The position numbers and the translations under genes were made by a program. From Candidatus Latescibacterota bacterium (GTDB lineage Bacteria; Latescibacterota; UBA2968; UBA8231): a stretch of 64,000 nt of DNA. Where the stretch lies: positions 1 through 64,000 of the forward strand of contig JADZBP010000206.1 of NCBI GenBank assembly GCA_020852055.1. The letters run 5' to 3'. This document shows positions 1-64,000 of this stretch, one piece after another (position 1 is the stretch's first letter; each line of letters begins with the position of its first letter). Under the pieces are notes generated by a model that was not told the DNA's origin, ran no database searches, and saw nothing but the letters and a program-made list of their open reading frames with translations.

Positions 1-1
1 C

Positions 2-511
2 AGCAATACGGGTCTGCGCCCGGACGCCGAAGCGTTCCGGCGCTTCTTCGCGGAGATCTGGCCCCGGGCCGGCCAACTGTGGGACGAGTACCAGGAAAGG
101 CTCGGGGTGCCCAAGGATCAGCGGCGGGTGCTCTTCGGTTACTTCTCCAACCCCTTCCTGCGGGTGGAACACCAGGGCGGGATAGACGCGTACATCGAGT
201 CGGCCGCAACCGGCCGCTACGGCGAGCTGGCCCTCTCCCGCCACTGCTACGTGGCCCCCACCCAGGCCTCCTTCTCCCCCGACGGGCTGCAATTCCGCTG
301 CGGCTCCCACGCCATCCGCCGCCTGCAACCTTTGGGCAATATCGCCGACGCCGACCTGCACACCCACCTCCGCGCCGGCATCCCCTCCCTCGATACCCTG
401 CCCACCCAGGAACACTGCTACGGATGCGCCCTGGCCACCCTGTACATCAACCAGGCCGTCGAGAAGGAATTGCAGAAGAAGGTGGGGGAATTGCTGCAGG
501 TGCCGCGCTAG
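2..511 (+). CDS. Radical SAM/SPASM-type protein, C-terminal fragment (starts outside window)
   Basis: Open in frame from the window edge (SNTGLRPDAEAFRRFF...); Cys-rich C-terminus with FRCGSHAIR and EHCYGCA resembling an auxiliary Fe-S domain. Confidence 0.5.
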   Translation, partial: SNTGLRPDAEAFRRFFAEIWPRAGQLWDEYQERLGVPKDQRRVLFGYFSNPFLRVEHQGGIDAYIESAATGRYGELALSRHCYVAPTQASFSPDGLQFRCGSHAIRRLQPLGNIADADLHTHLRAGIPSLDTLPTQEHCYGCALATLYINQAVEKELQKKVGELLQVPR

Positions 512-1122
512 AGCGGCGCGATCATATCGTAGTTGTCGACCCCACCCGCCGGAAACTGCCCCTTCTCCACGAACCCGAACCTGCGGTAGAAATGCACCGC
601 GCGCGGATTATCCTGGCGCACCCCGCCCCACAGCACCATGCGCTTGCGACCGCAGTTGCGGGCAATCTGGTACAGGTGCTCCAGCATGATACTGCCCAGG
701 CCGGTGCTCTGGTACACGTCAGCCACCGACGGGGCCAGGGTGCAGTCCGTTGTGCCATCCAGGCCGATGCCCAGTTGCTCGTACCGCTTCCGGTCCCCCT
801 CGTGCACCCCAAATACCAGAATGAAATAGCCGATCACCTCCTCAGCCGCGCCCGACCCACGGGTGGCCAACAGGCGCAGCGCCTGGCTGCTATCCAACTC
901 GGCGCAGATGCGGTCGGCAGTCTCCTGGTCAAAGGCATGGGGTGCGTAGAGGCGCCGGGTCTCGGCCGAAAGGTTGATGAAATAGGGGCCCAGGCGGTGG
1001 GCATCGTCCCGCTGCAAGGGGCGCAGCAGCGCCGGCTCCCCGGAACTCAGCTGTATAGGTTTGGAGATCAAGGCAGGATTCGTGTCGATGTCGGTGGGCT
1101 TCATGCGGCAATCCTCTCTCAT
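508..1122 (-). CDS. GNAT family N-acetyltransferase
   Basis: GNAT-like pattern ending VHFYRRFGFVEKGQFP; YQSTGLGSIMLEHLYQIARNCGRKRMVL. Confidence 0.75.
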   Translation of the reverse strand: MREDCRMKPTDIDTNPALISKPIQLSSGEPALLRPLQRDDAHRLGPYFINLSAETRRLYAPHAFDQETADRICAELDSSQALRLLATRGSGAAEEVIGYFILVFGVHEGDRKRYEQLGIGLDGTTDCTLAPSVADVYQSTGLGSIMLEHLYQIARNCGRKRMVLWGGVRQDNPRAVHFYRRFGFVEKGQFPAGGVDNYDMIAPL

Positions 1123-1225
1123 TTTTCATTTGGCCGGCGCGGTGCGGGAAACTAGATTAGAGACCAGCGCCTTTGGCCCTCATACATCCAAGTCTGAACT
1201 ATAACCAATAAGGAGCGCAGTCGCC

Positions 1226-1543
1226 ATGTTCACCATCGGCATGTTGATGAAGGTGAAACCCGGATGTTACCCCGAATACAAAAAGGCCCACGACGAGCTG
1301 TGGCCCGCCATTGCCGCCAGCATGTCCGACAACAACGTGAGCATGCAGATCTTCCTCTACCGCGACCAGCTCTTCCTGCACGCCATGGCCCCCACCGAGG
1401 CGGACTGGGACAAGAGCCGGCAGCATCCCGAACTCAAGCGCTGGCACGACTACATGGCCACCCTGCTGCAGGCCGACGAGAAGGGCGTGATCATCTTCGA
1501 GGAGTTGGAGAAGGCTTTCACCTTCGGGGACTTCAGGGACTGA
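1226..1543 (+). CDS. rhaM: L-rhamnose mutarotase family protein
   Basis: MLMKVKPGCYPEYKKAHDELWPAI ... FLHAMAPTEADWDKSRQHPELKRWHDYM; 105 aa, typical RhaM size; RBS aaggagcg upstream. Confidence 0.8.
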   Translation: MFTIGMLMKVKPGCYPEYKKAHDELWPAIAASMSDNNVSMQIFLYRDQLFLHAMAPTEADWDKSRQHPELKRWHDYMATLLQADEKGVIIFEELEKAFTFGDFRD

Positions 1544-1547
1544 GCCG

Positions 1548-2363
1548 ATGAAAAGCGCCCTCACCCCGGAGCAGACCGCCCTCTACCGCCAGCAGGGTTT
1601 CATCGTCATCGAGGACTTCCTCTCCCCCGCCGAACTGGAGACCTGGCGCCAGGCCGTGGACGAGGCCGTGGCCCAGCGCGGCAAACTCAAGCTGGCGGGA
1701 CGCCAGGACTGGCAGTCCGGCGACTCCTTCTACGACCGGGTCTTCACCCAGCGCATCAATCTGTGGATGGACCACCCGGTCATGCGCCGGCTCATGCTCG
1801 ATCCGGCCATCGGCAAACTGGCCGCTGACCTGGAGGGGGTGGACGGCATTCGTATCTGGCACGACCAGACCCTGATCAAGGAGGCCTGGGCCAACCCCAC
1901 GGCCTGGCACCTCGATAACCCGTACTGGTCCTTCTTCTCGCCGCATTCCACCAGCATCTGGGTGGCCCTCGACGATGTCACCTACGAGAACGGCTGCCTC
2001 TACTTCATCCCCGGCTCCCACCGGGAGTCGCGCTTCGAGAGCTGCGGCATCGGCGAGAACATGGGGGACCTCTTCAAGGTGTACCCCCAGTGGGCCGAGC
2101 GCCGCGCCGTGGCCGGCCCGATGAAGGCCGGCTCCTGCTCCTTCCACAACGGCCTCACCGCCCACGGGGCCGGCCCCAACATGACCCCGGGCCGGCGGCG
2201 GGCCATGACCTGCGCCTACATGCCCGACGGCAGCACCTTCAACGGGCAGCCCAATGTGTTGCCCGCCGACTACCTGGCCAGGCTGAAGCAGGGGGATGTG
2301 CTGGATTGGGACGAGCAAAATCCACTGATCTACCACCGCAGCAAACCCTACGCCTCGGCTTGA
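1548..2363 (+). CDS. Phytanoyl-CoA dioxygenase family protein
   Basis: GFIVIEDFLSPAEL, WHLDNPYWSFFSP, NGCLYFIPGSHRES, HNGLTAHGAGPN: Fe(II)/2OG motifs. Confidence 0.85.
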   Translation: MKSALTPEQTALYRQQGFIVIEDFLSPAELETWRQAVDEAVAQRGKLKLAGRQDWQSGDSFYDRVFTQRINLWMDHPVMRRLMLDPAIGKLAADLEGVDGIRIWHDQTLIKEAWANPTAWHLDNPYWSFFSPHSTSIWVALDDVTYENGCLYFIPGSHRESRFESCGIGENMGDLFKVYPQWAERRAVAGPMKAGSCSFHNGLTAHGAGPNMTPGRRRAMTCAYMPDGSTFNGQPNVLPADYLARLKQGDVLDWDEQNPLIYHRSKPYASA

Positions 2364-2370
2364 GTAGTGC

Positions 2371-4875
2371 CTAGCGCCACTCGTGCTTGGGGTAGCGCCG
2401 GCGCAGTTCTTTCTTGAGTTCGGGGTAGGTGTTCTGCCAGAAGCTGGACAGGTCGGCAGTGACCTGCAGCGGGCGGAAGTGCGGACCGAGGATCTCCAGC
2501 AACACCCGCTGCCGGCCGCCGGCCACGGCCGGGCTTTCGCGGACATCGTAGAGTTCCTGGATCTTGGCCCGGCCGCGGGGCGGACTGCCGGCCTGGTACT
2601 CGAGTTTGAGGCGATGCCCGTTGGCCAGTTGCAGGCGCAGCGGGGCCATCTGTTCGACGAATTGCTGGTCCTGCCACGAGAGGGCCCCCTGCACCGCCGG
2701 CAGGCAGGCCCGCTCGCGGAGCTGGCTATAGCGGGTGGCCCCGGCGACGATCTCGTGCAGGATCACCCGCACTTCCTCGGGGGTGTAGGTGAGCAGGCCC
2801 CGCTCGGGAAACCAGGCTGCCACTGCCCGGGCGCGGGCCAGCCACTGCTCCACACTCTGATCCCAGCGCTCCAGCACCAACTCGCCGGCCTCGATGCGCG
2901 CCACCAGCATCTCGGCAGCCTCTGTAGGATTGGCCTTGGGCAGCACCCGTTGCGCGTACACCAGGCCCTCGAAGCTGTGCACCTCGCGCTGCTCCACCGC
3001 CCGCATCTCGCTGTTCCACATCATCTCGATCCGCACCACCACCCGCTCTGCCTCCACCTCCTCCAGCCACTCCGGCTCGATGGCACTGGCCAGCGAAAGC
3101 ACGGTCCGCACCGCGCCACTGATTTCTAGCTCGCGCACCTCGGCGGCCACCAGCATGCCGGCCGGCCGCGCCGCGCTCTGCCGGTCCAGCTCCACCCGGC
3201 GCTGGCCGGCCATGGCACAGCTCAGGTTGTCGGGGTCGCGGCGCAAAGCCACCTGGTCGTAGAAGGCGGCGATCAGGCACTTGCTCAACTCCTCGGTCTG
3301 CCCGGCGCTGTCGGGAGAAAGGCCCGCCTGCCGGCACAGGTCGCGGTACTGGCGGCTGACCTGGTCCACCTCGCGGCAAGCCTGGGCGCTGAGGCCCAAC
3401 GCGGCGCAGGCCTGCACCTCGAAACGGGCCTGTTTGGCCCTTTGGAACCCCTTCTCGCGCACCTCCAGGTCCGAGGGATAGGCCTCGTCGCTCTGGGTAT
3501 ACTGAGGGCGCAGGGGCGGGGTCAGGATATCGCGTTCACCCAGCAGGGCCGCCCACACCAGAGCCCGGCCCAAACAGCGGCGGCGATGGGCCTCGACCAG
3601 CAGCCGCGACAGGCGGGGGTGCATGGGGAAGGCGGCCAACTGCCGGCCCAGCGGGGTGAGAGACCCTTCCTCATCGAGCGCCCCCAACCCCTGCAGCAGA
3701 CGGCGGGCACGGGCCACGGCCAATTCCTGCGGCGGTTCCAACCACTGCAGGCCCTCCAGCTCCAGCCCCATCTCCTCCAACTGCAGCAGGGTCTCGGCCA
3801 GGTCCACCCGCTGGATCTCGGGCACCGCGTGGGCCGGGCGGGCGTGGTGTTCGGCCTCGGACCACAGCCGGGTGCAGGTGCCGGCAGCGGTGCGGCCAGC
3901 CCGGCCCTGACGCTGGTCGGCGGAGGCCTGGCTGATAGCTTCGATCATCAGCACGTTGATGCCGCGCCGCGGGTCGTGGCGGTGCACGCGGGCCAGGCCG
4001 CTGTCGATGACATGGCGCACCCCCGGAATGGTGATGGAGGTCTCGGCCACGTTGGTGGCCACGATCACCTTGCGCCGGGCCGCAGGGCGCAGGGCGGTGT
4101 CCTGCTGGTCGGCGGGCAGGGAACCGTGCAGGGGGAGGAAGAACAACTCTTCGTTCCAGCGCAGCTGCTGGCAGGCCTGGATGGTGCGGCGGATCTCGTA
4201 CCCGCCGGGCATAAAGATCAACACTTCGCCTTCGGCACCGCCCTCCAGCAGGAGGCGCAGGGTGCGGGCGGCCTGGTCCCAGACCGGTTCCTGTGTAGGG
4301 CGGGGCAGGTAGCGGGTCTCCACCGGGTACGTGCGGCCACTGGCTTCCACGGCCGGGCAACCGAGATGGCCGGCCACGGCGCGGGTCTCCAGGGTGGCCG
4401 ACATCACCACCAGTTTCAGATCAGGGCGATGGGTTTCCTGCAGGCGGCGGGTCAGGGCCAGGGCCAGGTCGCTGGAGAGACTGCGCTCGTGGAATTCGTC
4501 CAGCAGCACCGCGCCCACCCCCGACAACAAGGGGTCGTGCTGGATCAGGCGCAGGAAGATGCCTTCAGTGAGGAAGCGGATGCGGGTGCGGGGGCTGATC
4601 CGGCTTTCGAAACGGGTCTGGTATCCCACTTCTTCGCCCAGAGGGCTGCCTACTTCCTCCGCCACGCGGGTGGCCACCCAGCGGGCGGCCAGGCGGCGGG
4701 GCTGCAGCACCAGGATTTGGCCCACTACCGCACCGCTGCGGCCCAGGATCTGCGGCACCTGGGTGGTTTTGCCCGAGCCCGTGGGGGCGCTCAGCACCAG
4801 ACGGTTGGACCGGCGCAAATGCTCGGTGATCTGCGCCTCGACGCCGAGGATGGGTAGGATGGGGGGTTCGGTCAT
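2371..4875 (-). CDS. hrpB: ATP-dependent helicase HrpB
   Basis: APTGSGKTTQVPQ, LLDEFHERSLSSDLAL, MSATLE, TNVAETSITIPGV, QRQGRAGRTAAG; HrpB-type C-terminus. Confidence 0.92.
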   Translation of the reverse strand: MTEPPILPILGVEAQITEHLRRSNRLVLSAPTGSGKTTQVPQILGRSGAVVGQILVLQPRRLAARWVATRVAEEVGSPLGEEVGYQTRFESRISPRTRIRFLTEGIFLRLIQHDPLLSGVGAVLLDEFHERSLSSDLALALTRRLQETHRPDLKLVVMSATLETRAVAGHLGCPAVEASGRTYPVETRYLPRPTQEPVWDQAARTLRLLLEGGAEGEVLIFMPGGYEIRRTIQACQQLRWNEELFFLPLHGSLPADQQDTALRPAARRKVIVATNVAETSITIPGVRHVIDSGLARVHRHDPRRGINVLMIEAISQASADQRQGRAGRTAAGTCTRLWSEAEHHARPAHAVPEIQRVDLAETLLQLEEMGLELEGLQWLEPPQELAVARARRLLQGLGALDEEGSLTPLGRQLAAFPMHPRLSRLLVEAHRRRCLGRALVWAALLGERDILTPPLRPQYTQSDEAYPSDLEVREKGFQRAKQARFEVQACAALGLSAQACREVDQVSRQYRDLCRQAGLSPDSAGQTEELSKCLIAAFYDQVALRRDPDNLSCAMAGQRRVELDRQSAARPAGMLVAAEVRELEISGAVRTVLSLASAIEPEWLEEVEAERVVVRIEMMWNSEMRAVEQREVHSFEGLVYAQRVLPKANPTEAAEMLVARIEAGELVLERWDQSVEQWLARARAVAAWFPERGLLTYTPEEVRVILHEIVAGATRYSQLRERACLPAVQGALSWQDQQFVEQMAPLRLQLANGHRLKLEYQAGSPPRGRAKIQELYDVRESPAVAGGRQRVLLEILGPHFRPLQVTADLSSFWQNTYPELKKELRRRYPKHEWR

Positions 4876-4948
4876 GGAGGAAACATACGCCCTGATGCCG
4901 GTATTGAGAACCAGCGCGCGCCCAGCCGCGCCACCGCAACCCCGGCGG

Positions 4949-5443
4949 TCAGCGCACCCGAACCAGTTCCACCTCGAAGGTCAGCGTGGCGTTGGGTGGG
5001 ATCACCCCGCCGGCGCCCCGCGCCCCGTAGGCCAGGTCAGGAGGGATGACCAGCCGGGCCTTGCCGCCCTGGCGCATCAGGGCGAGGCCCTCGTCCCAGC
5101 CGGCAATCACATAGCCCCGGCCCAGCACGAACTGCAGCGGTTCGCCCCGGTCGAGGGAACTGTCGAATTTGGTGCCGTCTTCCAGCCAACCGGTATAGTG
5201 AGTCTCCACCACGTCGCCGGCATGGGGCGCCGGCCCGGTCCCCCGCACCAGATCGATGAAATGCAGGCCGCTGGCGGTAACCGTGTCGCGCAAGGCAGTT
5301 TCTGTCACTGGGGTCTGCTCCTGGCTAGTGGGCGACTCCTTGTCCCCGCAAGCCCAGAAAAGCGCGGACAGCAGCAGCGCCGCCCACACGGCGATCCGCG
5401 GACTGGCAGGGCCTTTCCCCGCTCTCCCCTTCTCGTTGCTCAT
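4949..5443 (-). CDS. FKBP-type peptidyl-prolyl cis-trans isomerase, lipoprotein
   Basis: Signal peptide with lipobox [40 protein letters not shown] ... [17 protein letters not shown]. Confidence 0.88.
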
Positions 5444-5787
5444 CAATAGTGTAGCGCCAACCATACCGTCTCCTGATCTGGGTCCGTCCATTCCACCCGG
5501 TGCCGGCAATGGGCCGGGACCTGTACATAATCACCCGCCCTCATCTCCACCACCTCTGCGCCTCCTTCAAAAACCAGCCGCGCCCGCCCCTGCACCACCA
5601 GCACCCACTCGGCCCGCTCCTGGTCGTACCACTGCCCCGGTGCGCTGCGATGCCCCCGCGAGACAATGCGCTCCAGGGTGAAGGCCGGCGTCTGCAACAG
5701 CGCCTCGAACAACTCCTCGGGCAACTGCGCCGGCACCTTGGCGAAGAGGTTCCCGACCACTGGAGCGTCCGCATCCGCCATCATCAC
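5443..5787 (-). CDS. Cupin domain protein
   Basis: [31 protein letters not shown] ... [20 protein letters not shown]. Confidence 0.8.
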
Positions 5788-5843
5788 CGGCCCTCACTCA
5801 CTCCGGCACAACGATGACCCCGCCAGCCAACAACAATAGCGTA

Positions 5844-5971
5844 GCGGCGGGGAGTGTACCCCTGAGCGGATTTCGGTCCTCCGGGGCGCAGGACTGCGCC
5901 CCGGAGGACAGACCTCGGAGCCGGCCAGGGATGGCCGGCGAGAATGAGCGAAGGGGTGCACTCTCCGACGC
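5844..5971. repeat. Cloverleaf-like intergenic repeat, copy 1 (full length)
   Basis: Three nested inverted repeats: outer 5844-5863/5952-5971, perfect 15-bp stem 5876-5890/5895-5909, perfect 8-bp stem 5920-5927/5932-5939; near identical to 9101-9229. Confidence 0.85.
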
Positions 5972-6071
5972 ACCCTAGGGGCAACGTCCGCGCCTTGGGA
6001 AAGGTCGGAGTGGGTCGCTCCCCGACGCGTCCTAGCGTGGCCCTGGCCATTCCCCACCGCCCATCGCCTCG

Positions 6072-7103
6072 TCAGTTCCCCAACACCTCGGGCGCGTACC
6101 CGAAGATCGCCGGCGAGCCGCCCGTGTGCAGAAAGACCACCGGCTTATCCTTGGCCAGCTTGCCCGCCTTGATATCGGCGATCAGCCCCGCCATGGCCTT
6201 GCTGGTGTACACCGGGTCCAGCAGGATGCCCTCGGTGCGGGCCACCAGCCGCAGCGCTTCCAGACCCTGGGGCGTGGGAATGCCGTAGCGCTCGCCCACC
6301 TGGCCGTCATCGTTGTCGAAGTCCCCCGCCTTGAACTGGATATCCAGGCCCAGACGAGCCGCGCCCTGGTTGGCGATACGCGCCATGTTCTCGAAGCGCT
6401 GGGGCCATTTCTCGAAGGGACTGAAGCCGCGCACGTGGATCGGGCTCTCCACGTACTGCAACCCCAGCACCACCCCGGACTGGGTGGTGTCCAGAGCCGA
6501 CAGGTAGATATGGGAGGGGTTGATACCCTGAGCCCGGCTCTGCTGCACGATCTCCAGGGCCGACTCGGCGTACGCCAGCGCATCGATGTCCACGGTTTCG
6601 GCCTGTCGCGGCCAGTAGGGCCGGCGGCCCTGTTGCCGCAACTCCTCCATGCGGGCGAGAATGGCCTTGGCCTGCGGCTCGGCGCCCCCCCCGGGCAGGA
6701 TGGTGCACTTGGCCCCGAAGAGCCGCTGCAGCAGATGATTGCCCTGCACCTGGACCTTGTCCACCTCGCGGATAGGGCGCAACAACAGGTGCAGTTCCAG
6801 GCCCAGGCGGGCGCAGGCGGCGGCCATCTGCCGGCAGTAGTTGGACTGCACCCCGGCGCCGGTGACGATCACGTCGGCGTCGTGGCGCAGCGCGTCGGCC
6901 AGCGAGAACTCCAGCATGCGGGTCTTGTTGCCCCCGTAGCCCAGGCCGGTCAGATCATCGCGCTTGATGTAGATCGGCGGGCCACCAACGGCAGCACTCA
7001 GGCGGGGCATCTCCTCGAGCGGGGTGGGCAACACCGAGGCCAGTTTGACGCGCGGCAACCGGGCCAGGGCGGCGACCAGTTGTTGTTCCTTTTCGGCGTT
7101 CAT
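6072..7103 (-). CDS. PLP-dependent D-cysteine desulfhydrase / ACC deaminase family protein
   Basis: IYIKRDDLTGLGYGGNKTRMLEF, TGAGVQSNYCRQMAAACARLGL; RBS aggaga upstream of MNAEK. Confidence 0.85.
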   Translation of the reverse strand: MNAEKEQQLVAALARLPRVKLASVLPTPLEEMPRLSAAVGGPPIYIKRDDLTGLGYGGNKTRMLEFSLADALRHDADVIVTGAGVQSNYCRQMAAACARLGLELHLLLRPIREVDKVQVQGNHLLQRLFGAKCTILPGGGAEPQAKAILARMEELRQQGRRPYWPRQAETVDIDALAYAESALEIVQQSRAQGINPSHIYLSALDTTQSGVVLGLQYVESPIHVRGFSPFEKWPQRFENMARIANQGAARLGLDIQFKAGDFDNDDGQVGERYGIPTPQGLEALRLVARTEGILLDPVYTSKAMAGLIADIKAGKLAKDKPVVFLHTGGSPAIFGYAPEVLGN

Positions 7104-7105
7104 CG

Positions 7106-8206
7106 TCATTCTCCTTTGGGCCATCCTTTGACCGGCAGGCGGGACAGCTTGTTCTGCCGGTGGCACTCCTCAATGAGGGCGATCTGCATCCGCACCTGAT
7201 GAGGCGTGATGTGCAGCGGGGCGCCCTCGCGCAATACCGTATAGAGGTGGTCGTAGAAACACTTCGACATATAATTGAACAAATTCTGCTGCGCTTTGGC
7301 GGGCTGCCAGCTCTTCTCGATGAATTTCAGCTCTTCGCGGCAGTAGCTGGGGCCGGGCAGGGAGGGGCGGATCAACTGCTGCTTGGGGGCGCGGCGCGGG
7401 TCGAAGTACCGCCAGCGCATGCCGCCGGCCCCGCCGCTCAGGCCGCCCTGGGTGCCGTATACCACATAAGTGTCGCGCGGATACGGGGAGCAGGAGGAGA
7501 TCTCCAGATCGATGACCGGCTGGCCTTTGCCGCGCATCACCACCTTGACGTGATCCTCGGCGTCGCCCCAGGTATTGGCCCGGTCGAAGGCGCACAGGAC
7601 CTGGTCGGGCATCTTGAAGTCGAGCAGGCAGACGATCTGGTCCATCGGGTGCGGGCCGGTGTTGAGCAGATTGCCGCCCTTGAACTCCTGCAGGGTCTGC
7701 CAATCCCAGCGGCGGGCAAAGCCGTTGAAGGAGACGTTGATCTGCACGATGCGGCCCAGTACGCCCGAGTCGATGACCTGCTTCACCTTCTGGAAATAGG
7801 GAGCGTAGCGCGACTGCTGGAAGGGGGCCAGGATACGCCGCGCCTTCTTGGCCGCCTGGATCATGCGATCCACTTCGGAGACCTTCCAACCCAGGGGTTT
7901 TTCGCAGACCACGTGGTGGCCGGCCTCCAGGGCCTCGACACTGACCTTGGGGTGCAGATGGCTGGGCAGAGCGTTGACCACCAGGTCCAGGTCGTCGCGG
8001 GCCAGCAGCCGGCGGTAGTCGGCGTAGGTCTCGCACTTCAGCTCGGTCTCGGCGCGCTGGCGGCGGTCGGCCAGCGCATCGGCGATGGCGACGATCTGGT
8101 ACTTGCCGGGCGAACGCTGAAACCAGCGCGAATGGATGTCCAGACCGCTGCGGCCCTGGCCCAGGACCCCGACACGGATGGGTTTGTGGTTGTTTTTGGC
8201 TGGCAT
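7106..8206 (-). CDS. Gfo/Idh/MocA family oxidoreductase
   Basis: IRVGVLGQGRSGLDIHSRWF ... VNALPSHLHPKVSVEALEAGHHVVCEKPLG. Confidence 0.88.
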   Translation of the reverse strand: MPAKNNHKPIRVGVLGQGRSGLDIHSRWFQRSPGKYQIVAIADALADRRQRAETELKCETYADYRRLLARDDLDLVVNALPSHLHPKVSVEALEAGHHVVCEKPLGWKVSEVDRMIQAAKKARRILAPFQQSRYAPYFQKVKQVIDSGVLGRIVQINVSFNGFARRWDWQTLQEFKGGNLLNTGPHPMDQIVCLLDFKMPDQVLCAFDRANTWGDAEDHVKVVMRGKGQPVIDLEISSCSPYPRDTYVVYGTQGGLSGGAGGMRWRYFDPRRAPKQQLIRPSLPGPSYCREELKFIEKSWQPAKAQQNLFNYMSKCFYDHLYTVLREGAPLHITPHQVRMQIALIEECHRQNKLSRLPVKGWPKGE

Positions 8207-8341
8207 GGCTGTCTCCTCAGAGTCGGCTAGCGGGGTTTTGCAAACCTACTCACCTCAGGCGCAAACTGTCAAGACAGCCCGTCTCGCTGTTGATAGCGTC
8301 TATTGCGCCGCGTACCTTATCAGCTCTGGCGAAAGGATCCC

Positions 8342-9100
8342 ATGCACCACACCCGTCTCAGCGCGCTGCCCGGAAATGCTCCCGCAGGCACCCCGGTTTT
8401 CCCCGACCTGGAGATGGCTTCGGCCTGGCGCGAGTTGCAGTACCTGACGCTGGCCACCGGTGCCCGCGCCAATATGGCCGGTGCTGCCGATCGCGAGGTG
8501 GGTTATCTGCTGCTGGAGGGGGCCGTAGAACTGGCCGGGCCCGACCTGGAAATCCAGATGGCCGGACCCGCAGTGGCGCTCTGTGAGGTGGGCTGGCCTC
8601 ATACCCTGAGGCACACTGGGGAAACTCCGGCCCGACTGCTGCGCCTGGGCGCCCATTTGCAGGGCGGCGCTCCGGTGGCCCGCGCTCTCCTCGCCCAGCC
8701 CGTGGACCCGGCCCGGCTCAAGTGGCGGCCATCCATCCATGGTGGCGTTGGACAGATCGCCACCCGCCACATCTGGGGTCCCGGTGATTTCTGCAGCCCC
8801 TGGGTCTTCCTCGACCACGCCGTGTTGGCCCCCGGCAGTTCACTGGGGTACCATTACCACGATGCCCTCGAAGAGTGTTTTGTTGTCCTCGGCGGGCAGG
8901 GCTATCTCACCCTCGACGACCAGACCTTTGCCGTCGAACCCGGCTCGGTGACCTGGCAGGGCATCGGCCAACACCACGGCCTGTACAACCCCACCGCCGA
9001 ACCCCTGAACTTCCTGCGCGTGGCCATCGGCATCCGCGGCGAACAATACACCACCGTGGACCTGCACGACGACCTGCGCAACCGGATGCCTAATGACTGA
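8342..9100 (+). CDS. Two-cupin domain protein
   Basis: ALCEVGWPHTLRHTGETPARLLRLG and second cupin GSSLGYHYHDALEECFVVLGGQGYLTLDDQTFAVEPGS; RBS gaaagga. Confidence 0.75.
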   Translation: MHHTRLSALPGNAPAGTPVFPDLEMASAWRELQYLTLATGARANMAGAADREVGYLLLEGAVELAGPDLEIQMAGPAVALCEVGWPHTLRHTGETPARLLRLGAHLQGGAPVARALLAQPVDPARLKWRPSIHGGVGQIATRHIWGPGDFCSPWVFLDHAVLAPGSSLGYHYHDALEECFVVLGGQGYLTLDDQTFAVEPGSVTWQGIGQHHGLYNPTAEPLNFLRVAIGIRGEQYTTVDLHDDLRNRMPND

Positions 9101-9229
9101 GCGGTGGGGAGTGAGCCCCTGAGCGGATTTCGGTCCTCCAAGGGGCGCAGGACTGCGCCCCGGAGGACTGACCTCGGAGCCGGCCAGGGATGGCCGGCGA
9201 GAATGAGCGAAGGGGCCGCTCCCCGCCGC
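9101..9229. repeat. Cloverleaf-like intergenic repeat, copy 2 (full length)
   Basis: Near identical to 5844-5971 over its core; starts 1 nt after the stop codon of 8342-9100. Confidence 0.85.
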
Positions 9230-9252
9230 TCCACTATCCATAGGGAGACCCA

Positions 9253-10239
9253 ATGGACCTGAAGCAGATCTACCGCGAGGCAGAGAGCGCCAAACGCATG
9301 GCTGAGGCAGCCCAGGCTTTTCTGGCGGCCCTCGACGCCGGCCAGCGGGCCAAGACCTGTTTGGACTTCGCCGACGAGACCCTGCGCCAGGACTGGTACT
9401 ATATCCCCTGCGACCGGGTCGGTCTGCCCCTCAAGGAGATGGACCCCCGCCAGCGCCAACTCGCCCTGCAACTGGTGGCCACCGGGCTAAGCCCATCCGG
9501 GTACCAGAAGACCCAGACCATCATGGCCCTCGAGCCCATCCTGCACCAGCTCGAGGGGACCGCGCGCCGCTTCCCCCGCGATCCCGAACTCTACTATGTG
9601 AGTGTTTTCGGCAGCCCCGGCGGCGAGGCGCCCTGGAGCTGGCGCTTCGAAGGCCACCACATCTCCCTCAACTATACCCTGGTGGCCGGCTCCATGGTCG
9701 GCCCCACCCCCACCTTCTTCGGGGCCAACCCGGCCCAGGTGCGCCACGGCGACCAGACCGGGCTGCGCGCCCTCAAGGAAGAAGAGGATCTGGGCCGGCA
9801 ACTGATCAGAGAACTCGACGCCTCCCAGCGCCAGGTGGCCCTGATCAGCACCGAAGCTCCCGCCGACATCCTCACCCGCAACGTACCCCAGGTGGGCGAG
9901 GAGATCAAACCCGAAGGGCTGGCCGGGGCCGGCATGAATGCGGGCCAGCGCCAGGTGCTGCAGGCCCTGATCGAGGTCTACATCCACCGTCTGCCCGAGG
10001 AGTTGGCCCGGGTGGAATGGGGCAAACTCGTGCGCGCCGACCTGAATGCAGTGCGTTTTGCCTGGGCCGGCGGCATCGAACGCGGCCAGCCCCACTACTA
10101 TCGGGTCCAGGGCCCTGCCTTCTTGGCCGAGTACGACAACACCCAGAACGACGCCAACCACATCCATGCGGTGTGGCGCGACCTGGAAAACGACTTCGGC
10201 GTCGATCTGCTGCGACGCCACTATCAGCAGGCGCATTAA
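9253..10239 (+). CDS. DUF3500-like protein
   Basis: WYYIPCDRVGLPLKEMDPRQRQLALQLVATGLSPSGYQKTQTIMALE, RFEGHHISLNYTLV, GPTPTFFGANPA, EYDNTQNDANHIHAVWRD. Confidence 0.75.
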   Translation: MDLKQIYREAESAKRMAEAAQAFLAALDAGQRAKTCLDFADETLRQDWYYIPCDRVGLPLKEMDPRQRQLALQLVATGLSPSGYQKTQTIMALEPILHQLEGTARRFPRDPELYYVSVFGSPGGEAPWSWRFEGHHISLNYTLVAGSMVGPTPTFFGANPAQVRHGDQTGLRALKEEEDLGRQLIRELDASQRQVALISTEAPADILTRNVPQVGEEIKPEGLAGAGMNAGQRQVLQALIEVYIHRLPEELARVEWGKLVRADLNAVRFAWAGGIERGQPHYYRVQGPAFLAEYDNTQNDANHIHAVWRDLENDFGVDLLRRHYQQAH

Positions 10240-10243
10240 CCAC

Positions 10244-12433
10244 ATGACCGCCACCCCTGAGCTGCGCCGTGCGGTGTTTTTCGGGCAACTGCACCGCACC
10301 TATGCCCCCAACCATTTCGACAACTGGATGGTATGGGCCGGCAGTATGTCCATCCAGATCGACGGCGAGTTGTTTTCCCCCACGCTGGCGCGGGTCTTTG
10401 TCGGCTCCTCCCGACCCCAGGCCCGGGCCCGGGTGCGGGTCGAGCTCTTCGTCGCCGCCCTGCCCTGCGACCAGGTGCGCGAAGGGGAAGTGGATGTGCG
10501 CCTGTGGACCGACGCCAACCAGCGCGGCGAGTTGGACCGGGAGGGCAAATTCCAGCCGGGCCTGGGCCGCCACCTGCCCATGCGCCTGGTATGCGATCCG
10601 CAGGGATCGCCGGTGCTTTCCGGCCAGAACCTGGTCTTCGAATCGGCCGAATTCGCCCTTTCCACCACCGGAGCCTTCAATTATACGGTCCAGTTTTCCG
10701 CTGACCCGCTGCCCATAGACGATCCGGAGAAGGAGTGGGTCGGCCTCAGCCAGATCGCCCGCAACCAAGACGGGGTGGTGGTGGTCAGTCCCCAGTGGCT
10801 GAGCCGTTGCCCCTCGGTCATGGAGGTCTGCGTGCGCAAGGTGGGGGCGAGTATGAGGGAGGGGGATTTCCACAGCGGCCGTTTCGCCCAGCTCACCGCC
10901 CAGCTCGAGCAATTGCCGGTCGACGTGATCTACCTGCTGCCCTTTTTCAAGCCCGGATTCCTCGACCTGCACAGCGGCGAGGATGTGCGCAAGGACGCGC
11001 TGGGCAGCCCGTACGCCGTGGCGGATTTCTACCAACTCGACCCGGAGCTGGCCACCCCGCCCGAAGCGGCAGACCTGGCCGCGCTGGTGGGGGAGGGGCT
11101 GGTGCAGCCCGGCGATCTGGAAGGATGGGGTCTCAGCCCCGCCGAGCTGGGGCGGCTGCCCCTGGCCCAGGCCCTGGCCCTGCGGGGCCGCGAGGCCCTG
11201 GTGCAGGTGATCGGCAGAGCCGAACTGCGGCAACTGGCCCGCCGCGCCCACCGGCTGGGCAAACGGGTGATCTTCGACCTGGTGCTGATGCAGACCAGCC
11301 GCGACAACCCCCTGATCCGCCAGCACCCCGAGTGGTACGTGCGCGACGAGCAAGGCCGGCCGGCCATCCATCGCATCGCCTGGCTGGTCTACTCGGACGT
11401 GGCCCTCTTCGATCTGGTTTTTAACCAAGAGTTGCAGGAATACCTGCTGGGGGTGGCGCCCTACTGGATCGAGCAATGCGGCCTGGACGGGGTGCGTATC
11501 GACGCCAGCCAGACCGTGGACCGCCCCTTCCTCAAGCGGATCAAGAACCGCATCGCCGCGGTGCAGCCCGAAGCCCTGGTGCTGGGCGAGACCCTCTGCG
11601 CCCTCGACGAGGCCCTGGATGTGCCCACCGATGCCATCTATGCGCTGCTGGTCGACTTCCACCGCGACGCGGAACACGCCCGCCCCCTCATCCAGTTTCT
11701 CGAGGAGATGCACGGCCGCTTCGCTGGCCGTACCCTGGCCCTGGCCTATTTCGAGAACCACGACAGCCCGCGCGCTACGGCGGTCTGGCACGAGAAGTTT
11801 GCCCGCCGCCTGCAGGAAGAGCCCCATACCGCCCGCTACTGGCAGGAACTGCCCTGTCCGGTGCAACCGGAACGGGATCAGCGCCCGTTGCTGATGGCCC
11901 TGCTGAAAAACCTGCAGGCCTCCCTCATCGACCTGTCGGCCGGGCTGGCCGGGCGCAGCAACCTGCTCTACGGCCTGGAGTGGGGCAGCCTATGGGGAGA
12001 GGAGCTGCGCACCGACTTCGAGAATCCCACCCTGCTCCAGCCGCACCTGGCCCAGCAGCAACCCCGCGCCTCGCTGGTGCAGGCCTACCATCACCTGCAC
12101 CAGCAACGGACAGCCTGGGAGGAATTTGCCCAGGGCAAGGTCTACTATCTGCGCAACGAATTTGCCGGCGGCGACCCCGACGACCGGATCCTGGCCTATA
12201 CCCGCTACACCGACCGGGGCGCCCTGCTGGTGCTGCACCATCTGGACAGCAGCCAGCCCCGCACCCTCACCTATACCTTCGAATACCTGCCCTTTGCCGT
12301 GGGAAAGGCGACCCCCCTCTACGATACCTATGCGGCGTTCCAGTTGCCTTCACCGCCGCTTCCCCTCGGGCAATCCGGGGGCTTCACCTTCCATCTCCAA
12401 CCCCTGCAGAGCCTGATCCTGCGGCTCGGTTAA
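10244..12433 (+). CDS. GH13 family protein, GlgE/maltosyltransferase-like
   Basis: GH13 regions: VIFDLVLMQTSRDNPLIRQHPEWY (I), GLDGVRIDAS (II), LGETL (III), YFENHDSPRA (IV); N-terminal beta domain with VIYLLPFFKPG. Confidence 0.75.
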   Translation: MTATPELRRAVFFGQLHRTYAPNHFDNWMVWAGSMSIQIDGELFSPTLARVFVGSSRPQARARVRVELFVAALPCDQVREGEVDVRLWTDANQRGELDREGKFQPGLGRHLPMRLVCDPQGSPVLSGQNLVFESAEFALSTTGAFNYTVQFSADPLPIDDPEKEWVGLSQIARNQDGVVVVSPQWLSRCPSVMEVCVRKVGASMREGDFHSGRFAQLTAQLEQLPVDVIYLLPFFKPGFLDLHSGEDVRKDALGSPYAVADFYQLDPELATPPEAADLAALVGEGLVQPGDLEGWGLSPAELGRLPLAQALALRGREALVQVIGRAELRQLARRAHRLGKRVIFDLVLMQTSRDNPLIRQHPEWYVRDEQGRPAIHRIAWLVYSDVALFDLVFNQELQEYLLGVAPYWIEQCGLDGVRIDASQTVDRPFLKRIKNRIAAVQPEALVLGETLCALDEALDVPTDAIYALLVDFHRDAEHARPLIQFLEEMHGRFAGRTLALAYFENHDSPRATAVWHEKFARRLQEEPHTARYWQELPCPVQPERDQRPLLMALLKNLQASLIDLSAGLAGRSNLLYGLEWGSLWGEELRTDFENPTLLQPHLAQQQPRASLVQAYHHLHQQRTAWEEFAQGKVYYLRNEFAGGDPDDRILAYTRYTDRGALLVLHHLDSSQPRTLTYTFEYLPFAVGKATPLYDTYAAFQLPSPPLPLGQSGGFTFHLQPLQSLILRLG

Positions 12434-12523
12434 CGCCCCGCGCGCTTGCCGGATCTCATGCTTGTACCTACTTTCAAAAGCAGTCATCCCGCCCTCTTAA
12501 TTCTTTTATCTCCGGAGCATCTC

Positions 12524-13201
12524 ATGAAAGCGACCATCCTGCTGGCAGGCATTGCCCTGTTCGCACTGTTGGGCTGTGGCGCCAAAGAGCCCAAGGTAGA
12601 AAGCGAAGACCAGAAGATCATGTACGCCATCGGCCTGGGCCTGGCCGAAAGCAGCATCTCCAACCTCAAGGGGCAGTTGTCGGCCGAGGAACTCGACCTC
12701 ATTGCCAAGGGCTTCAAGGACGCCATGCTCAACAAGGAGCGGGTGGTGAGCCTGCAGGAGTACGGCCCCAAGCTGGCCGAGGCCCTCAACGCGCGTATGG
12801 CCAAGGCCGCCGAAGGCAAGAAGGTCGAAGGCCGGGCCTTCCTCGATAAGGCCGCCGCCGAACCGGGCGCGGTCCGGACCGCTTCCGGGCTGGTCTATCA
12901 GGAACTGACCCCCGGCACCGGCGCGCAGCCCGGCCCCAACGCCCAGGTGCGGGTCCACTACACCGGTTCCTTCATCGACGGCGAGGTCTTCGACAGCTCC
13001 GTCCAGAAAGGGCAGCCGGCCGAGATGTCGCTCCAGCAGGTATTCCCCGGCTGGGCCGAGGGGGTGCAGATGATGAAGGTGGGCGGCAAGGCCAAGCTGG
13101 TCATCCCGCCCGAACAGGCCTACGGCGACCGCGGCATCCCCGGGCGTATCCCGCCGGGTGCCACCCTCATCTTCGAGGTGGAGTTGCTGGCCATCCTGTA
13201 A
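12524..13201 (+). CDS. FKBP-type peptidyl-prolyl cis-trans isomerase with FKBP N-terminal dimerisation domain, lipoprotein
   Basis: Lipobox FALLGC; SEDQKIMYAIGLGLAESSISNLKG; VRVHYTGSFIDGEVFDSSVQKGQPAEMSLQQVFPGWAEGVQMM; RBS ccggag. Confidence 0.88.
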   Translation: MKATILLAGIALFALLGCGAKEPKVESEDQKIMYAIGLGLAESSISNLKGQLSAEELDLIAKGFKDAMLNKERVVSLQEYGPKLAEALNARMAKAAEGKKVEGRAFLDKAAAEPGAVRTASGLVYQELTPGTGAQPGPNAQVRVHYTGSFIDGEVFDSSVQKGQPAEMSLQQVFPGWAEGVQMMKVGGKAKLVIPPEQAYGDRGIPGRIPPGATLIFEVELLAIL

Positions 13202-13221
13202 TACGGCAAAGGAGAAAAACC

Positions 13222-14043
13222 ATGGCTGCCAAGATCGGCGTCATCCATTACAACTGGCCCGGTTTCGACCTGGAAGGATTCCTGGCCAAGGCCAGCCAGA
13301 TCGGCTACCGCTACTGCGAACTGCAGGTGGGGGATGTCTGGGACGGTCAGGCCAAGGACGGCGAGCAGCGGGCCGAATCCGTGCGCAAGCTGGTAGAGAA
13401 GCACGGCATGCAGGTTTCGGCGCTCACCGCCGGCAACGACTTCATCCAGGCCAACCCGGCCGATCTCCAGGCCCAGATCGAGCGCTGCCGCTACGTCTTC
13501 GGGCTGGCCGCCCACCTGGGCACCGACGTGCTGCGTATGGACGGGGGCTGGAACCGCAACAATCAGGTGCCCGACGAGAGCAAGTGGGATGGATTGATGC
13601 TAGAGGGTTTCCAGCGCTGCGCCGAGATCGCCGAAAAGGCCCAGGTGCGTATGGCCCTGGACAATCACGGGGTCTCCACCAACGACGGAGACTGGCAGTT
13701 GAGCCTCATCCAGCGGGTCGGTTCAAAGCGCCTGGGGGTGAACCTCGACACCATGAACTACCGCTGGTTCGGGCATTCCCTGGAGCAGATCGATCACTTC
13801 TACCAAATCCTGGCCCCCCACACCTTCCACGTCCACCTCAAGGACGGCACCAACGACCAGCCCCGGGGCAAGAACTACAAAGGGGCGGCGCTGGGGGATG
13901 GCGAGATCCACCTGGACTGGGCGATCAAATGTCTGCGGGAAGCGGGCTACCAGGGCGCCTGGGCCGCCGAATACGAGGGGCCCGAGGCGCAGGGTGGGGT
14001 GGGATACGAAAAATGTTACCGCTGGATGGCGGCGAATCTGTAA
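13222..14043 (+). CDS. Sugar phosphate isomerase/epimerase (xylose isomerase-like TIM barrel)
   Basis: MAAKIGVIHYNWPGFDLEGFLAKASQIGYRYCELQV ... VNLDTMNYRWFGHSLEQIDHFYQILAPHTFHVHLKDG; RBS aaaggag. Confidence 0.85.
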   Translation: MAAKIGVIHYNWPGFDLEGFLAKASQIGYRYCELQVGDVWDGQAKDGEQRAESVRKLVEKHGMQVSALTAGNDFIQANPADLQAQIERCRYVFGLAAHLGTDVLRMDGGWNRNNQVPDESKWDGLMLEGFQRCAEIAEKAQVRMALDNHGVSTNDGDWQLSLIQRVGSKRLGVNLDTMNYRWFGHSLEQIDHFYQILAPHTFHVHLKDGTNDQPRGKNYKGAALGDGEIHLDWAIKCLREAGYQGAWAAEYEGPEAQGGVGYEKCYRWMAANL

Positions 14044-14055
14044 CGCTGGGCGCCG

Positions 14056-14391
14056 CTACTCGAGATCGACTTTGCGCATGGAGGTCCGCTGCTTTCGGGC
14101 GGACTCGTCCTTTTCCATGTTGTTGATCTCTTCCTTGAGCTTGGCGATCTTCTTCACCAGTTTATTCCGTTTGTCGATCAACATCCGCTGGCCCTGATCG
14201 GCCACACCCTTTTGTGACTGGGCGCTTTTCAGGCGGTTGTACGCCTCCTGGCGGATATGCACCACCTGGGCGATCTGCACTTTCATCAGATTGATCCTCT
14301 GAGAAGTAAAGATCTTGGCTATCACCACCAGGATGATCATCACCATCATGATCGCCAAGGCAAAAAACTCAAAGGGTCCCATCGGATTCAC
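14056..14391 (-). CDS. Small membrane-anchored coiled-coil protein of unknown function
   Basis: N-terminal TM FFALAIMMVMIILVVIA followed by charged heptad-like sequence; RBS aggagt upstream of ATG. Confidence 0.6.
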   Translation of the reverse strand: MNPMGPFEFFALAIMMVMIILVVIAKIFTSQRINLMKVQIAQVVHIRQEAYNRLKSAQSQKGVADQGQRMLIDKRNKLVKKIAKLKEEINNMEKDESARKQRTSMRKVDLE

Positions 14392-14435
14392 TCCTCTCGA
14401 ACTGCTGTTCCCGCAATCGGTTTATCTGGTATAAA

Positions 14436-15059
14436 TTATATCCCCGCCTCAAATTCTACAAGACTTACCCCCATCAGGACTTCCAGATCCCGCCGCAAGG
14501 CCTGCGTGTCGGTGAAGAGCAGGCCGTGTAACCCCAGGGCCAGGGCCTGCGCCACACAGGCCGGGTTGTCGTCCACCAGCACCACCTCCTGGGCGGGCAG
14601 CCCGATCTGCTCCAGCACGTAGGCAAAAGCGCGGGGGTCGGGCTTGAGCAGCCCGATCTCCTGGGAAAGAAAGATCCCGGCAAAGAGGCCGATGGCGGGA
14701 CTGACCTGCTGTATACCCTGCCACAACAGCGGGTTGTTGTTGGAGAGGGCATAGAGCGGATAGTGCGGATGCAGGGCCTGCAGCAACTGCGGCATGCCCT
14801 CGATCTCGTGCAGGATCAGTCCCGCAAAAGCAGCCCCCAATTCGCCGATGGCCAGCTCGAGCCCCAGATCTGCGCGCAGCGCCCCCAAAAAAACCTCGGT
14901 ATCCACCTCCCCCCGCTCGTAGGCCGGAAAAAGCGGGCTGGCCCGCAGCCAGCGCTCGACCTCCTCACCACTGGGGATACCCGGCACCTCCTCCAGTTTG
15001 GTGATGCCGGCGGTGCGCACCAGGGTGTCGCACAGGTCAAAAACAAAGGCCCGGATCAT
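14436..15059 (-). CDS. HAD family hydrolase
   Basis: MIRAFVFDLCDTLVRT (motif I), LYALSNNNP, GLLKPDPRAF, VVLVDDNPACV; 4-bp overlap with the hrpA stop. Confidence 0.85.
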   Translation of the reverse strand: MIRAFVFDLCDTLVRTAGITKLEEVPGIPSGEEVERWLRASPLFPAYERGEVDTEVFLGALRADLGLELAIGELGAAFAGLILHEIEGMPQLLQALHPHYPLYALSNNNPLLWQGIQQVSPAIGLFAGIFLSQEIGLLKPDPRAFAYVLEQIGLPAQEVVLVDDNPACVAQALALGLHGLLFTDTQALRRDLEVLMGVSLVEFEAGI

Positions 15060-18000
15060 CGGCCCTGCTCGAGTTGCTCGAACTTCTGCGCCAGGCGTTT
15101 GATCGACACCGGCTGGGCCGTGCCCAGTTCCTGGGCAAAGAGCGACACCCGGAACTCCTCCACCAGCCAGCGGCACTCCTCGGCCAGGACCCGCCGGGAC
15201 TCGTTGGCTGCCGCAGGGGAACCCGGGAACCGGTCCAGGGCTTCCTGGTACGGCCGCACCTGTGCGGCCCGCTGCGCATCCTTGGCCGGGTTGAGCCGCG
15301 CCCGTTCGGCGCGCAACAACACCGCCTTGAGGTAGCGCAGCAGATGGGGCAGGCGCTCATAGCTGAGCTGCCGCAGGAAGTGTTTGGGCAGCAGGCGCTG
15401 CACGTCGGTCTCGATACCCGGATAGGGATGGAGGCAGAGCCGGATCTGTTTGTAGACCTGCAAGAGGGACTCCACTAGATCGAGGAAGGGCGGGGCCAGG
15501 CCGCGCAACCGCTCCTGGGCCCGGGCCTTGCCGGCCAGGTAGGAGGCTTCGTCGAGAGGGTAGAGCTGGTCCCGGCCGAACAGATGGTTCTTCAGGTGGA
15601 TCAGGGCATCCTCCTGCAACTCCGCCAGGGTACCCAGGGACCGGTACAGGTCCTTGAGCTGGGACAGGGCGCCCATTTCTTTTTTCAGATAGGCCATCTC
15701 GGCTGCCAGTTCCTGCTCGTACAGGCGCAACAGACCGGCGCGATTGCCGGCTTCGGCCTCCTCGCGAACCTTGTATAATTTGAGGTTCACCCCGCCTTCG
15801 ATCACTTCCAGCCCCGGGCACCCCCACAATGGCAGACCGGCTACCGCCGCCACCTCGACCCGCTGGGGCAGGTCACCCAGGGTCCAGCCCTTCAGCCCTT
15901 CGCGCGACCACTCGGCCGCAGCCTTTCTCCAGGCCGCCAATTCCGTGGGGGTGTCGTGCCTTTCCAGTTGCTGGGTCAGGGCCTCCAGGTCGCGGCTGGC
16001 CAGCACCGGTTTGCCCTCCACCCCCTGCACCTCGACCCGCATGCGCAGGTGTTCGGGCACCTCGCTCAGGTCCCAGTCGCCGGGCTGGATGCGCACCCCG
16101 TACCGGGTGGCGACAAAGACCTCCAGCGACTCGAGGAAGGTATGATGGGTGGGCTGCAGTTGGGCGGCGATCTGCGCCGCCTTGTCGTTGATGGGCATCA
16201 ACTGCCGGCGCAGGGCCTTGGGCAGGGAACGCAGCAGACAGGCGATCTTCTCCTCCAGCAGGCCGGGCACCAGCCACTCGAGCACCTGCGGGTCGATGGC
16301 ATCCACCAGTTTGTAGGGCAGCTTGACGGTCACCCCGTCCTCGTCCTGGCCGGGGCGGTAGGCGTACTCGAGGGCCAACTCCTGGCCGTCCAGCATCAGG
16401 GCGTCGGGGAAGGCGTCGAGGTTGCCGCGCAGCTTCCGGTCGCCCAGCAGATCCTCTTCCGTCATAAAGAGAAAACGCGGCTCGGCCGCCCGCCTGGCCC
16501 GCACCAGCCGGTTGAGGTCGTGTACCGAGGAGACCTCCTCCAGGTGCCGGGCGTAGAACTCGTACACCGCCTGGTCCACATCCACCCCTTCGCGGCTGCG
16601 CACCCGGGTCTGCCAGGTCTCCACCTTCTCGCGCAGCCGGCGGTTGTGTTCCAGAAAGGCGTGGCTGGCGCGGATCTGATCCTCGACCAGGGCCTGGCGG
16701 ATGAACAACTCGGTGGCGGCCTTGGGGTCCACCCGGCTGTAGGGCACCTGCTGGGTGGCGATCTCCAGGCCGTAGAGGGTGGCGGTCTGGCGCACCAGCA
16801 CCCGGCCGGACCGGGTGTTCCAGGCCGGATCCTTGTAGGAGAAGCGGCACAGGTGGCCGCCCAGGTCCAGCAGCCAGGCCGGATCGATACGGGCGGCGGT
16901 GCGGGCGAAAAGCCGCGAGGTCTCGACCATTTCGGCCGCCACAATCCAGGGCGGTGCGCCTTTGTCCGGGCTCTTGTCCTCCCCTTCACTGCCGGCACGC
17001 GGCGTCTTCTTCTGGAAGAGCCCCGAACCGGGGAAGAGCATGGCTTCGCGGCTGCGCGCCGCCTGGTAGAGGTTGTGCTCCTTCTTGCGGGCGATGTTGC
17101 TCAACAGACCGCTGGTGATCGCCCGGTGTACCGCCTCGTACGAAGCTGGCTCCGGGTTCCAGGTGAAGTCCCCCAGCTCGCGCAGGGTGTCGCTCAACTG
17201 GGCGTGGATGTCGCGCCACTCGCGCATGCGCATATACGAGAGGAAGTGGGTGCGGCAGAAGCGGCGCATACGGCTCTGGGTCTGCAACTCGTCCAGCTCG
17301 GTGTGGTAGGCTTTCCAGATATTGAGCAGCACCAGGAAGTCGGACTGGGCGTGGGCGAAGCGGCGGTGCATTTGGTCGGCGGCCTCCTGCTGGTCGGCCG
17401 GGCGCTCGCGCGGGTCCTGGGCGCTGATGCCGGCGGCGATGACCAGCACCTCCTCGAGGGCGCCTTCCTCCTGGGCCTGCAGCAGCATGCGGGCCACCGT
17501 GGGCGTGGTGGGCAGCCGGGCCAGGCGCCGGCCCAGAGGGGTGAGCCGGCGCTGCCCGTCGATGGAGCCGAGTTCTTCGAGCAGTTGGTACCCGCCGCGG
17601 ATGGCCTGGGGCTGGGGCGGATCGAGGAAAGGGAAGTCCTCGACCTGGCCCAGGCCCAGGTCGAGCATACGCAGGATCACCTCGGCCAGATTGGCCCGCT
17701 GGATCTCGGGCTGGGTGTAGTAGGGCCGGGCCAGCAGCTCGGCCTCGGGGTAGAGGCGCACACAGATGCCTTCGGTCACGCGGCCGCAGCGGCCCTGGCG
17801 CTGGGCCGCGCTGCTCTGCGAGATGGGTTCGATGGGCAGGCGCTGGGTCTGGTTGCGCGGATTGTACCGGCTCAGGCGGGTCAAACCGGTGTCCACTACA
17901 TAGCGAATGCCGGGGATGGTCAGAGAGGTCTCGGCGATATTGGTGGCCACCACCACCCGGCGCCGGCCCTGCAGCGAAAAAACGCGCTGCTGTTCAGCGG

Positions 18001-18994
18001 CGGTAAGGCGGCTGAAGAGCGGCAATACCTCGACCCGGCTTCCCAGCCGGCCCTCGAGCAACTGGCAGGTCTCGCGGATGTCGCGCTCAGTGGGCATGAA
18101 AACCAGCGCATCGCCCCCCTCCGCCTCGGCCAGCAGCCGCTCCACCGCCATGGCCGCCCCCTCGGTGTACGAAAGGTCTTCGCCCTCGCCCATCAGTTCT
18201 TCGAGCGGCCAGTGGCGGGTCTCCACTGGATAGAGGCGCCCCGATACCTGGATGACCGGGGCCTGGTCGAAGGCCTGCGAAAAGGCCTCGGTATCGATGG
18301 TGGCCGAGGTGATGATCAGCTTGAGATCCGGATGCCGCTGGCGTACCTGCCGAAGATACCCGAGCAGAAAGTCGATGTTGAGGCTGCGCTCGTGGGCCTC
18401 GTCGATGATGAGGGTATCGTATTCGAGCAACTGCGGGTCGCTGTGGATCTCGGCCAGCAGCACCCCGTCGGTCATCATCTTGATGTAGGTCTGGGGGGAG
18501 GTCTGGTCGCTGAAGCGGATCTTGCAACCCACCTCGCGGCCCCAGCCCACGCCCAGTTCCTCGGCCAGGCGGCGCGACAGGGAGAGCGCGGCCACCCGGC
18601 GGGGCTGAGTCACCCCGATCCGGCCCTGCACCCCGCGGCCGGCCTCCAGGCAGATCTTGGGCAACTGGGTGGTCTTGCCCGAGCCGGTTTCGCCGGCCAC
18701 GATCACCACCGGGTGGTCCTTGATGGCCTGCAGGATCTCGTCCTTGCGCTCGGCGATGGGCAACTCGGCCGGGTAGGATACCGCCGGAGCCTTCTGCCGG
18801 CGTTCCTCGCGCAGCCGCACCGAAGCCTCGGCCCGCCGCCGCAACTTCTCCAGTTCGGGGCCGGGCGGCCGCCGGCTGCGCCGCAACTCCTGCAGCCGCC
18901 GGCCCAGGCGCACTCGTTCGGCCAACATACAACCCAACAGCAGGGCTTCGAGCGCGTGTTGTTCAGCGGTGCTCTTTTGTTGATATTTTTCCAC
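15056..18994 (-). CDS. hrpA: ATP-dependent RNA helicase HrpA
   Basis: AGETGSGKTTQLPKICLEAGRG, LIIDEAHERSLNIDFLLGYL, ITSATIDTE, TNIAETSLTIPGIRYVVDTG, QRQGRCGRVTEG; 1312 aa with long HrpA C-terminal domain. Confidence 0.95.
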   Translation of the reverse strand: MEKYQQKSTAEQHALEALLLGCMLAERVRLGRRLQELRRSRRPPGPELEKLRRRAEASVRLREERRQKAPAVSYPAELPIAERKDEILQAIKDHPVVIVAGETGSGKTTQLPKICLEAGRGVQGRIGVTQPRRVAALSLSRRLAEELGVGWGREVGCKIRFSDQTSPQTYIKMMTDGVLLAEIHSDPQLLEYDTLIIDEAHERSLNIDFLLGYLRQVRQRHPDLKLIITSATIDTEAFSQAFDQAPVIQVSGRLYPVETRHWPLEELMGEGEDLSYTEGAAMAVERLLAEAEGGDALVFMPTERDIRETCQLLEGRLGSRVEVLPLFSRLTAAEQQRVFSLQGRRRVVVATNIAETSLTIPGIRYVVDTGLTRLSRYNPRNQTQRLPIEPISQSSAAQRQGRCGRVTEGICVRLYPEAELLARPYYTQPEIQRANLAEVILRMLDLGLGQVEDFPFLDPPQPQAIRGGYQLLEELGSIDGQRRLTPLGRRLARLPTTPTVARMLLQAQEEGALEEVLVIAAGISAQDPRERPADQQEAADQMHRRFAHAQSDFLVLLNIWKAYHTELDELQTQSRMRRFCRTHFLSYMRMREWRDIHAQLSDTLRELGDFTWNPEPASYEAVHRAITSGLLSNIARKKEHNLYQAARSREAMLFPGSGLFQKKTPRAGSEGEDKSPDKGAPPWIVAAEMVETSRLFARTAARIDPAWLLDLGGHLCRFSYKDPAWNTRSGRVLVRQTATLYGLEIATQQVPYSRVDPKAATELFIRQALVEDQIRASHAFLEHNRRLREKVETWQTRVRSREGVDVDQAVYEFYARHLEEVSSVHDLNRLVRARRAAEPRFLFMTEEDLLGDRKLRGNLDAFPDALMLDGQELALEYAYRPGQDEDGVTVKLPYKLVDAIDPQVLEWLVPGLLEEKIACLLRSLPKALRRQLMPINDKAAQIAAQLQPTHHTFLESLEVFVATRYGVRIQPGDWDLSEVPEHLRMRVEVQGVEGKPVLASRDLEALTQQLERHDTPTELAAWRKAAAEWSREGLKGWTLGDLPQRVEVAAVAGLPLWGCPGLEVIEGGVNLKLYKVREEAEAGNRAGLLRLYEQELAAEMAYLKKEMGALSQLKDLYRSLGTLAELQEDALIHLKNHLFGRDQLYPLDEASYLAGKARAQERLRGLAPPFLDLVESLLQVYKQIRLCLHPYPGIETDVQRLLPKHFLRQLSYERLPHLLRYLKAVLLRAERARLNPAKDAQRAAQVRPYQEALDRFPGSPAAANESRRVLAEECRWLVEEFRVSLFAQELGTAQPVSIKRLAQKFEQLEQGR

Positions 18995-19034
18995 AGCTCA
19001 GCGCATCTTCACGCAAAGACGAAAGGATGTACCC

Positions 19035-20246
19035 ATGGCGACAAAATCTGGCAAGGTCATCAGCCTGGCGATGGTCGGCTGCGGCGGCATGGCCGGGGCG
19101 CACCTGAGCGGGTACGAGGAACTCTTCCGCAAGGGCGAAAAACGCTTCCGCATCGTCGCCACCGTCGACGAGGTCGAGGAGCGGGCGCAGGCCTTTGCCA
19201 ACCGCATCAAACAGAATATGGGCTGGGAGGTGGCCACCTACAAAAGCGTCGACCAGCTGCTCAACCACCCCGGCAAGATCGACGGGGCCGACATCTGCAG
19301 CCCGCACGGGCTGCACCACGTGCTGGCCTGCCAACTGATGGAGGGCGGGGTCAATGTGCTGGTGGAGAAACCCATCGGCATCACGGTGAAGGCCTCCAAA
19401 AAGATCATCGCCACCGCCAAAAAGTGCAAAAAGGTCGCTGCCACCGCCGAGCAGTGCCGGCGCAGCATCGGCCAGCGCACCATCCACTGGGCTTTCAACG
19501 AAAGCAACCTGATGGGCGACCCGCGCTTCTGGTTCGCCGTCAGCGCCAACTGGCAGGACCCGGCGCAGATCCCCAACTGGCACTGGCGTACCGACCGCAA
19601 ACTGGGCGGCTGCGGCATGGTCATGGACAGCGGTGCCCACTGGGTGGACACCATGCGCTACTGGTTCGGGGAGATCGACAGTGTCTACGCCCGCGTCGAG
19701 CAGATCGACCAACGCCCCCACCGCAAGGGCAAGGACTTGGTCAACGACGCGCGCGAGGATTTCTGGACCAGCATCTTCAACTTCAAGAGCGGGGTGATCG
19801 GCACCTGGTCCTGGACCATCGCTGCCCCGGGCAAGGGTTTCACCCAGCTCACCCTCAGCGGCGACAAGGGCACCCTGGTCGATTCGGATATCTTTCATCC
19901 GGCCGCCTTCCAGGCCCGCGGCGAGGCCCAGCTGCTCGACGGCACCACCTACAGCATGCCCAAGCTGCAGCAGCTCTACCTCGAAACCCTCTCCAAGAAG
20001 CAGCAGGACCGCCTCTTCCCCTACGGCATCACCAACGGCACCTTCCTGGAGTTGTGGGACTTCATCGACGCCCTCAGCACCGGCCGCAAGGTGGAGATCG
20101 ACGCCGAGGAAGGGCTGCGCAGCAAGGCGGTGAGCGAGGCGATCTACGAGTCGGGCGTCTCGGGGCAGGTGGTCAAGGTCGCCGACGTGCTCAGCGGCAA
20201 GGTGAGTGCGTACCAGCGCGACGTCGACAAGTACTGGAAGCTCTAG
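19035..20246 (+). CDS. Gfo/Idh/MocA family oxidoreductase
   Basis: ISLAMVGCGGMAGAHLSGYEELF ... ADICSPHGLHHVLACQLMEGGVNVLVEKPIGI. Confidence 0.9.
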   Translation: MATKSGKVISLAMVGCGGMAGAHLSGYEELFRKGEKRFRIVATVDEVEERAQAFANRIKQNMGWEVATYKSVDQLLNHPGKIDGADICSPHGLHHVLACQLMEGGVNVLVEKPIGITVKASKKIIATAKKCKKVAATAEQCRRSIGQRTIHWAFNESNLMGDPRFWFAVSANWQDPAQIPNWHWRTDRKLGGCGMVMDSGAHWVDTMRYWFGEIDSVYARVEQIDQRPHRKGKDLVNDAREDFWTSIFNFKSGVIGTWSWTIAAPGKGFTQLTLSGDKGTLVDSDIFHPAAFQARGEAQLLDGTTYSMPKLQQLYLETLSKKQQDRLFPYGITNGTFLELWDFIDALSTGRKVEIDAEEGLRSKAVSEAIYESGVSGQVVKVADVLSGKVSAYQRDVDKYWKL

Positions 20247-20269
20247 AACCGCCGATTCAAGGACACGAC

Positions 20270-20311
20270 GCGGCGGGGGGTGCGCCCCTGAGGGGAGCGG
20301 CTCCCCGCCGC
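20270..20311. repeat. Cloverleaf-like intergenic repeat, copy 3 (internal deletion; outer stem only)
   Basis: gcggcggggggtgcgcccctgaggggagcggctccccgccgc matches both ends of copies 1 and 2 but lacks the internal ~85 bp. Confidence 0.7.
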
Positions 20312-20321
20312 AGTATGTACG

Positions 20322-21740
20322 CTAGATCCACTTGCGGGCAGCGGCCCCGGTCAGTTTGTTGAGGCCGTTGAGCGCGGCGATGCGATAGCCTTCGGCGAAG
20401 GTGGGGTAGTTGAAGATGGCTTCGACGAAGTAATCGACCCGCGCCCGGAAGTGGATGGCCATCTGGCCGATGGGGATTAGCTCGGTGGCGTGGGTGCCGA
20501 TGATGTGCACCGCCAGGACCTCCAGGGTCTCGGCGTGGAAGAGCAGCTTGAACATGCCGCTGGTGTCCCCGGCAATGGGACCGCGGGCAATCTCGTAGTA
20601 ATAGGCGCGCCCCACCTGATAGTGCACTCCCTGCTCCTTCAGTTCCTCCTCGGTAGGGCCCACGCTGGAGATCTCGGGAATGGTGTAGATCCCGGCGGGA
20701 AAGAACTCGGGGAAGGGGCGGGTGCGGAGGGCAAAAGCGTTGCGCACTGCCAGGCGACCCTGCTCCATCGAGGTGGAAGCCAGCCCCGGAGGGCCGATCA
20801 CGTCGCCGGCCGCGTAGATGTGGGAAACCCCGGTCTGGAAGAGGGCGTTGACCGGCAGATTGCCCATCTTGTCCACCGCCAGCCCCGCCCTTTCCAACTG
20901 CAGGTTGTCCAGGTTGGCGATACGTCCCAGCGAATAGAACAGACAGTCGGCCCGCACCTGTTCGCCGTCCTCCATCAACACCTCGGCCTTGCCGTCCTCG
21001 CTGCAGCGCAGTTGTTTGATGCGCTGGCTCATCCGCACTTCCACGTCCAGCTTCTGGATGTACTCGCGGAAACGCTGGCCGATCTCGGTGTCGAGGGTGC
21101 GCAGCAGGTTGTCGCGCCGGTCCATCAGCACCACCTTGATACCCACAGCGGCGAACATGGTGGCGTACTCGCAACCGATGACCCCGCCGCCGAGTACGAT
21201 CATGGTCTTGGGCATGTGGTCGAGCCGGAAGATGATGTCCGAATCGACGAAGATCTTCTTGTCGCCGGGGATGTCGATGGGATGGCGAGGCCGCGAGCCG
21301 GTGGCAATCAGCACCCGGTCGGCCTCAATGGTGCTCAGCACCAGGTCCTTTTCGCCGACCACCTCGAGGGTGTGGGGGTCGGCGAACCGGGCCGTGCCGT
21401 ACACCACCTCCACGTCGTTCTTCTCGCAGATCCGGCTCAGCAGGGCGTTTTCGTCGTCGATGACCCGGGTAACGCTGGCCTTCAGGTCGGCGATGGAGAT
21501 CTCCCGCTGCGGCCGGTTGCCCCGGCCATAATAGTTCGACCGCATGAAGTTGGTCAGATCCAGAATGGCTTCCCGCAGGGTCTTCGAGGGAATGGTCCCC
21601 TGGTTGAGCGAGGCCCCACCCAGGAACCCCAATCTATCGATGAGGATCACCTGCTTGCCGGCTTTGGCGGCCTGTATCGCCCCCTGCAGGCCGGCTGGCC
21701 CCGCCCCGATCACTGCCAGATCTGCCTTCAACTTCTCCAT
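20322..21740 (-). CDS. sthA: Soluble pyridine nucleotide transhydrogenase family flavoprotein
   Basis: ADLAVIGAGPAGLQGAIQAAKAGKQVILID, GTIPSKTLREAI, GGGVIGCEYATMFAAVGIKVVLMDRR, AGDVIGPPGLASTSMEQGR, PAGIYTIPEISSVG. Confidence 0.88.
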   Translation of the reverse strand: MEKLKADLAVIGAGPAGLQGAIQAAKAGKQVILIDRLGFLGGASLNQGTIPSKTLREAILDLTNFMRSNYYGRGNRPQREISIADLKASVTRVIDDENALLSRICEKNDVEVVYGTARFADPHTLEVVGEKDLVLSTIEADRVLIATGSRPRHPIDIPGDKKIFVDSDIIFRLDHMPKTMIVLGGGVIGCEYATMFAAVGIKVVLMDRRDNLLRTLDTEIGQRFREYIQKLDVEVRMSQRIKQLRCSEDGKAEVLMEDGEQVRADCLFYSLGRIANLDNLQLERAGLAVDKMGNLPVNALFQTGVSHIYAAGDVIGPPGLASTSMEQGRLAVRNAFALRTRPFPEFFPAGIYTIPEISSVGPTEEELKEQGVHYQVGRAYYYEIARGPIAGDTSGMFKLLFHAETLEVLAVHIIGTHATELIPIGQMAIHFRARVDYFVEAIFNYPTFAEGYRIAALNGLNKLTGAAARKWI

Positions 21741-21784
21741 AGTCGCTTTCGGGAATCAACCGTTTCGGTTGTGAGTGAAATTCC

Positions 21785-24370
21785 TCAGCCCAGCACCACG
21801 GTCAGGGGCCGGCCAGCCACCACTTCGACCGGCTGTGGCAGGCGGAGCTGTTGTGTTTGAGCCCCGCCCCATACCACCTCGTCTACCTCGAGCCTTCCCT
21901 CCTCGACCTCGACGCGCACCTGCGATTTGCTGCCCTGGCGCGTGTAGCGGATGCTGCCCCAGGCGCCATCGGCTGCAAAGAAGAAGCGTCCCTCCTTTTC
22001 CTGCCCACGGGGCGCCAGTTCCAGGCGACGCTCCGGCGCCCGGTAGCGGAAACCGCTCAGGGCCAAGAGCACGGCATAGGAAGAGAGGGCCCGCGCGTAA
22101 TAGGAGCCGCATTCGTACTCATTCCACGGATTGCGCACCCGGCCATCGTAGCGCTGCCGCACCGCGTGCACTACACTCAACCCTTCGGCCACCAGGCCGG
22201 CGTAGATCAGGTGACTGGCCACTTGGTATTCGATGCCGGTCCATACCTCGTCGGAATACACGAAGGGCAGCGAGGGTTTGCCGCCCTTGGGCCAGGAGCA
22301 CAGGAGCAGACCGGGCTCGTCGTTGAGCGCATATCCGGGCCGCTGCGGGTTGGCGTGGCCGCGCAGGGAATTGCGAAAATTATACCTGAATATCGAGGCC
22401 AGGTGTTTGCGAGTGCGCTTGCGGTTGAGGGCCTCGGGCAGTCCCAGCAGGGTGGCGTACCACTCGCCGATCACCCCGTCGGAGAGGCAGCCGGTGCCGT
22501 ACTGGTATTTTGGCCCTTCGCGCCTGAAGATCGCCTTGGCTTCCTCCGAGTACCCGCCGATCCACTTATCCAGTTCGGCGGCGACCCGCAGCTCTTCCAC
22601 CTGCACCTGCTGAAAATAGAACTCGCCATTCCACAACGCCTCGTCGCAATAGGCCTTGCCGCGCTCGGCCAGGCTGCGGTAACGGCTTGCGTCTTCGGCA
22701 TGGCCCAGGTACTCGGCCATCTGCACCATGGCCTGCAGCGCCCCCAGATAGAAGCTGGTGCACATGCCGTCGGCGCCCCAGAACTCGATGTCGTAGGTGT
22801 TGTGGTGCGGCTCGAAGAGGGCGCCACGCTCATCGGGGTCCCAGGTGCGGATGCAATATTCCAGGCTTCGGCGGGCCAGCGGGTAGCGCTCCTCCAGCCA
22901 GGCCCGCTCGCCGCTGATCTGCCAGTCGCGGTACAGCTTCATGATCCCGCCCAACTGGCCGTCGGCAGCAGCATGATGGCTATGGGTGGCCGGACCGGTG
23001 GGCAGGGCCGAGCGGAAGGTCACGTGCCCGGCCTCGTCCATCGACCATTTCAACTCCTGGTCGCGCAGGGTCCGCTCCAGGGCCGGAAAGAGATGGGGGA
23101 TGGCCTGGGCGTAGTTCCACACGTGGGTGCAGGAACCGTGGCAACACCCGTTGCCAAAGGAGCAACCCTCCCAGCACCACAACATGCCGTCCTCCTGCCG
23201 CAGCACCGTGGGCGACTTGAGGATGGCCAGGTTGGCCGAGACCGCATCGAGCACATAGCTGGGCAGGGTGGTGGCGAAGAAGCGGCGGTGGAAGCGGCGG
23301 CTGCGCTCCTCCAGGCTGGCGCTTTCACCCGCTGCATGCACCCCGGCGGCCCAGGCATCGGCAAAACGGGTGGTGTACCATGGACCGTAGGTGGTGGGGC
23401 CACAGCAGGAATCCGCTTCCGCCGGCGCGCCGGAACGCAGCTCCGAGTTGGGCACGTGCCAGCTATAGACCAGGGGGATCTCGGTTTGCTCGCCCCGCCT
23501 CAGTTCCAGGTCCCAGAACACCGTGGCCCCGAAACGCAACCCGACGATGGCGGCCTGGCCGCTGCCCTTGAGCGGTTGCGACTCGGCGCTGTGCTGCAGA
23601 CCACCAGCCGAGAGGGTGTTGGTGAGCATGGTGAGGGTGTCGAACCAGCCACCGCGGAACCAGGTGCAGTTGGCCTGCAGTTCCGGCCGCGGGGAAATCA
23701 CCGCCACGCTGGCCTTGTGGGGCGAGTCCTCGGGCAGGTCGCTGTCGAAAAAGATGCCGGACAGGCCCTCGTGCTGGCGGTACTGCACCCGGTGTCCAGT
23801 CAGGTCCGGCGGCCGTCCGGGGTACTGCATGTTGAAGGAGAACTGGATCCTCAGCGTGCGCGCCGAGCGATTGCGCAGCACGTAGCGCACCATCGCCGCT
23901 GGCAACCCCGAAGCCAGCGCATCCCCCGGAACAAAGGGGGAAAAGGCCTCGAGCCGCACCTCCAGGGGCAGGTCGCGGTCCTTGAGGCGCACCGTGGCAA
24001 AGGGGAATTCCCCCTTGAAGGTGGCGCTCTCCATGTGCGGCAACCCTTCGTGGCCCGAGGGCAGACCGCCATTGCCGAAGCGCCCCTGGTCGTAGATGAA
24101 GGGTTTCTGGACCGGCCCCTCCAACACCCGCAGGATACCACTTTTGCTGCCGGCCACCTGGCAATGCACCGCGGCAAAGGTCATGGGGCTGTGGCCGAAG
24201 GTGGGCTGGTGGAAAAGGCAGAAGTCCTGGAAATTGCCGCTGCCCCCCAGGTGGATGCAGCCCGCCCCGATGCCGCCCAGGGGGAAGGCGATCTGCTCCA
24301 GGCTTTCGCCGCTGTAGGTGCGCTGGCCCTTGGCGCCGGCCAGCACCTTCTTGCTGTAGACCTCGCCCAT
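21785..24370 (-). CDS. GH116 family glycoside hydrolase (GBA2-type glucosylceramidase-like)
   Basis: IAFPLGGIGAGCIHLGGSGNFQDF, CTHVWNYAQAIPHLFPALERTLRD, NTYDIEFWGADGMCTSFYLGALQAM, CLSDGVIGEWYATLLGL. Confidence 0.85.
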   Translation of the reverse strand: MGEVYSKKVLAGAKGQRTYSGESLEQIAFPLGGIGAGCIHLGGSGNFQDFCLFHQPTFGHSPMTFAAVHCQVAGSKSGILRVLEGPVQKPFIYDQGRFGNGGLPSGHEGLPHMESATFKGEFPFATVRLKDRDLPLEVRLEAFSPFVPGDALASGLPAAMVRYVLRNRSARTLRIQFSFNMQYPGRPPDLTGHRVQYRQHEGLSGIFFDSDLPEDSPHKASVAVISPRPELQANCTWFRGGWFDTLTMLTNTLSAGGLQHSAESQPLKGSGQAAIVGLRFGATVFWDLELRRGEQTEIPLVYSWHVPNSELRSGAPAEADSCCGPTTYGPWYTTRFADAWAAGVHAAGESASLEERSRRFHRRFFATTLPSYVLDAVSANLAILKSPTVLRQEDGMLWCWEGCSFGNGCCHGSCTHVWNYAQAIPHLFPALERTLRDQELKWSMDEAGHVTFRSALPTGPATHSHHAAADGQLGGIMKLYRDWQISGERAWLEERYPLARRSLEYCIRTWDPDERGALFEPHHNTYDIEFWGADGMCTSFYLGALQAMVQMAEYLGHAEDASRYRSLAERGKAYCDEALWNGEFYFQQVQVEELRVAAELDKWIGGYSEEAKAIFRREGPKYQYGTGCLSDGVIGEWYATLLGLPEALNRKRTRKHLASIFRYNFRNSLRGHANPQRPGYALNDEPGLLLCSWPKGGKPSLPFVYSDEVWTGIEYQVASHLIYAGLVAEGLSVVHAVRQRYDGRVRNPWNEYECGSYYARALSSYAVLLALSGFRYRAPERRLELAPRGQEKEGRFFFAADGAWGSIRYTRQGSKSQVRVEVEEGRLEVDEVVWGGAQTQQLRLPQPVEVVAGRPLTVVLG

Positions 24371-24406
24371 CGGGTCCTCCTTTGTGTTCTGCCTCGTTTT
24401 GCTGGT

Positions 24407-25798
<1,392 letters not shown>

Positions 25799-25812
25799 GG
25801 CTTTTCTCGGGG

Positions 25813-27135
25813 TTATTCGGGTTCGAGCGTGGCGTTGGCCGCCTTGGTGAGCCGGTTCAGCAGCGGATCGAGCTGCACCCCGTCCATCGCATCGACCATC
25901 GCATTCTGGATGAGCCGGCGCACGGTCTCGTACCCGGGCGCGGTAGGCTCGATCTTGCCGTAATCCAGGAGGCCATAGGCCACCTGGAAGTTGGGGTTTT
26001 CGGCGAAATAGGCTTCCAGGCCTGCTGCGGTGCTGCGGCGGGCCGGGAAATAACCGCTGGCCCGCACCCAGCGGGCCTGCTGATCGGGTTCGGTGAACCA
26101 CTTGAGAAAGAGCCAGGCCGCGAGTTGTTGCTCCGGGGTGGTCCGGCAAAGGGCTACGCTGGCGCCGTACACGTTGACCACCGGGTGCTCGCCCTCGTAG
26201 GGAACCGCCGCCACCCCCCAGGTGAACTTCGCCCCGGAGTTCACGGCCTTTTTGTAGAAGGGCAACCCGCTGGAGGACCCAATGGCAAAGAGCAGCTGAC
26301 CACTGCCAAACTCCTTGGTATCGCCGTTGGTTTCGGTCAGCACCTCGACGCTGCCGTCCTTTTCGAGCTCGACCAGCTCTTGCAGGGCCGCTCTGGTCTC
26401 TGGCTGATTGAAGTTGTAGGCAGTTTGTGCCGGATCGATGAAGTCCCCGCCGCGGCTGAACACCATCGAGGCCAGGCGGCTGGCATCCACGTCCAGCAGA
26501 TACCCGACCGAGCGCTGGGAATTGGCGGCTTTGCTGAAAGGCTGGGCCTTGGCCTGACGGCAGAGCCGGGCAAACTCCTCCCAGGTCTTGGGGGGATGGT
26601 CGCTGCCCAGTTCCCGCAACCAGTCGGCGTTGTAAAACAGGATCTCCATCGACCGGTTGGGTGGGAAAGCCATCTGGATGCCGCGCATCCGGTCCTGTTC
26701 GATGAAACTCTCGATATAGTCGGCCCGCGCCTCGGAGGAGAGGCCCCACTTGGCCGAGTTCATGTACGGCAGCAGATCCATCACCCCGTCGGCCGAATGG
26801 TAGACCTGGGCCTGATTCTGGTACGCCACCACCAACTGCGGCAGCGAACCGCCCTGGAGCCCGACCAGCATCTTATTGTAGATGTGACTATAGGTGCCGG
26901 CGTATTCCCCTTTGACCTGGATACCGTAGGGGTTCTGCTGGTTGAATTGGGCGATCATCTCCTGCAGGGCGGTCTCGCGTTCCCGGGTGTGCTGGTACCA
27001 GAACACCACGGTCTGCCCCGAGGGGTCCACCTCATCCGGGCTGGGCTGAGGCGGTGGCGCCGAGGTATTGCCGCAGGCCCCCACCATCCAGGCCATAGCC
27101 CAGGCCAACCACCGGAAGAGCTTGGGGCGCTTCAT
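25813..27135 (-). CDS. ABC transporter extracellular solute-binding lipoprotein (sugar type)
   Basis: Lipobox [58 protein letters not shown]. Confidence 0.88.
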
Positions 27136-27980
27136 GCCTTGAGTCCCGAAAGAGAGATACCTTCGGTGAATTCCTTCTGGATGAGGAAGTAGACCAGGAG
27201 CACCGGTACTGTGGCGATGACGGCGCCGGCCATCTGCAGGTGTACCTCGGGGCCGGCTTCGCTGACGAATTGCTGCAGCCCCACGGAGATGGGCCGCCAC
27301 TCAGGGGTATTGGTCACCAGCAGCGGCCAAGCCAGGGAATTCCACGAGCCGATGAAGGTGAACATGCCCACCGTCAGCAGGGGCGCCCGGCACAGGGGCA
27401 GGGCGATCTGGAAAAGGAAACGCAGGTGCCCGGCCCCGTCGATCTTGGCCGCTTCCCACAACTCCCCGGGGATGCCGCGCAAAAACTGGCGCAACATGAA
27501 GATGCTGAAGGCGCTGGCCATGAAGGGGATGGTCAGCGCCGGCCAACTGTTGAGCCAGGCGAAAGGGCTGTGGCGGTGCAGCCAGTTGACCAGCAGGAAG
27601 TTGGGCACGGTGGTGACCATTTCCGGCACCATCATCGTTCCCAAGATGCCGATGAAGACCATCTCCCGCCCCCGGAAGGGGATGCGGGCCAGCGGATAGG
27701 CGGCCATCAGCGAGAAAAGCAGGGTCCCCCCTACCTGCACCACGGCGATGATCAGCGAATTCTTGAAGTAGAGGCCGAAATCGGCCTCTTTCCAGGCCAG
27801 GGTATAGTTGGCCCACTGCACCTGCTCGGGCAGCAGCACCCTGCGGAGGGATTCCCCCTCGGTCATAAAAGAGGCCAGCAACATCCAGACAAAGGGCAAA
27901 CCGGCCGCCACCCCGCATAGGCCCAGCCCGCCGTAGGTCAACCACAGCTGGCGGCGGCTCGTCTGTCGCTCAGTCGCCAT
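27132..27980 (-). CDS. Carbohydrate ABC transporter permease (MalG-like)
   Basis: Hydrophobic; EAA loop LWEAAKIDGAGHLRFLFQIALPLCRAPL; 4-bp overlap with solute-binding protein start. Confidence 0.9.
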   Translation of the reverse strand: MATERQTSRRQLWLTYGGLGLCGVAAGLPFVWMLLASFMTEGESLRRVLLPEQVQWANYTLAWKEADFGLYFKNSLIIAVVQVGGTLLFSLMAAYPLARIPFRGREMVFIGILGTMMVPEMVTTVPNFLLVNWLHRHSPFAWLNSWPALTIPFMASAFSIFMLRQFLRGIPGELWEAAKIDGAGHLRFLFQIALPLCRAPLLTVGMFTFIGSWNSLAWPLLVTNTPEWRPISVGLQQFVSEAGPEVHLQMAGAVIATVPVLLVYFLIQKEFTEGISLSGLKA

Positions 27981-28926
27981 AAAACACCCTCCGCCCCAGA
28001 ACCCGGTTCTGCACCAAGGTGAGGGCCAGGATGGCGATGAAGAGGATAAAGGCCAGGGCCGCGGCGTACCCGGCATTGTGGTTCTGGAAGATCTGATCAA
28101 AAATGACCACACTGAGCACGTCGGTAGTGTCGCGGGCTCCGGGGGTGCGCAGGATATAGATGTGATTGAAGGCCTTGAAGGTGCCGATCATGGCCACCGT
28201 GGAGAGGAAGAACAGGGTGGGGGAGATGAGCGGCAGGGTGATGTGGCGGAACGACTGCCAGGAGCTAGCTCCGTCGATCTCCGCCGCCTCGTAGTAGTGG
28301 CGGGGGATGGCACTTAACCCAGCCAGCAGGATCACCGTGTCGTACCCCACGTATACCCAGATGTTGTACAGGATGACCGAAATCAAGGCCAGGCTGGGGA
28401 AACAGGCGTCCAACCACGCGGGACAGGTCCCCAGACCCAGCGTTTTGAACAGCAGGGCCACGATGGACTTGTTTTCGTACAACCAGCGCTGGTTGTCGAG
28501 CCCCCAGAAACCCCAGAAGCGGTTGGCCAGGGACGAGGGATGGGGGCTGAAGAGGGTGCGGAAGACCACTGCCGAGGCGATAACCGGGGTGATGAAAGGC
28601 AGGAAGAAGAGGGTGCGGAAGAACCCTTTGCCCCGAAGTATATTGAATAGGAGGTAGGCGAGTACCGTGGAGAGCGCCAGTTCCGCAGGGATCGTGCCCA
28701 GGGCGTAGAAGGCGGTTACCTTAAAACCATTATAGAGGCTGGGATCACTCAGGGCACGGGCATAGTGGTCCAACCCGATAAACGCTTCCTGTTTGATACG
28801 CCAGCGGTGCAGGCTGATGTACAGCGCATAGGCGATGGGCCAGATCCCGAAGATCAGCAGGATCAACAGAGCCGGCGACAGGAATCCCCAGGCAATAGCC
28901 TGTTCTTTGAGGGGGGTCTTTTTCAA
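27970..28926 (-). CDS. Carbohydrate ABC transporter permease (MalF-like)
   Basis: WGFLSPALLILLIFGIWPIAYALYISLHRW; EAA loop YYEAAEIDGASSWQSFRHITLPLISP. Confidence 0.9.
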   Translation of the reverse strand: MKKTPLKEQAIAWGFLSPALLILLIFGIWPIAYALYISLHRWRIKQEAFIGLDHYARALSDPSLYNGFKVTAFYALGTIPAELALSTVLAYLLFNILRGKGFFRTLFFLPFITPVIASAVVFRTLFSPHPSSLANRFWGFWGLDNQRWLYENKSIVALLFKTLGLGTCPAWLDACFPSLALISVILYNIWVYVGYDTVILLAGLSAIPRHYYEAAEIDGASSWQSFRHITLPLISPTLFFLSTVAMIGTFKAFNHIYILRTPGARDTTDVLSVVIFDQIFQNHNAGYAAALAFILFIAILALTLVQNRVLGRRVFYGD

Positions 28927-29068
28927 GTGACGCTCTCCCCGGGATGAGCCGGGGGGTTCAGGGCTCGACTATAGGCATGGTGATGAACAATAATAAACAT
29001 CGCGGCGAATTGTCAACCTGCCGCGCACTTCCTGTTGTTCGCGCCTGCACTTAGATCATTTCTGACAC

Positions 29069-29102
29069 AAAAAAGCAGGCGGCATCTGACGATGCCGCCT
29101 GC
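29069..29102 (-). terminator. Intrinsic terminator downstream of the YceI gene
   Basis: Perfect 12-bp stem gcaggcggcatc/gatgccgcctgc followed on the minus strand by a T tract. Confidence 0.85.
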
Positions 29103-29136
29103 TCAGGGTGCTGGTGCCGGTTACCGGCAGAGGGTG

Positions 29137-29742
29137 CTACTTCTTTTCGGGGGGGGCAACGGAGGCTTCGACCGAGATGCCGACCGCAACCTCATCCCCC
29201 AGCACGCCGGTGTTGTCCGCCCAACTGTTGACGCCAAATTCGGAGCGCTTCACCACCAGCGAGGTGGAGAAACCGATCATCGGCAGATTGGTCCAGGGAT
29301 TGGTGCCCGTGCCCAGGATTTCCACCGGTAGCTGCACCGATTTGGTGACCCCGTGCAGGGTCAGGTCACCGGTCACCAACAGCTTGCCATCCTCTCCCTT
29401 TTCGACCTTGGTGCTCTTGAAGGTGATTTCGGGGTATTTCTCGGCATCGAAGAAATCCGGGCTCTTCAGGTGTCCGTCCCGCTTCTCGTTCTCGGTATCG
29501 ATACTGCTGACCTTGATCACCGCCTCGACCGAAGACTTCTCGACCGCCTTTTCGTCGTAGGTGATAGCCCCGGTGAATTCCTTGAATTTGCCCTTGGTCC
29601 GGCCCACCAGGTGGCGGATGCCAAAATCCAATGCCGAGTGTCCGGCGTCGATCTGATAGGTTTCGGCCTGAGCCGGCAATACTCCAAATAGGGCCACGGC
29701 CAGTCCCGCGCCCAGCAGGCGGGTGATGTGCGTCATCTTCAT
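29137..29742 (-). CDS. YceI family protein (periplasmic, signal peptide)
   Basis: AETYQIDAGHSALDFGIRHLVGRTKGKFKEFTGAITYD ... LLVTGDLTLHGVTKSVQLPVE. Confidence 0.92.
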   Translation of the reverse strand: MKMTHITRLLGAGLAVALFGVLPAQAETYQIDAGHSALDFGIRHLVGRTKGKFKEFTGAITYDEKAVEKSSVEAVIKVSSIDTENEKRDGHLKSPDFFDAEKYPEITFKSTKVEKGEDGKLLVTGDLTLHGVTKSVQLPVEILGTGTNPWTNLPMIGFSTSLVVKRSEFGVNSWADNTGVLGDEVAVGISVEASVAPPEKK

Positions 29743-29844
29743 GATCAAGCTCCTTATTTGATGTATGGTTTCTCGATGCAATATCGCTTAACATTAAAGT
29801 ATTGTTTTGCTCACGACCTGTCAAGACCCGGACAGCGATAGCGC

Positions 29845-29881
29845 AAAAAAAAACACCCCTGAAAATCCGGAGTGTTTTTTT
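29845..29881 (-). terminator. Terminator after the tRNA cluster (possibly bidirectional)
   Basis: aaaaaaaaacacccctgaaaatccggagtgttttttt: stem flanked by A and T tracts. Confidence 0.7.
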
Positions 29882-29954
29882 GGCTGCGCCCCAGGGAGTC
29901 GAACCCCGATAACATGGTCCAGAGCCATGTGTCCTGCCATTGAACGAGGGCGCA
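29881..29954 (-). tRNA. tRNA-Gln(CTG)
   Basis: Minus strand tgcgccc...catggctctggaccatg...ggttcgactcc...gggcgcagcca; anticodon loop CTCTGGA; encoded CCA. Confidence 0.9.
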
Positions 29955-29971
29955 ATACTGCGATTAGTGGC

Positions 29972-30063
<92 letters not shown>

Positions 30064-30103
30064 AAATTTCAACCCGTACCCCAACTGCGAAACCGGACTC
30101 AGC

Positions 30104-30191
30104 TGGCGGAGGGCGAGGGATTCGAACCCTCAAGGGTGATTAGCCCGGCGGTTTTCAAGACCGCTGCCTTACCAATTAGGTCTAGCCCTCC
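30104..30191 (-). tRNA. tRNA-Ser(TGA)
   Basis: Minus strand ggagggctagacctaattggtaaggcagcggtcttgaaaaccgc...gggttcgaatccctcgccctccgcca; anticodon loop CTTGAAA. Confidence 0.9.
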
Positions 30192-30368
30192 CGTACACAG
30201 AGGATAAAATATAATCGCACCCAAGAGCGGTGTCAATGTCAGGTCCCTGCCCCCGGACATTGCCAAGCAGTCCTGCTGGTGAAGATCGGCAGGTACCTGA
30301 CAAACAGGCACTACCAGGCCGAGGGGGTTTCTTCTGTGAATCCACGGGGCGCCGTCCACAACCAACCC

Positions 30369-30572
30369 TTAGTGCCGGCTGCCACGTCCGCGCCGTTTTG
30401 CCCGTTCGATTTCGTATTCCTCTATGCCCCGGTCAATGAACTGCCGCAAGACCTCTGCCTGTGACCATCCGGTTTCGCTGGAGATCTTCTGCAGGGTCTC
30501 GAGTTGGTCTTCGTAGACCTGGAAGGTGGCTGTCTTCTTGTGCCTTTTTCCGGCCAGCATAGTTATCCCCAT
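30369..30572 (-). CDS. Ribbon-helix-helix (CopG-like) protein; start could be 30560
   Basis: KKTATFQVYEDQLETLQKISSETGWSQAEVLRQFIDRGIEEYE: RHH fold pattern. Confidence 0.65.
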   Translation of the reverse strand: MGITMLAGKRHKKTATFQVYEDQLETLQKISSETGWSQAEVLRQFIDRGIEEYEIERAKRRGRGSRH

Positions 30573-30889
30573 TGTTGTGCAGTGTATGTTGATAAAACAT
30601 AATACTTAATCCCCATCAATACAAGTATATATTAAAGCTCTTTCTATTCTTATTTTTATTGGGATTTTTCCCGGTCTTTTGACCCTATCCGTCCGGGTGG
30701 CAAAATAATAGCGTGCAGCAGCCTGGGTGCGGTGGGATCCAGAAACCACCCTGCACAGGCCTGGGCTTCCAGGGCCGACGGCAGGAGCCCGAACCTTTAG
30801 GGCATTGGGGGGAGGAGGAGGGGAACTGGGGATTGCTGGGCGCATCGCCCTTGGGGCAGAGCGGCGAGGCCGGGGATGTCAGGGGCGTA

Positions 30890-30928
30890 CACACGAACGG
30901 GTTGCCAATCTGGCAACCCGTTCGTGTG
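30890..30928. terminator. Perfect 18-bp hairpin just after gyrA (no T tract)
   Basis: cacacgaacgggttgcca atc tggcaacccgttcgtgtg; about 19 bp past the gyrA stop. Confidence 0.6.
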
Positions 30929-30946
30929 CGGAAATATCTCGGAAAA

Positions 30947-33445
30947 TCAGTTGTTGGGAGCGGCTTCCTCGCCTGGGGACCCGTTGGCCAGGGGGGCCTC
31001 GGGGTCGAGTTCGCCGGCCTCGGCTTGGGCTACCCGGGCCATACCGATCACCCGATCACCCTCGTCGATATTGATCAGTTTGACGCCCTGGGTATTGCGC
31101 CTGATGCGCGAAATACCTGCCACCGGTACCCGGATGACGATCCCGTTCTGGGTCATGATCATCACCTCATCGGCGTCCGTGACCTCTTTGCTGGCGACAA
31201 CCAGGCCGTTGCGTTCGGTGGTCTTGATATCAATCAACCCCTTGCCGCCGCGGTGGATTACCGAATATTCCCCGGTGTTGGTGCATTTGCCGTAGCCATT
31301 TTCGCAGATGGTCAGCAGGAGGCTCTGGCCATGCAGCACCACCATATCGACCACCACATCCTGCTCCCGCAGATCGATGCCCTTGACCCCGGTGGAAACC
31401 CGGCCCATGGGTCGGACCTCGCGTTCGGCAAACCGAACACTCATGCCGTGGCGGGTTTCGAGCAGGATATCCTGGCTGCCGTCGGTGATCGCGGCGCCGA
31501 TCAGGTCGTCGTCCTCCAGCAGATTGAGGGCGATGATGCCATCCCGGCGAACGTTTTTATACGCCGCCAGTACGGTCTTTTTCACCACGCCCTTGCGGGT
31601 GGCCGTGAAGAGGAAGGCCTCTTCAGAGAAGACATCGACCGGCACGACCGCGGAAATCTGCTCGTCCGGACTGATGGGCAGCAGGTTTACCAGGGGCCGG
31701 CCCTTGGAAGTGCGCTCCCCTACGGGGATTTTGTAGACCTTGAGCCAATAACACTTGCCTTTGGAGGTCAGGAAGAGGATATAGGAATGGGTCGAGGCCA
31801 GGAAAAGATGCTCGACGAAGTCCTCCTCCTTGGTCTGCATGCCGATCAGCCCACGCCCGCCCCGGTGCTGCACGCGGTAAGTGGTCGGGGACATGCGCTT
31901 GATGTACCCCCCACGAGAGATGGTCACCACCATCTCCTCTTTGGCGATCAGGTCCTCAATATCGAACTCCTCGGCGGAAAAGACGACCTCAGTGCGGCGT
32001 TCGTCGCCGAAGCGTTCGCGGATCTCGAGGATCTCCTCGCGGATCAGGTCCATCTGCAACTGATGACTACCCAAGATGTTGCGCAACTTGGTGATGAGTT
32101 GAACCAGTTCGTTGTACTCGTTTTCGATCTTCTCCCGCTCCAGCCCGGTCAGGCGCTGCAGGGGCATGGCCAGGATGGCCTGGCCCTGGACCTCGCTCAA
32201 CTCGAACTGAGCCATCAGCCGGTGGCGGGCTTCTTCCGGGTTGGCCGAACTGCGGATGAGCTGGATGATGGCGTCGATATGGTCGAGGGCGATACGCAGC
32301 CCTTCGAGGATATGGGCCCGGGCCTCGGCTTTCTCCAGATCGAAGCGCAAACGCCGCACCACCACCTCGTGCCGATGCTCTATATAATAGAATAACATCT
32401 GCTTGAGGTTCAGCAGTTGGGGCCGGCCCTTGACCAACGCCAGCATCATCACCCCGAAGGTGGTCTGCAGCATGCTGTGGGAGAAGAGCTGGTTCTGGAC
32501 CACCTCGGCATGGGCGTCGCGCTTAAGCTCGATCACCACCCGCAGGCCGTTGCGGCCGGATTCGTCGCGGATGTTGGCGATGCCATCGATAACCTTGTTC
32601 CGCACCAACTCGGCCATCTTCTCGAGCAGGCTGGACTTATCCACCAGGAAGGGGATTTCGGTGATGATCAGGCTTTCGCGGTCTTCCTTGTGGCTTTCCA
32701 CGTGTATACGCGCCCGCAACTGGATCATGCCGCGGCCGGTCCGGTAGGCCTGGAACACCTCCTGCATCCCGTAGATCACCCCGCCGGTGGGGAAGTCCGG
32801 GGCCTTGATGTGCCCCATCAACTCGTCGATGGTGACTTCGGGATTGTCGATGAGGGCGATGAGCCCGTCGGCGATCTCGCGCACGTTGTGCGGTGGGATC
32901 TTGGTGGCCATACCCACGGCAATGCCCACCGAACCGTTGCACAGGAGATTGGGAAACTTGGCCGGCAACACCTGGGGTTCCTGGCGGGTGTCGTCGTAGT
33001 TGCCGATGAAATTGACGGTGTTTTTCTCCAGATCGGCCAGCATCTCCATGGCCGGCCAACTCAACCGGGCCTCGGTATACCGCATCGCCGCCGGCGGGTA
33101 ACCGTCGATGGAGCCAAAATTGCCCTGGCCGTCCACCAGGGGATAACGCATGCGAAAGTTCTGGGCCAGGTGCACCAGGGTGGGGTACACGATGGCCTCG
33201 CCGTGCGGGTGGTAGTTCCCCGAGGTATCACCGGCGATCTTGGCGCACTTGCGGAACCCGCGGTTGGGCGCCAGACTCAGGTCGTTCATGGCCACCAGGA
33301 TCCGGCGCTGCGAGGGCTTCAGGCCGTCGCGCACGTCCGGCAAGGCGCGCGCCACGATGGTGCTCATGGCGTAGTCGAGGTAGGAAGTGCGCAGTTCGTC
33401 CTCGATTTTGACTTGAATGGTCCGGGCTGTTTTTAGCTCTGACAT
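30947..33445 (-). CDS. gyrA: DNA gyrase subunit A
   Basis: SYLDYAMSTIVARALPDVRDGLKPSQRRIL, GNYHPHGEAIVYPTLVHLAQ, QGNFGSIDGYPPAAMRYTEARL. Confidence 0.97.
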   Translation of the reverse strand: MSELKTARTIQVKIEDELRTSYLDYAMSTIVARALPDVRDGLKPSQRRILVAMNDLSLAPNRGFRKCAKIAGDTSGNYHPHGEAIVYPTLVHLAQNFRMRYPLVDGQGNFGSIDGYPPAAMRYTEARLSWPAMEMLADLEKNTVNFIGNYDDTRQEPQVLPAKFPNLLCNGSVGIAVGMATKIPPHNVREIADGLIALIDNPEVTIDELMGHIKAPDFPTGGVIYGMQEVFQAYRTGRGMIQLRARIHVESHKEDRESLIITEIPFLVDKSSLLEKMAELVRNKVIDGIANIRDESGRNGLRVVIELKRDAHAEVVQNQLFSHSMLQTTFGVMMLALVKGRPQLLNLKQMLFYYIEHRHEVVVRRLRFDLEKAEARAHILEGLRIALDHIDAIIQLIRSSANPEEARHRLMAQFELSEVQGQAILAMPLQRLTGLEREKIENEYNELVQLITKLRNILGSHQLQMDLIREEILEIRERFGDERRTEVVFSAEEFDIEDLIAKEEMVVTISRGGYIKRMSPTTYRVQHRGGRGLIGMQTKEEDFVEHLFLASTHSYILFLTSKGKCYWLKVYKIPVGERTSKGRPLVNLLPISPDEQISAVVPVDVFSEEAFLFTATRKGVVKKTVLAAYKNVRRDGIIALNLLEDDDLIGAAITDGSQDILLETRHGMSVRFAEREVRPMGRVSTGVKGIDLREQDVVVDMVVLHGQSLLLTICENGYGKCTNTGEYSVIHRGGKGLIDIKTTERNGLVVASKEVTDADEVMIMTQNGIVIRVPVAGISRIRRNTQGVKLINIDEGDRVIGMARVAQAEAGELDPEAPLANGSPGEEAAPNN

Positions 33446-33463
33446 GACCTGTGCGTATTCTCC

Positions 33464-35461
<1,998 letters not shown>

Positions 35462-35776
35462 TTAATCCCGCTTGCGTGTGTTCAACAGCACCAGTTCGGC
35501 GATTACCTTTTTGCCTGCGCTGGCATTCAGGCGATCGACGATTTCCTGTTTGACGAAATTGAGCTGGGTGCGCCAGGCCGGGGAACTCACGGCCACTTCG
35601 AGCTTGGCGTGGCGGATCTTGAGGGGGCGCGCATGACGGGCCAAGGGACCGGCCGCTTCGTCCCAGGCGATCAGAATCCGTGCCTCCAGCAGTTTTTCGC
35701 TCTGGCCGAGTTCAGCGATGGCGGCCTCGAGCAGGTTCTGGAGGGGCTCGGCGCCGGCTGGACGAGGTTCAGCCAT
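35462..35776 (-). CDS. DciA/DUF721 family protein
   Basis: WDEAAGPLARHARPLKIRHAKLEVAVSSPAWRTQLNFVKQEIVDRLNA; between recF and gyrB. Confidence 0.8.
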   Translation of the reverse strand: MAEPRPAGAEPLQNLLEAAIAELGQSEKLLEARILIAWDEAAGPLARHARPLKIRHAKLEVAVSSPAWRTQLNFVKQEIVDRLNASAGKKVIAELVLLNTRKRD

Positions 35777-36872
35777 CGAGCCAGATCTCACTGAAGCCAG
35801 CGCCCAGAGGCCCGTCGGGCCGCTTGGGGGACGTGAGGACCACCTGCTCGCAGGTGCCGATCAGCTCCATCAAGGCGGCGGATCGCTGGCTGTCCAATTC
35901 GGAGAAGACATCGTCCAGCAGCAATACGGGGTTTTGCCCGGTTTCGCCCGCCAGCACCTGAGTTTCGGTCAACTTCCAGGAGATCAACAGGGTTTTCATC
36001 TGGCCTTCGGAGGCAAAGGCATCGGCAGGATGGCCGTCGAGGGTGAACACCAACTGGTCCCGGTGGCTGCCGCAACGCGTATGGCCCAGGTGCAGTTCGG
36101 AACCCCGCCGCCCCCTCAGCTCCTGCTCCAGATCCGCGCACAACTGCTCCTCGGCAGGAGCAGGATCGTTGTTCATGCTGGCCGAGTATTCGTAACACAG
36201 CCCAGCCTTTTCGCGGTGCCCGCTAAGTAGGGCGTAGTACCTGTTCATCGCTGCCTGCATTCCCGCTAGCACCTCGAGACGGCGGAACCGGATCCGGGCA
36301 CCAAAGCGCGCCAGTTGCCGGTCCCAGGCATCCAATGCCTGGGCCTCGCTTTCGCGCAGCGTCCCTCGGCTCATCTTCAGCAGTTGGTTGCGCTGCGCCA
36401 GCACCCGTTGGTATTGTTGCAGATCGTGTAGGTAGGGTGCACTGGTTTGTGAAATGAGGATGTCGAGGAGGCGCCGGCGCTGGGCCGGAAAACGCATGAC
36501 CAGCGCGACATCTTCTGGGGAGAAATGAACCGTTTTGAAAATCCCGAGGATATCGGCGATGCGCGGCAGGGGAGTGCCGTCGCAGAAGATCCTCTTGCCT
36601 TCCTGGTTCCCGAAATAGAGCCGCAGCTGGTGGTGGTGAGGACCATCACCACAGACCGCCCTGATATCGAAATATTGCCCGTTGTGTGGCACTGCCTGCA
36701 CGTCCTGGGCGCCTCGCACCGATTTCCCGATGGACAGGTAGGAAATCGCCTCCAGGATATTGCTTTTCCCCCGCCCATTCGCCCCGCCGATCAGGATGCG
36801 ATCGGCATCGAACTGCAGGCGTAACTCACTGAAATTGCGGAAGGGCTGCAGCGTGATTTCGCGAATTCTCAC
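35769..36872 (-). CDS. recF: DNA replication/repair protein RecF
   Basis: MRIREITLQPFRNFSELRLQFDADRILIGGANGRGKSNILEAISYLS; LLLDDVFSELDSQRSAALMELI. Confidence 0.95.
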   Translation of the reverse strand: MRIREITLQPFRNFSELRLQFDADRILIGGANGRGKSNILEAISYLSIGKSVRGAQDVQAVPHNGQYFDIRAVCGDGPHHHQLRLYFGNQEGKRIFCDGTPLPRIADILGIFKTVHFSPEDVALVMRFPAQRRRLLDILISQTSAPYLHDLQQYQRVLAQRNQLLKMSRGTLRESEAQALDAWDRQLARFGARIRFRRLEVLAGMQAAMNRYYALLSGHREKAGLCYEYSASMNNDPAPAEEQLCADLEQELRGRRGSELHLGHTRCGSHRDQLVFTLDGHPADAFASEGQMKTLLISWKLTETQVLAGETGQNPVLLLDDVFSELDSQRSAALMELIGTCEQVVLTSPKRPDGPLGAGFSEIWLDG

Positions 36873-36881
36873 CCCACAACT

Positions 36882-38051
36882 TCAGGTGCTCGGCCTCAGC
36901 GGCATCAACAGGCAGAAGTAGTCCTCGGCCTGGTCCTGCTTGCCGGGGCGCACCAGGGCGGCAGTGACGGCATTGTGCAGCTCGAATATCACCTCGTCCG
37001 ATTCGATCTTGCGCAGGATCTCTATCAGGTAGTTGGCGTTGTAACCGACATCCAACTCTTCCTGGCTGTAGTTGGCTGGGATCACCTCCCGCGCCTCACC
37101 GCCGATCTCGGGACTTGCCGCCGACAGTTCCACCTGATTCTTGCTAATCCGCATCCGCACCTGATGGGTATGGGTGCTCGATAGGATGGACACCCGGCGC
37201 ACCGCCGGCAACAGCATCTCCTTGGAGATGCGCAGAATCTTGTCGTTCTGCCGCGGTATCACTGGTTCGTAATTGACGTAGGGTCCTTCGATCACCCGCG
37301 AGAGCACCTGGGTGGAACCCAAGTCGAACAGGATCTGGCTGGCCCCCAGGGTCAGGCGATGGATCCGGCGCTGCCCGCCGAGCACCTTCACCAGGTAGGC
37401 GCTCGCCTGGGGAGGCAGAATAACCTCGCCTGGCTTGTCCCCAACCTGAGACTTGAGATCCAGCAGGTGCCGGTTTCGCGCGAAGCGGTAGCCGTCTGTG
37501 GCCACCATGGTCATACCCTCGGCGTCGATGGCCCAGAGCACCCCATTCAGAACCGGCCGGGTTTCGTCTCGGGAAACGGCGAAGGAGGTTTTGTTCAACA
37601 TGCCGCCGACAAAGAGCGCCTCGGCTTCAGCTTCCTCCATCGCATCGAAATCGACCGATAGTCCTTCGATCGTGGAGGGCATCTCGGGGAATTCGTCCGG
37701 GGAAATCCCGGCCAGTGAATACACCCCTTCACTGCCCTCGATGGCGCCGAGTTTTCCGGACAGCAGCAACCGATTGTCCTGCACCTCGATACTCAGTTGT
37801 GAGGCCGGCCATTCGCGTGCGATTCCGGCGAACGTGCGAGCCGGGACGGTGATGCTCCCCGATTCGCGGATCACAGCGGGAACAGCGGTGCGGATGGACA
37901 AATCGAGGTCTGTGGCCGAGAGGATCAACTGGTCCCCTTCGCCGGTGAGCAGGATATTGGAGAGAATCGGCAGGGCAGGCTTCGAGGCAACCGCGTCGAT
38001 TACGGTGTCGATTCCCTGCCACAATTGGTCTCGATCAACAAGTATCTTCAT
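36882..38051 (-). CDS. dnaN: DNA polymerase III subunit beta
   Basis: KPALPILSNILLTGEGDQLILSATDLDLSIRTAVPA; terminal FCLLMPLR. Confidence 0.96.
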   Translation of the reverse strand: MKILVDRDQLWQGIDTVIDAVASKPALPILSNILLTGEGDQLILSATDLDLSIRTAVPAVIRESGSITVPARTFAGIAREWPASQLSIEVQDNRLLLSGKLGAIEGSEGVYSLAGISPDEFPEMPSTIEGLSVDFDAMEEAEAEALFVGGMLNKTSFAVSRDETRPVLNGVLWAIDAEGMTMVATDGYRFARNRHLLDLKSQVGDKPGEVILPPQASAYLVKVLGGQRRIHRLTLGASQILFDLGSTQVLSRVIEGPYVNYEPVIPRQNDKILRISKEMLLPAVRRVSILSSTHTHQVRMRISKNQVELSAASPEIGGEAREVIPANYSQEELDVGYNANYLIEILRKIESDEVIFELHNAVTAALVRPGKQDQAEDYFCLLMPLRPST

Positions 38052-38497
38052 AGGAAATAATATCTTGACGTAAAATATGGATTGTCAGGGTCAGTTTCTT
38101 CATCTAGAACTAAACTAATATATACTAATATACTATATAGTCAATAGAGAACTAAGGGTGATTATGGCAAAGGTGTTCGAGGTGTGTAGGGTTTTTGTCC
38201 ACACTCATTGTGTTATATACACAACAGTAATGTGTATGTACTTTATGTTTGTTTTTTAGTAGATACAATAATAGCTGTGAAAATGTGGATAATAACGACA
38301 CACTTGCGCAGGTGTGTGTTATAAGAATAATAAAATCAGTTACTTGAGATGTATTGAGGTGGAGCCTGTCGAGTGGGGAGGGGAGTGTGGATAACTAAAG
38401 ATATGAACACCCCCAGGATTGCAGATCGTGTCGGGAGGGAGATACACACAAATCAACAGTGCGAGTGTGGATAAATTGCGAGCGCTGTGGATTAGCT
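38052..38497. other. Candidate oriC: dnaA-dnaN intergenic region with DnaA boxes and AT-rich tract
   Basis: Three exact TGTGGATAA boxes (38284-38292, 38386-38394, 38466-38474) plus near match TGTGGATTA (38486-38494); AT-rich repeats at 38109-38140; adjacent to dnaA and dnaN. Confidence 0.85.
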
Positions 38498-39952
38498 TTA
38501 AAGCGGCCCCTGCCGCTGCTGTATCGAAGCAGAGAGGATTTCCACTAGATGTGCTAAGTTTGCGTCTTCTATACACTTTTTTTCGATGGTCTGCACCGCG
38601 TGGATTACGGTGGTATGGTCGCGGTTGCCAAAGTGTAGGCCAATGACTTTCAGCGGGTTTTGCGTCAGGCGCTTGGCTAGAAACATGGCGATCTGGCGGG
38701 CTAGGGCGATTTCCTGTTTTCGGGTCTTGCCGATCAACAACTCCGGGGCGATGCCGAAGTGGTCGGCGACTGCCTGTTGGATCGCCTCGATACCCAGGTG
38801 GGAGGATCGGACTGGCAGGCGCTCCTGGATGATCTTGCGGCAGACTTCGACGCTCAACTCGACCTGGTGCACGGCGCAGTAGGCCATCAGGTGGTTCAGG
38901 GCCCCCTCTAGTTCGCGGATATTTGAACTGATGAAGTTGCCCAGGAAGGATGCGACGTCGTCGGGTAGGGCGATGCCGCTGATCTCGGCCTTTTGGTGCA
39001 GAATGGCGATCCTGGTTTCCAGATCCGGCGGCTCGATACTGGTAACCAGACCCCACTTGAAACGCGAAATCAGCCGTTCCTCGAGCCCCTCGAGTTCCCC
39101 CGGGGGGCTATCGCAGGTCATGGCGATCTGCTTGCCGTTCTGGTGCAACGCATTGAAGGTGTGGAAGAACTCGTTTTGGGTGTGCTCCCCCTTGAGGAGG
39201 AACTGGATATCATCGATCAGCAGGATGTCGGCACTGCGGTAGAGGCGCTGGAATTCGGCCGTGCTTCGGGTCTTGATCGCCTCGATGAAGTTGCTCATGA
39301 ACTTCTCGGAAGGCACGTAGGCGACTCGCTCGGCGGTTTTTCGTGCTAACGCGTAATGCCCGATGGCCTGCAGCAAGTGAGTTTTGCCCAGGCCGACCCC
39401 GCCGTAGATCACCAGGGGGTTGAACTGGGTTTTTCCCGGGGACTTGGCCACGGCCTGGGCTGCTGCGTGGGAGAAGCGGTTGCCTTCCCCGATTACGAAG
39501 GTATCGAAGATATAGCGCTCGTTCAGTGGCGTGAAAAGGATGCTGGAGGACCATTCGTCACTGTGGGTGGGTAGATTCTGACCTTCCTCAGCGGCGGTGC
39601 GGGAACCGGGGGTCGGCATTCCGCTGGGTGAGGAACCCGAAGTTGAGTGGGCGGGGCCTGGTGTGGCGGGGGGGGCGATGGGTTCGGCGGTGGGTGTCTC
39701 CTGGCTGGTTATCGAAAAATGGATCCGCGGTTCGCGGCCGGTTTCGTCCTTGACCACCCGCTGTATCAGGCTCAGGTAGTTGTTTTCGATCCAGTCGGAG
39801 ATGATGGCGCTGGGCACCTCCAGCTCGAGGTTTCCCTCATCGAAATGTTTGGCTTTGGTCGGGCGGAACCAGGTGCTGAAGCTTTGAGGTCGGATTTGCC
39901 TCTCGATACTCAAAAGGCAATGAGCCCACAGTTCCTGGGGATCTTGGCTCAT
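38498..39952 (-). CDS. dnaA: Chromosomal replication initiator protein DnaA
   Basis: NPLVIYGGVGLGKTHLLQAIGHYAL, DILLIDDIQFLLKGEHTQNEFFHTFNALHQNGKQI, LHFGNRDHTTVIHAVQTIEK. Confidence 0.97.
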   Translation of the reverse strand: MSQDPQELWAHCLLSIERQIRPQSFSTWFRPTKAKHFDEGNLELEVPSAIISDWIENNYLSLIQRVVKDETGREPRIHFSITSQETPTAEPIAPPATPGPAHSTSGSSPSGMPTPGSRTAAEEGQNLPTHSDEWSSSILFTPLNERYIFDTFVIGEGNRFSHAAAQAVAKSPGKTQFNPLVIYGGVGLGKTHLLQAIGHYALARKTAERVAYVPSEKFMSNFIEAIKTRSTAEFQRLYRSADILLIDDIQFLLKGEHTQNEFFHTFNALHQNGKQIAMTCDSPPGELEGLEERLISRFKWGLVTSIEPPDLETRIAILHQKAEISGIALPDDVASFLGNFISSNIRELEGALNHLMAYCAVHQVELSVEVCRKIIQERLPVRSSHLGIEAIQQAVADHFGIAPELLIGKTRKQEIALARQIAMFLAKRLTQNPLKVIGLHFGNRDHTTVIHAVQTIEKKCIEDANLAHLVEILSASIQQRQGPL

Positions 39953-40058
39953 ATAGGCCTGTTCTGGGAGGCGTTTGCGCGTGGTGGGTCTCGAGAGTCA
40001 GTAAGCTAAAATAACCCCGGGGTCGCGTCAAGGGAAAGCAGGCTTGGAACAAAAACAG

Positions 40059-40087
40059 TTGACATGATGGTAGCAGACCCCTAAATT
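40059..40087 (+). promoter_or_regulatory. Putative sigma70-type promoter for rpmH-rnpA-yidD-yidC
   Basis: TTGACA (40059-40064), 17-nt spacer, TAAATT (40082-40087). Confidence 0.55.
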
Positions 40088-40143
40088 TTATAGTTTGAGT
40101 TTCTGGTCCAAAAATTCGTGCGAAATCCAAATGGGAGTTTACG

Positions 40144-40278
40144 GTGAAAAGGACTTATCAGCCCCATAGTCGCAAGCGCCACAATACTCATGGTTTTCGT
40201 CAGCGTATGCGCACTCCCGGCGGTCGGGCGGTGCTTGCCCGGCGGCGGCGGCGTGGTCGGAAGCGGCTTTGTGTCTGA
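40144..40278 (+). CDS. rpmH: 50S ribosomal protein L34 (GTG start)
   Basis: Translates [44 protein letters not shown]; missing from the supplied ORF track. Confidence 0.96.
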
Positions 40279-40285
40279 GATGTAA

Positions 40286-40558
40286 GTGTCTTCTGGCTGG
40301 TTGAAAGGCCAGAACCTTTGGGTTCGCGTTGGTCGTGCAGACGATCAGGACACGATTTTCGTGATCCGGCGAGCTCTTGGGACAGCTGTGGACCGCAATC
40401 GCCTGAAACGGCGTTTGCGGTCCATTTTCCGTGAAATCGGGAAAGCCCCCGTTCCTGTTGTTGTTCTTCCCCTCCCCTCGTCCGTCTTTCTTCAGTATCG
40501 CTCTCTACGGGATGAATTAGGCGCACTTCTTTCGCGGCTCAACGACGGTAGCGGTTGA
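40286..40558 (+). CDS. rnpA: Ribonuclease P protein component
   Basis: [38 protein letters not shown]; position between rpmH and yidD; start uncertain. Confidence 0.85.
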
Positions 40559-40767
40559 TGAAGCATATCGCCATCCTGCTGATCCAGGTTTACCGCTTCT
40601 TGCTCTCACCCCTTCTTCCACCGAGTTGTCGTTTTTTCCCCACCTGCTCCGACTACGCGATCCAGGCACTTCGAACCTATGGTTTTTTCCGGGGGAGTGG
40701 CCTGGCCCTCCGGAGATTGCTCCGGTGCCACCCTTGGGGCGGCCACGGGCATGATCCCATCGATTAG
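40558..40767 (+). CDS. yidD: Membrane protein insertion efficiency factor YidD
   Basis: [61 protein letters not shown]. Confidence 0.96.
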
Positions 40768-40821
40768 GTTTGGGTGTCTGGCCTTGATGTCTTTGTTTTT
40801 CCTTTTCCGAAGGCGCCTATA

Positions 40822-42489
40822 ATGGAAGATAAAAGAACCATCGTTGCGTTCCTGATCATCGGGGTCATCATTGTTCTTATGCCCTATTACCTGGACTGGC
40901 TCGGTGTTTCGTCGCCGGCAGTGCCGCCGGCAGCACCTCGCTCAGAGAGCAGCCTGGCACTCTCCGCGGCACCGGAGTCGGTGGTGCCCCTCGCTGGTGC
41001 TCTGGATGCAGCGGTGCAGCCAGGGACCACTCTGGGGCCCTCGGATTCGGTCCACGCTTTTGTGCCCAGGGAGGTGGTGGTTTCTACACCGCTGCACCGC
41101 CTCACCTTTTCCACTCAAGGGGGGGTTCTGGTTTCGGCGGTATTGCCCAGGTTCCGGGTGTCGTCATCGGCTCAGGTGGGGGAGGCCAAGATGGTGGAGT
41201 TGCTTCCCGCCGGCGGCAAAGGTTTTTCGCTGGAACTGGTTCAGGGCGAACCAGCCGTGGATCTCTCGGTCCTGGAGTTCGTTCCAGACCGGGAGCAGGG
41301 ATTGACGCTGCAGGCAGGCGAACAGGGGGTCTTGCGGTTTTCCGCGCGGCTCCCAGGTGATCGCACGGTGGAAAAGATCTTTCACTTCAACGCGGACCGG
41401 TACGGCATCGAGACCGAGATTCGACTGGCCGGGTTTCGCGAGGAAACAGAAGCGTTCCTCAACTGGGATGGGGGCATTGGCCGGACCGAAAAGAGCGAAG
41501 AAGCGGACCTCAGCGACATGAAGGGGCTTGCCTTCATCAATGAGGACCTCAGCGAACTCAAGATCGCTGCCGATGAGGACAAGAAACTGTGGGAGGATAA
41601 AGGGCAGGTCAAGCTGGTGGGGGTTCGCAATAAATACTTCCTGACCGCGCTTTCGCCCATTGGGGAAGGATATTTCCGGGCTTCGTTACACGCGGATCAC
41701 GCTGGACTGGTGGTGCCCAACTATTCCTACAAGATCGGCGCAACCCTTTCGTCGGGGGTGCCCTGGCGCAATCTGTTCTATCTTGGGCCACTGGATTATG
41801 AGGAACTGAGCAGCTATCAAAAGGAACTCGAACGGGCCATGAACCTCGGTTGGCCAGTCATCCGGCAGATCAGTGCCGTTCTGATGGCCGTCTTTGTCGC
41901 AGCCTATCAGGTGATCCCCAACTTCGGCTGGGTTATCGTGCTCTTTGCGCTGGCGATCAAACTGCTCGTGTATCCGCTGACCCAAAAATCGTTCCAGTCG
42001 GCCAACAAGATGCAGGAGGTGCAGCCGAAACTTCTCGCCCTGCGGGAGAAGTTCAAAAACGATCCGCAGCGTCTGAGTCGAGAAACGATGAAACTCTACC
42101 AGGAGGAGGGTATCAATCCTCTCGGAGGGTGCCTGCCGATGGTGCTCCAGATGCCCATCTTCTTTTCGCTTTATAATGTCTTTTCGAATACCATCGAGCT
42201 TCGCCAAGCGCCCTTTATGCTCTGGATTCAGGACCTTTCTCTTCCCGACGAGGTCCTGATCGCCGGCTTTGGGCTGCATATCCTGCCTCTACTTATGGCG
42301 GTATCGATGTTCTTCCAGTCCAAGATGACAATGAAGGATCCCAAACAAGCCGCTATGGTCTACCTGATGCCCGTGATGATGATCTTCATCTTTTGGAAGC
42401 TCTCCTCCGGCCTGGTGCTCTATTGGACGGTTTTTAATCTGCTCTCGATTGCGCAGCAGTGGCTTACCGTCAGGTTCCAGTCTAAATAG
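40822..42489 (+). CDS. yidC: Membrane protein insertase YidC
   Basis: MEDKRTIVAFLIIGVIIVLMPYYL; C-terminal ALAIKLLVYPLTQKSFQSANKMQEVQPKLLALREKFKNDPQRLSRETMKLYQEEGINPLGGCLPMVLQMPIFFSLY. Confidence 0.95.
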   Translation: MEDKRTIVAFLIIGVIIVLMPYYLDWLGVSSPAVPPAAPRSESSLALSAAPESVVPLAGALDAAVQPGTTLGPSDSVHAFVPREVVVSTPLHRLTFSTQGGVLVSAVLPRFRVSSSAQVGEAKMVELLPAGGKGFSLELVQGEPAVDLSVLEFVPDREQGLTLQAGEQGVLRFSARLPGDRTVEKIFHFNADRYGIETEIRLAGFREETEAFLNWDGGIGRTEKSEEADLSDMKGLAFINEDLSELKIAADEDKKLWEDKGQVKLVGVRNKYFLTALSPIGEGYFRASLHADHAGLVVPNYSYKIGATLSSGVPWRNLFYLGPLDYEELSSYQKELERAMNLGWPVIRQISAVLMAVFVAAYQVIPNFGWVIVLFALAIKLLVYPLTQKSFQSANKMQEVQPKLLALREKFKNDPQRLSRETMKLYQEEGINPLGGCLPMVLQMPIFFSLYNVFSNTIELRQAPFMLWIQDLSLPDEVLIAGFGLHILPLLMAVSMFFQSKMTMKDPKQAAMVYLMPVMMIFIFWKLSSGLVLYWTVFNLLSIAQQWLTVRFQSK

Positions 42490-42504
42490 CACGGGCGCTC
42501 GATT

Positions 42505-43887
42505 TTGCCCAGACCCTCAACCCTCCGGCCCCACCGCCCCGCCACTGAAACGATTGTAGCGATTGCTACCGCCTCCGCTCCTTCTGGCATCGGGATTGTC
42601 CGCCTTAGCGGTCCCGATGCCATTTCTATTGGCCAACGGCTGTTCAGGGCTCGAGATCCTCTCGGCAAGTGTCCCCGGCGCGTCGACCACGGCTTGGTCT
42701 TGGGGGGGGATGGGCAGGAAATCGACCAGGGCCTGGCCTGGGTATTTCCAGCGCCGCGTTCCTATACTGGAGAGGATACCGTGGAGATATCCTGCCATGG
42801 GAGCCTCGTGGTGTTGGAGGCCCTGGTTCGGGCGGCGGTTGGGGCAGGTGCAGTCCTTGCCGGGCCGGGCGAGTTTACCCGGCGGGCGTTTCTGAACGGC
42901 AAGATGGACTTGGTTCAGGCCGAAGCGGTGGTGGATCTCATTCACGCTTCCGGGCGTTTTACCCTCGACAATGCCTATGGCTTACTCAAAGGGCGGTTGT
43001 CGGCGGAAGTTGGGGAAATAAAACGCGAACTGCTGCGAGCTCTCGCCCATACAGAAGCCTTGCTGGATTTTCCTGAGGAGGTTGCGATCGGGGGGCAGGA
43101 TATTGCGGCGGCGGTAGCCAGGACCTGCCAGAGATGCGCGGCTTTGACAGCTACCTTTACAACCTTTTCGCGGAGGCAAGAGGGGATCGGGGTGGCGATC
43201 ATCGGACCTCCGAATGCTGGCAAGTCCTCTGTTTTCAACCTTCTGCTTAAAGAATCCCGTGCGATAGTTTCACCGATCCCCGGCACCACCCGCGATCTGA
43301 TCGAAGCCCGACTCTATATCGACGGCGAGCTTTTCAGGCTGGTGGATACGGCTGGCCTGCGAACCACGACTGACCCCATCGAGGTAGAGGGGGTGGCGCG
43401 TGCGCATGGAGCGGCTACCGAGGCAGACATCAGGCTTTTGGTTCTGGATTCCTCCCTACCATGGGACATTGCTTGGGATTCCATGGTTGCCAAGTTGGTG
43501 CCAGACCGGGATTTGGTGGTTTTGAACAAATCCGACCTACCGCGGGTTTTGCCAGGTTTTGCTGCGGCCGGTTTCCGCGTGGTTTCGATTTCGGCTCTGA
43601 CAGGGGATGGAGTTGGGGGGCTTCTGGATGCGTTGCGCCTCTCACTTGGGCCTTCGCCAGTGGGTTCGGCCACGGGCCTGGTCCACCTCCGCCACTTCGA
43701 TTGCCTTTCGCGCGTGGAGGGCTACTTGCGGAACGCGCAGGGAATCCTTGGAAGTGATGAGATCGCGCTGGAATGTGTTGCCGAGGAGCTTCGCGCTGCA
43801 ATCGATCAGGTTCATGTGCTCCTCGGCACTCAGGCGAGCGAGGAAGTTCTCGACCTTGTTTTTTCTGAATTCTGCATTGGGAAATAG
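42505..43887 (+). CDS. mnmE: tRNA uridine-5-carboxymethylaminomethyl(34) synthesis GTPase MnmE (TTG start; exact start uncertain)
   Basis: TIVAIATASAPSGIGIVRLSGPDA, GPPNAGKSSVFNLLL, IPGTTRDLIEARLYIDGELFRLVDTAGLR, C-terminal FCIGK. Confidence 0.95.
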   Translation: MPRPSTLRPHRPATETIVAIATASAPSGIGIVRLSGPDAISIGQRLFRARDPLGKCPRRVDHGLVLGGDGQEIDQGLAWVFPAPRSYTGEDTVEISCHGSLVVLEALVRAAVGAGAVLAGPGEFTRRAFLNGKMDLVQAEAVVDLIHASGRFTLDNAYGLLKGRLSAEVGEIKRELLRALAHTEALLDFPEEVAIGGQDIAAAVARTCQRCAALTATFTTFSRRQEGIGVAIIGPPNAGKSSVFNLLLKESRAIVSPIPGTTRDLIEARLYIDGELFRLVDTAGLRTTTDPIEVEGVARAHGAATEADIRLLVLDSSLPWDIAWDSMVAKLVPDRDLVVLNKSDLPRVLPGFAAAGFRVVSISALTGDGVGGLLDALRLSLGPSPVGSATGLVHLRHFDCLSRVEGYLRNAQGILGSDEIALECVAEELRAAIDQVHVLLGTQASEEVLDLVFSEFCIGK

Positions 43888-43896
43888 AGGATGACT

Positions 43897-43924
43897 TTCA
43901 GATGTTTCACGTGAAACATCTGAA
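43897..43924. promoter_or_regulatory. parS centromere-like site 1
   Basis: TGTTTCACGTGAAACA (43903-43918) equals the parS consensus, inside a perfect 28-bp palindrome TTCAGATGTTTCACGTGAAACATCTGAA. Confidence 0.9.
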
Positions 43925-43993
43925 GCAATTCAACTTGGGCTGGGTTTAATCAATGAGGACAGATCGGTGAACCGGAGCCCCCCTGAGGTCTCG

Positions 43994-44659
43994 ATGTTCC
44001 ACGTGAAACATTCCACGGATGCCGCCGATGGATCGATGGTGTCAAGGGAGGATCAGGTAAACAGCATCGCCCAGTGGTTAGCTGAGCGTGGACGTGCGCT
44101 TGCTCCCGAACAGAACCAGCGGTTATTAGAGTACCAACGCCTCCTATATCAGGCTTCAGGAAAGACCAACCTGATATCATTCCGAGACCGCGAGAACTTG
44201 CCGGTGCGCCATATTCTGCCCTCGCTGAACATGGGGGTGCCAATGTCTCTGCTTCCCAATAGGAGGGTGCTTGACTTCGGCTCTGGCGCCGGGATTCCGG
44301 GGATACCGCTTAAAATACTATTTCCGATGAGCTCTTTTGTATTGGTCGAAAGTAGACGAAAACGCGCCAATTTTCTGCGCGATACCATCCGACGCCTGGG
44401 TCTGCAGGAGATCGAGGTTCTTAACGTCCGGATCGAGGATGTGCATCAGGAGCTGGCCAACTGCATGGATCTGGTCGTCACCAGGGCTGCAGTCGACCTT
44501 ACAAGCCTATGGAGATGGGTAGCCCCCGTACTAAAAGTCCACGGGTTTGCCATCACAACCTTAGGCGAAAGCCGCGGATACCAGTCGGCGGCGGCAGTGA
44601 TTCTAAGGAAAAAGACCGAAGGTCTGGACCAGACCAACTGGTTTGGCGTGGTGCGCTAA
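43994..44659 (+). CDS. rsmG: 16S rRNA (guanine(527)-N(7))-methyltransferase RsmG
   Basis: RRVLDFGSGAGIPGIPLKILFPMSSFVLVESRRKRANFLRDTIRRLGL; N-terminus MFHVKHS. Confidence 0.92.
   Translation: MFHVKHSTDAADGSMVSREDQVNSIAQWLAERGRALAPEQNQRLLEYQRLLYQASGKTNLISFRDRENLPVRHILPSLNMGVPMSLLPNRRVLDFGSGAGIPGIPLKILFPMSSFVLVESRRKRANFLRDTIRRLGLQEIEVLNVRIEDVHQELANCMDLVVTRAAVDLTSLWRWVAPVLKVHGFAITTLGESRGYQSAAAVILRKKTEGLDQTNWFGVVR
43995..44010. promoter_or_regulatory. parS-like site 2, embedded in the rsmG start codons
   Basis: TGTTCCACGTGAAACA, one mismatch from parS; encodes the MFHVKH N-terminus. Confidence 0.85.
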
Positions 44660-44815
44660 CCAGGTTGTCCACACCAGTTATCCACAGGTCATGTGCAAAG
44701 GTGGATAACCTCACGCGATTGTGCCTTGGTCTATGAAAAAACACAGTTTAGCGAAGGATATTACAACCCCCAAAAAACGGGTCGAATGTGGAAAAATCCC
44801 GGACAATGTGAATAA
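44660..44815. other. Second DnaA-box cluster downstream of rsmG
   Basis: Exact TTATCCACA 44678-44686; near matches TTGTCCACA 44665-44673, GGTGGATAA 44700-44708, and further TGTGGAAAA and TGTGAATAA in AT-rich sequence. Confidence 0.6.
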
Positions 44816-44912
44816 CCAAAATCATATAACTTGCCCTGTGCATGGCGTTCAGTATATTCTATATTAGTCCAGAAGAACACTCGATTTCGCATCCCGAACA
44901 AGGAACCCTGCG

Positions 44913-45527
44913 GTGCTCGATAAGTACCTAAAGATCTGGGTCAATGCGATCCTCCGGCCCCTCGCCCGGTTTTTCATCCGGCTGGGTTTTCGCCCGGATT
45001 GGCTCACCTTGCTCGGGTTGTTGACCAACCTTTTCGCCACCGCAGCTTTCGCCAAGGGACACCTGAAGCTAGGTGCCGGGATCATGCTCTTGGCTGGAGT
45101 GTGCGATATCCTGGACGGGCAGGTCGCGCGGGAAGGGCGCAGCGAGACAAAATTCGGCGCGTTACTCGATTCAACCACCGACCGTTATTCCGAAATCTTC
45201 CTCTATTTCGGCATCGGAGCGTACCTGATCGGCAAAGCCGAATGGCTCTCCTCTGCGGTGCTTTTTTTCGCCCTCTCCGGTTCGTTGATGGTCAGTTACG
45301 TACGCGCCCGGGCCGAAGGGCTCGGTGAGGACTGCAAGGTCGGATTCATGCAGCGGCCCGAACGCCTGGTCGCCCTGGCCTTGGGAGGACTATATGGGCA
45401 CGAAGGCCTGTTGCTGGTCTTGGTGATTCTGGCCGTTACCACCAACTTCACCGTAATCGAACGCCTCGCCCATATCCGCAACAAGATGAAAACCACCTCA
45501 TCTCCTCCCGCCACCATGCAGTCGTAG
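44913..45527 (+). CDS. CDP-alcohol phosphatidyltransferase family protein (GTG start)
   Basis: Motif DGQVAREGRSETKFGALLDSTTDRYSE with multiple TM segments. Confidence 0.9.
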   Translation: MLDKYLKIWVNAILRPLARFFIRLGFRPDWLTLLGLLTNLFATAAFAKGHLKLGAGIMLLAGVCDILDGQVAREGRSETKFGALLDSTTDRYSEIFLYFGIGAYLIGKAEWLSSAVLFFALSGSLMVSYVRARAEGLGEDCKVGFMQRPERLVALALGGLYGHEGLLLVLVILAVTTNFTVIERLAHIRNKMKTTSSPPATMQS

Positions 45528-46253
45528 TTGCCCCAGATTCACGCCACCCACAAAATCCTCCGAACCAGGTCTACCTTGCACAAAGGGCTGTTCATCGTTT
45601 TCGAGGGCATCGACGGCTCTGGGACCACAACCCAGTGCCAGGTGCTCACCGAAAAGCTTGCCACACTAGGCCATCCTGTTGCCCAGACCCGCGAGCCCGG
45701 GGGTACCCCGCTGGCCGAAGCCATCCGGGCATTGGTGCTAGACCCCAAGTCCACCGGAATAGCCGACCTCACCGAACTTCTCCTCTACGCGGCGAGCCGG
45801 GCCCAACACGTCAGCGAAAAGATCCGGCCCGCGCTGATGCAGGGCGCCCACGTGATCTGTGACCGATTCACGGCCTCCACCTGGGCCTACCAGGGATACG
45901 GCCGGGGACTGGATCTGGCGCTCATCGCCCAGGTGACAAAAATCGCGGAGGACGGTTGCGAACCTGACCTGACCGTTTACCTCCAGGTGCCGCTGGCTCT
46001 AGCCCGGACCCGGCGGGCCAAGCGGGGACAGGTACCCGATCGGCTGGAACTGGCGGGCGACGATTTCCAGGCGCGTGTCGCCAACGGGTACCAGGAACTC
46101 GCCAAACTGAACCCGGACAAGGCCATGGCGGTCGACGGAAGCCGCAACCCAAACGAGGTCGCGACCGAAATCTGGAACGGTCTGAGGGAACGGTGGCCCG
46201 AATTCCCGTCGCCAACCCCAAAGGCGCCGACGAAAAACCAAGGAACAAGATGA
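45528..46253 (+). CDS. tmk: dTMP kinase (variant Walker A)
   Basis: GLFIVFEGIDGSGTTTQCQVL, QTREPGGTPLAEAIRALVL, VICDRFTASTWAYQGYGRGLDL; exact start uncertain. Confidence 0.88.
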   Translation: MPQIHATHKILRTRSTLHKGLFIVFEGIDGSGTTTQCQVLTEKLATLGHPVAQTREPGGTPLAEAIRALVLDPKSTGIADLTELLLYAASRAQHVSEKIRPALMQGAHVICDRFTASTWAYQGYGRGLDLALIAQVTKIAEDGCEPDLTVYLQVPLALARTRRAKRGQVPDRLELAGDDFQARVANGYQELAKLNPDKAMAVDGSRNPNEVATEIWNGLRERWPEFPSPTPKAPTKNQGTR

Positions 46254-48193
46254 AAAGATTGATGTTATCCCTACTGCTCGCCGGAGCCCTGGCGCTGCCG
46301 TGGCCGACTTGGGGGGCAGAAAACGATCCGTACGCCGAAGTCAACGCAAGTTGGGATCGTTTCGGCGACGTCTACCTGCACATCCTCGAGAACTACTATA
46401 CCCACCTCGACCAGACCAAGGTCATGCGTTCAGCTATCGAGGGCATGATCAAGGATCTCGACCCGTACAGTCAGTTCTTCGATCAGGAGGGTCTGCGCCA
46501 GCTGCGGCAGGATACCACCGGAAAGTTCGCCGGCCTGGGCATCACCGTCGGCATCAAGGACGGGTTCCCCGTTATCATCGTCCCAATCGAAGAAACCCCT
46601 GCTGAGCGTGCAGGGCTGCTGCCCGGGGACCAACTAGTTGAAATCGACGGCAAAAGCACCAAGGGCAGCTCACTCGACGACATCGTCGCCATGTTGCGGG
46701 GGGAGCCCGGTTCCCGGGTCCAACTGAAGGTCCACCGTTACGGCCACGAGGATTGGGTGCAGTCCCTCGACCGCGAAATCATCAAAATCCGCAGCGTCAC
46801 CCTCACCGAACTCCTGGCCGGTGACATCGGCTATATCAGTATGAAACAGACGCGTTTTTCCGAGGATACCGCCGACGAGGTGGCCGAATCCCTCAGAAAA
46901 CTGAAAGAGGCAGGCGCTCAAGGAGTCATCCTCGATCTGCGCGGAAATCCGGGGGGTCTGTTGAGTCAGGCCGTAGGTGTTGCCGAACTGGTGTTGCCAA
47001 AGGGGGCGCCGGTGGTAACCATCAAGGAGCGCGACAACAAGAAGGAGGAGAAAAAGACCGCCAGCGGCCACTCGATCAGCGAGGTTCTGCCCCTGATCGT
47101 TTTGATCGACGAGGGCAGCGCCAGTGCCGCTGAGATTGTCGCCGGGGCCATACAGGACAATGACCGTGGGGTGATCCTCGGCACGACCTCATTCGGCAAG
47201 GGATCCGTGCAGACCATTTTCGATCTGCACGAAGCCGACGAGTCGGCCCTGAAACTGACCACGGCCCTGTACTATACACCCAGCGGGCGCTGTATCCACC
47301 GGCTAAGCCACAGCTCGGACCGAAACCTCCTGCTCAAGGTTCCATTCGGTGAGGTGGAGTTGCCCGTCGCAGGAGTACTCGAAATCCTGATGAAATCGGC
47401 GGACGCGCTACAGGCTGCCGGCGAACTCAAAAGCCGGTTTGACCTTGAGGATTCCGTAGTTGCCCAGATCCTGGCGGAACCTCTGGCCAGCCTGGTGGGA
47501 CAACCGCGGAAGTATGTTGCCGATGCTGCGCAAGTGAAACCGGTTCGGCCAGATGGCGACCCAAGAGGCGATACCGCGGCATCCCGGAAGGCCGAGGCAG
47601 AGGTCTACCACACGCGCAAAGGGCGGCCAGTCTACGGTGGGGGGGGCATAACCCCAGATCTGGTCAGCGAACCCCCGGCGCTGCCTTCTGTGGTCCGGGA
47701 GCTCCAAAAGGAGCGCCTGTTTTTCGACTTCGCCATCGAATACGTCGGTCAGGATACGGCCATGAGTACCCTCAAGATGGCCCCCGAGGTCGATGCGCCG
47801 ATGTTGGCCGCTTTTGAAACCTTCGTGCGATCCCGTAGCGCCACCCGCGACTCCACCATCAGTGAGGGGATCGCCAAAAAGCGAGTCGCCGAACTGCGCC
47901 GGCTGGGTGATGAGCTCAACTGGAATCCCGAAACCATGGCCGATATCGACCGCCTGGAACAGGCATTGGCGGCGGAAAAAAGCAAGGGAATCATCAATCC
48001 TGTCACGGAACCCTATATCAGGGAAGCCATCAGGCGGGACCTAATCCTGAGGTTGCAGGGCAAAAAAGCCAGCCTGATCGCAGAGCTGGAGAGCGACGTT
48101 CAGGTAAATCAGGCAATCGCATTGCTGAAAGAGCCACAGCGCTACAGCCAGTATCTGGTTGTGGCCAGCTCTAAGGAACAAAAAGGGAAATAG
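46250..48193 (+). CDS. S41 family C-terminal processing peptidase with PDZ domain
   Basis: Signal peptide; GLGITVGIKDGFPVIIVPIEETPAERAGLLPGDQLVEIDGKS; LDLRGNPGG; DEGSASAAEIVAGAIQDNDRGVILGTTSFGKGSVQ. Confidence 0.93.
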   Translation: MKRLMLSLLLAGALALPWPTWGAENDPYAEVNASWDRFGDVYLHILENYYTHLDQTKVMRSAIEGMIKDLDPYSQFFDQEGLRQLRQDTTGKFAGLGITVGIKDGFPVIIVPIEETPAERAGLLPGDQLVEIDGKSTKGSSLDDIVAMLRGEPGSRVQLKVHRYGHEDWVQSLDREIIKIRSVTLTELLAGDIGYISMKQTRFSEDTADEVAESLRKLKEAGAQGVILDLRGNPGGLLSQAVGVAELVLPKGAPVVTIKERDNKKEEKKTASGHSISEVLPLIVLIDEGSASAAEIVAGAIQDNDRGVILGTTSFGKGSVQTIFDLHEADESALKLTTALYYTPSGRCIHRLSHSSDRNLLLKVPFGEVELPVAGVLEILMKSADALQAAGELKSRFDLEDSVVAQILAEPLASLVGQPRKYVADAAQVKPVRPDGDPRGDTAASRKAEAEVYHTRKGRPVYGGGGITPDLVSEPPALPSVVRELQKERLFFDFAIEYVGQDTAMSTLKMAPEVDAPMLAAFETFVRSRSATRDSTISEGIAKKRVAELRRLGDELNWNPETMADIDRLEQALAAEKSKGIINPVTEPYIREAIRRDLILRLQGKKASLIAELESDVQVNQAIALLKEPQRYSQYLVVASSKEQKGK

Positions 48194-48206
48194 CAGGATA
48201 TATCTA

Positions 48207-49748
48207 ATGAAAACAGAAATTTATATAAACGAAGGCATCCACGAGTCAAGAATCGCCATCATCGAGGATGGGCAACTCGCCGAGATCTGGATCGAGCGCC
48301 CGGAAAACGAACGCATGGTTGGCGACATATATAAAGGAACAGTAAACGCGGTGCTGCCCAGCCTGCAGGCCGCCTTCATCGAGATGGGTCTGGAACGCAC
48401 GGCATTCCTCCAGGTCCGCGACATGATGGAGGCCGATTCGGCCGAGTACGAAGAAGGCGGCGGGGGCGGCGGTGGTCGTGGTCACCGCCGGTCGCGGAGT
48501 TATCCGCTGATCCAGGATATCCTGAGCAAAGGCCAAGAGTTGTTGGTCCAGATCACCAAGGAGCCCATCAGCACCAAGGGCGCGCGCGTGACCACCCAGA
48601 TCTCGCTGCCCGGCCGTTTCGTGGTACTGGTGCCGGGTGGGGGGGAGTGGGTCGGGGTGTCGCGGAAGATCTCGAGTCTGCAGGAGCGACGCCGCCTGCG
48701 CGACATGGTCAACGACCTGCGGCCCGAAGGCTACGCGGTGATCATCCGCACCGAGGGCCGCAAAAAAAGCGAACGCGAATTCCGCCGTGATATCAAGAAT
48801 CTGCAAAAGACCTATGAGCGGATGGTGCGGAAAAGCAAGAAACTGCCGCCGCCGGCGCTGGTGCACAAGGAAATGGGCATGACCTCGAGTGTCATCCGCG
48901 ATCTGTTCAATGAAAACGTCGAGCGGGTGGTGGCCGACTCCAAGGGCCGGTACCAGGAAATCCTGGAATATGTGCGGGCGGTCTCGCCGGAACTGAAGAA
49001 GCGCATCGAGTACTACCGCGACCGTCGACCTATCTTCGATGCCTTCAAGATCGAGCAGGAGATCGAAAAGCTGAACGACCGCGTCGTGTGGATGCGCAAA
49101 GGCGGCGGCCTGGTCATCGACCACGCCGAGGCCGGCACTTTCATCGACGTGAACTCGGCCCGCAGTGTTGGTACCCGCGATCAGGAGGAGAACAACCTCA
49201 ATACCAACCTCGAGGCAGTGAGCCAGATCGCCCGTCAGTTGCGCTTGCGCGACATCGGCGGCATCATCGTCATCGACTTCATCGATATGCACGAGGAGAA
49301 GAACCGCCGCAAGGTGATTGAACGCCTAATCGACGAGATGAAAAAGGACCGGGCCAAGGTCTCGATCAGTCCCCAGATCAGCGAGTTCGGCCTGGTGGAG
49401 ATGACCCGCCAGCGGGTGCGCCCCAACCTCCTGCACACCCATAGCGAGCCCTGCCCCACCTGCGACGGCACGGGCCGGGTCATGGGGCCCGATACCACCT
49501 TGACCAAGATCGAGCGCTGGCTCCAGCGCTCGTACGCTGCTAGCGGGGAGCGAAAGCTGGTGCTGAAGGTCAATCCGGAGGTTGCCGGCTACATGATGGA
49601 GGACAAGGAGGGCCGCATCAAGGCCCTGCGCAAAGCCACCAAGGCCCGGCTCGAACTGCGGACCGATCCCAGCCTCAAACCGCAGGAGTACCGCTTCCTC
49701 TCGGCGAAGAGTGCGGCTGACCTCACCGGCACCTTCAACATTATTTGA
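48207..49748 (+). CDS. rng: Ribonuclease G/E family protein
   Basis: IAIIEDGQLAEIWIERPENERMVGDIYKGTVNAVLPSLQAAFIEMG; GGIIVIDFIDM; CPTCDGTGRV. Confidence 0.95.
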   Translation: MKTEIYINEGIHESRIAIIEDGQLAEIWIERPENERMVGDIYKGTVNAVLPSLQAAFIEMGLERTAFLQVRDMMEADSAEYEEGGGGGGGRGHRRSRSYPLIQDILSKGQELLVQITKEPISTKGARVTTQISLPGRFVVLVPGGGEWVGVSRKISSLQERRRLRDMVNDLRPEGYAVIIRTEGRKKSEREFRRDIKNLQKTYERMVRKSKKLPPPALVHKEMGMTSSVIRDLFNENVERVVADSKGRYQEILEYVRAVSPELKKRIEYYRDRRPIFDAFKIEQEIEKLNDRVVWMRKGGGLVIDHAEAGTFIDVNSARSVGTRDQEENNLNTNLEAVSQIARQLRLRDIGGIIVIDFIDMHEEKNRRKVIERLIDEMKKDRAKVSISPQISEFGLVEMTRQRVRPNLLHTHSEPCPTCDGTGRVMGPDTTLTKIERWLQRSYAASGERKLVLKVNPEVAGYMMEDKEGRIKALRKATKARLELRTDPSLKPQEYRFLSAKSAADLTGTFNII

Positions 49749-49773
49749 CAGGACGGGCGACAGCGCTTATTTT
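49745..49773 (+). promoter_or_regulatory. Putative promoter for rplU-rpmA
   Basis: TTGACA (49745-49750), 17-nt spacer, TATTTT (49768-49773). Confidence 0.5.
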
Positions 49774-49824
49774 TTTCTTCTTCGTTTCATCCATTCCTGA
49801 GAGCAGGTCACTCCGGAGAAGAAC

Positions 49825-50142
49825 ATGTACGCTATTGTAAAGATTGCCGGACAGCAGATACGGGCCGAAAAAGGGCGCAAGGTCATGGTTCCCAAGCTGG
49901 AACTGGCCGAAGGTTCCCGCCACCGCTTTGCTGAAGTAATGCTGATCACCGAAGAGGGCAATACTCAGATCGGGCAACCGCTAGTGGCCGGTGCCGCTGT
50001 CGAGGCCACCGTCGTGGGCCACGGGCGCGACGAGAAGATCGAGATCTACAAGATGCGCCGCCGCAAGAATTACCGGCGCCGCAAGGGACATCGGCAGTAC
50101 TATACCGAGCTGAAAATCGAAGACATCCTGTTGGCCAATTGA
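49825..50142 (+). CDS. rplU: 50S ribosomal protein L21
   Basis: MYAIVKIAGQQIRAEKGRKVMVPKLE ... MRRRKNYRRRKGHRQYYTELKIEDI. Confidence 0.97.
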   Translation: MYAIVKIAGQQIRAEKGRKVMVPKLELAEGSRHRFAEVMLITEEGNTQIGQPLVAGAAVEATVVGHGRDEKIEIYKMRRRKNYRRRKGHRQYYTELKIEDILLAN

Positions 50143-50169
50143 CGGGCAGCATTTACAGGAGCAGAAAAC

Positions 50170-50424
50170 ATGGCGCATAAAAAAGGCGTAGGTAGTTCCA
50201 GAAACGGTCGCGACAGCAACTCCCAGCGTCTGGGGGTGAAACGCTATGGTGGCCAACACGTGACCGCCGGCAGTATTCTGATCCGCCAGCGCGGCACGCG
50301 CATCCATCCGGGCACCAATGTGCGCAAAGGGGGGGACGACACCCTCTTTGCCATCGTCGACGGCACGGTCAAGTACGAGGTCAAGGGCCGAAACCGCAAG
50401 CAGGTGAGCGTCTACACTGCCTGA
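50170..50424 (+). CDS. rpmA: 50S ribosomal protein L27
   Basis: [48 protein letters not shown]. Confidence 0.97.
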
Positions 50425-50455
50425 GGGCCGGAAAACGTTCTCTTCTCAATACACT

Positions 50456-50491
50456 ATGGCCACGCTTCCAGCAGGTGGCCATTTGTATTTT
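50456..50491 (+). terminator. Intrinsic terminator after rpmA
   Basis: atggccac/gtggccat stem, 11-nt loop, followed by ttgtatttt. Confidence 0.75.
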
Positions 50492-50508
50492 GCATACAGG
50501 AAGGGCGT

Positions 50509-51675
50509 ATGAAGATCCACGAGTACCAAGCAAAGGAGCTGCTGCGGTCCTATCAGGTAGCTGTCCCCAAGGGCGGGGTGGCCAGGACTGCAGAAGAAGC
50601 CGAAAATATCGCCCGGGAGCTGGGGGGAAGGGTGGTGATCAAGGCCCAGATCCACGCCGGCGGACGCGGCAAAGGGGGTGGCATCAAACTCGCCGCCAAT
50701 CCGCAGGAGGCCGGCCAGCTGGCGGCGCAGATCATCGGCATGAATCTGATTACGCACCAGACGGGTCCCGAGGGACAAAAGGTAAAGCAGGTATGGGTCG
50801 AGGCCGCCAGTGAGGTTGCCCGCGAATTGTATCTGGGGATCACCCTCGACCGGGCTCAGGGCAAACTGGTGGTCATGGCCAGCCAGGAGGGCGGGGTGGA
50901 GATCGAGGAGGTCGCCGCACGCAGCCCTGGAAAAATCCTGAAGGAGGCAGTGGATCCCGGTGTGGGTCTGCAGCCCTTCCAGGCCACGCGCCTGGCCTTT
51001 GGCCTGGGCCTCGAGGACAAGGCCGTGCGCCAGGCGGCCAACCTGATCCTCAATCTCTACAAGGCCTATGTGGCCACCGATTGTTCGCTGGCCGAGATCA
51101 TCCCGCTGGTGCTCACCCGCCAGGGTGAGATCATGGCCCTCGATGCCAAAATCAACTTCGACGACAACGCGCTCTTCCGCCATCCCGACCTGCTTGCCTT
51201 GCGCGATACGGATGAGGAAGAGGAACTCGAGATCGAGGCGTCCAAATACCGGCTGAACTACATCAAGCTCAACGGCAATATCGGCTGTATGGTCAACGGA
51301 GCCGGCCTGGCCATGGCGACCATGGACATCATCAAGCTGGCTGGGGGGGAACCGGCGAACTTCCTCGACGTGGGCGGAGGCGCCAACGCCGAAACCGTGG
51401 AGAACGGTTTCCGCATCCTCCTTTCCGATCCGAGCGTCAAGGCGATCCTGATCAATATCTTCGGGGGAATCGTCCGCTGCGACCGGGTGGCCGAAGGGGT
51501 GATCCAGGCGCGCAAGAACCTCGAGGTGAAGGTGCCGGTGGTGGTGCGCTTAGCGGGCACCAATGCCGAACTGGCGGCACAGATGTTGGAGACATCCGGG
51601 TTGAATTTTGCCGTGGGCAAGGGACTCAAGGACGCTGCCGAGAAGGTTGTGGCAGCCAGCCGGCAATCAGCGTGA
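50509..51675 (+). CDS. sucC: Succinate-CoA ligase (ADP-forming) subunit beta
   Basis: [85 protein letters not shown]. Confidence 0.96.
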
Positions 51676-51685
51676 GGGAGCAACC

Positions 51686-52547
<862 letters not shown>

Positions 52548-52555
<8 letters not shown>

Positions 52556-53372
52556 ACAAGGACGTTGCGGACCGGGCTTTTGGGGGCAGTGGCATGATGG
52601 GGGGTATCCGCCGCAGCCGCAGTGCGGACGCCGCAAAAACCAGCAGCAGCGCCAGCACTAGCGGCGGAGAGTAGAAGCGGTCTGCGGCCAAGGCCTCGAG
52701 GCCCCAGTACACCTTCAGGTTCAGGCCGGCGAAGGAGAGGGCATTGTTGAGCATGTGGGCGAGGATCGCCGGGTAGATACTGTGGGTCCAGTAGACCAGC
52801 ATCCCGAGCAAAACCCCCAACAGGATCAGCGCGGGTAGTTGCCAGGGATTGAAGTGGACCAGGGCGAAGAACAGCCCTGCACCTGCGACGGCCAGCCGCG
52901 GACCCCGGTGTACATACAGGCCGGCGAACACCAGGCCGCGGAAGAGCAATTCCTCAGCGATGCCTGGGCTCAGCACCACGGCGACTAACCCGAAGAGCAG
53001 GGCCGCCAGGTCACCGGCAAGTTGGACCTCGATGAGGTTGCGCTGGATATGCAGAGGCAGGGCATAGCCCAGGGTACTGAGGAAGCGTCCCCAGTGCAGA
53101 TCGAATTGGCTGATGAGCAGGCTGCCGCTGAGGGCCAGGGGGATGGTCAGGATCAGGGCGCGCAGCGGCGTGGCGTTCAGCAGGAGCAACTCCTCAGCGG
53201 CCCCCGGCTGCCACCGCACGAACAGGATGACCAGCCACAACACCGATAACTCGGTGGCGATGAGACTGAGCTGCGGCGAAAAGCGCTGCGCAAACACCGG
53301 AAACAAGAGCAACTGGGACAACACTGCCGTGCCCAGGGCCAGGTAAAGGATCTTTCTCAGCGACGGATACAT
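52548..53372 (-). CDS. CPBP family intramembrane metalloprotease
   Basis: [61 protein letters not shown]. Confidence 0.88.
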
Positions 53373-53389
53373 ATATTCAGCAGTAACCA

Positions 53390-53425
53390 AGAGGCCCTCT
53401 CCGCTCAAATGCGGAGAGGGCCTCT
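53390..53425. terminator. Strong hairpin between CPBP protease and heme-motif fragment
   Basis: Perfect 15-bp stem agaggccctctccgc/gcggagagggcctct with 6-nt loop; weak T tract. Confidence 0.6.
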
Positions 53426-53446
53426 GCCGTTAAGAGCGTCCGTGGT

Positions 53447-53632
53447 TCAGTGGTGGTGTTCGGCCTCCGGGGCCAGAAAGTGCAACTGACCGTTGTGGCA
53501 GCTCATACAGGTAAGCGGCTGGCCGGCAGCCGGCAAGGGCAGGGTTTTCTGATAGATCTCATCGAACTGGTGATCTGCAGGGGAAGATAGACCGGAGTCG
53601 AGGTTGGCGTCAACTCGGGATGGACTCTGGCG
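53447..53632 (-). pseudogene. Fragment or tail of a c-type cytochrome-like gene (single CXXCH)
   Basis: Minus-frame reading ...SRVDANLDSGLSSPADHQFDEIYQKTLPLPAAGQPLTCMSCHNGQLHFLAPEAEHHH*; no convincing ATG/GTG start or RBS. Confidence 0.4.
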
Positions 53633-54563
53633 GGAGCCGATGCCTGAGGGCCCTCAGGTAGGCGCGGGTGCGGTTGTACCACCACAGGTAGTCGAAAAAG
53701 AGTGCCGGAACGTACCATCGCAGCGAAGCCGCCACCGCCCAGTATACCGGATAGTAGAAAAAAGGCAGGAGTGCCAGTCGGAAGAACAGACGCCTGAGCG
53801 AGAAAAAGGGTCCATAAAAAACATCGAGTCGGAGCAGCGGCGCCAACTCGGGGCGTTTGCGCAAGAGTACCGGCAGGGAGCGCTCACCGTAGGTATACAT
53901 GAGTTGGCAGTGCTGGCGAAAAGGCCGCAGGTGGTGGTGCAGGGAGCGGGCCAGGCTGGCGAAGCGGAAGGTCGCCCCATCCAGATGCAGGCGGTAGCCC
54001 AATTCGAGGTCCTCACCTCCGTAGGTGTTGAAGTCCTCATCGAAGAGGCCCACTCGCAGGAGCTGATCCCGCCGGACCGAGGAGTTGCCGGTGACAAAAC
54101 ACTTGAAAGGCACCGCCTCTGTTTCGCGGAGGCGGTGCACCCCCCGGCTGTCGAGATACTGGGTCAGACAGTCGGCAGGGACCTGCGGCCCGAAGCGGAT
54201 ATGGCCGATGGCCACCGTGTTGGCCTGTTGGTGAACCTGGGCGTGAGCGCGCAGGAATCCAGGTTCTACCGTCATATCGCTATCGAGGAAAACCACGACC
54301 TGGCCACAGGCCGCCCGTATACCGGTGTTGCGGGCCCGGGCCCGCCCCTGATTGGTCGAATGGCGGATGAGGCGCAGGGGAAAAGGGCCCGCAGCCCGGG
54401 GGTACTGGTCGGGGTTGAAGAGCTGCGACGCATCGTCGACTACAATGATCTCCAGAGACGAGGCCGGATACTCCTGGACGGCCAGGCTCTGTACGGCTGC
54501 CAATAGGCGTTCGGGTTCATTGTAGGTGGGGATGATGACACTGATGGAGAGGGGGGAGTCCAT
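53610..54563 (-). CDS. Glycosyltransferase family 2
   Basis: ISVIIPTYNEPERLLAAVQSLAVQEYPASSLEIIVVDDASQ, ARARNTGIRAACGQVVVFLDSDMTV, FDEDFNTYGGEDLELGYRL. Confidence 0.93.
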   Translation of the reverse strand: MDSPLSISVIIPTYNEPERLLAAVQSLAVQEYPASSLEIIVVDDASQLFNPDQYPRAAGPFPLRLIRHSTNQGRARARNTGIRAACGQVVVFLDSDMTVEPGFLRAHAQVHQQANTVAIGHIRFGPQVPADCLTQYLDSRGVHRLRETEAVPFKCFVTGNSSVRRDQLLRVGLFDEDFNTYGGEDLELGYRLHLDGATFRFASLARSLHHHLRPFRQHCQLMYTYGERSLPVLLRKRPELAPLLRLDVFYGPFFSLRRLFFRLALLPFFYYPVYWAVAASLRWYVPALFFDYLWWYNRTRAYLRALRHRLPPESIPS

Positions 54564-54571
54564 CGACAGGA

Positions 54572-55690
54572 TCAGAGACTGGCGTAAAGGGAGAGCAGCC
54601 TGGGAGCTTCCTGTTCCCAGTTATAATGCTGCGCCGCGGCCAGCGCTGCCTGGCGGTAGGTCTGAAGGCGGGATGGATCAGCAAAGAAGCGCTGCACCTT
54701 TTCGCGGATATCCCGCAGATCCTGGGGATCAGCCACCAGACCAGCGCCAGACTCTTCGACCACGGCTCGCATATCGGGAAAGTTGCTGGCCAGCACCGGT
54801 AGGCCTGCCATCAGGTACTCGAAGAGTTTATTGGGCAGGGAATAATAAAAACTCTTGCCCGTGCCTTTGATCAGACACAACCCCAGATCCGCGGAGCAGG
54901 TATAAGAATGCAGCTCGGCAAAGGGGACCCGGGGGATAAAGTAGACCCGGCCTTCGAGGTTTTGGCGCCGTACCAGCTCCTTGAGAGCCCCTTCCCTAGG
55001 TCCGTCGCCGATCAGAACCAAGGCCAGATCTTCGTCCAGGCCGGCAAGGGCCTCGATCTGTTCGGCCAGACCGTTGTCGGTAAGGAATCCCCCTTGATAC
55101 AGCACCACCGGCCGGCCGGCCGCCAGCCCTAGTTCGCTGCGGATGCGGTTGCTTTCCACGGGTGAGCGGTAGAGGGGCAGGTTGCGCACCACGGTCACCT
55201 GGTCCAACCCGTACCGTTCCTGCAGCGACTGAGCGATGGAAGTGCCCACCGTGATGGTGCGGTGGACCTGCCGGATGAGCCGCCGTTCCAGCAGCGCCCA
55301 GAAGTGTCGAATCAGGGGCCGGTCGACCAGGGAAGACTGCTCGATCCAGAATTCGTGGGAATCGTAGACCAACGGCACATCGCGCTGTTGGGCAGCAGTG
55401 GCGGCCGGCCACAGCGCATCCAGATCGTGGGCATGGTACACATCAGCGTGCATCGCCAGCAACAAGGGCCGTGCCTGTCGCCAGAAAGCTGGATAGAGGA
55501 TGCGCAGCGAGCGAGAGCGGTCGATGGGAATCAGGTGGAGGTCGATGCTCTCCCAGCCCTGCAAAGGCGAGGGGTCGAAGGACGAAGAGACGATGGAAAC
55601 CCGATGTCCCGCCTGGCTCAGGCACTGGGCTTCGCGGAAGACCCGGTAATCGAAGCGCAGATCGCCGAACACCACCATACAGATGTGCAT
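54572..55690 (-). CDS. Glycosyltransferase family 4 (GT-B)
   Basis: DVYHAHDLDALWPAATAAQ, VVLYQGGFLTDNGLAEQIEALAGLDEDLALVLIGDGPREGALKELV, LPNKLFEYLMAGLPVLASNFPDMR. Confidence 0.92.
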   Translation of the reverse strand: MHICMVVFGDLRFDYRVFREAQCLSQAGHRVSIVSSSFDPSPLQGWESIDLHLIPIDRSRSLRILYPAFWRQARPLLLAMHADVYHAHDLDALWPAATAAQQRDVPLVYDSHEFWIEQSSLVDRPLIRHFWALLERRLIRQVHRTITVGTSIAQSLQERYGLDQVTVVRNLPLYRSPVESNRIRSELGLAAGRPVVLYQGGFLTDNGLAEQIEALAGLDEDLALVLIGDGPREGALKELVRRQNLEGRVYFIPRVPFAELHSYTCSADLGLCLIKGTGKSFYYSLPNKLFEYLMAGLPVLASNFPDMRAVVEESGAGLVADPQDLRDIREKVQRFFADPSRLQTYRQAALAAAQHYNWEQEAPRLLSLYASL

Positions 55691-55725
55691 GAGCTTCCGG
55701 GGGCAGAGCAGGAAAGAGATGGAAA

Positions 55726-55758
55726 CAAAAAACGCGCAGCCCAAAGATGAGCTGCGCG
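55726..55758 (-). terminator. Intrinsic terminator or attenuator upstream of the GT-B gene
   Basis: Perfect 8-bp GC stem cgcgcagc/gctgcgcg with six T on the minus strand; 36 nt before the GT-B start codon. Confidence 0.75.
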
Positions 55759-55772
55759 GCGGAGAAAATCAA

Positions 55773-55942
55773 GGAGTGTGGCGACCGAAGGGTGGGATCA
55801 CAAGCCCGCAGCTAAGATCTTCAAACGAGGCGGTGTGGGGAGGTAATTGCTGAAGATCTTAGAAACTCGAAAAGGGGGGATCGAGCTCCGCAGTATGAAT
55901 GATCTACACGCTCAACGGATCGCCACACTCAATCCTTTTTTT
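55773..55942. ncRNA. Candidate structured RNA (strand ambiguous, family unknown)
   Basis: Closing stem gagtgtggcga 55774-55784 / tcgccacactc 55920-55930; internal perfect 12-bp stem 55812-55823/55851-55862; hairpin 55866-55885; T7 on plus end, intrinsic terminator just past the minus end. Confidence 0.45.
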
Positions 55943-56020
55943 AGGCGACCGGGGTCCACGCTCGCAGGTGAGCGTGGATCAGAGCGGATCTTTTTCTCCG
56001 CTCAACTATGGATAATTTAC

Positions 56021-56102
56021 ACACACTGATGTGTGTTGTCAAGGCAATTTTGATAAGGGGTAAATAAAAGCCCTTTCGCATACACTCTCAAGTGTGTGTA
56101 TG
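56021..56102. promoter_or_regulatory. Paired palindromic operator candidates upstream of XRE gene
   Basis: ACACACtgatGTGTGT (56021-56036) and ACACTctcaAGTGT (56082-56095), dyad centres 60 bp apart. Confidence 0.5.
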
Positions 56103-56147
56103 TAGTTTCTGCTTGCGGCCCTTTGTTTTTGGCCTAAATTACCCTGC

Positions 56148-56729
56148 ATGGCTGCGGTGAGGAAAAACGATAGATCAGGCAATGAGATGCGCTTCGCAGA
56201 TCTGATTCGGGATGCCCGGATCAAGAAGCGGCTCAGCCAGCGCCAACTAGGGGAGCAGATCCTTACCCCGGGCCGTCCTAAGGGTATCTGGAACACCTAT
56301 ATCGGACAGATCGAGAAAGGGGATAAGATCCCCTCCGACGAAATCTGCAAGAAGTTTGCCGAAGTCCTCGAACTCGATTTGACCCAGGTATTGCTCGCAG
56401 CCTATGAGGCGCGGGTCGAATTGACCGGTTCCGACGAGGCCATTGGCTTGTTCCGCAAGATGCGCTTGGTGTTGAACGATCCGGTGGTCCAGCGCCTGCT
56501 CGATGCCGAGGATACCATCGATCCACAGATCCTCGAGGCCCTCACCAACACCGATATCCGCAAGATCATGGCTGAGGAGGCTTGGCGCGATCTGTTGATT
56601 CGCTGCTATCGCCTCAAGGGCAAGCGGAATATCCTGGCGCTGCTGACCCTGGTCGAGTCCATGTCCGACAAGCAGTGGAAGGGATTGATCAGCATGCTCG
56701 ACGCCATGGGACTAGAAATCGGCGAATAA
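56148..56729 (+). CDS. XRE-family HTH regulator with C-terminal domain of unknown function
   Basis: RFADLIRDARIKKRLSQRQLGEQILTPGRPKGIWNTYIGQIEKGDKIPSDEICKKFAEVLELD. Confidence 0.82.
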   Translation: MAAVRKNDRSGNEMRFADLIRDARIKKRLSQRQLGEQILTPGRPKGIWNTYIGQIEKGDKIPSDEICKKFAEVLELDLTQVLLAAYEARVELTGSDEAIGLFRKMRLVLNDPVVQRLLDAEDTIDPQILEALTNTDIRKIMAEEAWRDLLIRCYRLKGKRNILALLTLVESMSDKQWKGLISMLDAMGLEIGE

Positions 56730-56746
56730 GGGCGTCGCGGCGGGGA

Positions 56747-57331
56747 TCAGGGGGTCTGGGCCTGGCCCTCTTCCTGGGCCGCCTGTGCTTGCGCCTGCGC
56801 TTGGGCTTGGGCCTGAGCCCGGGCCTGTGCTTCTGCCAGGGCTTGCTGTTCGGCCTGTATCCTGGGAACCTCGCGGGCCGAAAGCATCTTTACCACCTGG
56901 TCGCGGATGAAGGGGTTGCTGTCCTTCAACGCACTCATCAGGTATCGGTTGGCGTACTTGTCTTCCATCTTCCCCAATAACTCGACTGCCTGCAGGCGAA
57001 TGCCCGGGTCGAGGTCTCTGAGTGCAACCCCCAGGGCCTTGGCCACCTCGCGTTTGAGTTTCTTGTTTCTGCTCTGGCTGAGGACGCCAAGTACCTGGAC
57101 GGCCTGGGCGCGCAGATTCAAATCCCGATCTCCCAGCGCTTTTACCAGTACCGCCGTGGTGGGGACCTCCTTCTCTTTCCCCAGCAGGGGCACGTATTTG
57201 ATGGGTGGGAAGGTGCGTACGGCACAGCCGGCAGCAACGAGAGCCAGCCAGGCGCCCAGTAACATCGGGAAAAGCCGGTGGAAGCTGCGCCGCAATGACA
57301 GGCGATCAGGTGAAGGCAGGGAGGGTTTCAT
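56747..57331 (-). CDS. HEAT-repeat lipoprotein with (QA)n C-terminal tail
   Basis: Lipobox LVAAGC; HEAT-like LVKALGDRDLNLRAQAVQVLG and VALRDLDPGIRLQAVELLG; tail AQARAQAQAQAQAQAQAAQEEGQAQTP. Confidence 0.75.
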   Translation of the reverse strand: MKPSLPSPDRLSLRRSFHRLFPMLLGAWLALVAAGCAVRTFPPIKYVPLLGKEKEVPTTAVLVKALGDRDLNLRAQAVQVLGVLSQSRNKKLKREVAKALGVALRDLDPGIRLQAVELLGKMEDKYANRYLMSALKDSNPFIRDQVVKMLSAREVPRIQAEQQALAEAQARAQAQAQAQAQAQAAQEEGQAQTP

Positions 57332-57451
57332 GGTGTTTATATCGGTTGGTTTTTCAAGTTCTTAAGCTGGGAACTTCCAGCGGGGAGCGATAGTCTACCC
57401 TCTGGTCGATCACGGCCCGATTACCACCATACCGAGGAGGTAATTATCGCA

Positions 57452-57925
57452 TTGAGGTGTGAAGAGTTTGAAGAGTACCTGTCGGACTACATAGAAGGTG
57501 AAACCAGCCTGGAACAGGCCGAGAAAATGGAACTGCATACCCTGCAGTGTCCGGCGTGCCAGGCGATGGTACACGGGGTGCGGCAGGTCTGCAAGCAACT
57601 GGGCCAATTGGCCCATAGCGGTCCTTCGGCGAGCTTCAGGCTAGGACTCTGGTCTCAGGTTCAGGAACGTCAGGCGAAAAGACAGGGGCGCCGCTGGCGC
57701 ACCTTCACCTGGGGGCTGGCCCTGGGGATGGCGTTGCTCATTCTGCTGTGGCCCGACCCCCAGGATCAGCTGGAAGCACCGGAGTTTGCCTCCTGGGATA
57801 CCCTGTACCAGGAGTACTCCTGGCGGTCGGCACCCAGCCGCACCCCGCCACTGCGGGAGCAACTGCCCGAGCGCGCCTATTCTGGGCTACATGCTCAGGC
57901 TCAGGTTCACCTGACGGCTTTCTAG
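57452..57925 (+). CDS. Putative zinc-finger anti-sigma factor-like membrane protein (TTG start)
   Basis: MRCEEFEEYLSDYIEGETSLEQAEKMELHTLQCPACQAMV (zf-HC2 pattern) then one TM GLALGMALLILLW; SD gaggaggt upstream. Confidence 0.75.
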   Translation: MRCEEFEEYLSDYIEGETSLEQAEKMELHTLQCPACQAMVHGVRQVCKQLGQLAHSGPSASFRLGLWSQVQERQAKRQGRRWRTFTWGLALGMALLILLWPDPQDQLEAPEFASWDTLYQEYSWRSAPSRTPPLREQLPERAYSGLHAQAQVHLTAF

Positions 57926-57948
57926 GAATTGCGGATCGAGGGAAATCC

Positions 57949-58431
57949 TCAGTCGATGGGCAGCTTGAATTCGCCCTTGGCGATGGCCTGTTCCAGTTCT
58001 TGGTGGAACAGGCTGTCCAAGTGGGTGGTTATCTTCCAGCCCTCGGGTTCGCGGATGAAGTAGAAGAAGGGCGAGGCCTGTGGGGAACTGAGGGTGGCGG
58101 GATCGAAGAGCAGATAGCCGATGCGGTTATTGATCGGCTTCTCTTGGGTGATTTCCTGGCGCAAGACCGTCTGGAGCTGTTCGGGGTGTTCCTGCCATGC
58201 TTTGGTTAAGGCCGCACGGTCGCCTTTATAGACGGTGTTCCTGTAGCTGGTGCTCAGACACGACCAGAGCAGATCCAGGTCGCCGGCGACAAGGGCTTTT
58301 TTGTAAGTCCTGAAGGTGGCCGAGGGGGTGGCATAGGCCGCATCCTCCCTGTTGCAGGCGGCGAGGGCGATGAGCAGGCCCAAGAGTACGCACCACGGTG
58401 CAGCAAGAGGGTTCGGAAGCCTGAAGCGCAT
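57949..58431 (-). CDS. Lipoprotein of unknown function (NTF2/DUF4878-like)
   Basis: Lipobox LLIALAAC; FRTYKKALVAGDLDLLWSCLSTSYR ... FYFIREPEGWKITTHLDS. Confidence 0.6.
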   Translation of the reverse strand: MRFRLPNPLAAPWCVLLGLLIALAACNREDAAYATPSATFRTYKKALVAGDLDLLWSCLSTSYRNTVYKGDRAALTKAWQEHPEQLQTVLRQEITQEKPINNRIGYLLFDPATLSSPQASPFFYFIREPEGWKITTHLDSLFHQELEQAIAKGEFKLPID

Positions 58432-58493
58432 AAGCAGGGGCGGGATGGGAGAAGTGGGGACAGCCTCGCGGCACTGGGCCGCCCGGCTGGCGA

Positions 58494-59204
58494 TCAGGAT
58501 TTGGTGCGGTTCACCAGCAGCTCGATCTCGTCGCGCAGTTTGGCGGCTTCCTCGTACTCCTCGCAAATAACCGCCTGCTCGAGCTTGGCCTGTAACTGGC
58601 TGAGCAGATCGGCTGGGGTGGCGGGATCAACCGGCTCGGCGACCAGCGGGGTGGAATCGGTTGGTCGCTCTCGGACGACACCTTTTGCTGAGGCAATCCC
58701 TTTTTTCTTGGCGGTGACCAACTGCGGCTCGAGCTCGCTGAAGCGGGCGATGGCCTGTTCAACCTGTGTTTCTCCCTCCTCAATTTCGTAACCCACCAGA
58801 TCGAGCAGTTCCCTGGTAACATAGATGGGCGCGCCCGTGCGCAGCGCCAGGGCGATGGCGTCGCTGGGGCGCGAGTCCAACTCGCGCAGTTGCCCCTCTT
58901 TTTCGATGGTAATCCGGGCGTAATAGATCTGTTTGCGGGCCGAATGGATCAGCACCCGGCGAACCGGTACCGACAGGTGGTTGAGGATGGAGGTGAGCAG
59001 GTCGTAAGAGATGGGGCGCAGCGGTTCGTCCTGGTCTAGCTGCATCTGGATGGCCGCTGCTTCGAATTGGCCGATGGCGATGGGCAACAAGCGCGGACGC
59101 GAGGTGGTTTTTTCGCAGAGCCAGAGCAAGGGGCGCTCTATTTTCAAGTATGGGCTGACCTTGACCACAGACATTTCCACCACAGACCCGTCGTCCATAA
59201 CCAT
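58494..59204 (-). CDS. Bifunctional nuclease (DUF151/BFN) domain protein with C-terminal UVR motif
   Basis: RPISYDLLTSILNHL, LRELDSRPSDAIALALRTGAPIYVTRELLD, LEQAVICEEYEEAAKLRDEIELL. Confidence 0.88.
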   Translation of the reverse strand: MVMDDGSVVEMSVVKVSPYLKIERPLLWLCEKTTSRPRLLPIAIGQFEAAAIQMQLDQDEPLRPISYDLLTSILNHLSVPVRRVLIHSARKQIYYARITIEKEGQLRELDSRPSDAIALALRTGAPIYVTRELLDLVGYEIEEGETQVEQAIARFSELEPQLVTAKKKGIASAKGVVRERPTDSTPLVAEPVDPATPADLLSQLQAKLEQAVICEEYEEAAKLRDEIELLVNRTKS

Positions 59205-59246
59205 CTTACCTCAAAGGATACCGCAGCGTTGCAAGGAGGAGGGAAC

Positions 59247-59864
59247 TCAGGTGGCGGCCTGCTGCTCGATACCGGCGATCTGGTCGCGCAGGCGCGCGGC
59301 CTCTTCGTAGGCCTCCTCGGCAATGGCCTGGCCGAGGCGTTTCTTGAGCAGTTCCACGTGGCTGAGGGATTCCGCCGATGAGAGGACCGGAGGCTGGGGT
59401 AACTCCTCGGTCGCATCTTCTTCTTCGGCAGCCGGGAGCTGAAGGGCTTGGGGAAGATCTTCGGCAGACCAGGGCCGACCTGCTTCTGCCAGGACCGCCG
59501 GCGCTGCATAGATTGGAGCACCGGTGCGCAGCGCCAGAGCAATAGCGTCGCTGGGGCGCGAATCGAGCGAAACAACGCTGCCGTCGCGGCTTTCTAGATG
59601 GACTTCGGCGTAAAAGGTGCCTTCGTGTAAATCGGCGATCTCGATCTTGAGCACCCGGGCTTCTATTTCTGCCAACAGGGCACAGGCCAGATCGTAACTA
59701 ATGGGGCGTAGCGGCTTCTGGTTGTTGTGCGCCATAGAGATCGCGATGGCCTCAAAAGGGCCAATGACGATCTGGAGACAGGTGTCCCCCTCTTTTTGTC
59801 TGAGCAAGAGGCGAGGGTAGGATTGGGCGTTGAGATATACCCCGCCCACCACCATTTCGACCAT
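59247..59864 (-). CDS. Bifunctional nuclease (DUF151/BFN) domain protein with C-terminal UVR motif, tandem paralog
   Basis: RPISYDLACALLAEI, VVSLDSRPSDAIALALRTGAPIYAAPAVLAE, LGQAIAEEAYEEAARLRDQIAGI. Confidence 0.88.
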   Translation of the reverse strand: MVEMVVGGVYLNAQSYPRLLLRQKEGDTCLQIVIGPFEAIAISMAHNNQKPLRPISYDLACALLAEIEARVLKIEIADLHEGTFYAEVHLESRDGSVVSLDSRPSDAIALALRTGAPIYAAPAVLAEAGRPWSAEDLPQALQLPAAEEEDATEELPQPPVLSSAESLSHVELLKKRLGQAIAEEAYEEAARLRDQIAGIEQQAAT

Positions 59865-59979
59865 AGCCACTATCGGGGTTGAGGCTGCCTGAGGTGAAAA
59901 TCTTGAGGAAATATAACATGGTGTGGAAGGCAGTGTCAACCAGCAGAGGCGCCCTTGGGTGGGGCGCCCGGAACGAAGC

Positions 59980-60138
59980 TCAGGATGGGCGCTCCTGCTG
60001 GACGGCAGCAAGCTTCTGTTGCAGCAGGGCGATCTCCTGCAATTGTTGCTTCTGTCGGCTCTGCAAACGCCAGACAAAACCAAAAAAGATGATCCAGATG
60101 GCCGCATAGCCGGCGAACAAATTGGGGAAGGTATCCAC
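59980..60138 (-). CDS. ccmD: CcmD-like small membrane protein (GTG start)
   Basis: VDTFPNLFAGYAAIWIIFFGFVWRLQSRQKQQLQEIALLQQKLAAVQQERPS*; directly after ccmC; absent from the supplied ORF track. Confidence 0.7.
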   Translation of the reverse strand: MDTFPNLFAGYAAIWIIFFGFVWRLQSRQKQQLQEIALLQQKLAAVQQERPS

Positions 60139-60140
60139 GT

Positions 60141-60833
60141 CTATCTCCTATCGTCGGGGAGGAGCGCTTCGGCCTGCCGGCGCAGCTGGGCCAGCAGGCG
60201 GGCCCCTTTTTCGATTTGGAAACGCCACTGCAGCAGGAAAAAGAAGAAGCTGAAAATGGCCACATAGGAAGCGAGCTTGGTGTAGAACATCCGGGGATCC
60301 ACCAGGGAGACCTGCTGGGGATGGAGCTGTTGTTCGGGAGCCCACAGCTTGATCGAATAGTGAACCAGCGGCACGTTGACGAACCCGATGATCCCCAAAA
60401 CTGCGGCGAAGCGCCGGGTCTGCAGCGGATGGGTTCCGTAAGCGCGCACCATCAGGTAGGCGGTGTACATGGTGAACATGATCAGCATGGAGGTGAGGCG
60501 AGGCTCCCAGCGCCACCAGGCGCCCCAGATCGGCTTGGCCCAGATGGGTCCGGTGATCAGGACGATCAGCGAGAAGGCCACGCCCAATTCGGCGGCGCAT
60601 TGGGCCAACTGGTCCCAGCGTTCCTGCTGGGTGCGCAGGTACTGGATGCTGGCGACAAAGACGATGAAGAAGGCCAGGAAAGCCGTGATGGCCGAGGGCA
60701 CATGGAAATAGAAGATGCGCTGGACCACGCCCATCTGGTTCTCGGTAGGCACGACCATGAACACCATGTAAAGAGCCAGCATCATACTGACAAAAACGAG
60801 GCCGGCCAAAAGCCCGGAGAGCCGATCAAGCAT
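60141..60833 (-). CDS. ccmC: Heme exporter protein CcmC / CcsA-type cytochrome c assembly protein
   Basis: GVVQRIFYFHVPSAITAFLAF, WAKPIWGAWWRWEPRLTSMLIMFTMYTAYL, VPLVHYSIKLW. Confidence 0.92.
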   Translation of the reverse strand: MLDRLSGLLAGLVFVSMMLALYMVFMVVPTENQMGVVQRIFYFHVPSAITAFLAFFIVFVASIQYLRTQQERWDQLAQCAAELGVAFSLIVLITGPIWAKPIWGAWWRWEPRLTSMLIMFTMYTAYLMVRAYGTHPLQTRRFAAVLGIIGFVNVPLVHYSIKLWAPEQQLHPQQVSLVDPRMFYTKLASYVAIFSFFFFLLQWRFQIEKGARLLAQLRRQAEALLPDDRR

Positions 60834-60841
60834 AGGGGAAT

Positions 60842-61570
60842 TCACTCCTCGACGACGTGGTCGAACAGGATCAGAGACAGGGTGGAGAACACCACACAGT
60901 AGACGCCCAGGATGCGCAGGTAGGGCAGGTATTCCTCGGGGTTGCGCTCCTGAAAGATCATGGAGGTGGTGCCCACACAAGAAATAATCACCGGGGCGAC
61001 CATGGGCAAGAGCAGCAGGGGCAGGAGCAACTCGCGCAGCCGGAGGTTGCCGCACATCGCCGCAAAGAGGGTGCCCACCGCCGACAGACAGCCCGCCCCC
61101 AGGGCAAAGACGCCCAGCAGGGGCAGCAGGTAGGTCTGCAGCGAAAGGTTGAAGAAGAGCGCGAAGAAAGGCAGGGTCAGCAGTTCGACCATCAACAGGA
61201 AGAGCAGGTTGCCCACCATCTTGCCCAGGTACAGGGCGCCGCGGTTGATCGGCGCCACCAGCAGGGCATCGATGCAGTTGTTCTCCTGCTCGGCGGCGAA
61301 GGTGCGGTGCAGGCCGAAGAGACTGGCGAACACAAAGGCAGACCACAAGACGCCTGGACCGATCTGATGCAGGGCCGAGCCGCCCAACTCAAAAGAGAAA
61401 TTGAAAACCAGCAGGGTCAGCAACACAAAAAACACCATGGTGCTGAGGCGTTCCTTGGTGCGCCATTCGGCCAGCAAATCCTTGCGCAGAATGGCCATCG
61501 CGGCGCCCCAGAAGCCGCGTTCTTCCCCGAGAGCCACCTGCGGCGGCAGCCTATCCGAGGTGCTGCTCAT
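60842..61570 (-). CDS. ccmB: Heme exporter protein CcmB
   Basis: AILRKDLLAEWRTKERLSTMVFFVLLTLLVFNFSFE, EQENNCIDALLVAPINRGALYLGKMVGNLLF. Confidence 0.9.
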   Translation of the reverse strand: MSSTSDRLPPQVALGEERGFWGAAMAILRKDLLAEWRTKERLSTMVFFVLLTLLVFNFSFELGGSALHQIGPGVLWSAFVFASLFGLHRTFAAEQENNCIDALLVAPINRGALYLGKMVGNLLFLLMVELLTLPFFALFFNLSLQTYLLPLLGVFALGAGCLSAVGTLFAAMCGNLRLRELLLPLLLLPMVAPVIISCVGTTSMIFQERNPEEYLPYLRILGVYCVVFSTLSLILFDHVVEE

Positions 61571-62267
61571 AGAGTTTTCCGAGATCCTCGATGCTGCCGC
61601 CCGCCCACGGGGCGTCGTAGCCGACGCGGCCGCGGCGCAGGATGACCAGGCGATCGGCCAGGTGTACGGCTTCTTCGAGGTTGTGGGTGACCAAAACGCT
61701 GGTGCGTCCCTGCTCCTTGAGTTGGCGCAGTTGGTGGCTCAAGGCGGCGGCGGCGCGCTGGTCGAGACCGGTGTAGGGTTCGTCGAACAGCAATACTGAC
61801 GGGTTGTGCAAGGTAGCGCGGGCCAGGGCCAGGCGTTGCTTCATGCCCCGCGAAAAGGTGCGGACCCGGTGGTGGTGCCGCTCTGCCAGGCCCACGGCCT
61901 CCAGGGCCTGGGCGACCCGGGTGTCGGGATCGGGCAGGCCGTAGAGCCGGGCGAAGAAGCTCAGATTTTCGAGGGCGCTCAGGTCGTCGTAGAGCAGGGT
62001 GGAGTGCGAGAGCAGACCGACCGCAGCACGGGATGCCGCCGCGTGGTGGGGTTCGGCGCCGGCGACCAGCACCCGTCCCCGGGTGGGTTTGCTCAGGCCT
62101 GCCAGCAGGCGCAGCAGGGTGCTCTTCCCGGCCCCATTGGCGCCCAGCAGGAGCACAAAAGCTCCCCGGTTGACGCGCAGCGTGACCTGGGCCAGGGCAG
62201 TGAAATCGCCGAAGTCCTTCTCGACCTGCTCCAGGCAGAGGAGGTCATCGGGGTGCATCCTGGACAT
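61551..62267 (-). CDS. ccmA: ABC transporter ATP-binding protein CcmA
   Basis: LLLGANGAGKSTLLRLLAGLSKPTRG, TFSRGMKQRLALARATLHNPSVLLFDEPYTGLDQ. Confidence 0.88.
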   Translation of the reverse strand: MSRMHPDDLLCLEQVEKDFGDFTALAQVTLRVNRGAFVLLLGANGAGKSTLLRLLAGLSKPTRGRVLVAGAEPHHAAASRAAVGLLSHSTLLYDDLSALENLSFFARLYGLPDPDTRVAQALEAVGLAERHHHRVRTFSRGMKQRLALARATLHNPSVLLFDEPYTGLDQRAAAALSHQLRQLKEQGRTSVLVTHNLEEAVHLADRLVILRRGRVGYDAPWAGGSIEDLGKLYEQHLG

Positions 62268-63372
62268 CCAGGAGACGGTAGAGCGCGAGGGCCTGATCGA
62301 AGAGCCGGGCTCTTTGGGTGCGGTACTGGGGATCGTGCTGCCGGCTCTGGTAGGTGTCGTCGAGCTGGGCCAGTTCTTGTAGTGCCGCCCGGCGCTGTGC
62401 TTCGAGGGTGTTGCGGTCTTGCTTGGCTGGGGCGGCGGGTACTGCGGCGGGAGTTGGATGGCGGGTCACCACCAGGGCACCGGCGACCACGGCCAGGCCA
62501 GCCATCCCGAGTGCCACCCATTTGAGGATCCAACCCAGGGCGCGCGGGGTGGGCACCGGGATATGCAACTCCTGGCCCACGGAAAGGTTTTCGGCCCGCA
62601 TCCGGCGATAGGTCTTACCCTGGATGGGAATCTCCCCTAGATCGGCAAAGGGAGGCTCGGGCGCCAGGGTGGCGGGGAACACAAAAGCCTCGAGGGCGGC
62701 AGTGGGATAGAGCACGCGGTGGCGGTATTCGCCGTCGAGTTGGGCCGGATCGATCTGGAAGGAAAAGGCGATCTGGGTATTGCCCGGAGGCAAGGGCTGG
62801 GTATCAAAGGCCTGGGTATCGGTGGTCTGGTCCAGGTGGCCCGAAAAGCTCTGGAGATTGAAGGCCCCGTCGGGCAGAGAGAACTCTGCCACCTGTCGTT
62901 CATGCCCCTGGCCGCGACCGGCGAAGGCCTGGCTGCCGCGGTTTTCCATCTGGGCCGCCTGGGTTACCTCCATCCCGTTCTCGCCCAGCACCAGAAAGAG
63001 CTGGTTGGTGCTGATCGAGATCTGATCGGCGGAGCCACCGGCATCATATACCTCGAGGATGATCTCCTGCTGGCCCCCCACCCGCAGTTCCGAGGACGGG
63101 AAAGGCATGTCCTGGTAGTGGGCGACCAGGACAACGGAGAGGCTGCCGGTGATGAAGGGGCCGGAAAACGAGAAGCGACCCTCGCCATCGGTGTTTTTGC
63201 GCAAGACCTCGTTGAGCTGGCCACCCTGCGACAGCAAAAAAGCGACACTGATATTGGGCACCCGGGCGCCGGTACCGGGGTTGATCACGTATCCCTGCAC
63301 GGTATCGGCGTGGGACCGATGGGGGGTGCTCAATAAGGCGAGGGCCAGCAGTGCGAGCAGAAGGTTCTTCAC
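62245..63372 (-). CDS. Carboxypeptidase-regulatory-like domain membrane protein of unknown function (start GTG 63372 or ATG 63405)
   Basis: Signal peptide; TVQGYVINPGTGARVPNISVAFLLSQGG; Ig-like fold; C-terminal TM WVALGMAGLAVVAGALVV. Confidence 0.7.
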   Translation of the reverse strand: MKNLLLALLALALLSTPHRSHADTVQGYVINPGTGARVPNISVAFLLSQGGQLNEVLRKNTDGEGRFSFSGPFITGSLSVVLVAHYQDMPFPSSELRVGGQQEIILEVYDAGGSADQISISTNQLFLVLGENGMEVTQAAQMENRGSQAFAGRGQGHERQVAEFSLPDGAFNLQSFSGHLDQTTDTQAFDTQPLPPGNTQIAFSFQIDPAQLDGEYRHRVLYPTAALEAFVFPATLAPEPPFADLGEIPIQGKTYRRMRAENLSVGQELHIPVPTPRALGWILKWVALGMAGLAVVAGALVVTRHPTPAAVPAAPAKQDRNTLEAQRRAALQELAQLDDTYQSRQHDPQYRTQRARLFDQALALYRLLDVQDAPR

Positions 63373-63812
63373 GCGGTCCCAGCCTCCGCAAAACGCGCCC
63401 CGCACCGCGAGCAGAAGTGGTCGGCCGGCTGCCGCTGGGCACCACAGGAAGAACAGTGGGACTTGTCTTTTTGGCGCAGCGCCCGGATGTCTTTCTCGAC
63501 CCGCGCGGCCAATCCTCCGCCAGTCTGGCCGGCGCTGCCCTTGAGCAGATCCAACTGGTGGAGCACCGCCATGGCCTCGGCCTCGAACTGCCGGCGGAAA
63601 TGCTGGTACTCACCCTCGGGCAGTTTGCCCATGGCCTGGTCGAACTCGATTTCCTTGATGGCCGCCAGCAATTGTTCGCGGCGCTCGATCAGGCGCTGGT
63701 GCTCGCCTTCCCGCAACCCGAAAGGGGTGGCTGCCCCCACCAGGGGGTAGCCGACGTAGAAAACCAGGCTGACCAGCAACAAGAGGCAGAAGATGGGAAC
63801 GAGGAGTTCCAT
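63369..63812 (-). CDS. Membrane-anchored zinc-ribbon protein (CcmI-like N-terminus)
   Basis: N-terminal TM; REQLLAAIKEIEFDQAMGKLPEGEYQHFRRQFEAEAMAVLHQLD; C-terminal HCSSCGAQRQPADHFCSRCGARF. Confidence 0.75.
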   Translation of the reverse strand: MELLVPIFCLLLLVSLVFYVGYPLVGAATPFGLREGEHQRLIERREQLLAAIKEIEFDQAMGKLPEGEYQHFRRQFEAEAMAVLHQLDLLKGSAGQTGGGLAARVEKDIRALRQKDKSHCSSCGAQRQPADHFCSRCGARFAEAGTA

Positions 63813-63815
63813 AGT

Positions 63816-64000
63816 TTACTCGGCGTCGAAGTCTTTCAGTTCCTGCTGGAGCCGCTGGTTGTACTCCTGAGGGCCGGCGGCGGCAGATACGGGCTGCGTT
63901 TGTACCTGATCCTTGCGCCACTTGAGCAGCACCGTCCGCACCAGGAAAACCCCCAGGATCAGCGCGGTGATGGGAGCGATCCAGGCCAGGAGTCGGTAGC
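63816..64000 (-). CDS. CcmH-like C-terminal fragment (continues beyond window)
   Basis: Minus frame open to edge: YRLLAWIAPITALILGVFLVRTVLLKWRKDQVQTQPVSAAAGPQEYNQRLQQELKDFDAE*: TM plus short cytoplasmic tail in ccm context. Confidence 0.6.
   Translation of the reverse strand, partial: YRLLAWIAPITALILGVFLVRTVLLKWRKDQVQTQPVSAAAGPQEYNQRLQQELKDFDAE

Follow-up and report, generated by a model that had tools for sequence, protein, structure and literature searches.

A conserved structured RNA ahead of a glycosyltransferase operon in Latescibacterota, with a hairpin loop predicted to pair with transaldolase and zwf leaders

Background

Several groups of described RNAs share one trait or another with the locus studied here. 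C-rich, single-stranded hairpin loops that pair with G-rich mRNA are found in 6C RNA and in the RNAIII-type loops of S. aureus, and FasX-type small RNAs bind their target mRNA at its very 5' end. Replication of pT181 and pIP501 is controlled by antisense RNAs that bind a leader as it is transcribed, beside an intrinsic terminator. The leader RNAs of polysaccharide operons, EAR among them, are structured, belong to a glycosyltransferase operon and have a terminator downstream. In the sgrR-sgrS-setA locus, the small RNA ends at a terminator that precedes an ORF expressed by read-through (PMC6582626); according to the same review, where small RNAs affect the premature termination of their targets, the effect depends on Rho.

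The present locus belongs to a window of 64,000 nucleotides, the whole stretch of DNA that was analysed, from a Candidatus Latescibacterota bacterium. Encoded on the minus strand from about position 55932 to position 55727, in intergenic DNA just 5' of a GT-B glycosyltransferase gene, is a structured RNA; a search of the literature for noncoding RNA in Latescibacteria found none.

The organisation of this locus resembles that of SgrS: a regulator gene, a promoter, a small RNA, an intrinsic terminator and a putative read-through ORF (PMC6582626), with a predicted link to sugar-phosphate metabolism. The RNA is nevertheless not a member of the SgrS family. It has no match in Rfam, SgrS included, its regulator is of the XRE type, and Hfq was not found in the family of genomes that carry it; moreover, its predicted seed is a structured hairpin loop, which would target an mRNA at the 5' end rather than at a ribosome-binding site.

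Like 6C RNA and RNAIII, the new RNA would offer C-rich hairpin loops for pairing with G-rich mRNA, but its fold and phylum are different, and its predicted pairing is specific, over 15-18 nt, rather than a general anti-Shine-Dalgarno one. As with FasX, to which the RNA is unrelated, pairing is predicted near the 5' end of the target, here at a site that starts about 6 nt into the mRNA; in one genus, labeled g7, this site also abuts an intrinsic terminator. Pairing with a leader that adjoins an intrinsic terminator, predicted here, recalls pT181 and pIP501, except that the two RNAs come from separate loci and that pairing is predicted to hinder termination, not to promote it. Finally, the RNA lies in a glycosyltransferase operon with a terminator on its 3' side, as EAR does, but it has no Rfam match and its predicted partner is outside the operon.

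Results

The RNA folds into a closing helix P1 and an inner helix P2, followed by a three-way junction with two hairpins, P3 and P4; its parts and neighbours are listed in Table 1. The pairings named in a preliminary description of this DNA, made from the letters of the sequence, are all present: the repeats gagtgtggcga (55774-55784) and tcgccacactc (55920-55930), which form P1 in the RNA, the 12-bp helix 55812-55823/55851-55862 with its 27-nt loop, and the hairpin at 55866-55885. The folding energy of the 220-nt block on the minus strand is -87.5 kcal/mol, against -55.4 kcal/mol for 200 dinucleotide shuffles, none of which equals it (z = -8.3); the fold of the plus strand is weaker, with z = -3.4.

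Table 1. Features of the locus; positions are those of the window
Feature	Position	Strand	Details
GT2 glycosyltransferase gene	53610..54563	-	PF00535; next in the GT-B operon
GT-B glycosyltransferase gene	54572..55690	-	PF13439 + PF00534; ATG at 55690
Intrinsic terminator	55727..55758	-	11-bp stem + T6; 36 nt before the GT-B start
Structured RNA domain, conserved	55774..55930	-	closed by P1 (55920-55930 / 55774-55784)
Hairpin P4	55812..55862	-	12-bp stem + 27-nt loop 55824-55850; stem covaries
Invariant core of the P4 loop, predicted seed	55826..55843	-	CCTCCCCACACCGCCTCG; conservation and complementarity to tal/zwf leaders
Side hairpin P3	55866..55885	-	C-rich loop (CTCGAtccccccttttCGAG); repeats, folds, covariation
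5' extension of the transcript	55933..56007	-	outside the conserved RNA; 0 to about 110 nt across genomes
Sigma70-like promoter	56014..56042	-	TTGACA-17-TAAATT; -35 56042-56037, -10 56019-56014; start near 56007
ACAC..GTGT palindrome in promoter spacer	56018..56036	.	second copy 56079-56097; repeat D1/I2
Divergent XRE-type HTH regulator gene	56148..56729	+	PF01381

When the gap is compared by blastn with 60 related genomes, the block is found in 13 others, mostly without the remaining gap sequence, and the homologues (n = 14) coincide with the structured block. The earlier proposal of an unannotated structured RNA in the leader of GT-B is borne out, on the minus strand, and exactly this block is conserved in other genomes. 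A covariance model was built from 12 sequences, and the models R1 and R2 were run on the family and on the rest of the phylum: the RNA is present as a single copy in 18 of the 25 family genomes, and in none of the 39 other genomes of the phylum. On the window itself, R1 returns positions 55774-55932 with 144 bits. The minimum free energy folds of the 14 close homologues agree, and divergent genera retain P1, the loop motif and the C-rich loop of P3, with an additional hairpin on the 5' side.

The preliminary description had proposed to look for covariation in homologues, and the helices do covary. In the model-fitted alignment A5, 23 of the 49 pairs have changed on both sides, against a mean of 10.4 in shuffled alignments; the two-sided changes amount to 50 cells, against 14.1 in shuffles, 92% of the cells pair, and sliding the partners destroys the signal. 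The unfitted alignment A1 still has two-sided changes in 7 of its 44 pairs, and in the stem of P4 they affect 7 pairs out of 12. Among the cells that are not Watson-Crick pairs, 108 are G-U and 19 are A-C, which implies that the minus strand is the RNA. An RNA on the plus strand, for which an end in T7 had been suggested, is ruled out: the T7 is not conserved, and the promoter, the terminator and the wobble pairs all belong to the minus strand. A short ORF over the loop (ACC TCC CCA CAC CGC CTC GTT TGA) was also considered and rejected: in alignment A1, a 1-nt indel just 5' of it, between genera, disrupts the frame.

Rfam 15, applied to the whole window, yields three tRNAs elsewhere as the only matches at the gathering threshold, and up to E = 10 the element has chance-level matches only, in line with the earlier statement that it fits no riboswitch, 6S, tmRNA, SRP or RNase P consensus. 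The three tRNA genes are clustered on the minus strand, at 29884-30190. Taken together, the data make it almost certain that the element is a real, conserved structured RNA that has not been described before.

The promoter given in Table 1 is the sole promoter-like site on the minus strand there. A promoter TTGACN-17/18-TANNNT is at the same relative place in 17 of the 18 loci that carry the RNA, and the last one (L056) has TTGACA-17-TAATTT, slightly below the cut-off. The predicted start is within about 6 nt of P1 in nine genomes, so that the transcript is, there, essentially the RNA. Palindromes of the form ACAC-N-GTGT, in the promoter spacer and upstream of it, are confined to genera that have the HTH gene (L040-L049, L055-L057) and are probably the operator of this divergent regulator. 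The HTH gene is beside the RNA in exactly two genera, g1 and g7, the same two whose transaldolase (tal) or zwf leaders carry a complement of the loop. In genus g2 (L050, about 4590-4625), the RNA promoter overlaps a perfect palindrome, TGCTGAA-N8-TTCAGCA, whose sequence suggests that a different regulator acts there.

At the other end, the terminator that had been placed on the minus strand shortly before GT-B is indeed there, with its stem at 55758-55733 followed by T6. All homologues have a terminator hairpin at the same place, with differing sequence, and its U tract is strong in the two closer genera; it starts 2-22 nt past the closing helix, as a separate module, and is separated from the ATG of GT-B by 24-42 nt in the two closer genera and by 64-88 nt in the divergent ones. 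Predicted promoter and terminator hairpin are thus both conserved across the 18 loci, and in none of them was a promoter found between the terminator and the ATG of GT-B. Locus L042 has one extra weak promoter match just downstream of the first, and elsewhere there is none between the RNA promoter and GT-B. Expression of GT-B should therefore need read-through of the terminator.

This arrangement would suit a purely cis-acting leader of the GT-B operon, one that senses a ligand or binds a protein and so controls read-through of the terminator; the match to the tal and zwf leaders, presented below, would then be incidental, or mark a common RNA-binding protein. Such a leader would also account for a strict linkage to GT-B, and the linkage is strict. 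GT-B is present in 19 of the 47 genomes of the class, and the RNA in 18 of these 19 and in none of the other 28; a GT-B orthologue is directly downstream of the RNA, in the same orientation, in 18 cases out of 18, followed by GT2 and usually by a CAAX-protease gene, with the terminator hairpin 24-88 nt before the ATG. The single genome with GT-B and no RNA (G016; L054, 4930-5001) has GT-B close behind a lipoprotein-type gene and lacks the RNA together with the promoter and terminator, as one block. However, when nascent RNAs halted before the 3' arm of the terminator are folded, no conserved partner is found for the 5' arm, and P1, with a pairing probability of 0.8-1.0 in the nascent RNA, is formed in every homologue. 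Mutually exclusive terminator and antiterminator folds were not found, and consequently the classical riboswitch or attenuator that the layout had first brought to mind is unsupported. Moreover, the invariant part of the RNA is an open hairpin loop and not an internal pocket, and this loop has a complement at the start of another mRNA in two genera. On balance, we consider a purely cis-acting leader unlikely; antitermination before GT-B by way of a protein is possible.

The loop of P4 contains an invariant stretch of 24 nt, which is unpaired and costs 1-1.7 kcal/mol to open. Its core is identical in 13 of the 14 blastn homologues, with one change in G002, and a core CUCC..CAC..CGCCUCRU is recognisable in all 16 distinct sequences. 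The core was searched for, with up to 2 mismatches, in 64 genomes. In the genome of the window (G000), the only other match of the 18-mer within this limit is at C196:8891-8908, and the control has 0. This match is in the 5' leader of the transaldolase gene, which is followed by zwf, and its mRNA-sense strand is complementary to the loop. With a 13-mer complement of the loop, there are 34 matches in 25 genomes, 13 of which are the RNA itself, against 6 for the reversed control.

The site is found on the sense strand in 5 of 5 transaldolase leaders of g1, and in 10 of the 10 zwf leaders of g7 that were seen. Counted from the -10 box of a recognisable promoter, the site begins after 12-14 nt, or about 6 nt into the mRNA, and it is conserved between g1 and g7, while the promoter and the stretch to the start codon are not. 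In g7, the site is the loop and the 3' arm of a hairpin, reading ACAC-GAGGCG-GTGT, which is immediately adjoined by an intrinsic terminator (GGCCATGGCG..CGCTGTGGCC and a T tract); the g1 leader retains the second hairpin, without a clear U tract. Rfam has no matches at the target loci, and in the literature combining zwf and small RNAs nothing looked relevant, as judged by titles and abstracts.

Contiguous pairing extends over 18 nt with tal, and over 15 nt plus a bulge with zwf; in the other 200-nt segments of the window, the loop reaches at most 11 contiguous nt. Cofolding both RNAs with RNAcofold was uninformative because loop-loop pairing cannot be represented, and the opening cost plus the duplex energy was used instead: the net pairing energy, after both partners are opened, is -16 to -20 kcal/mol. 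In the computed bound form, where the site is occupied, the zwf terminator has lost its lowest base pairs. Since duplex energy alone separates the tal leader poorly from GC-rich sequence (best window -39.9 against -42.9), the argument for a target is built on the contiguous run, which is unique and conserved. The loop core is nearly unvarying in g1 and g7, hence loop and target show no compensatory covariation. In g2, g3 and g5, the RNA is present with an altered loop; a search for cognate sites of these altered loops gave nothing convincing, and a loop complement is absent from those tal leaders of g3 and g5 that were seen. Genomes G001 and G003 keep the tal site, and neither the RNA nor GT-B was found in their assemblies, which are 84% and 89% complete.

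A further intergenic element, at L139 (reverse, 1503), L140 (reverse, 260), L141 and L142 (forward, 1503), contains AAGGCGGTGTGGGGAGGTAGTTTTTGG, which in g7 genomes is complementary to nearly all of the loop, over about 23-24 nt. It is conserved, is located about 140 nt 3' of a response-regulator-like gene, ends in a terminator and has no Rfam match. Its complementarity would allow it to be a second target or a sponge RNA.

The complementarity could also be read with the roles exchanged: the zwf or tal leader, terminated early, would be the active small RNA, acting as a regulator or a sponge, and its target or decoy partner would be the structured RNA ahead of GT-B. The zwf leader of g7 is a compact unit of promoter, hairpin and terminator, the response-regulator element provides another G-rich copy before a terminator, and there is a precedent in E. 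coli, where 5'-UTR fragments are known to act as sponges of small RNAs (PMC7815308). However, a U tract is missing from the g1 leader, and the structured RNA ahead of GT-B exists in three further genera, in both examinable ones of which the leader site is absent; the RNA is therefore not dependent on the leader site, and we hold this exchange of roles to be improbable.

Alternatively, AGGCGGTGTGGGG might be bound as DNA by a transcription factor, in the RNA gene, in the tal and zwf promoters and elsewhere, with complementarity between the RNAs as a by-product. The closeness of the site to the transcription start fits this proposal, as does the ACAC-N6-GTGT that it forms in g7, which resembles the presumed HTH operators. 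But in g1 and at the response-regulator site the palindrome is absent while the loop complement is kept, and within the RNA this sequence invariably forms the loop of a hairpin that covaries, a loop that is open even where its sequence has changed; a DNA site as the sole explanation is thus very improbable. As for a 6S-type RNA of this lineage that binds RNA polymerase, a likeness already raised in the preliminary description, its length of about 200 nt, its long closing helix and the failure of RF00013 to find 6S RNA in 40 relatives hardly make it credible, given that the fold has a three-way junction and two C-rich hairpin loops where 6S RNA is a rod with a central bubble, that the RNA is limited to a single family, and that there is no Rfam 6S match even at E = 10.

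Discussion

An invariant loop that is complementary to the start of the tal-zwf mRNA makes it probable that the RNA controls enzymes of sugar-phosphate metabolism by base pairing. From the sequence evidence, we put the probability that the loop acts in trans on the tal or zwf leader at roughly 0.6.

In detail, we propose that the RNA represents a new family of structured small RNAs of about 200 nt, which would have a sigma70-type promoter of their own for transcription on the minus strand, probably controlled by the divergent XRE-type regulator, and would end at the terminator before GT-B. The unpaired loop of P4 (ACCUCCCCACACCGCCUCGU) would pair in trans with ACGAGGCGGUGUGGG, predicted to be the extreme 5' end of the transaldolase-zwf mRNA in g1, or of the zwf mRNA in g7. 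In g7, pairing would open the leader hairpin, deprive the terminator of its bottom base pairs and so favour read-through into zwf; antitermination as the outcome in this genus is a tentative proposal. In g1, where the hairpin is without a U tract, pairing would more likely alter the stability or the structure of the 5' end. Transcription would enter the GT-B operon itself by reading through the terminator of the RNA, as it enters setA through SgrS.

On this proposal, the RNA would be expressed, the HTH protein would control it, and the pairing would take place in the cell; as to the sign of control, activation would be slightly favoured. Hfq (PF17209) was found in none of 25 relatives, and pairing would thus need to work without Hfq, or with another chaperone.

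Assuming that all these steps hold, they would form a circuit of two RNAs: the structured leader RNA of a glycosyltransferase operon would be set free where its terminator ends transcription, and would serve in trans as an antisense antiterminator at the leader terminator of zwf, or tal-zwf, and couple the synthesis of surface glycans to the pentose-phosphate pathway. We regard the complete circuit as possible rather than probable.

Conclusions

The RNA would be a new family for which a specific mRNA partner is predicted, and it comes from a lineage that has no cultured models and no detectable Hfq or 6S RNA. It would link sugar-phosphate metabolism to a glycan operon, in an architecture that is like that of SgrS and has no detectable relation to it. 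If antitermination is what takes place at the zwf leader, this would be a further case of a trans-encoded small RNA acting on an intrinsic terminator.
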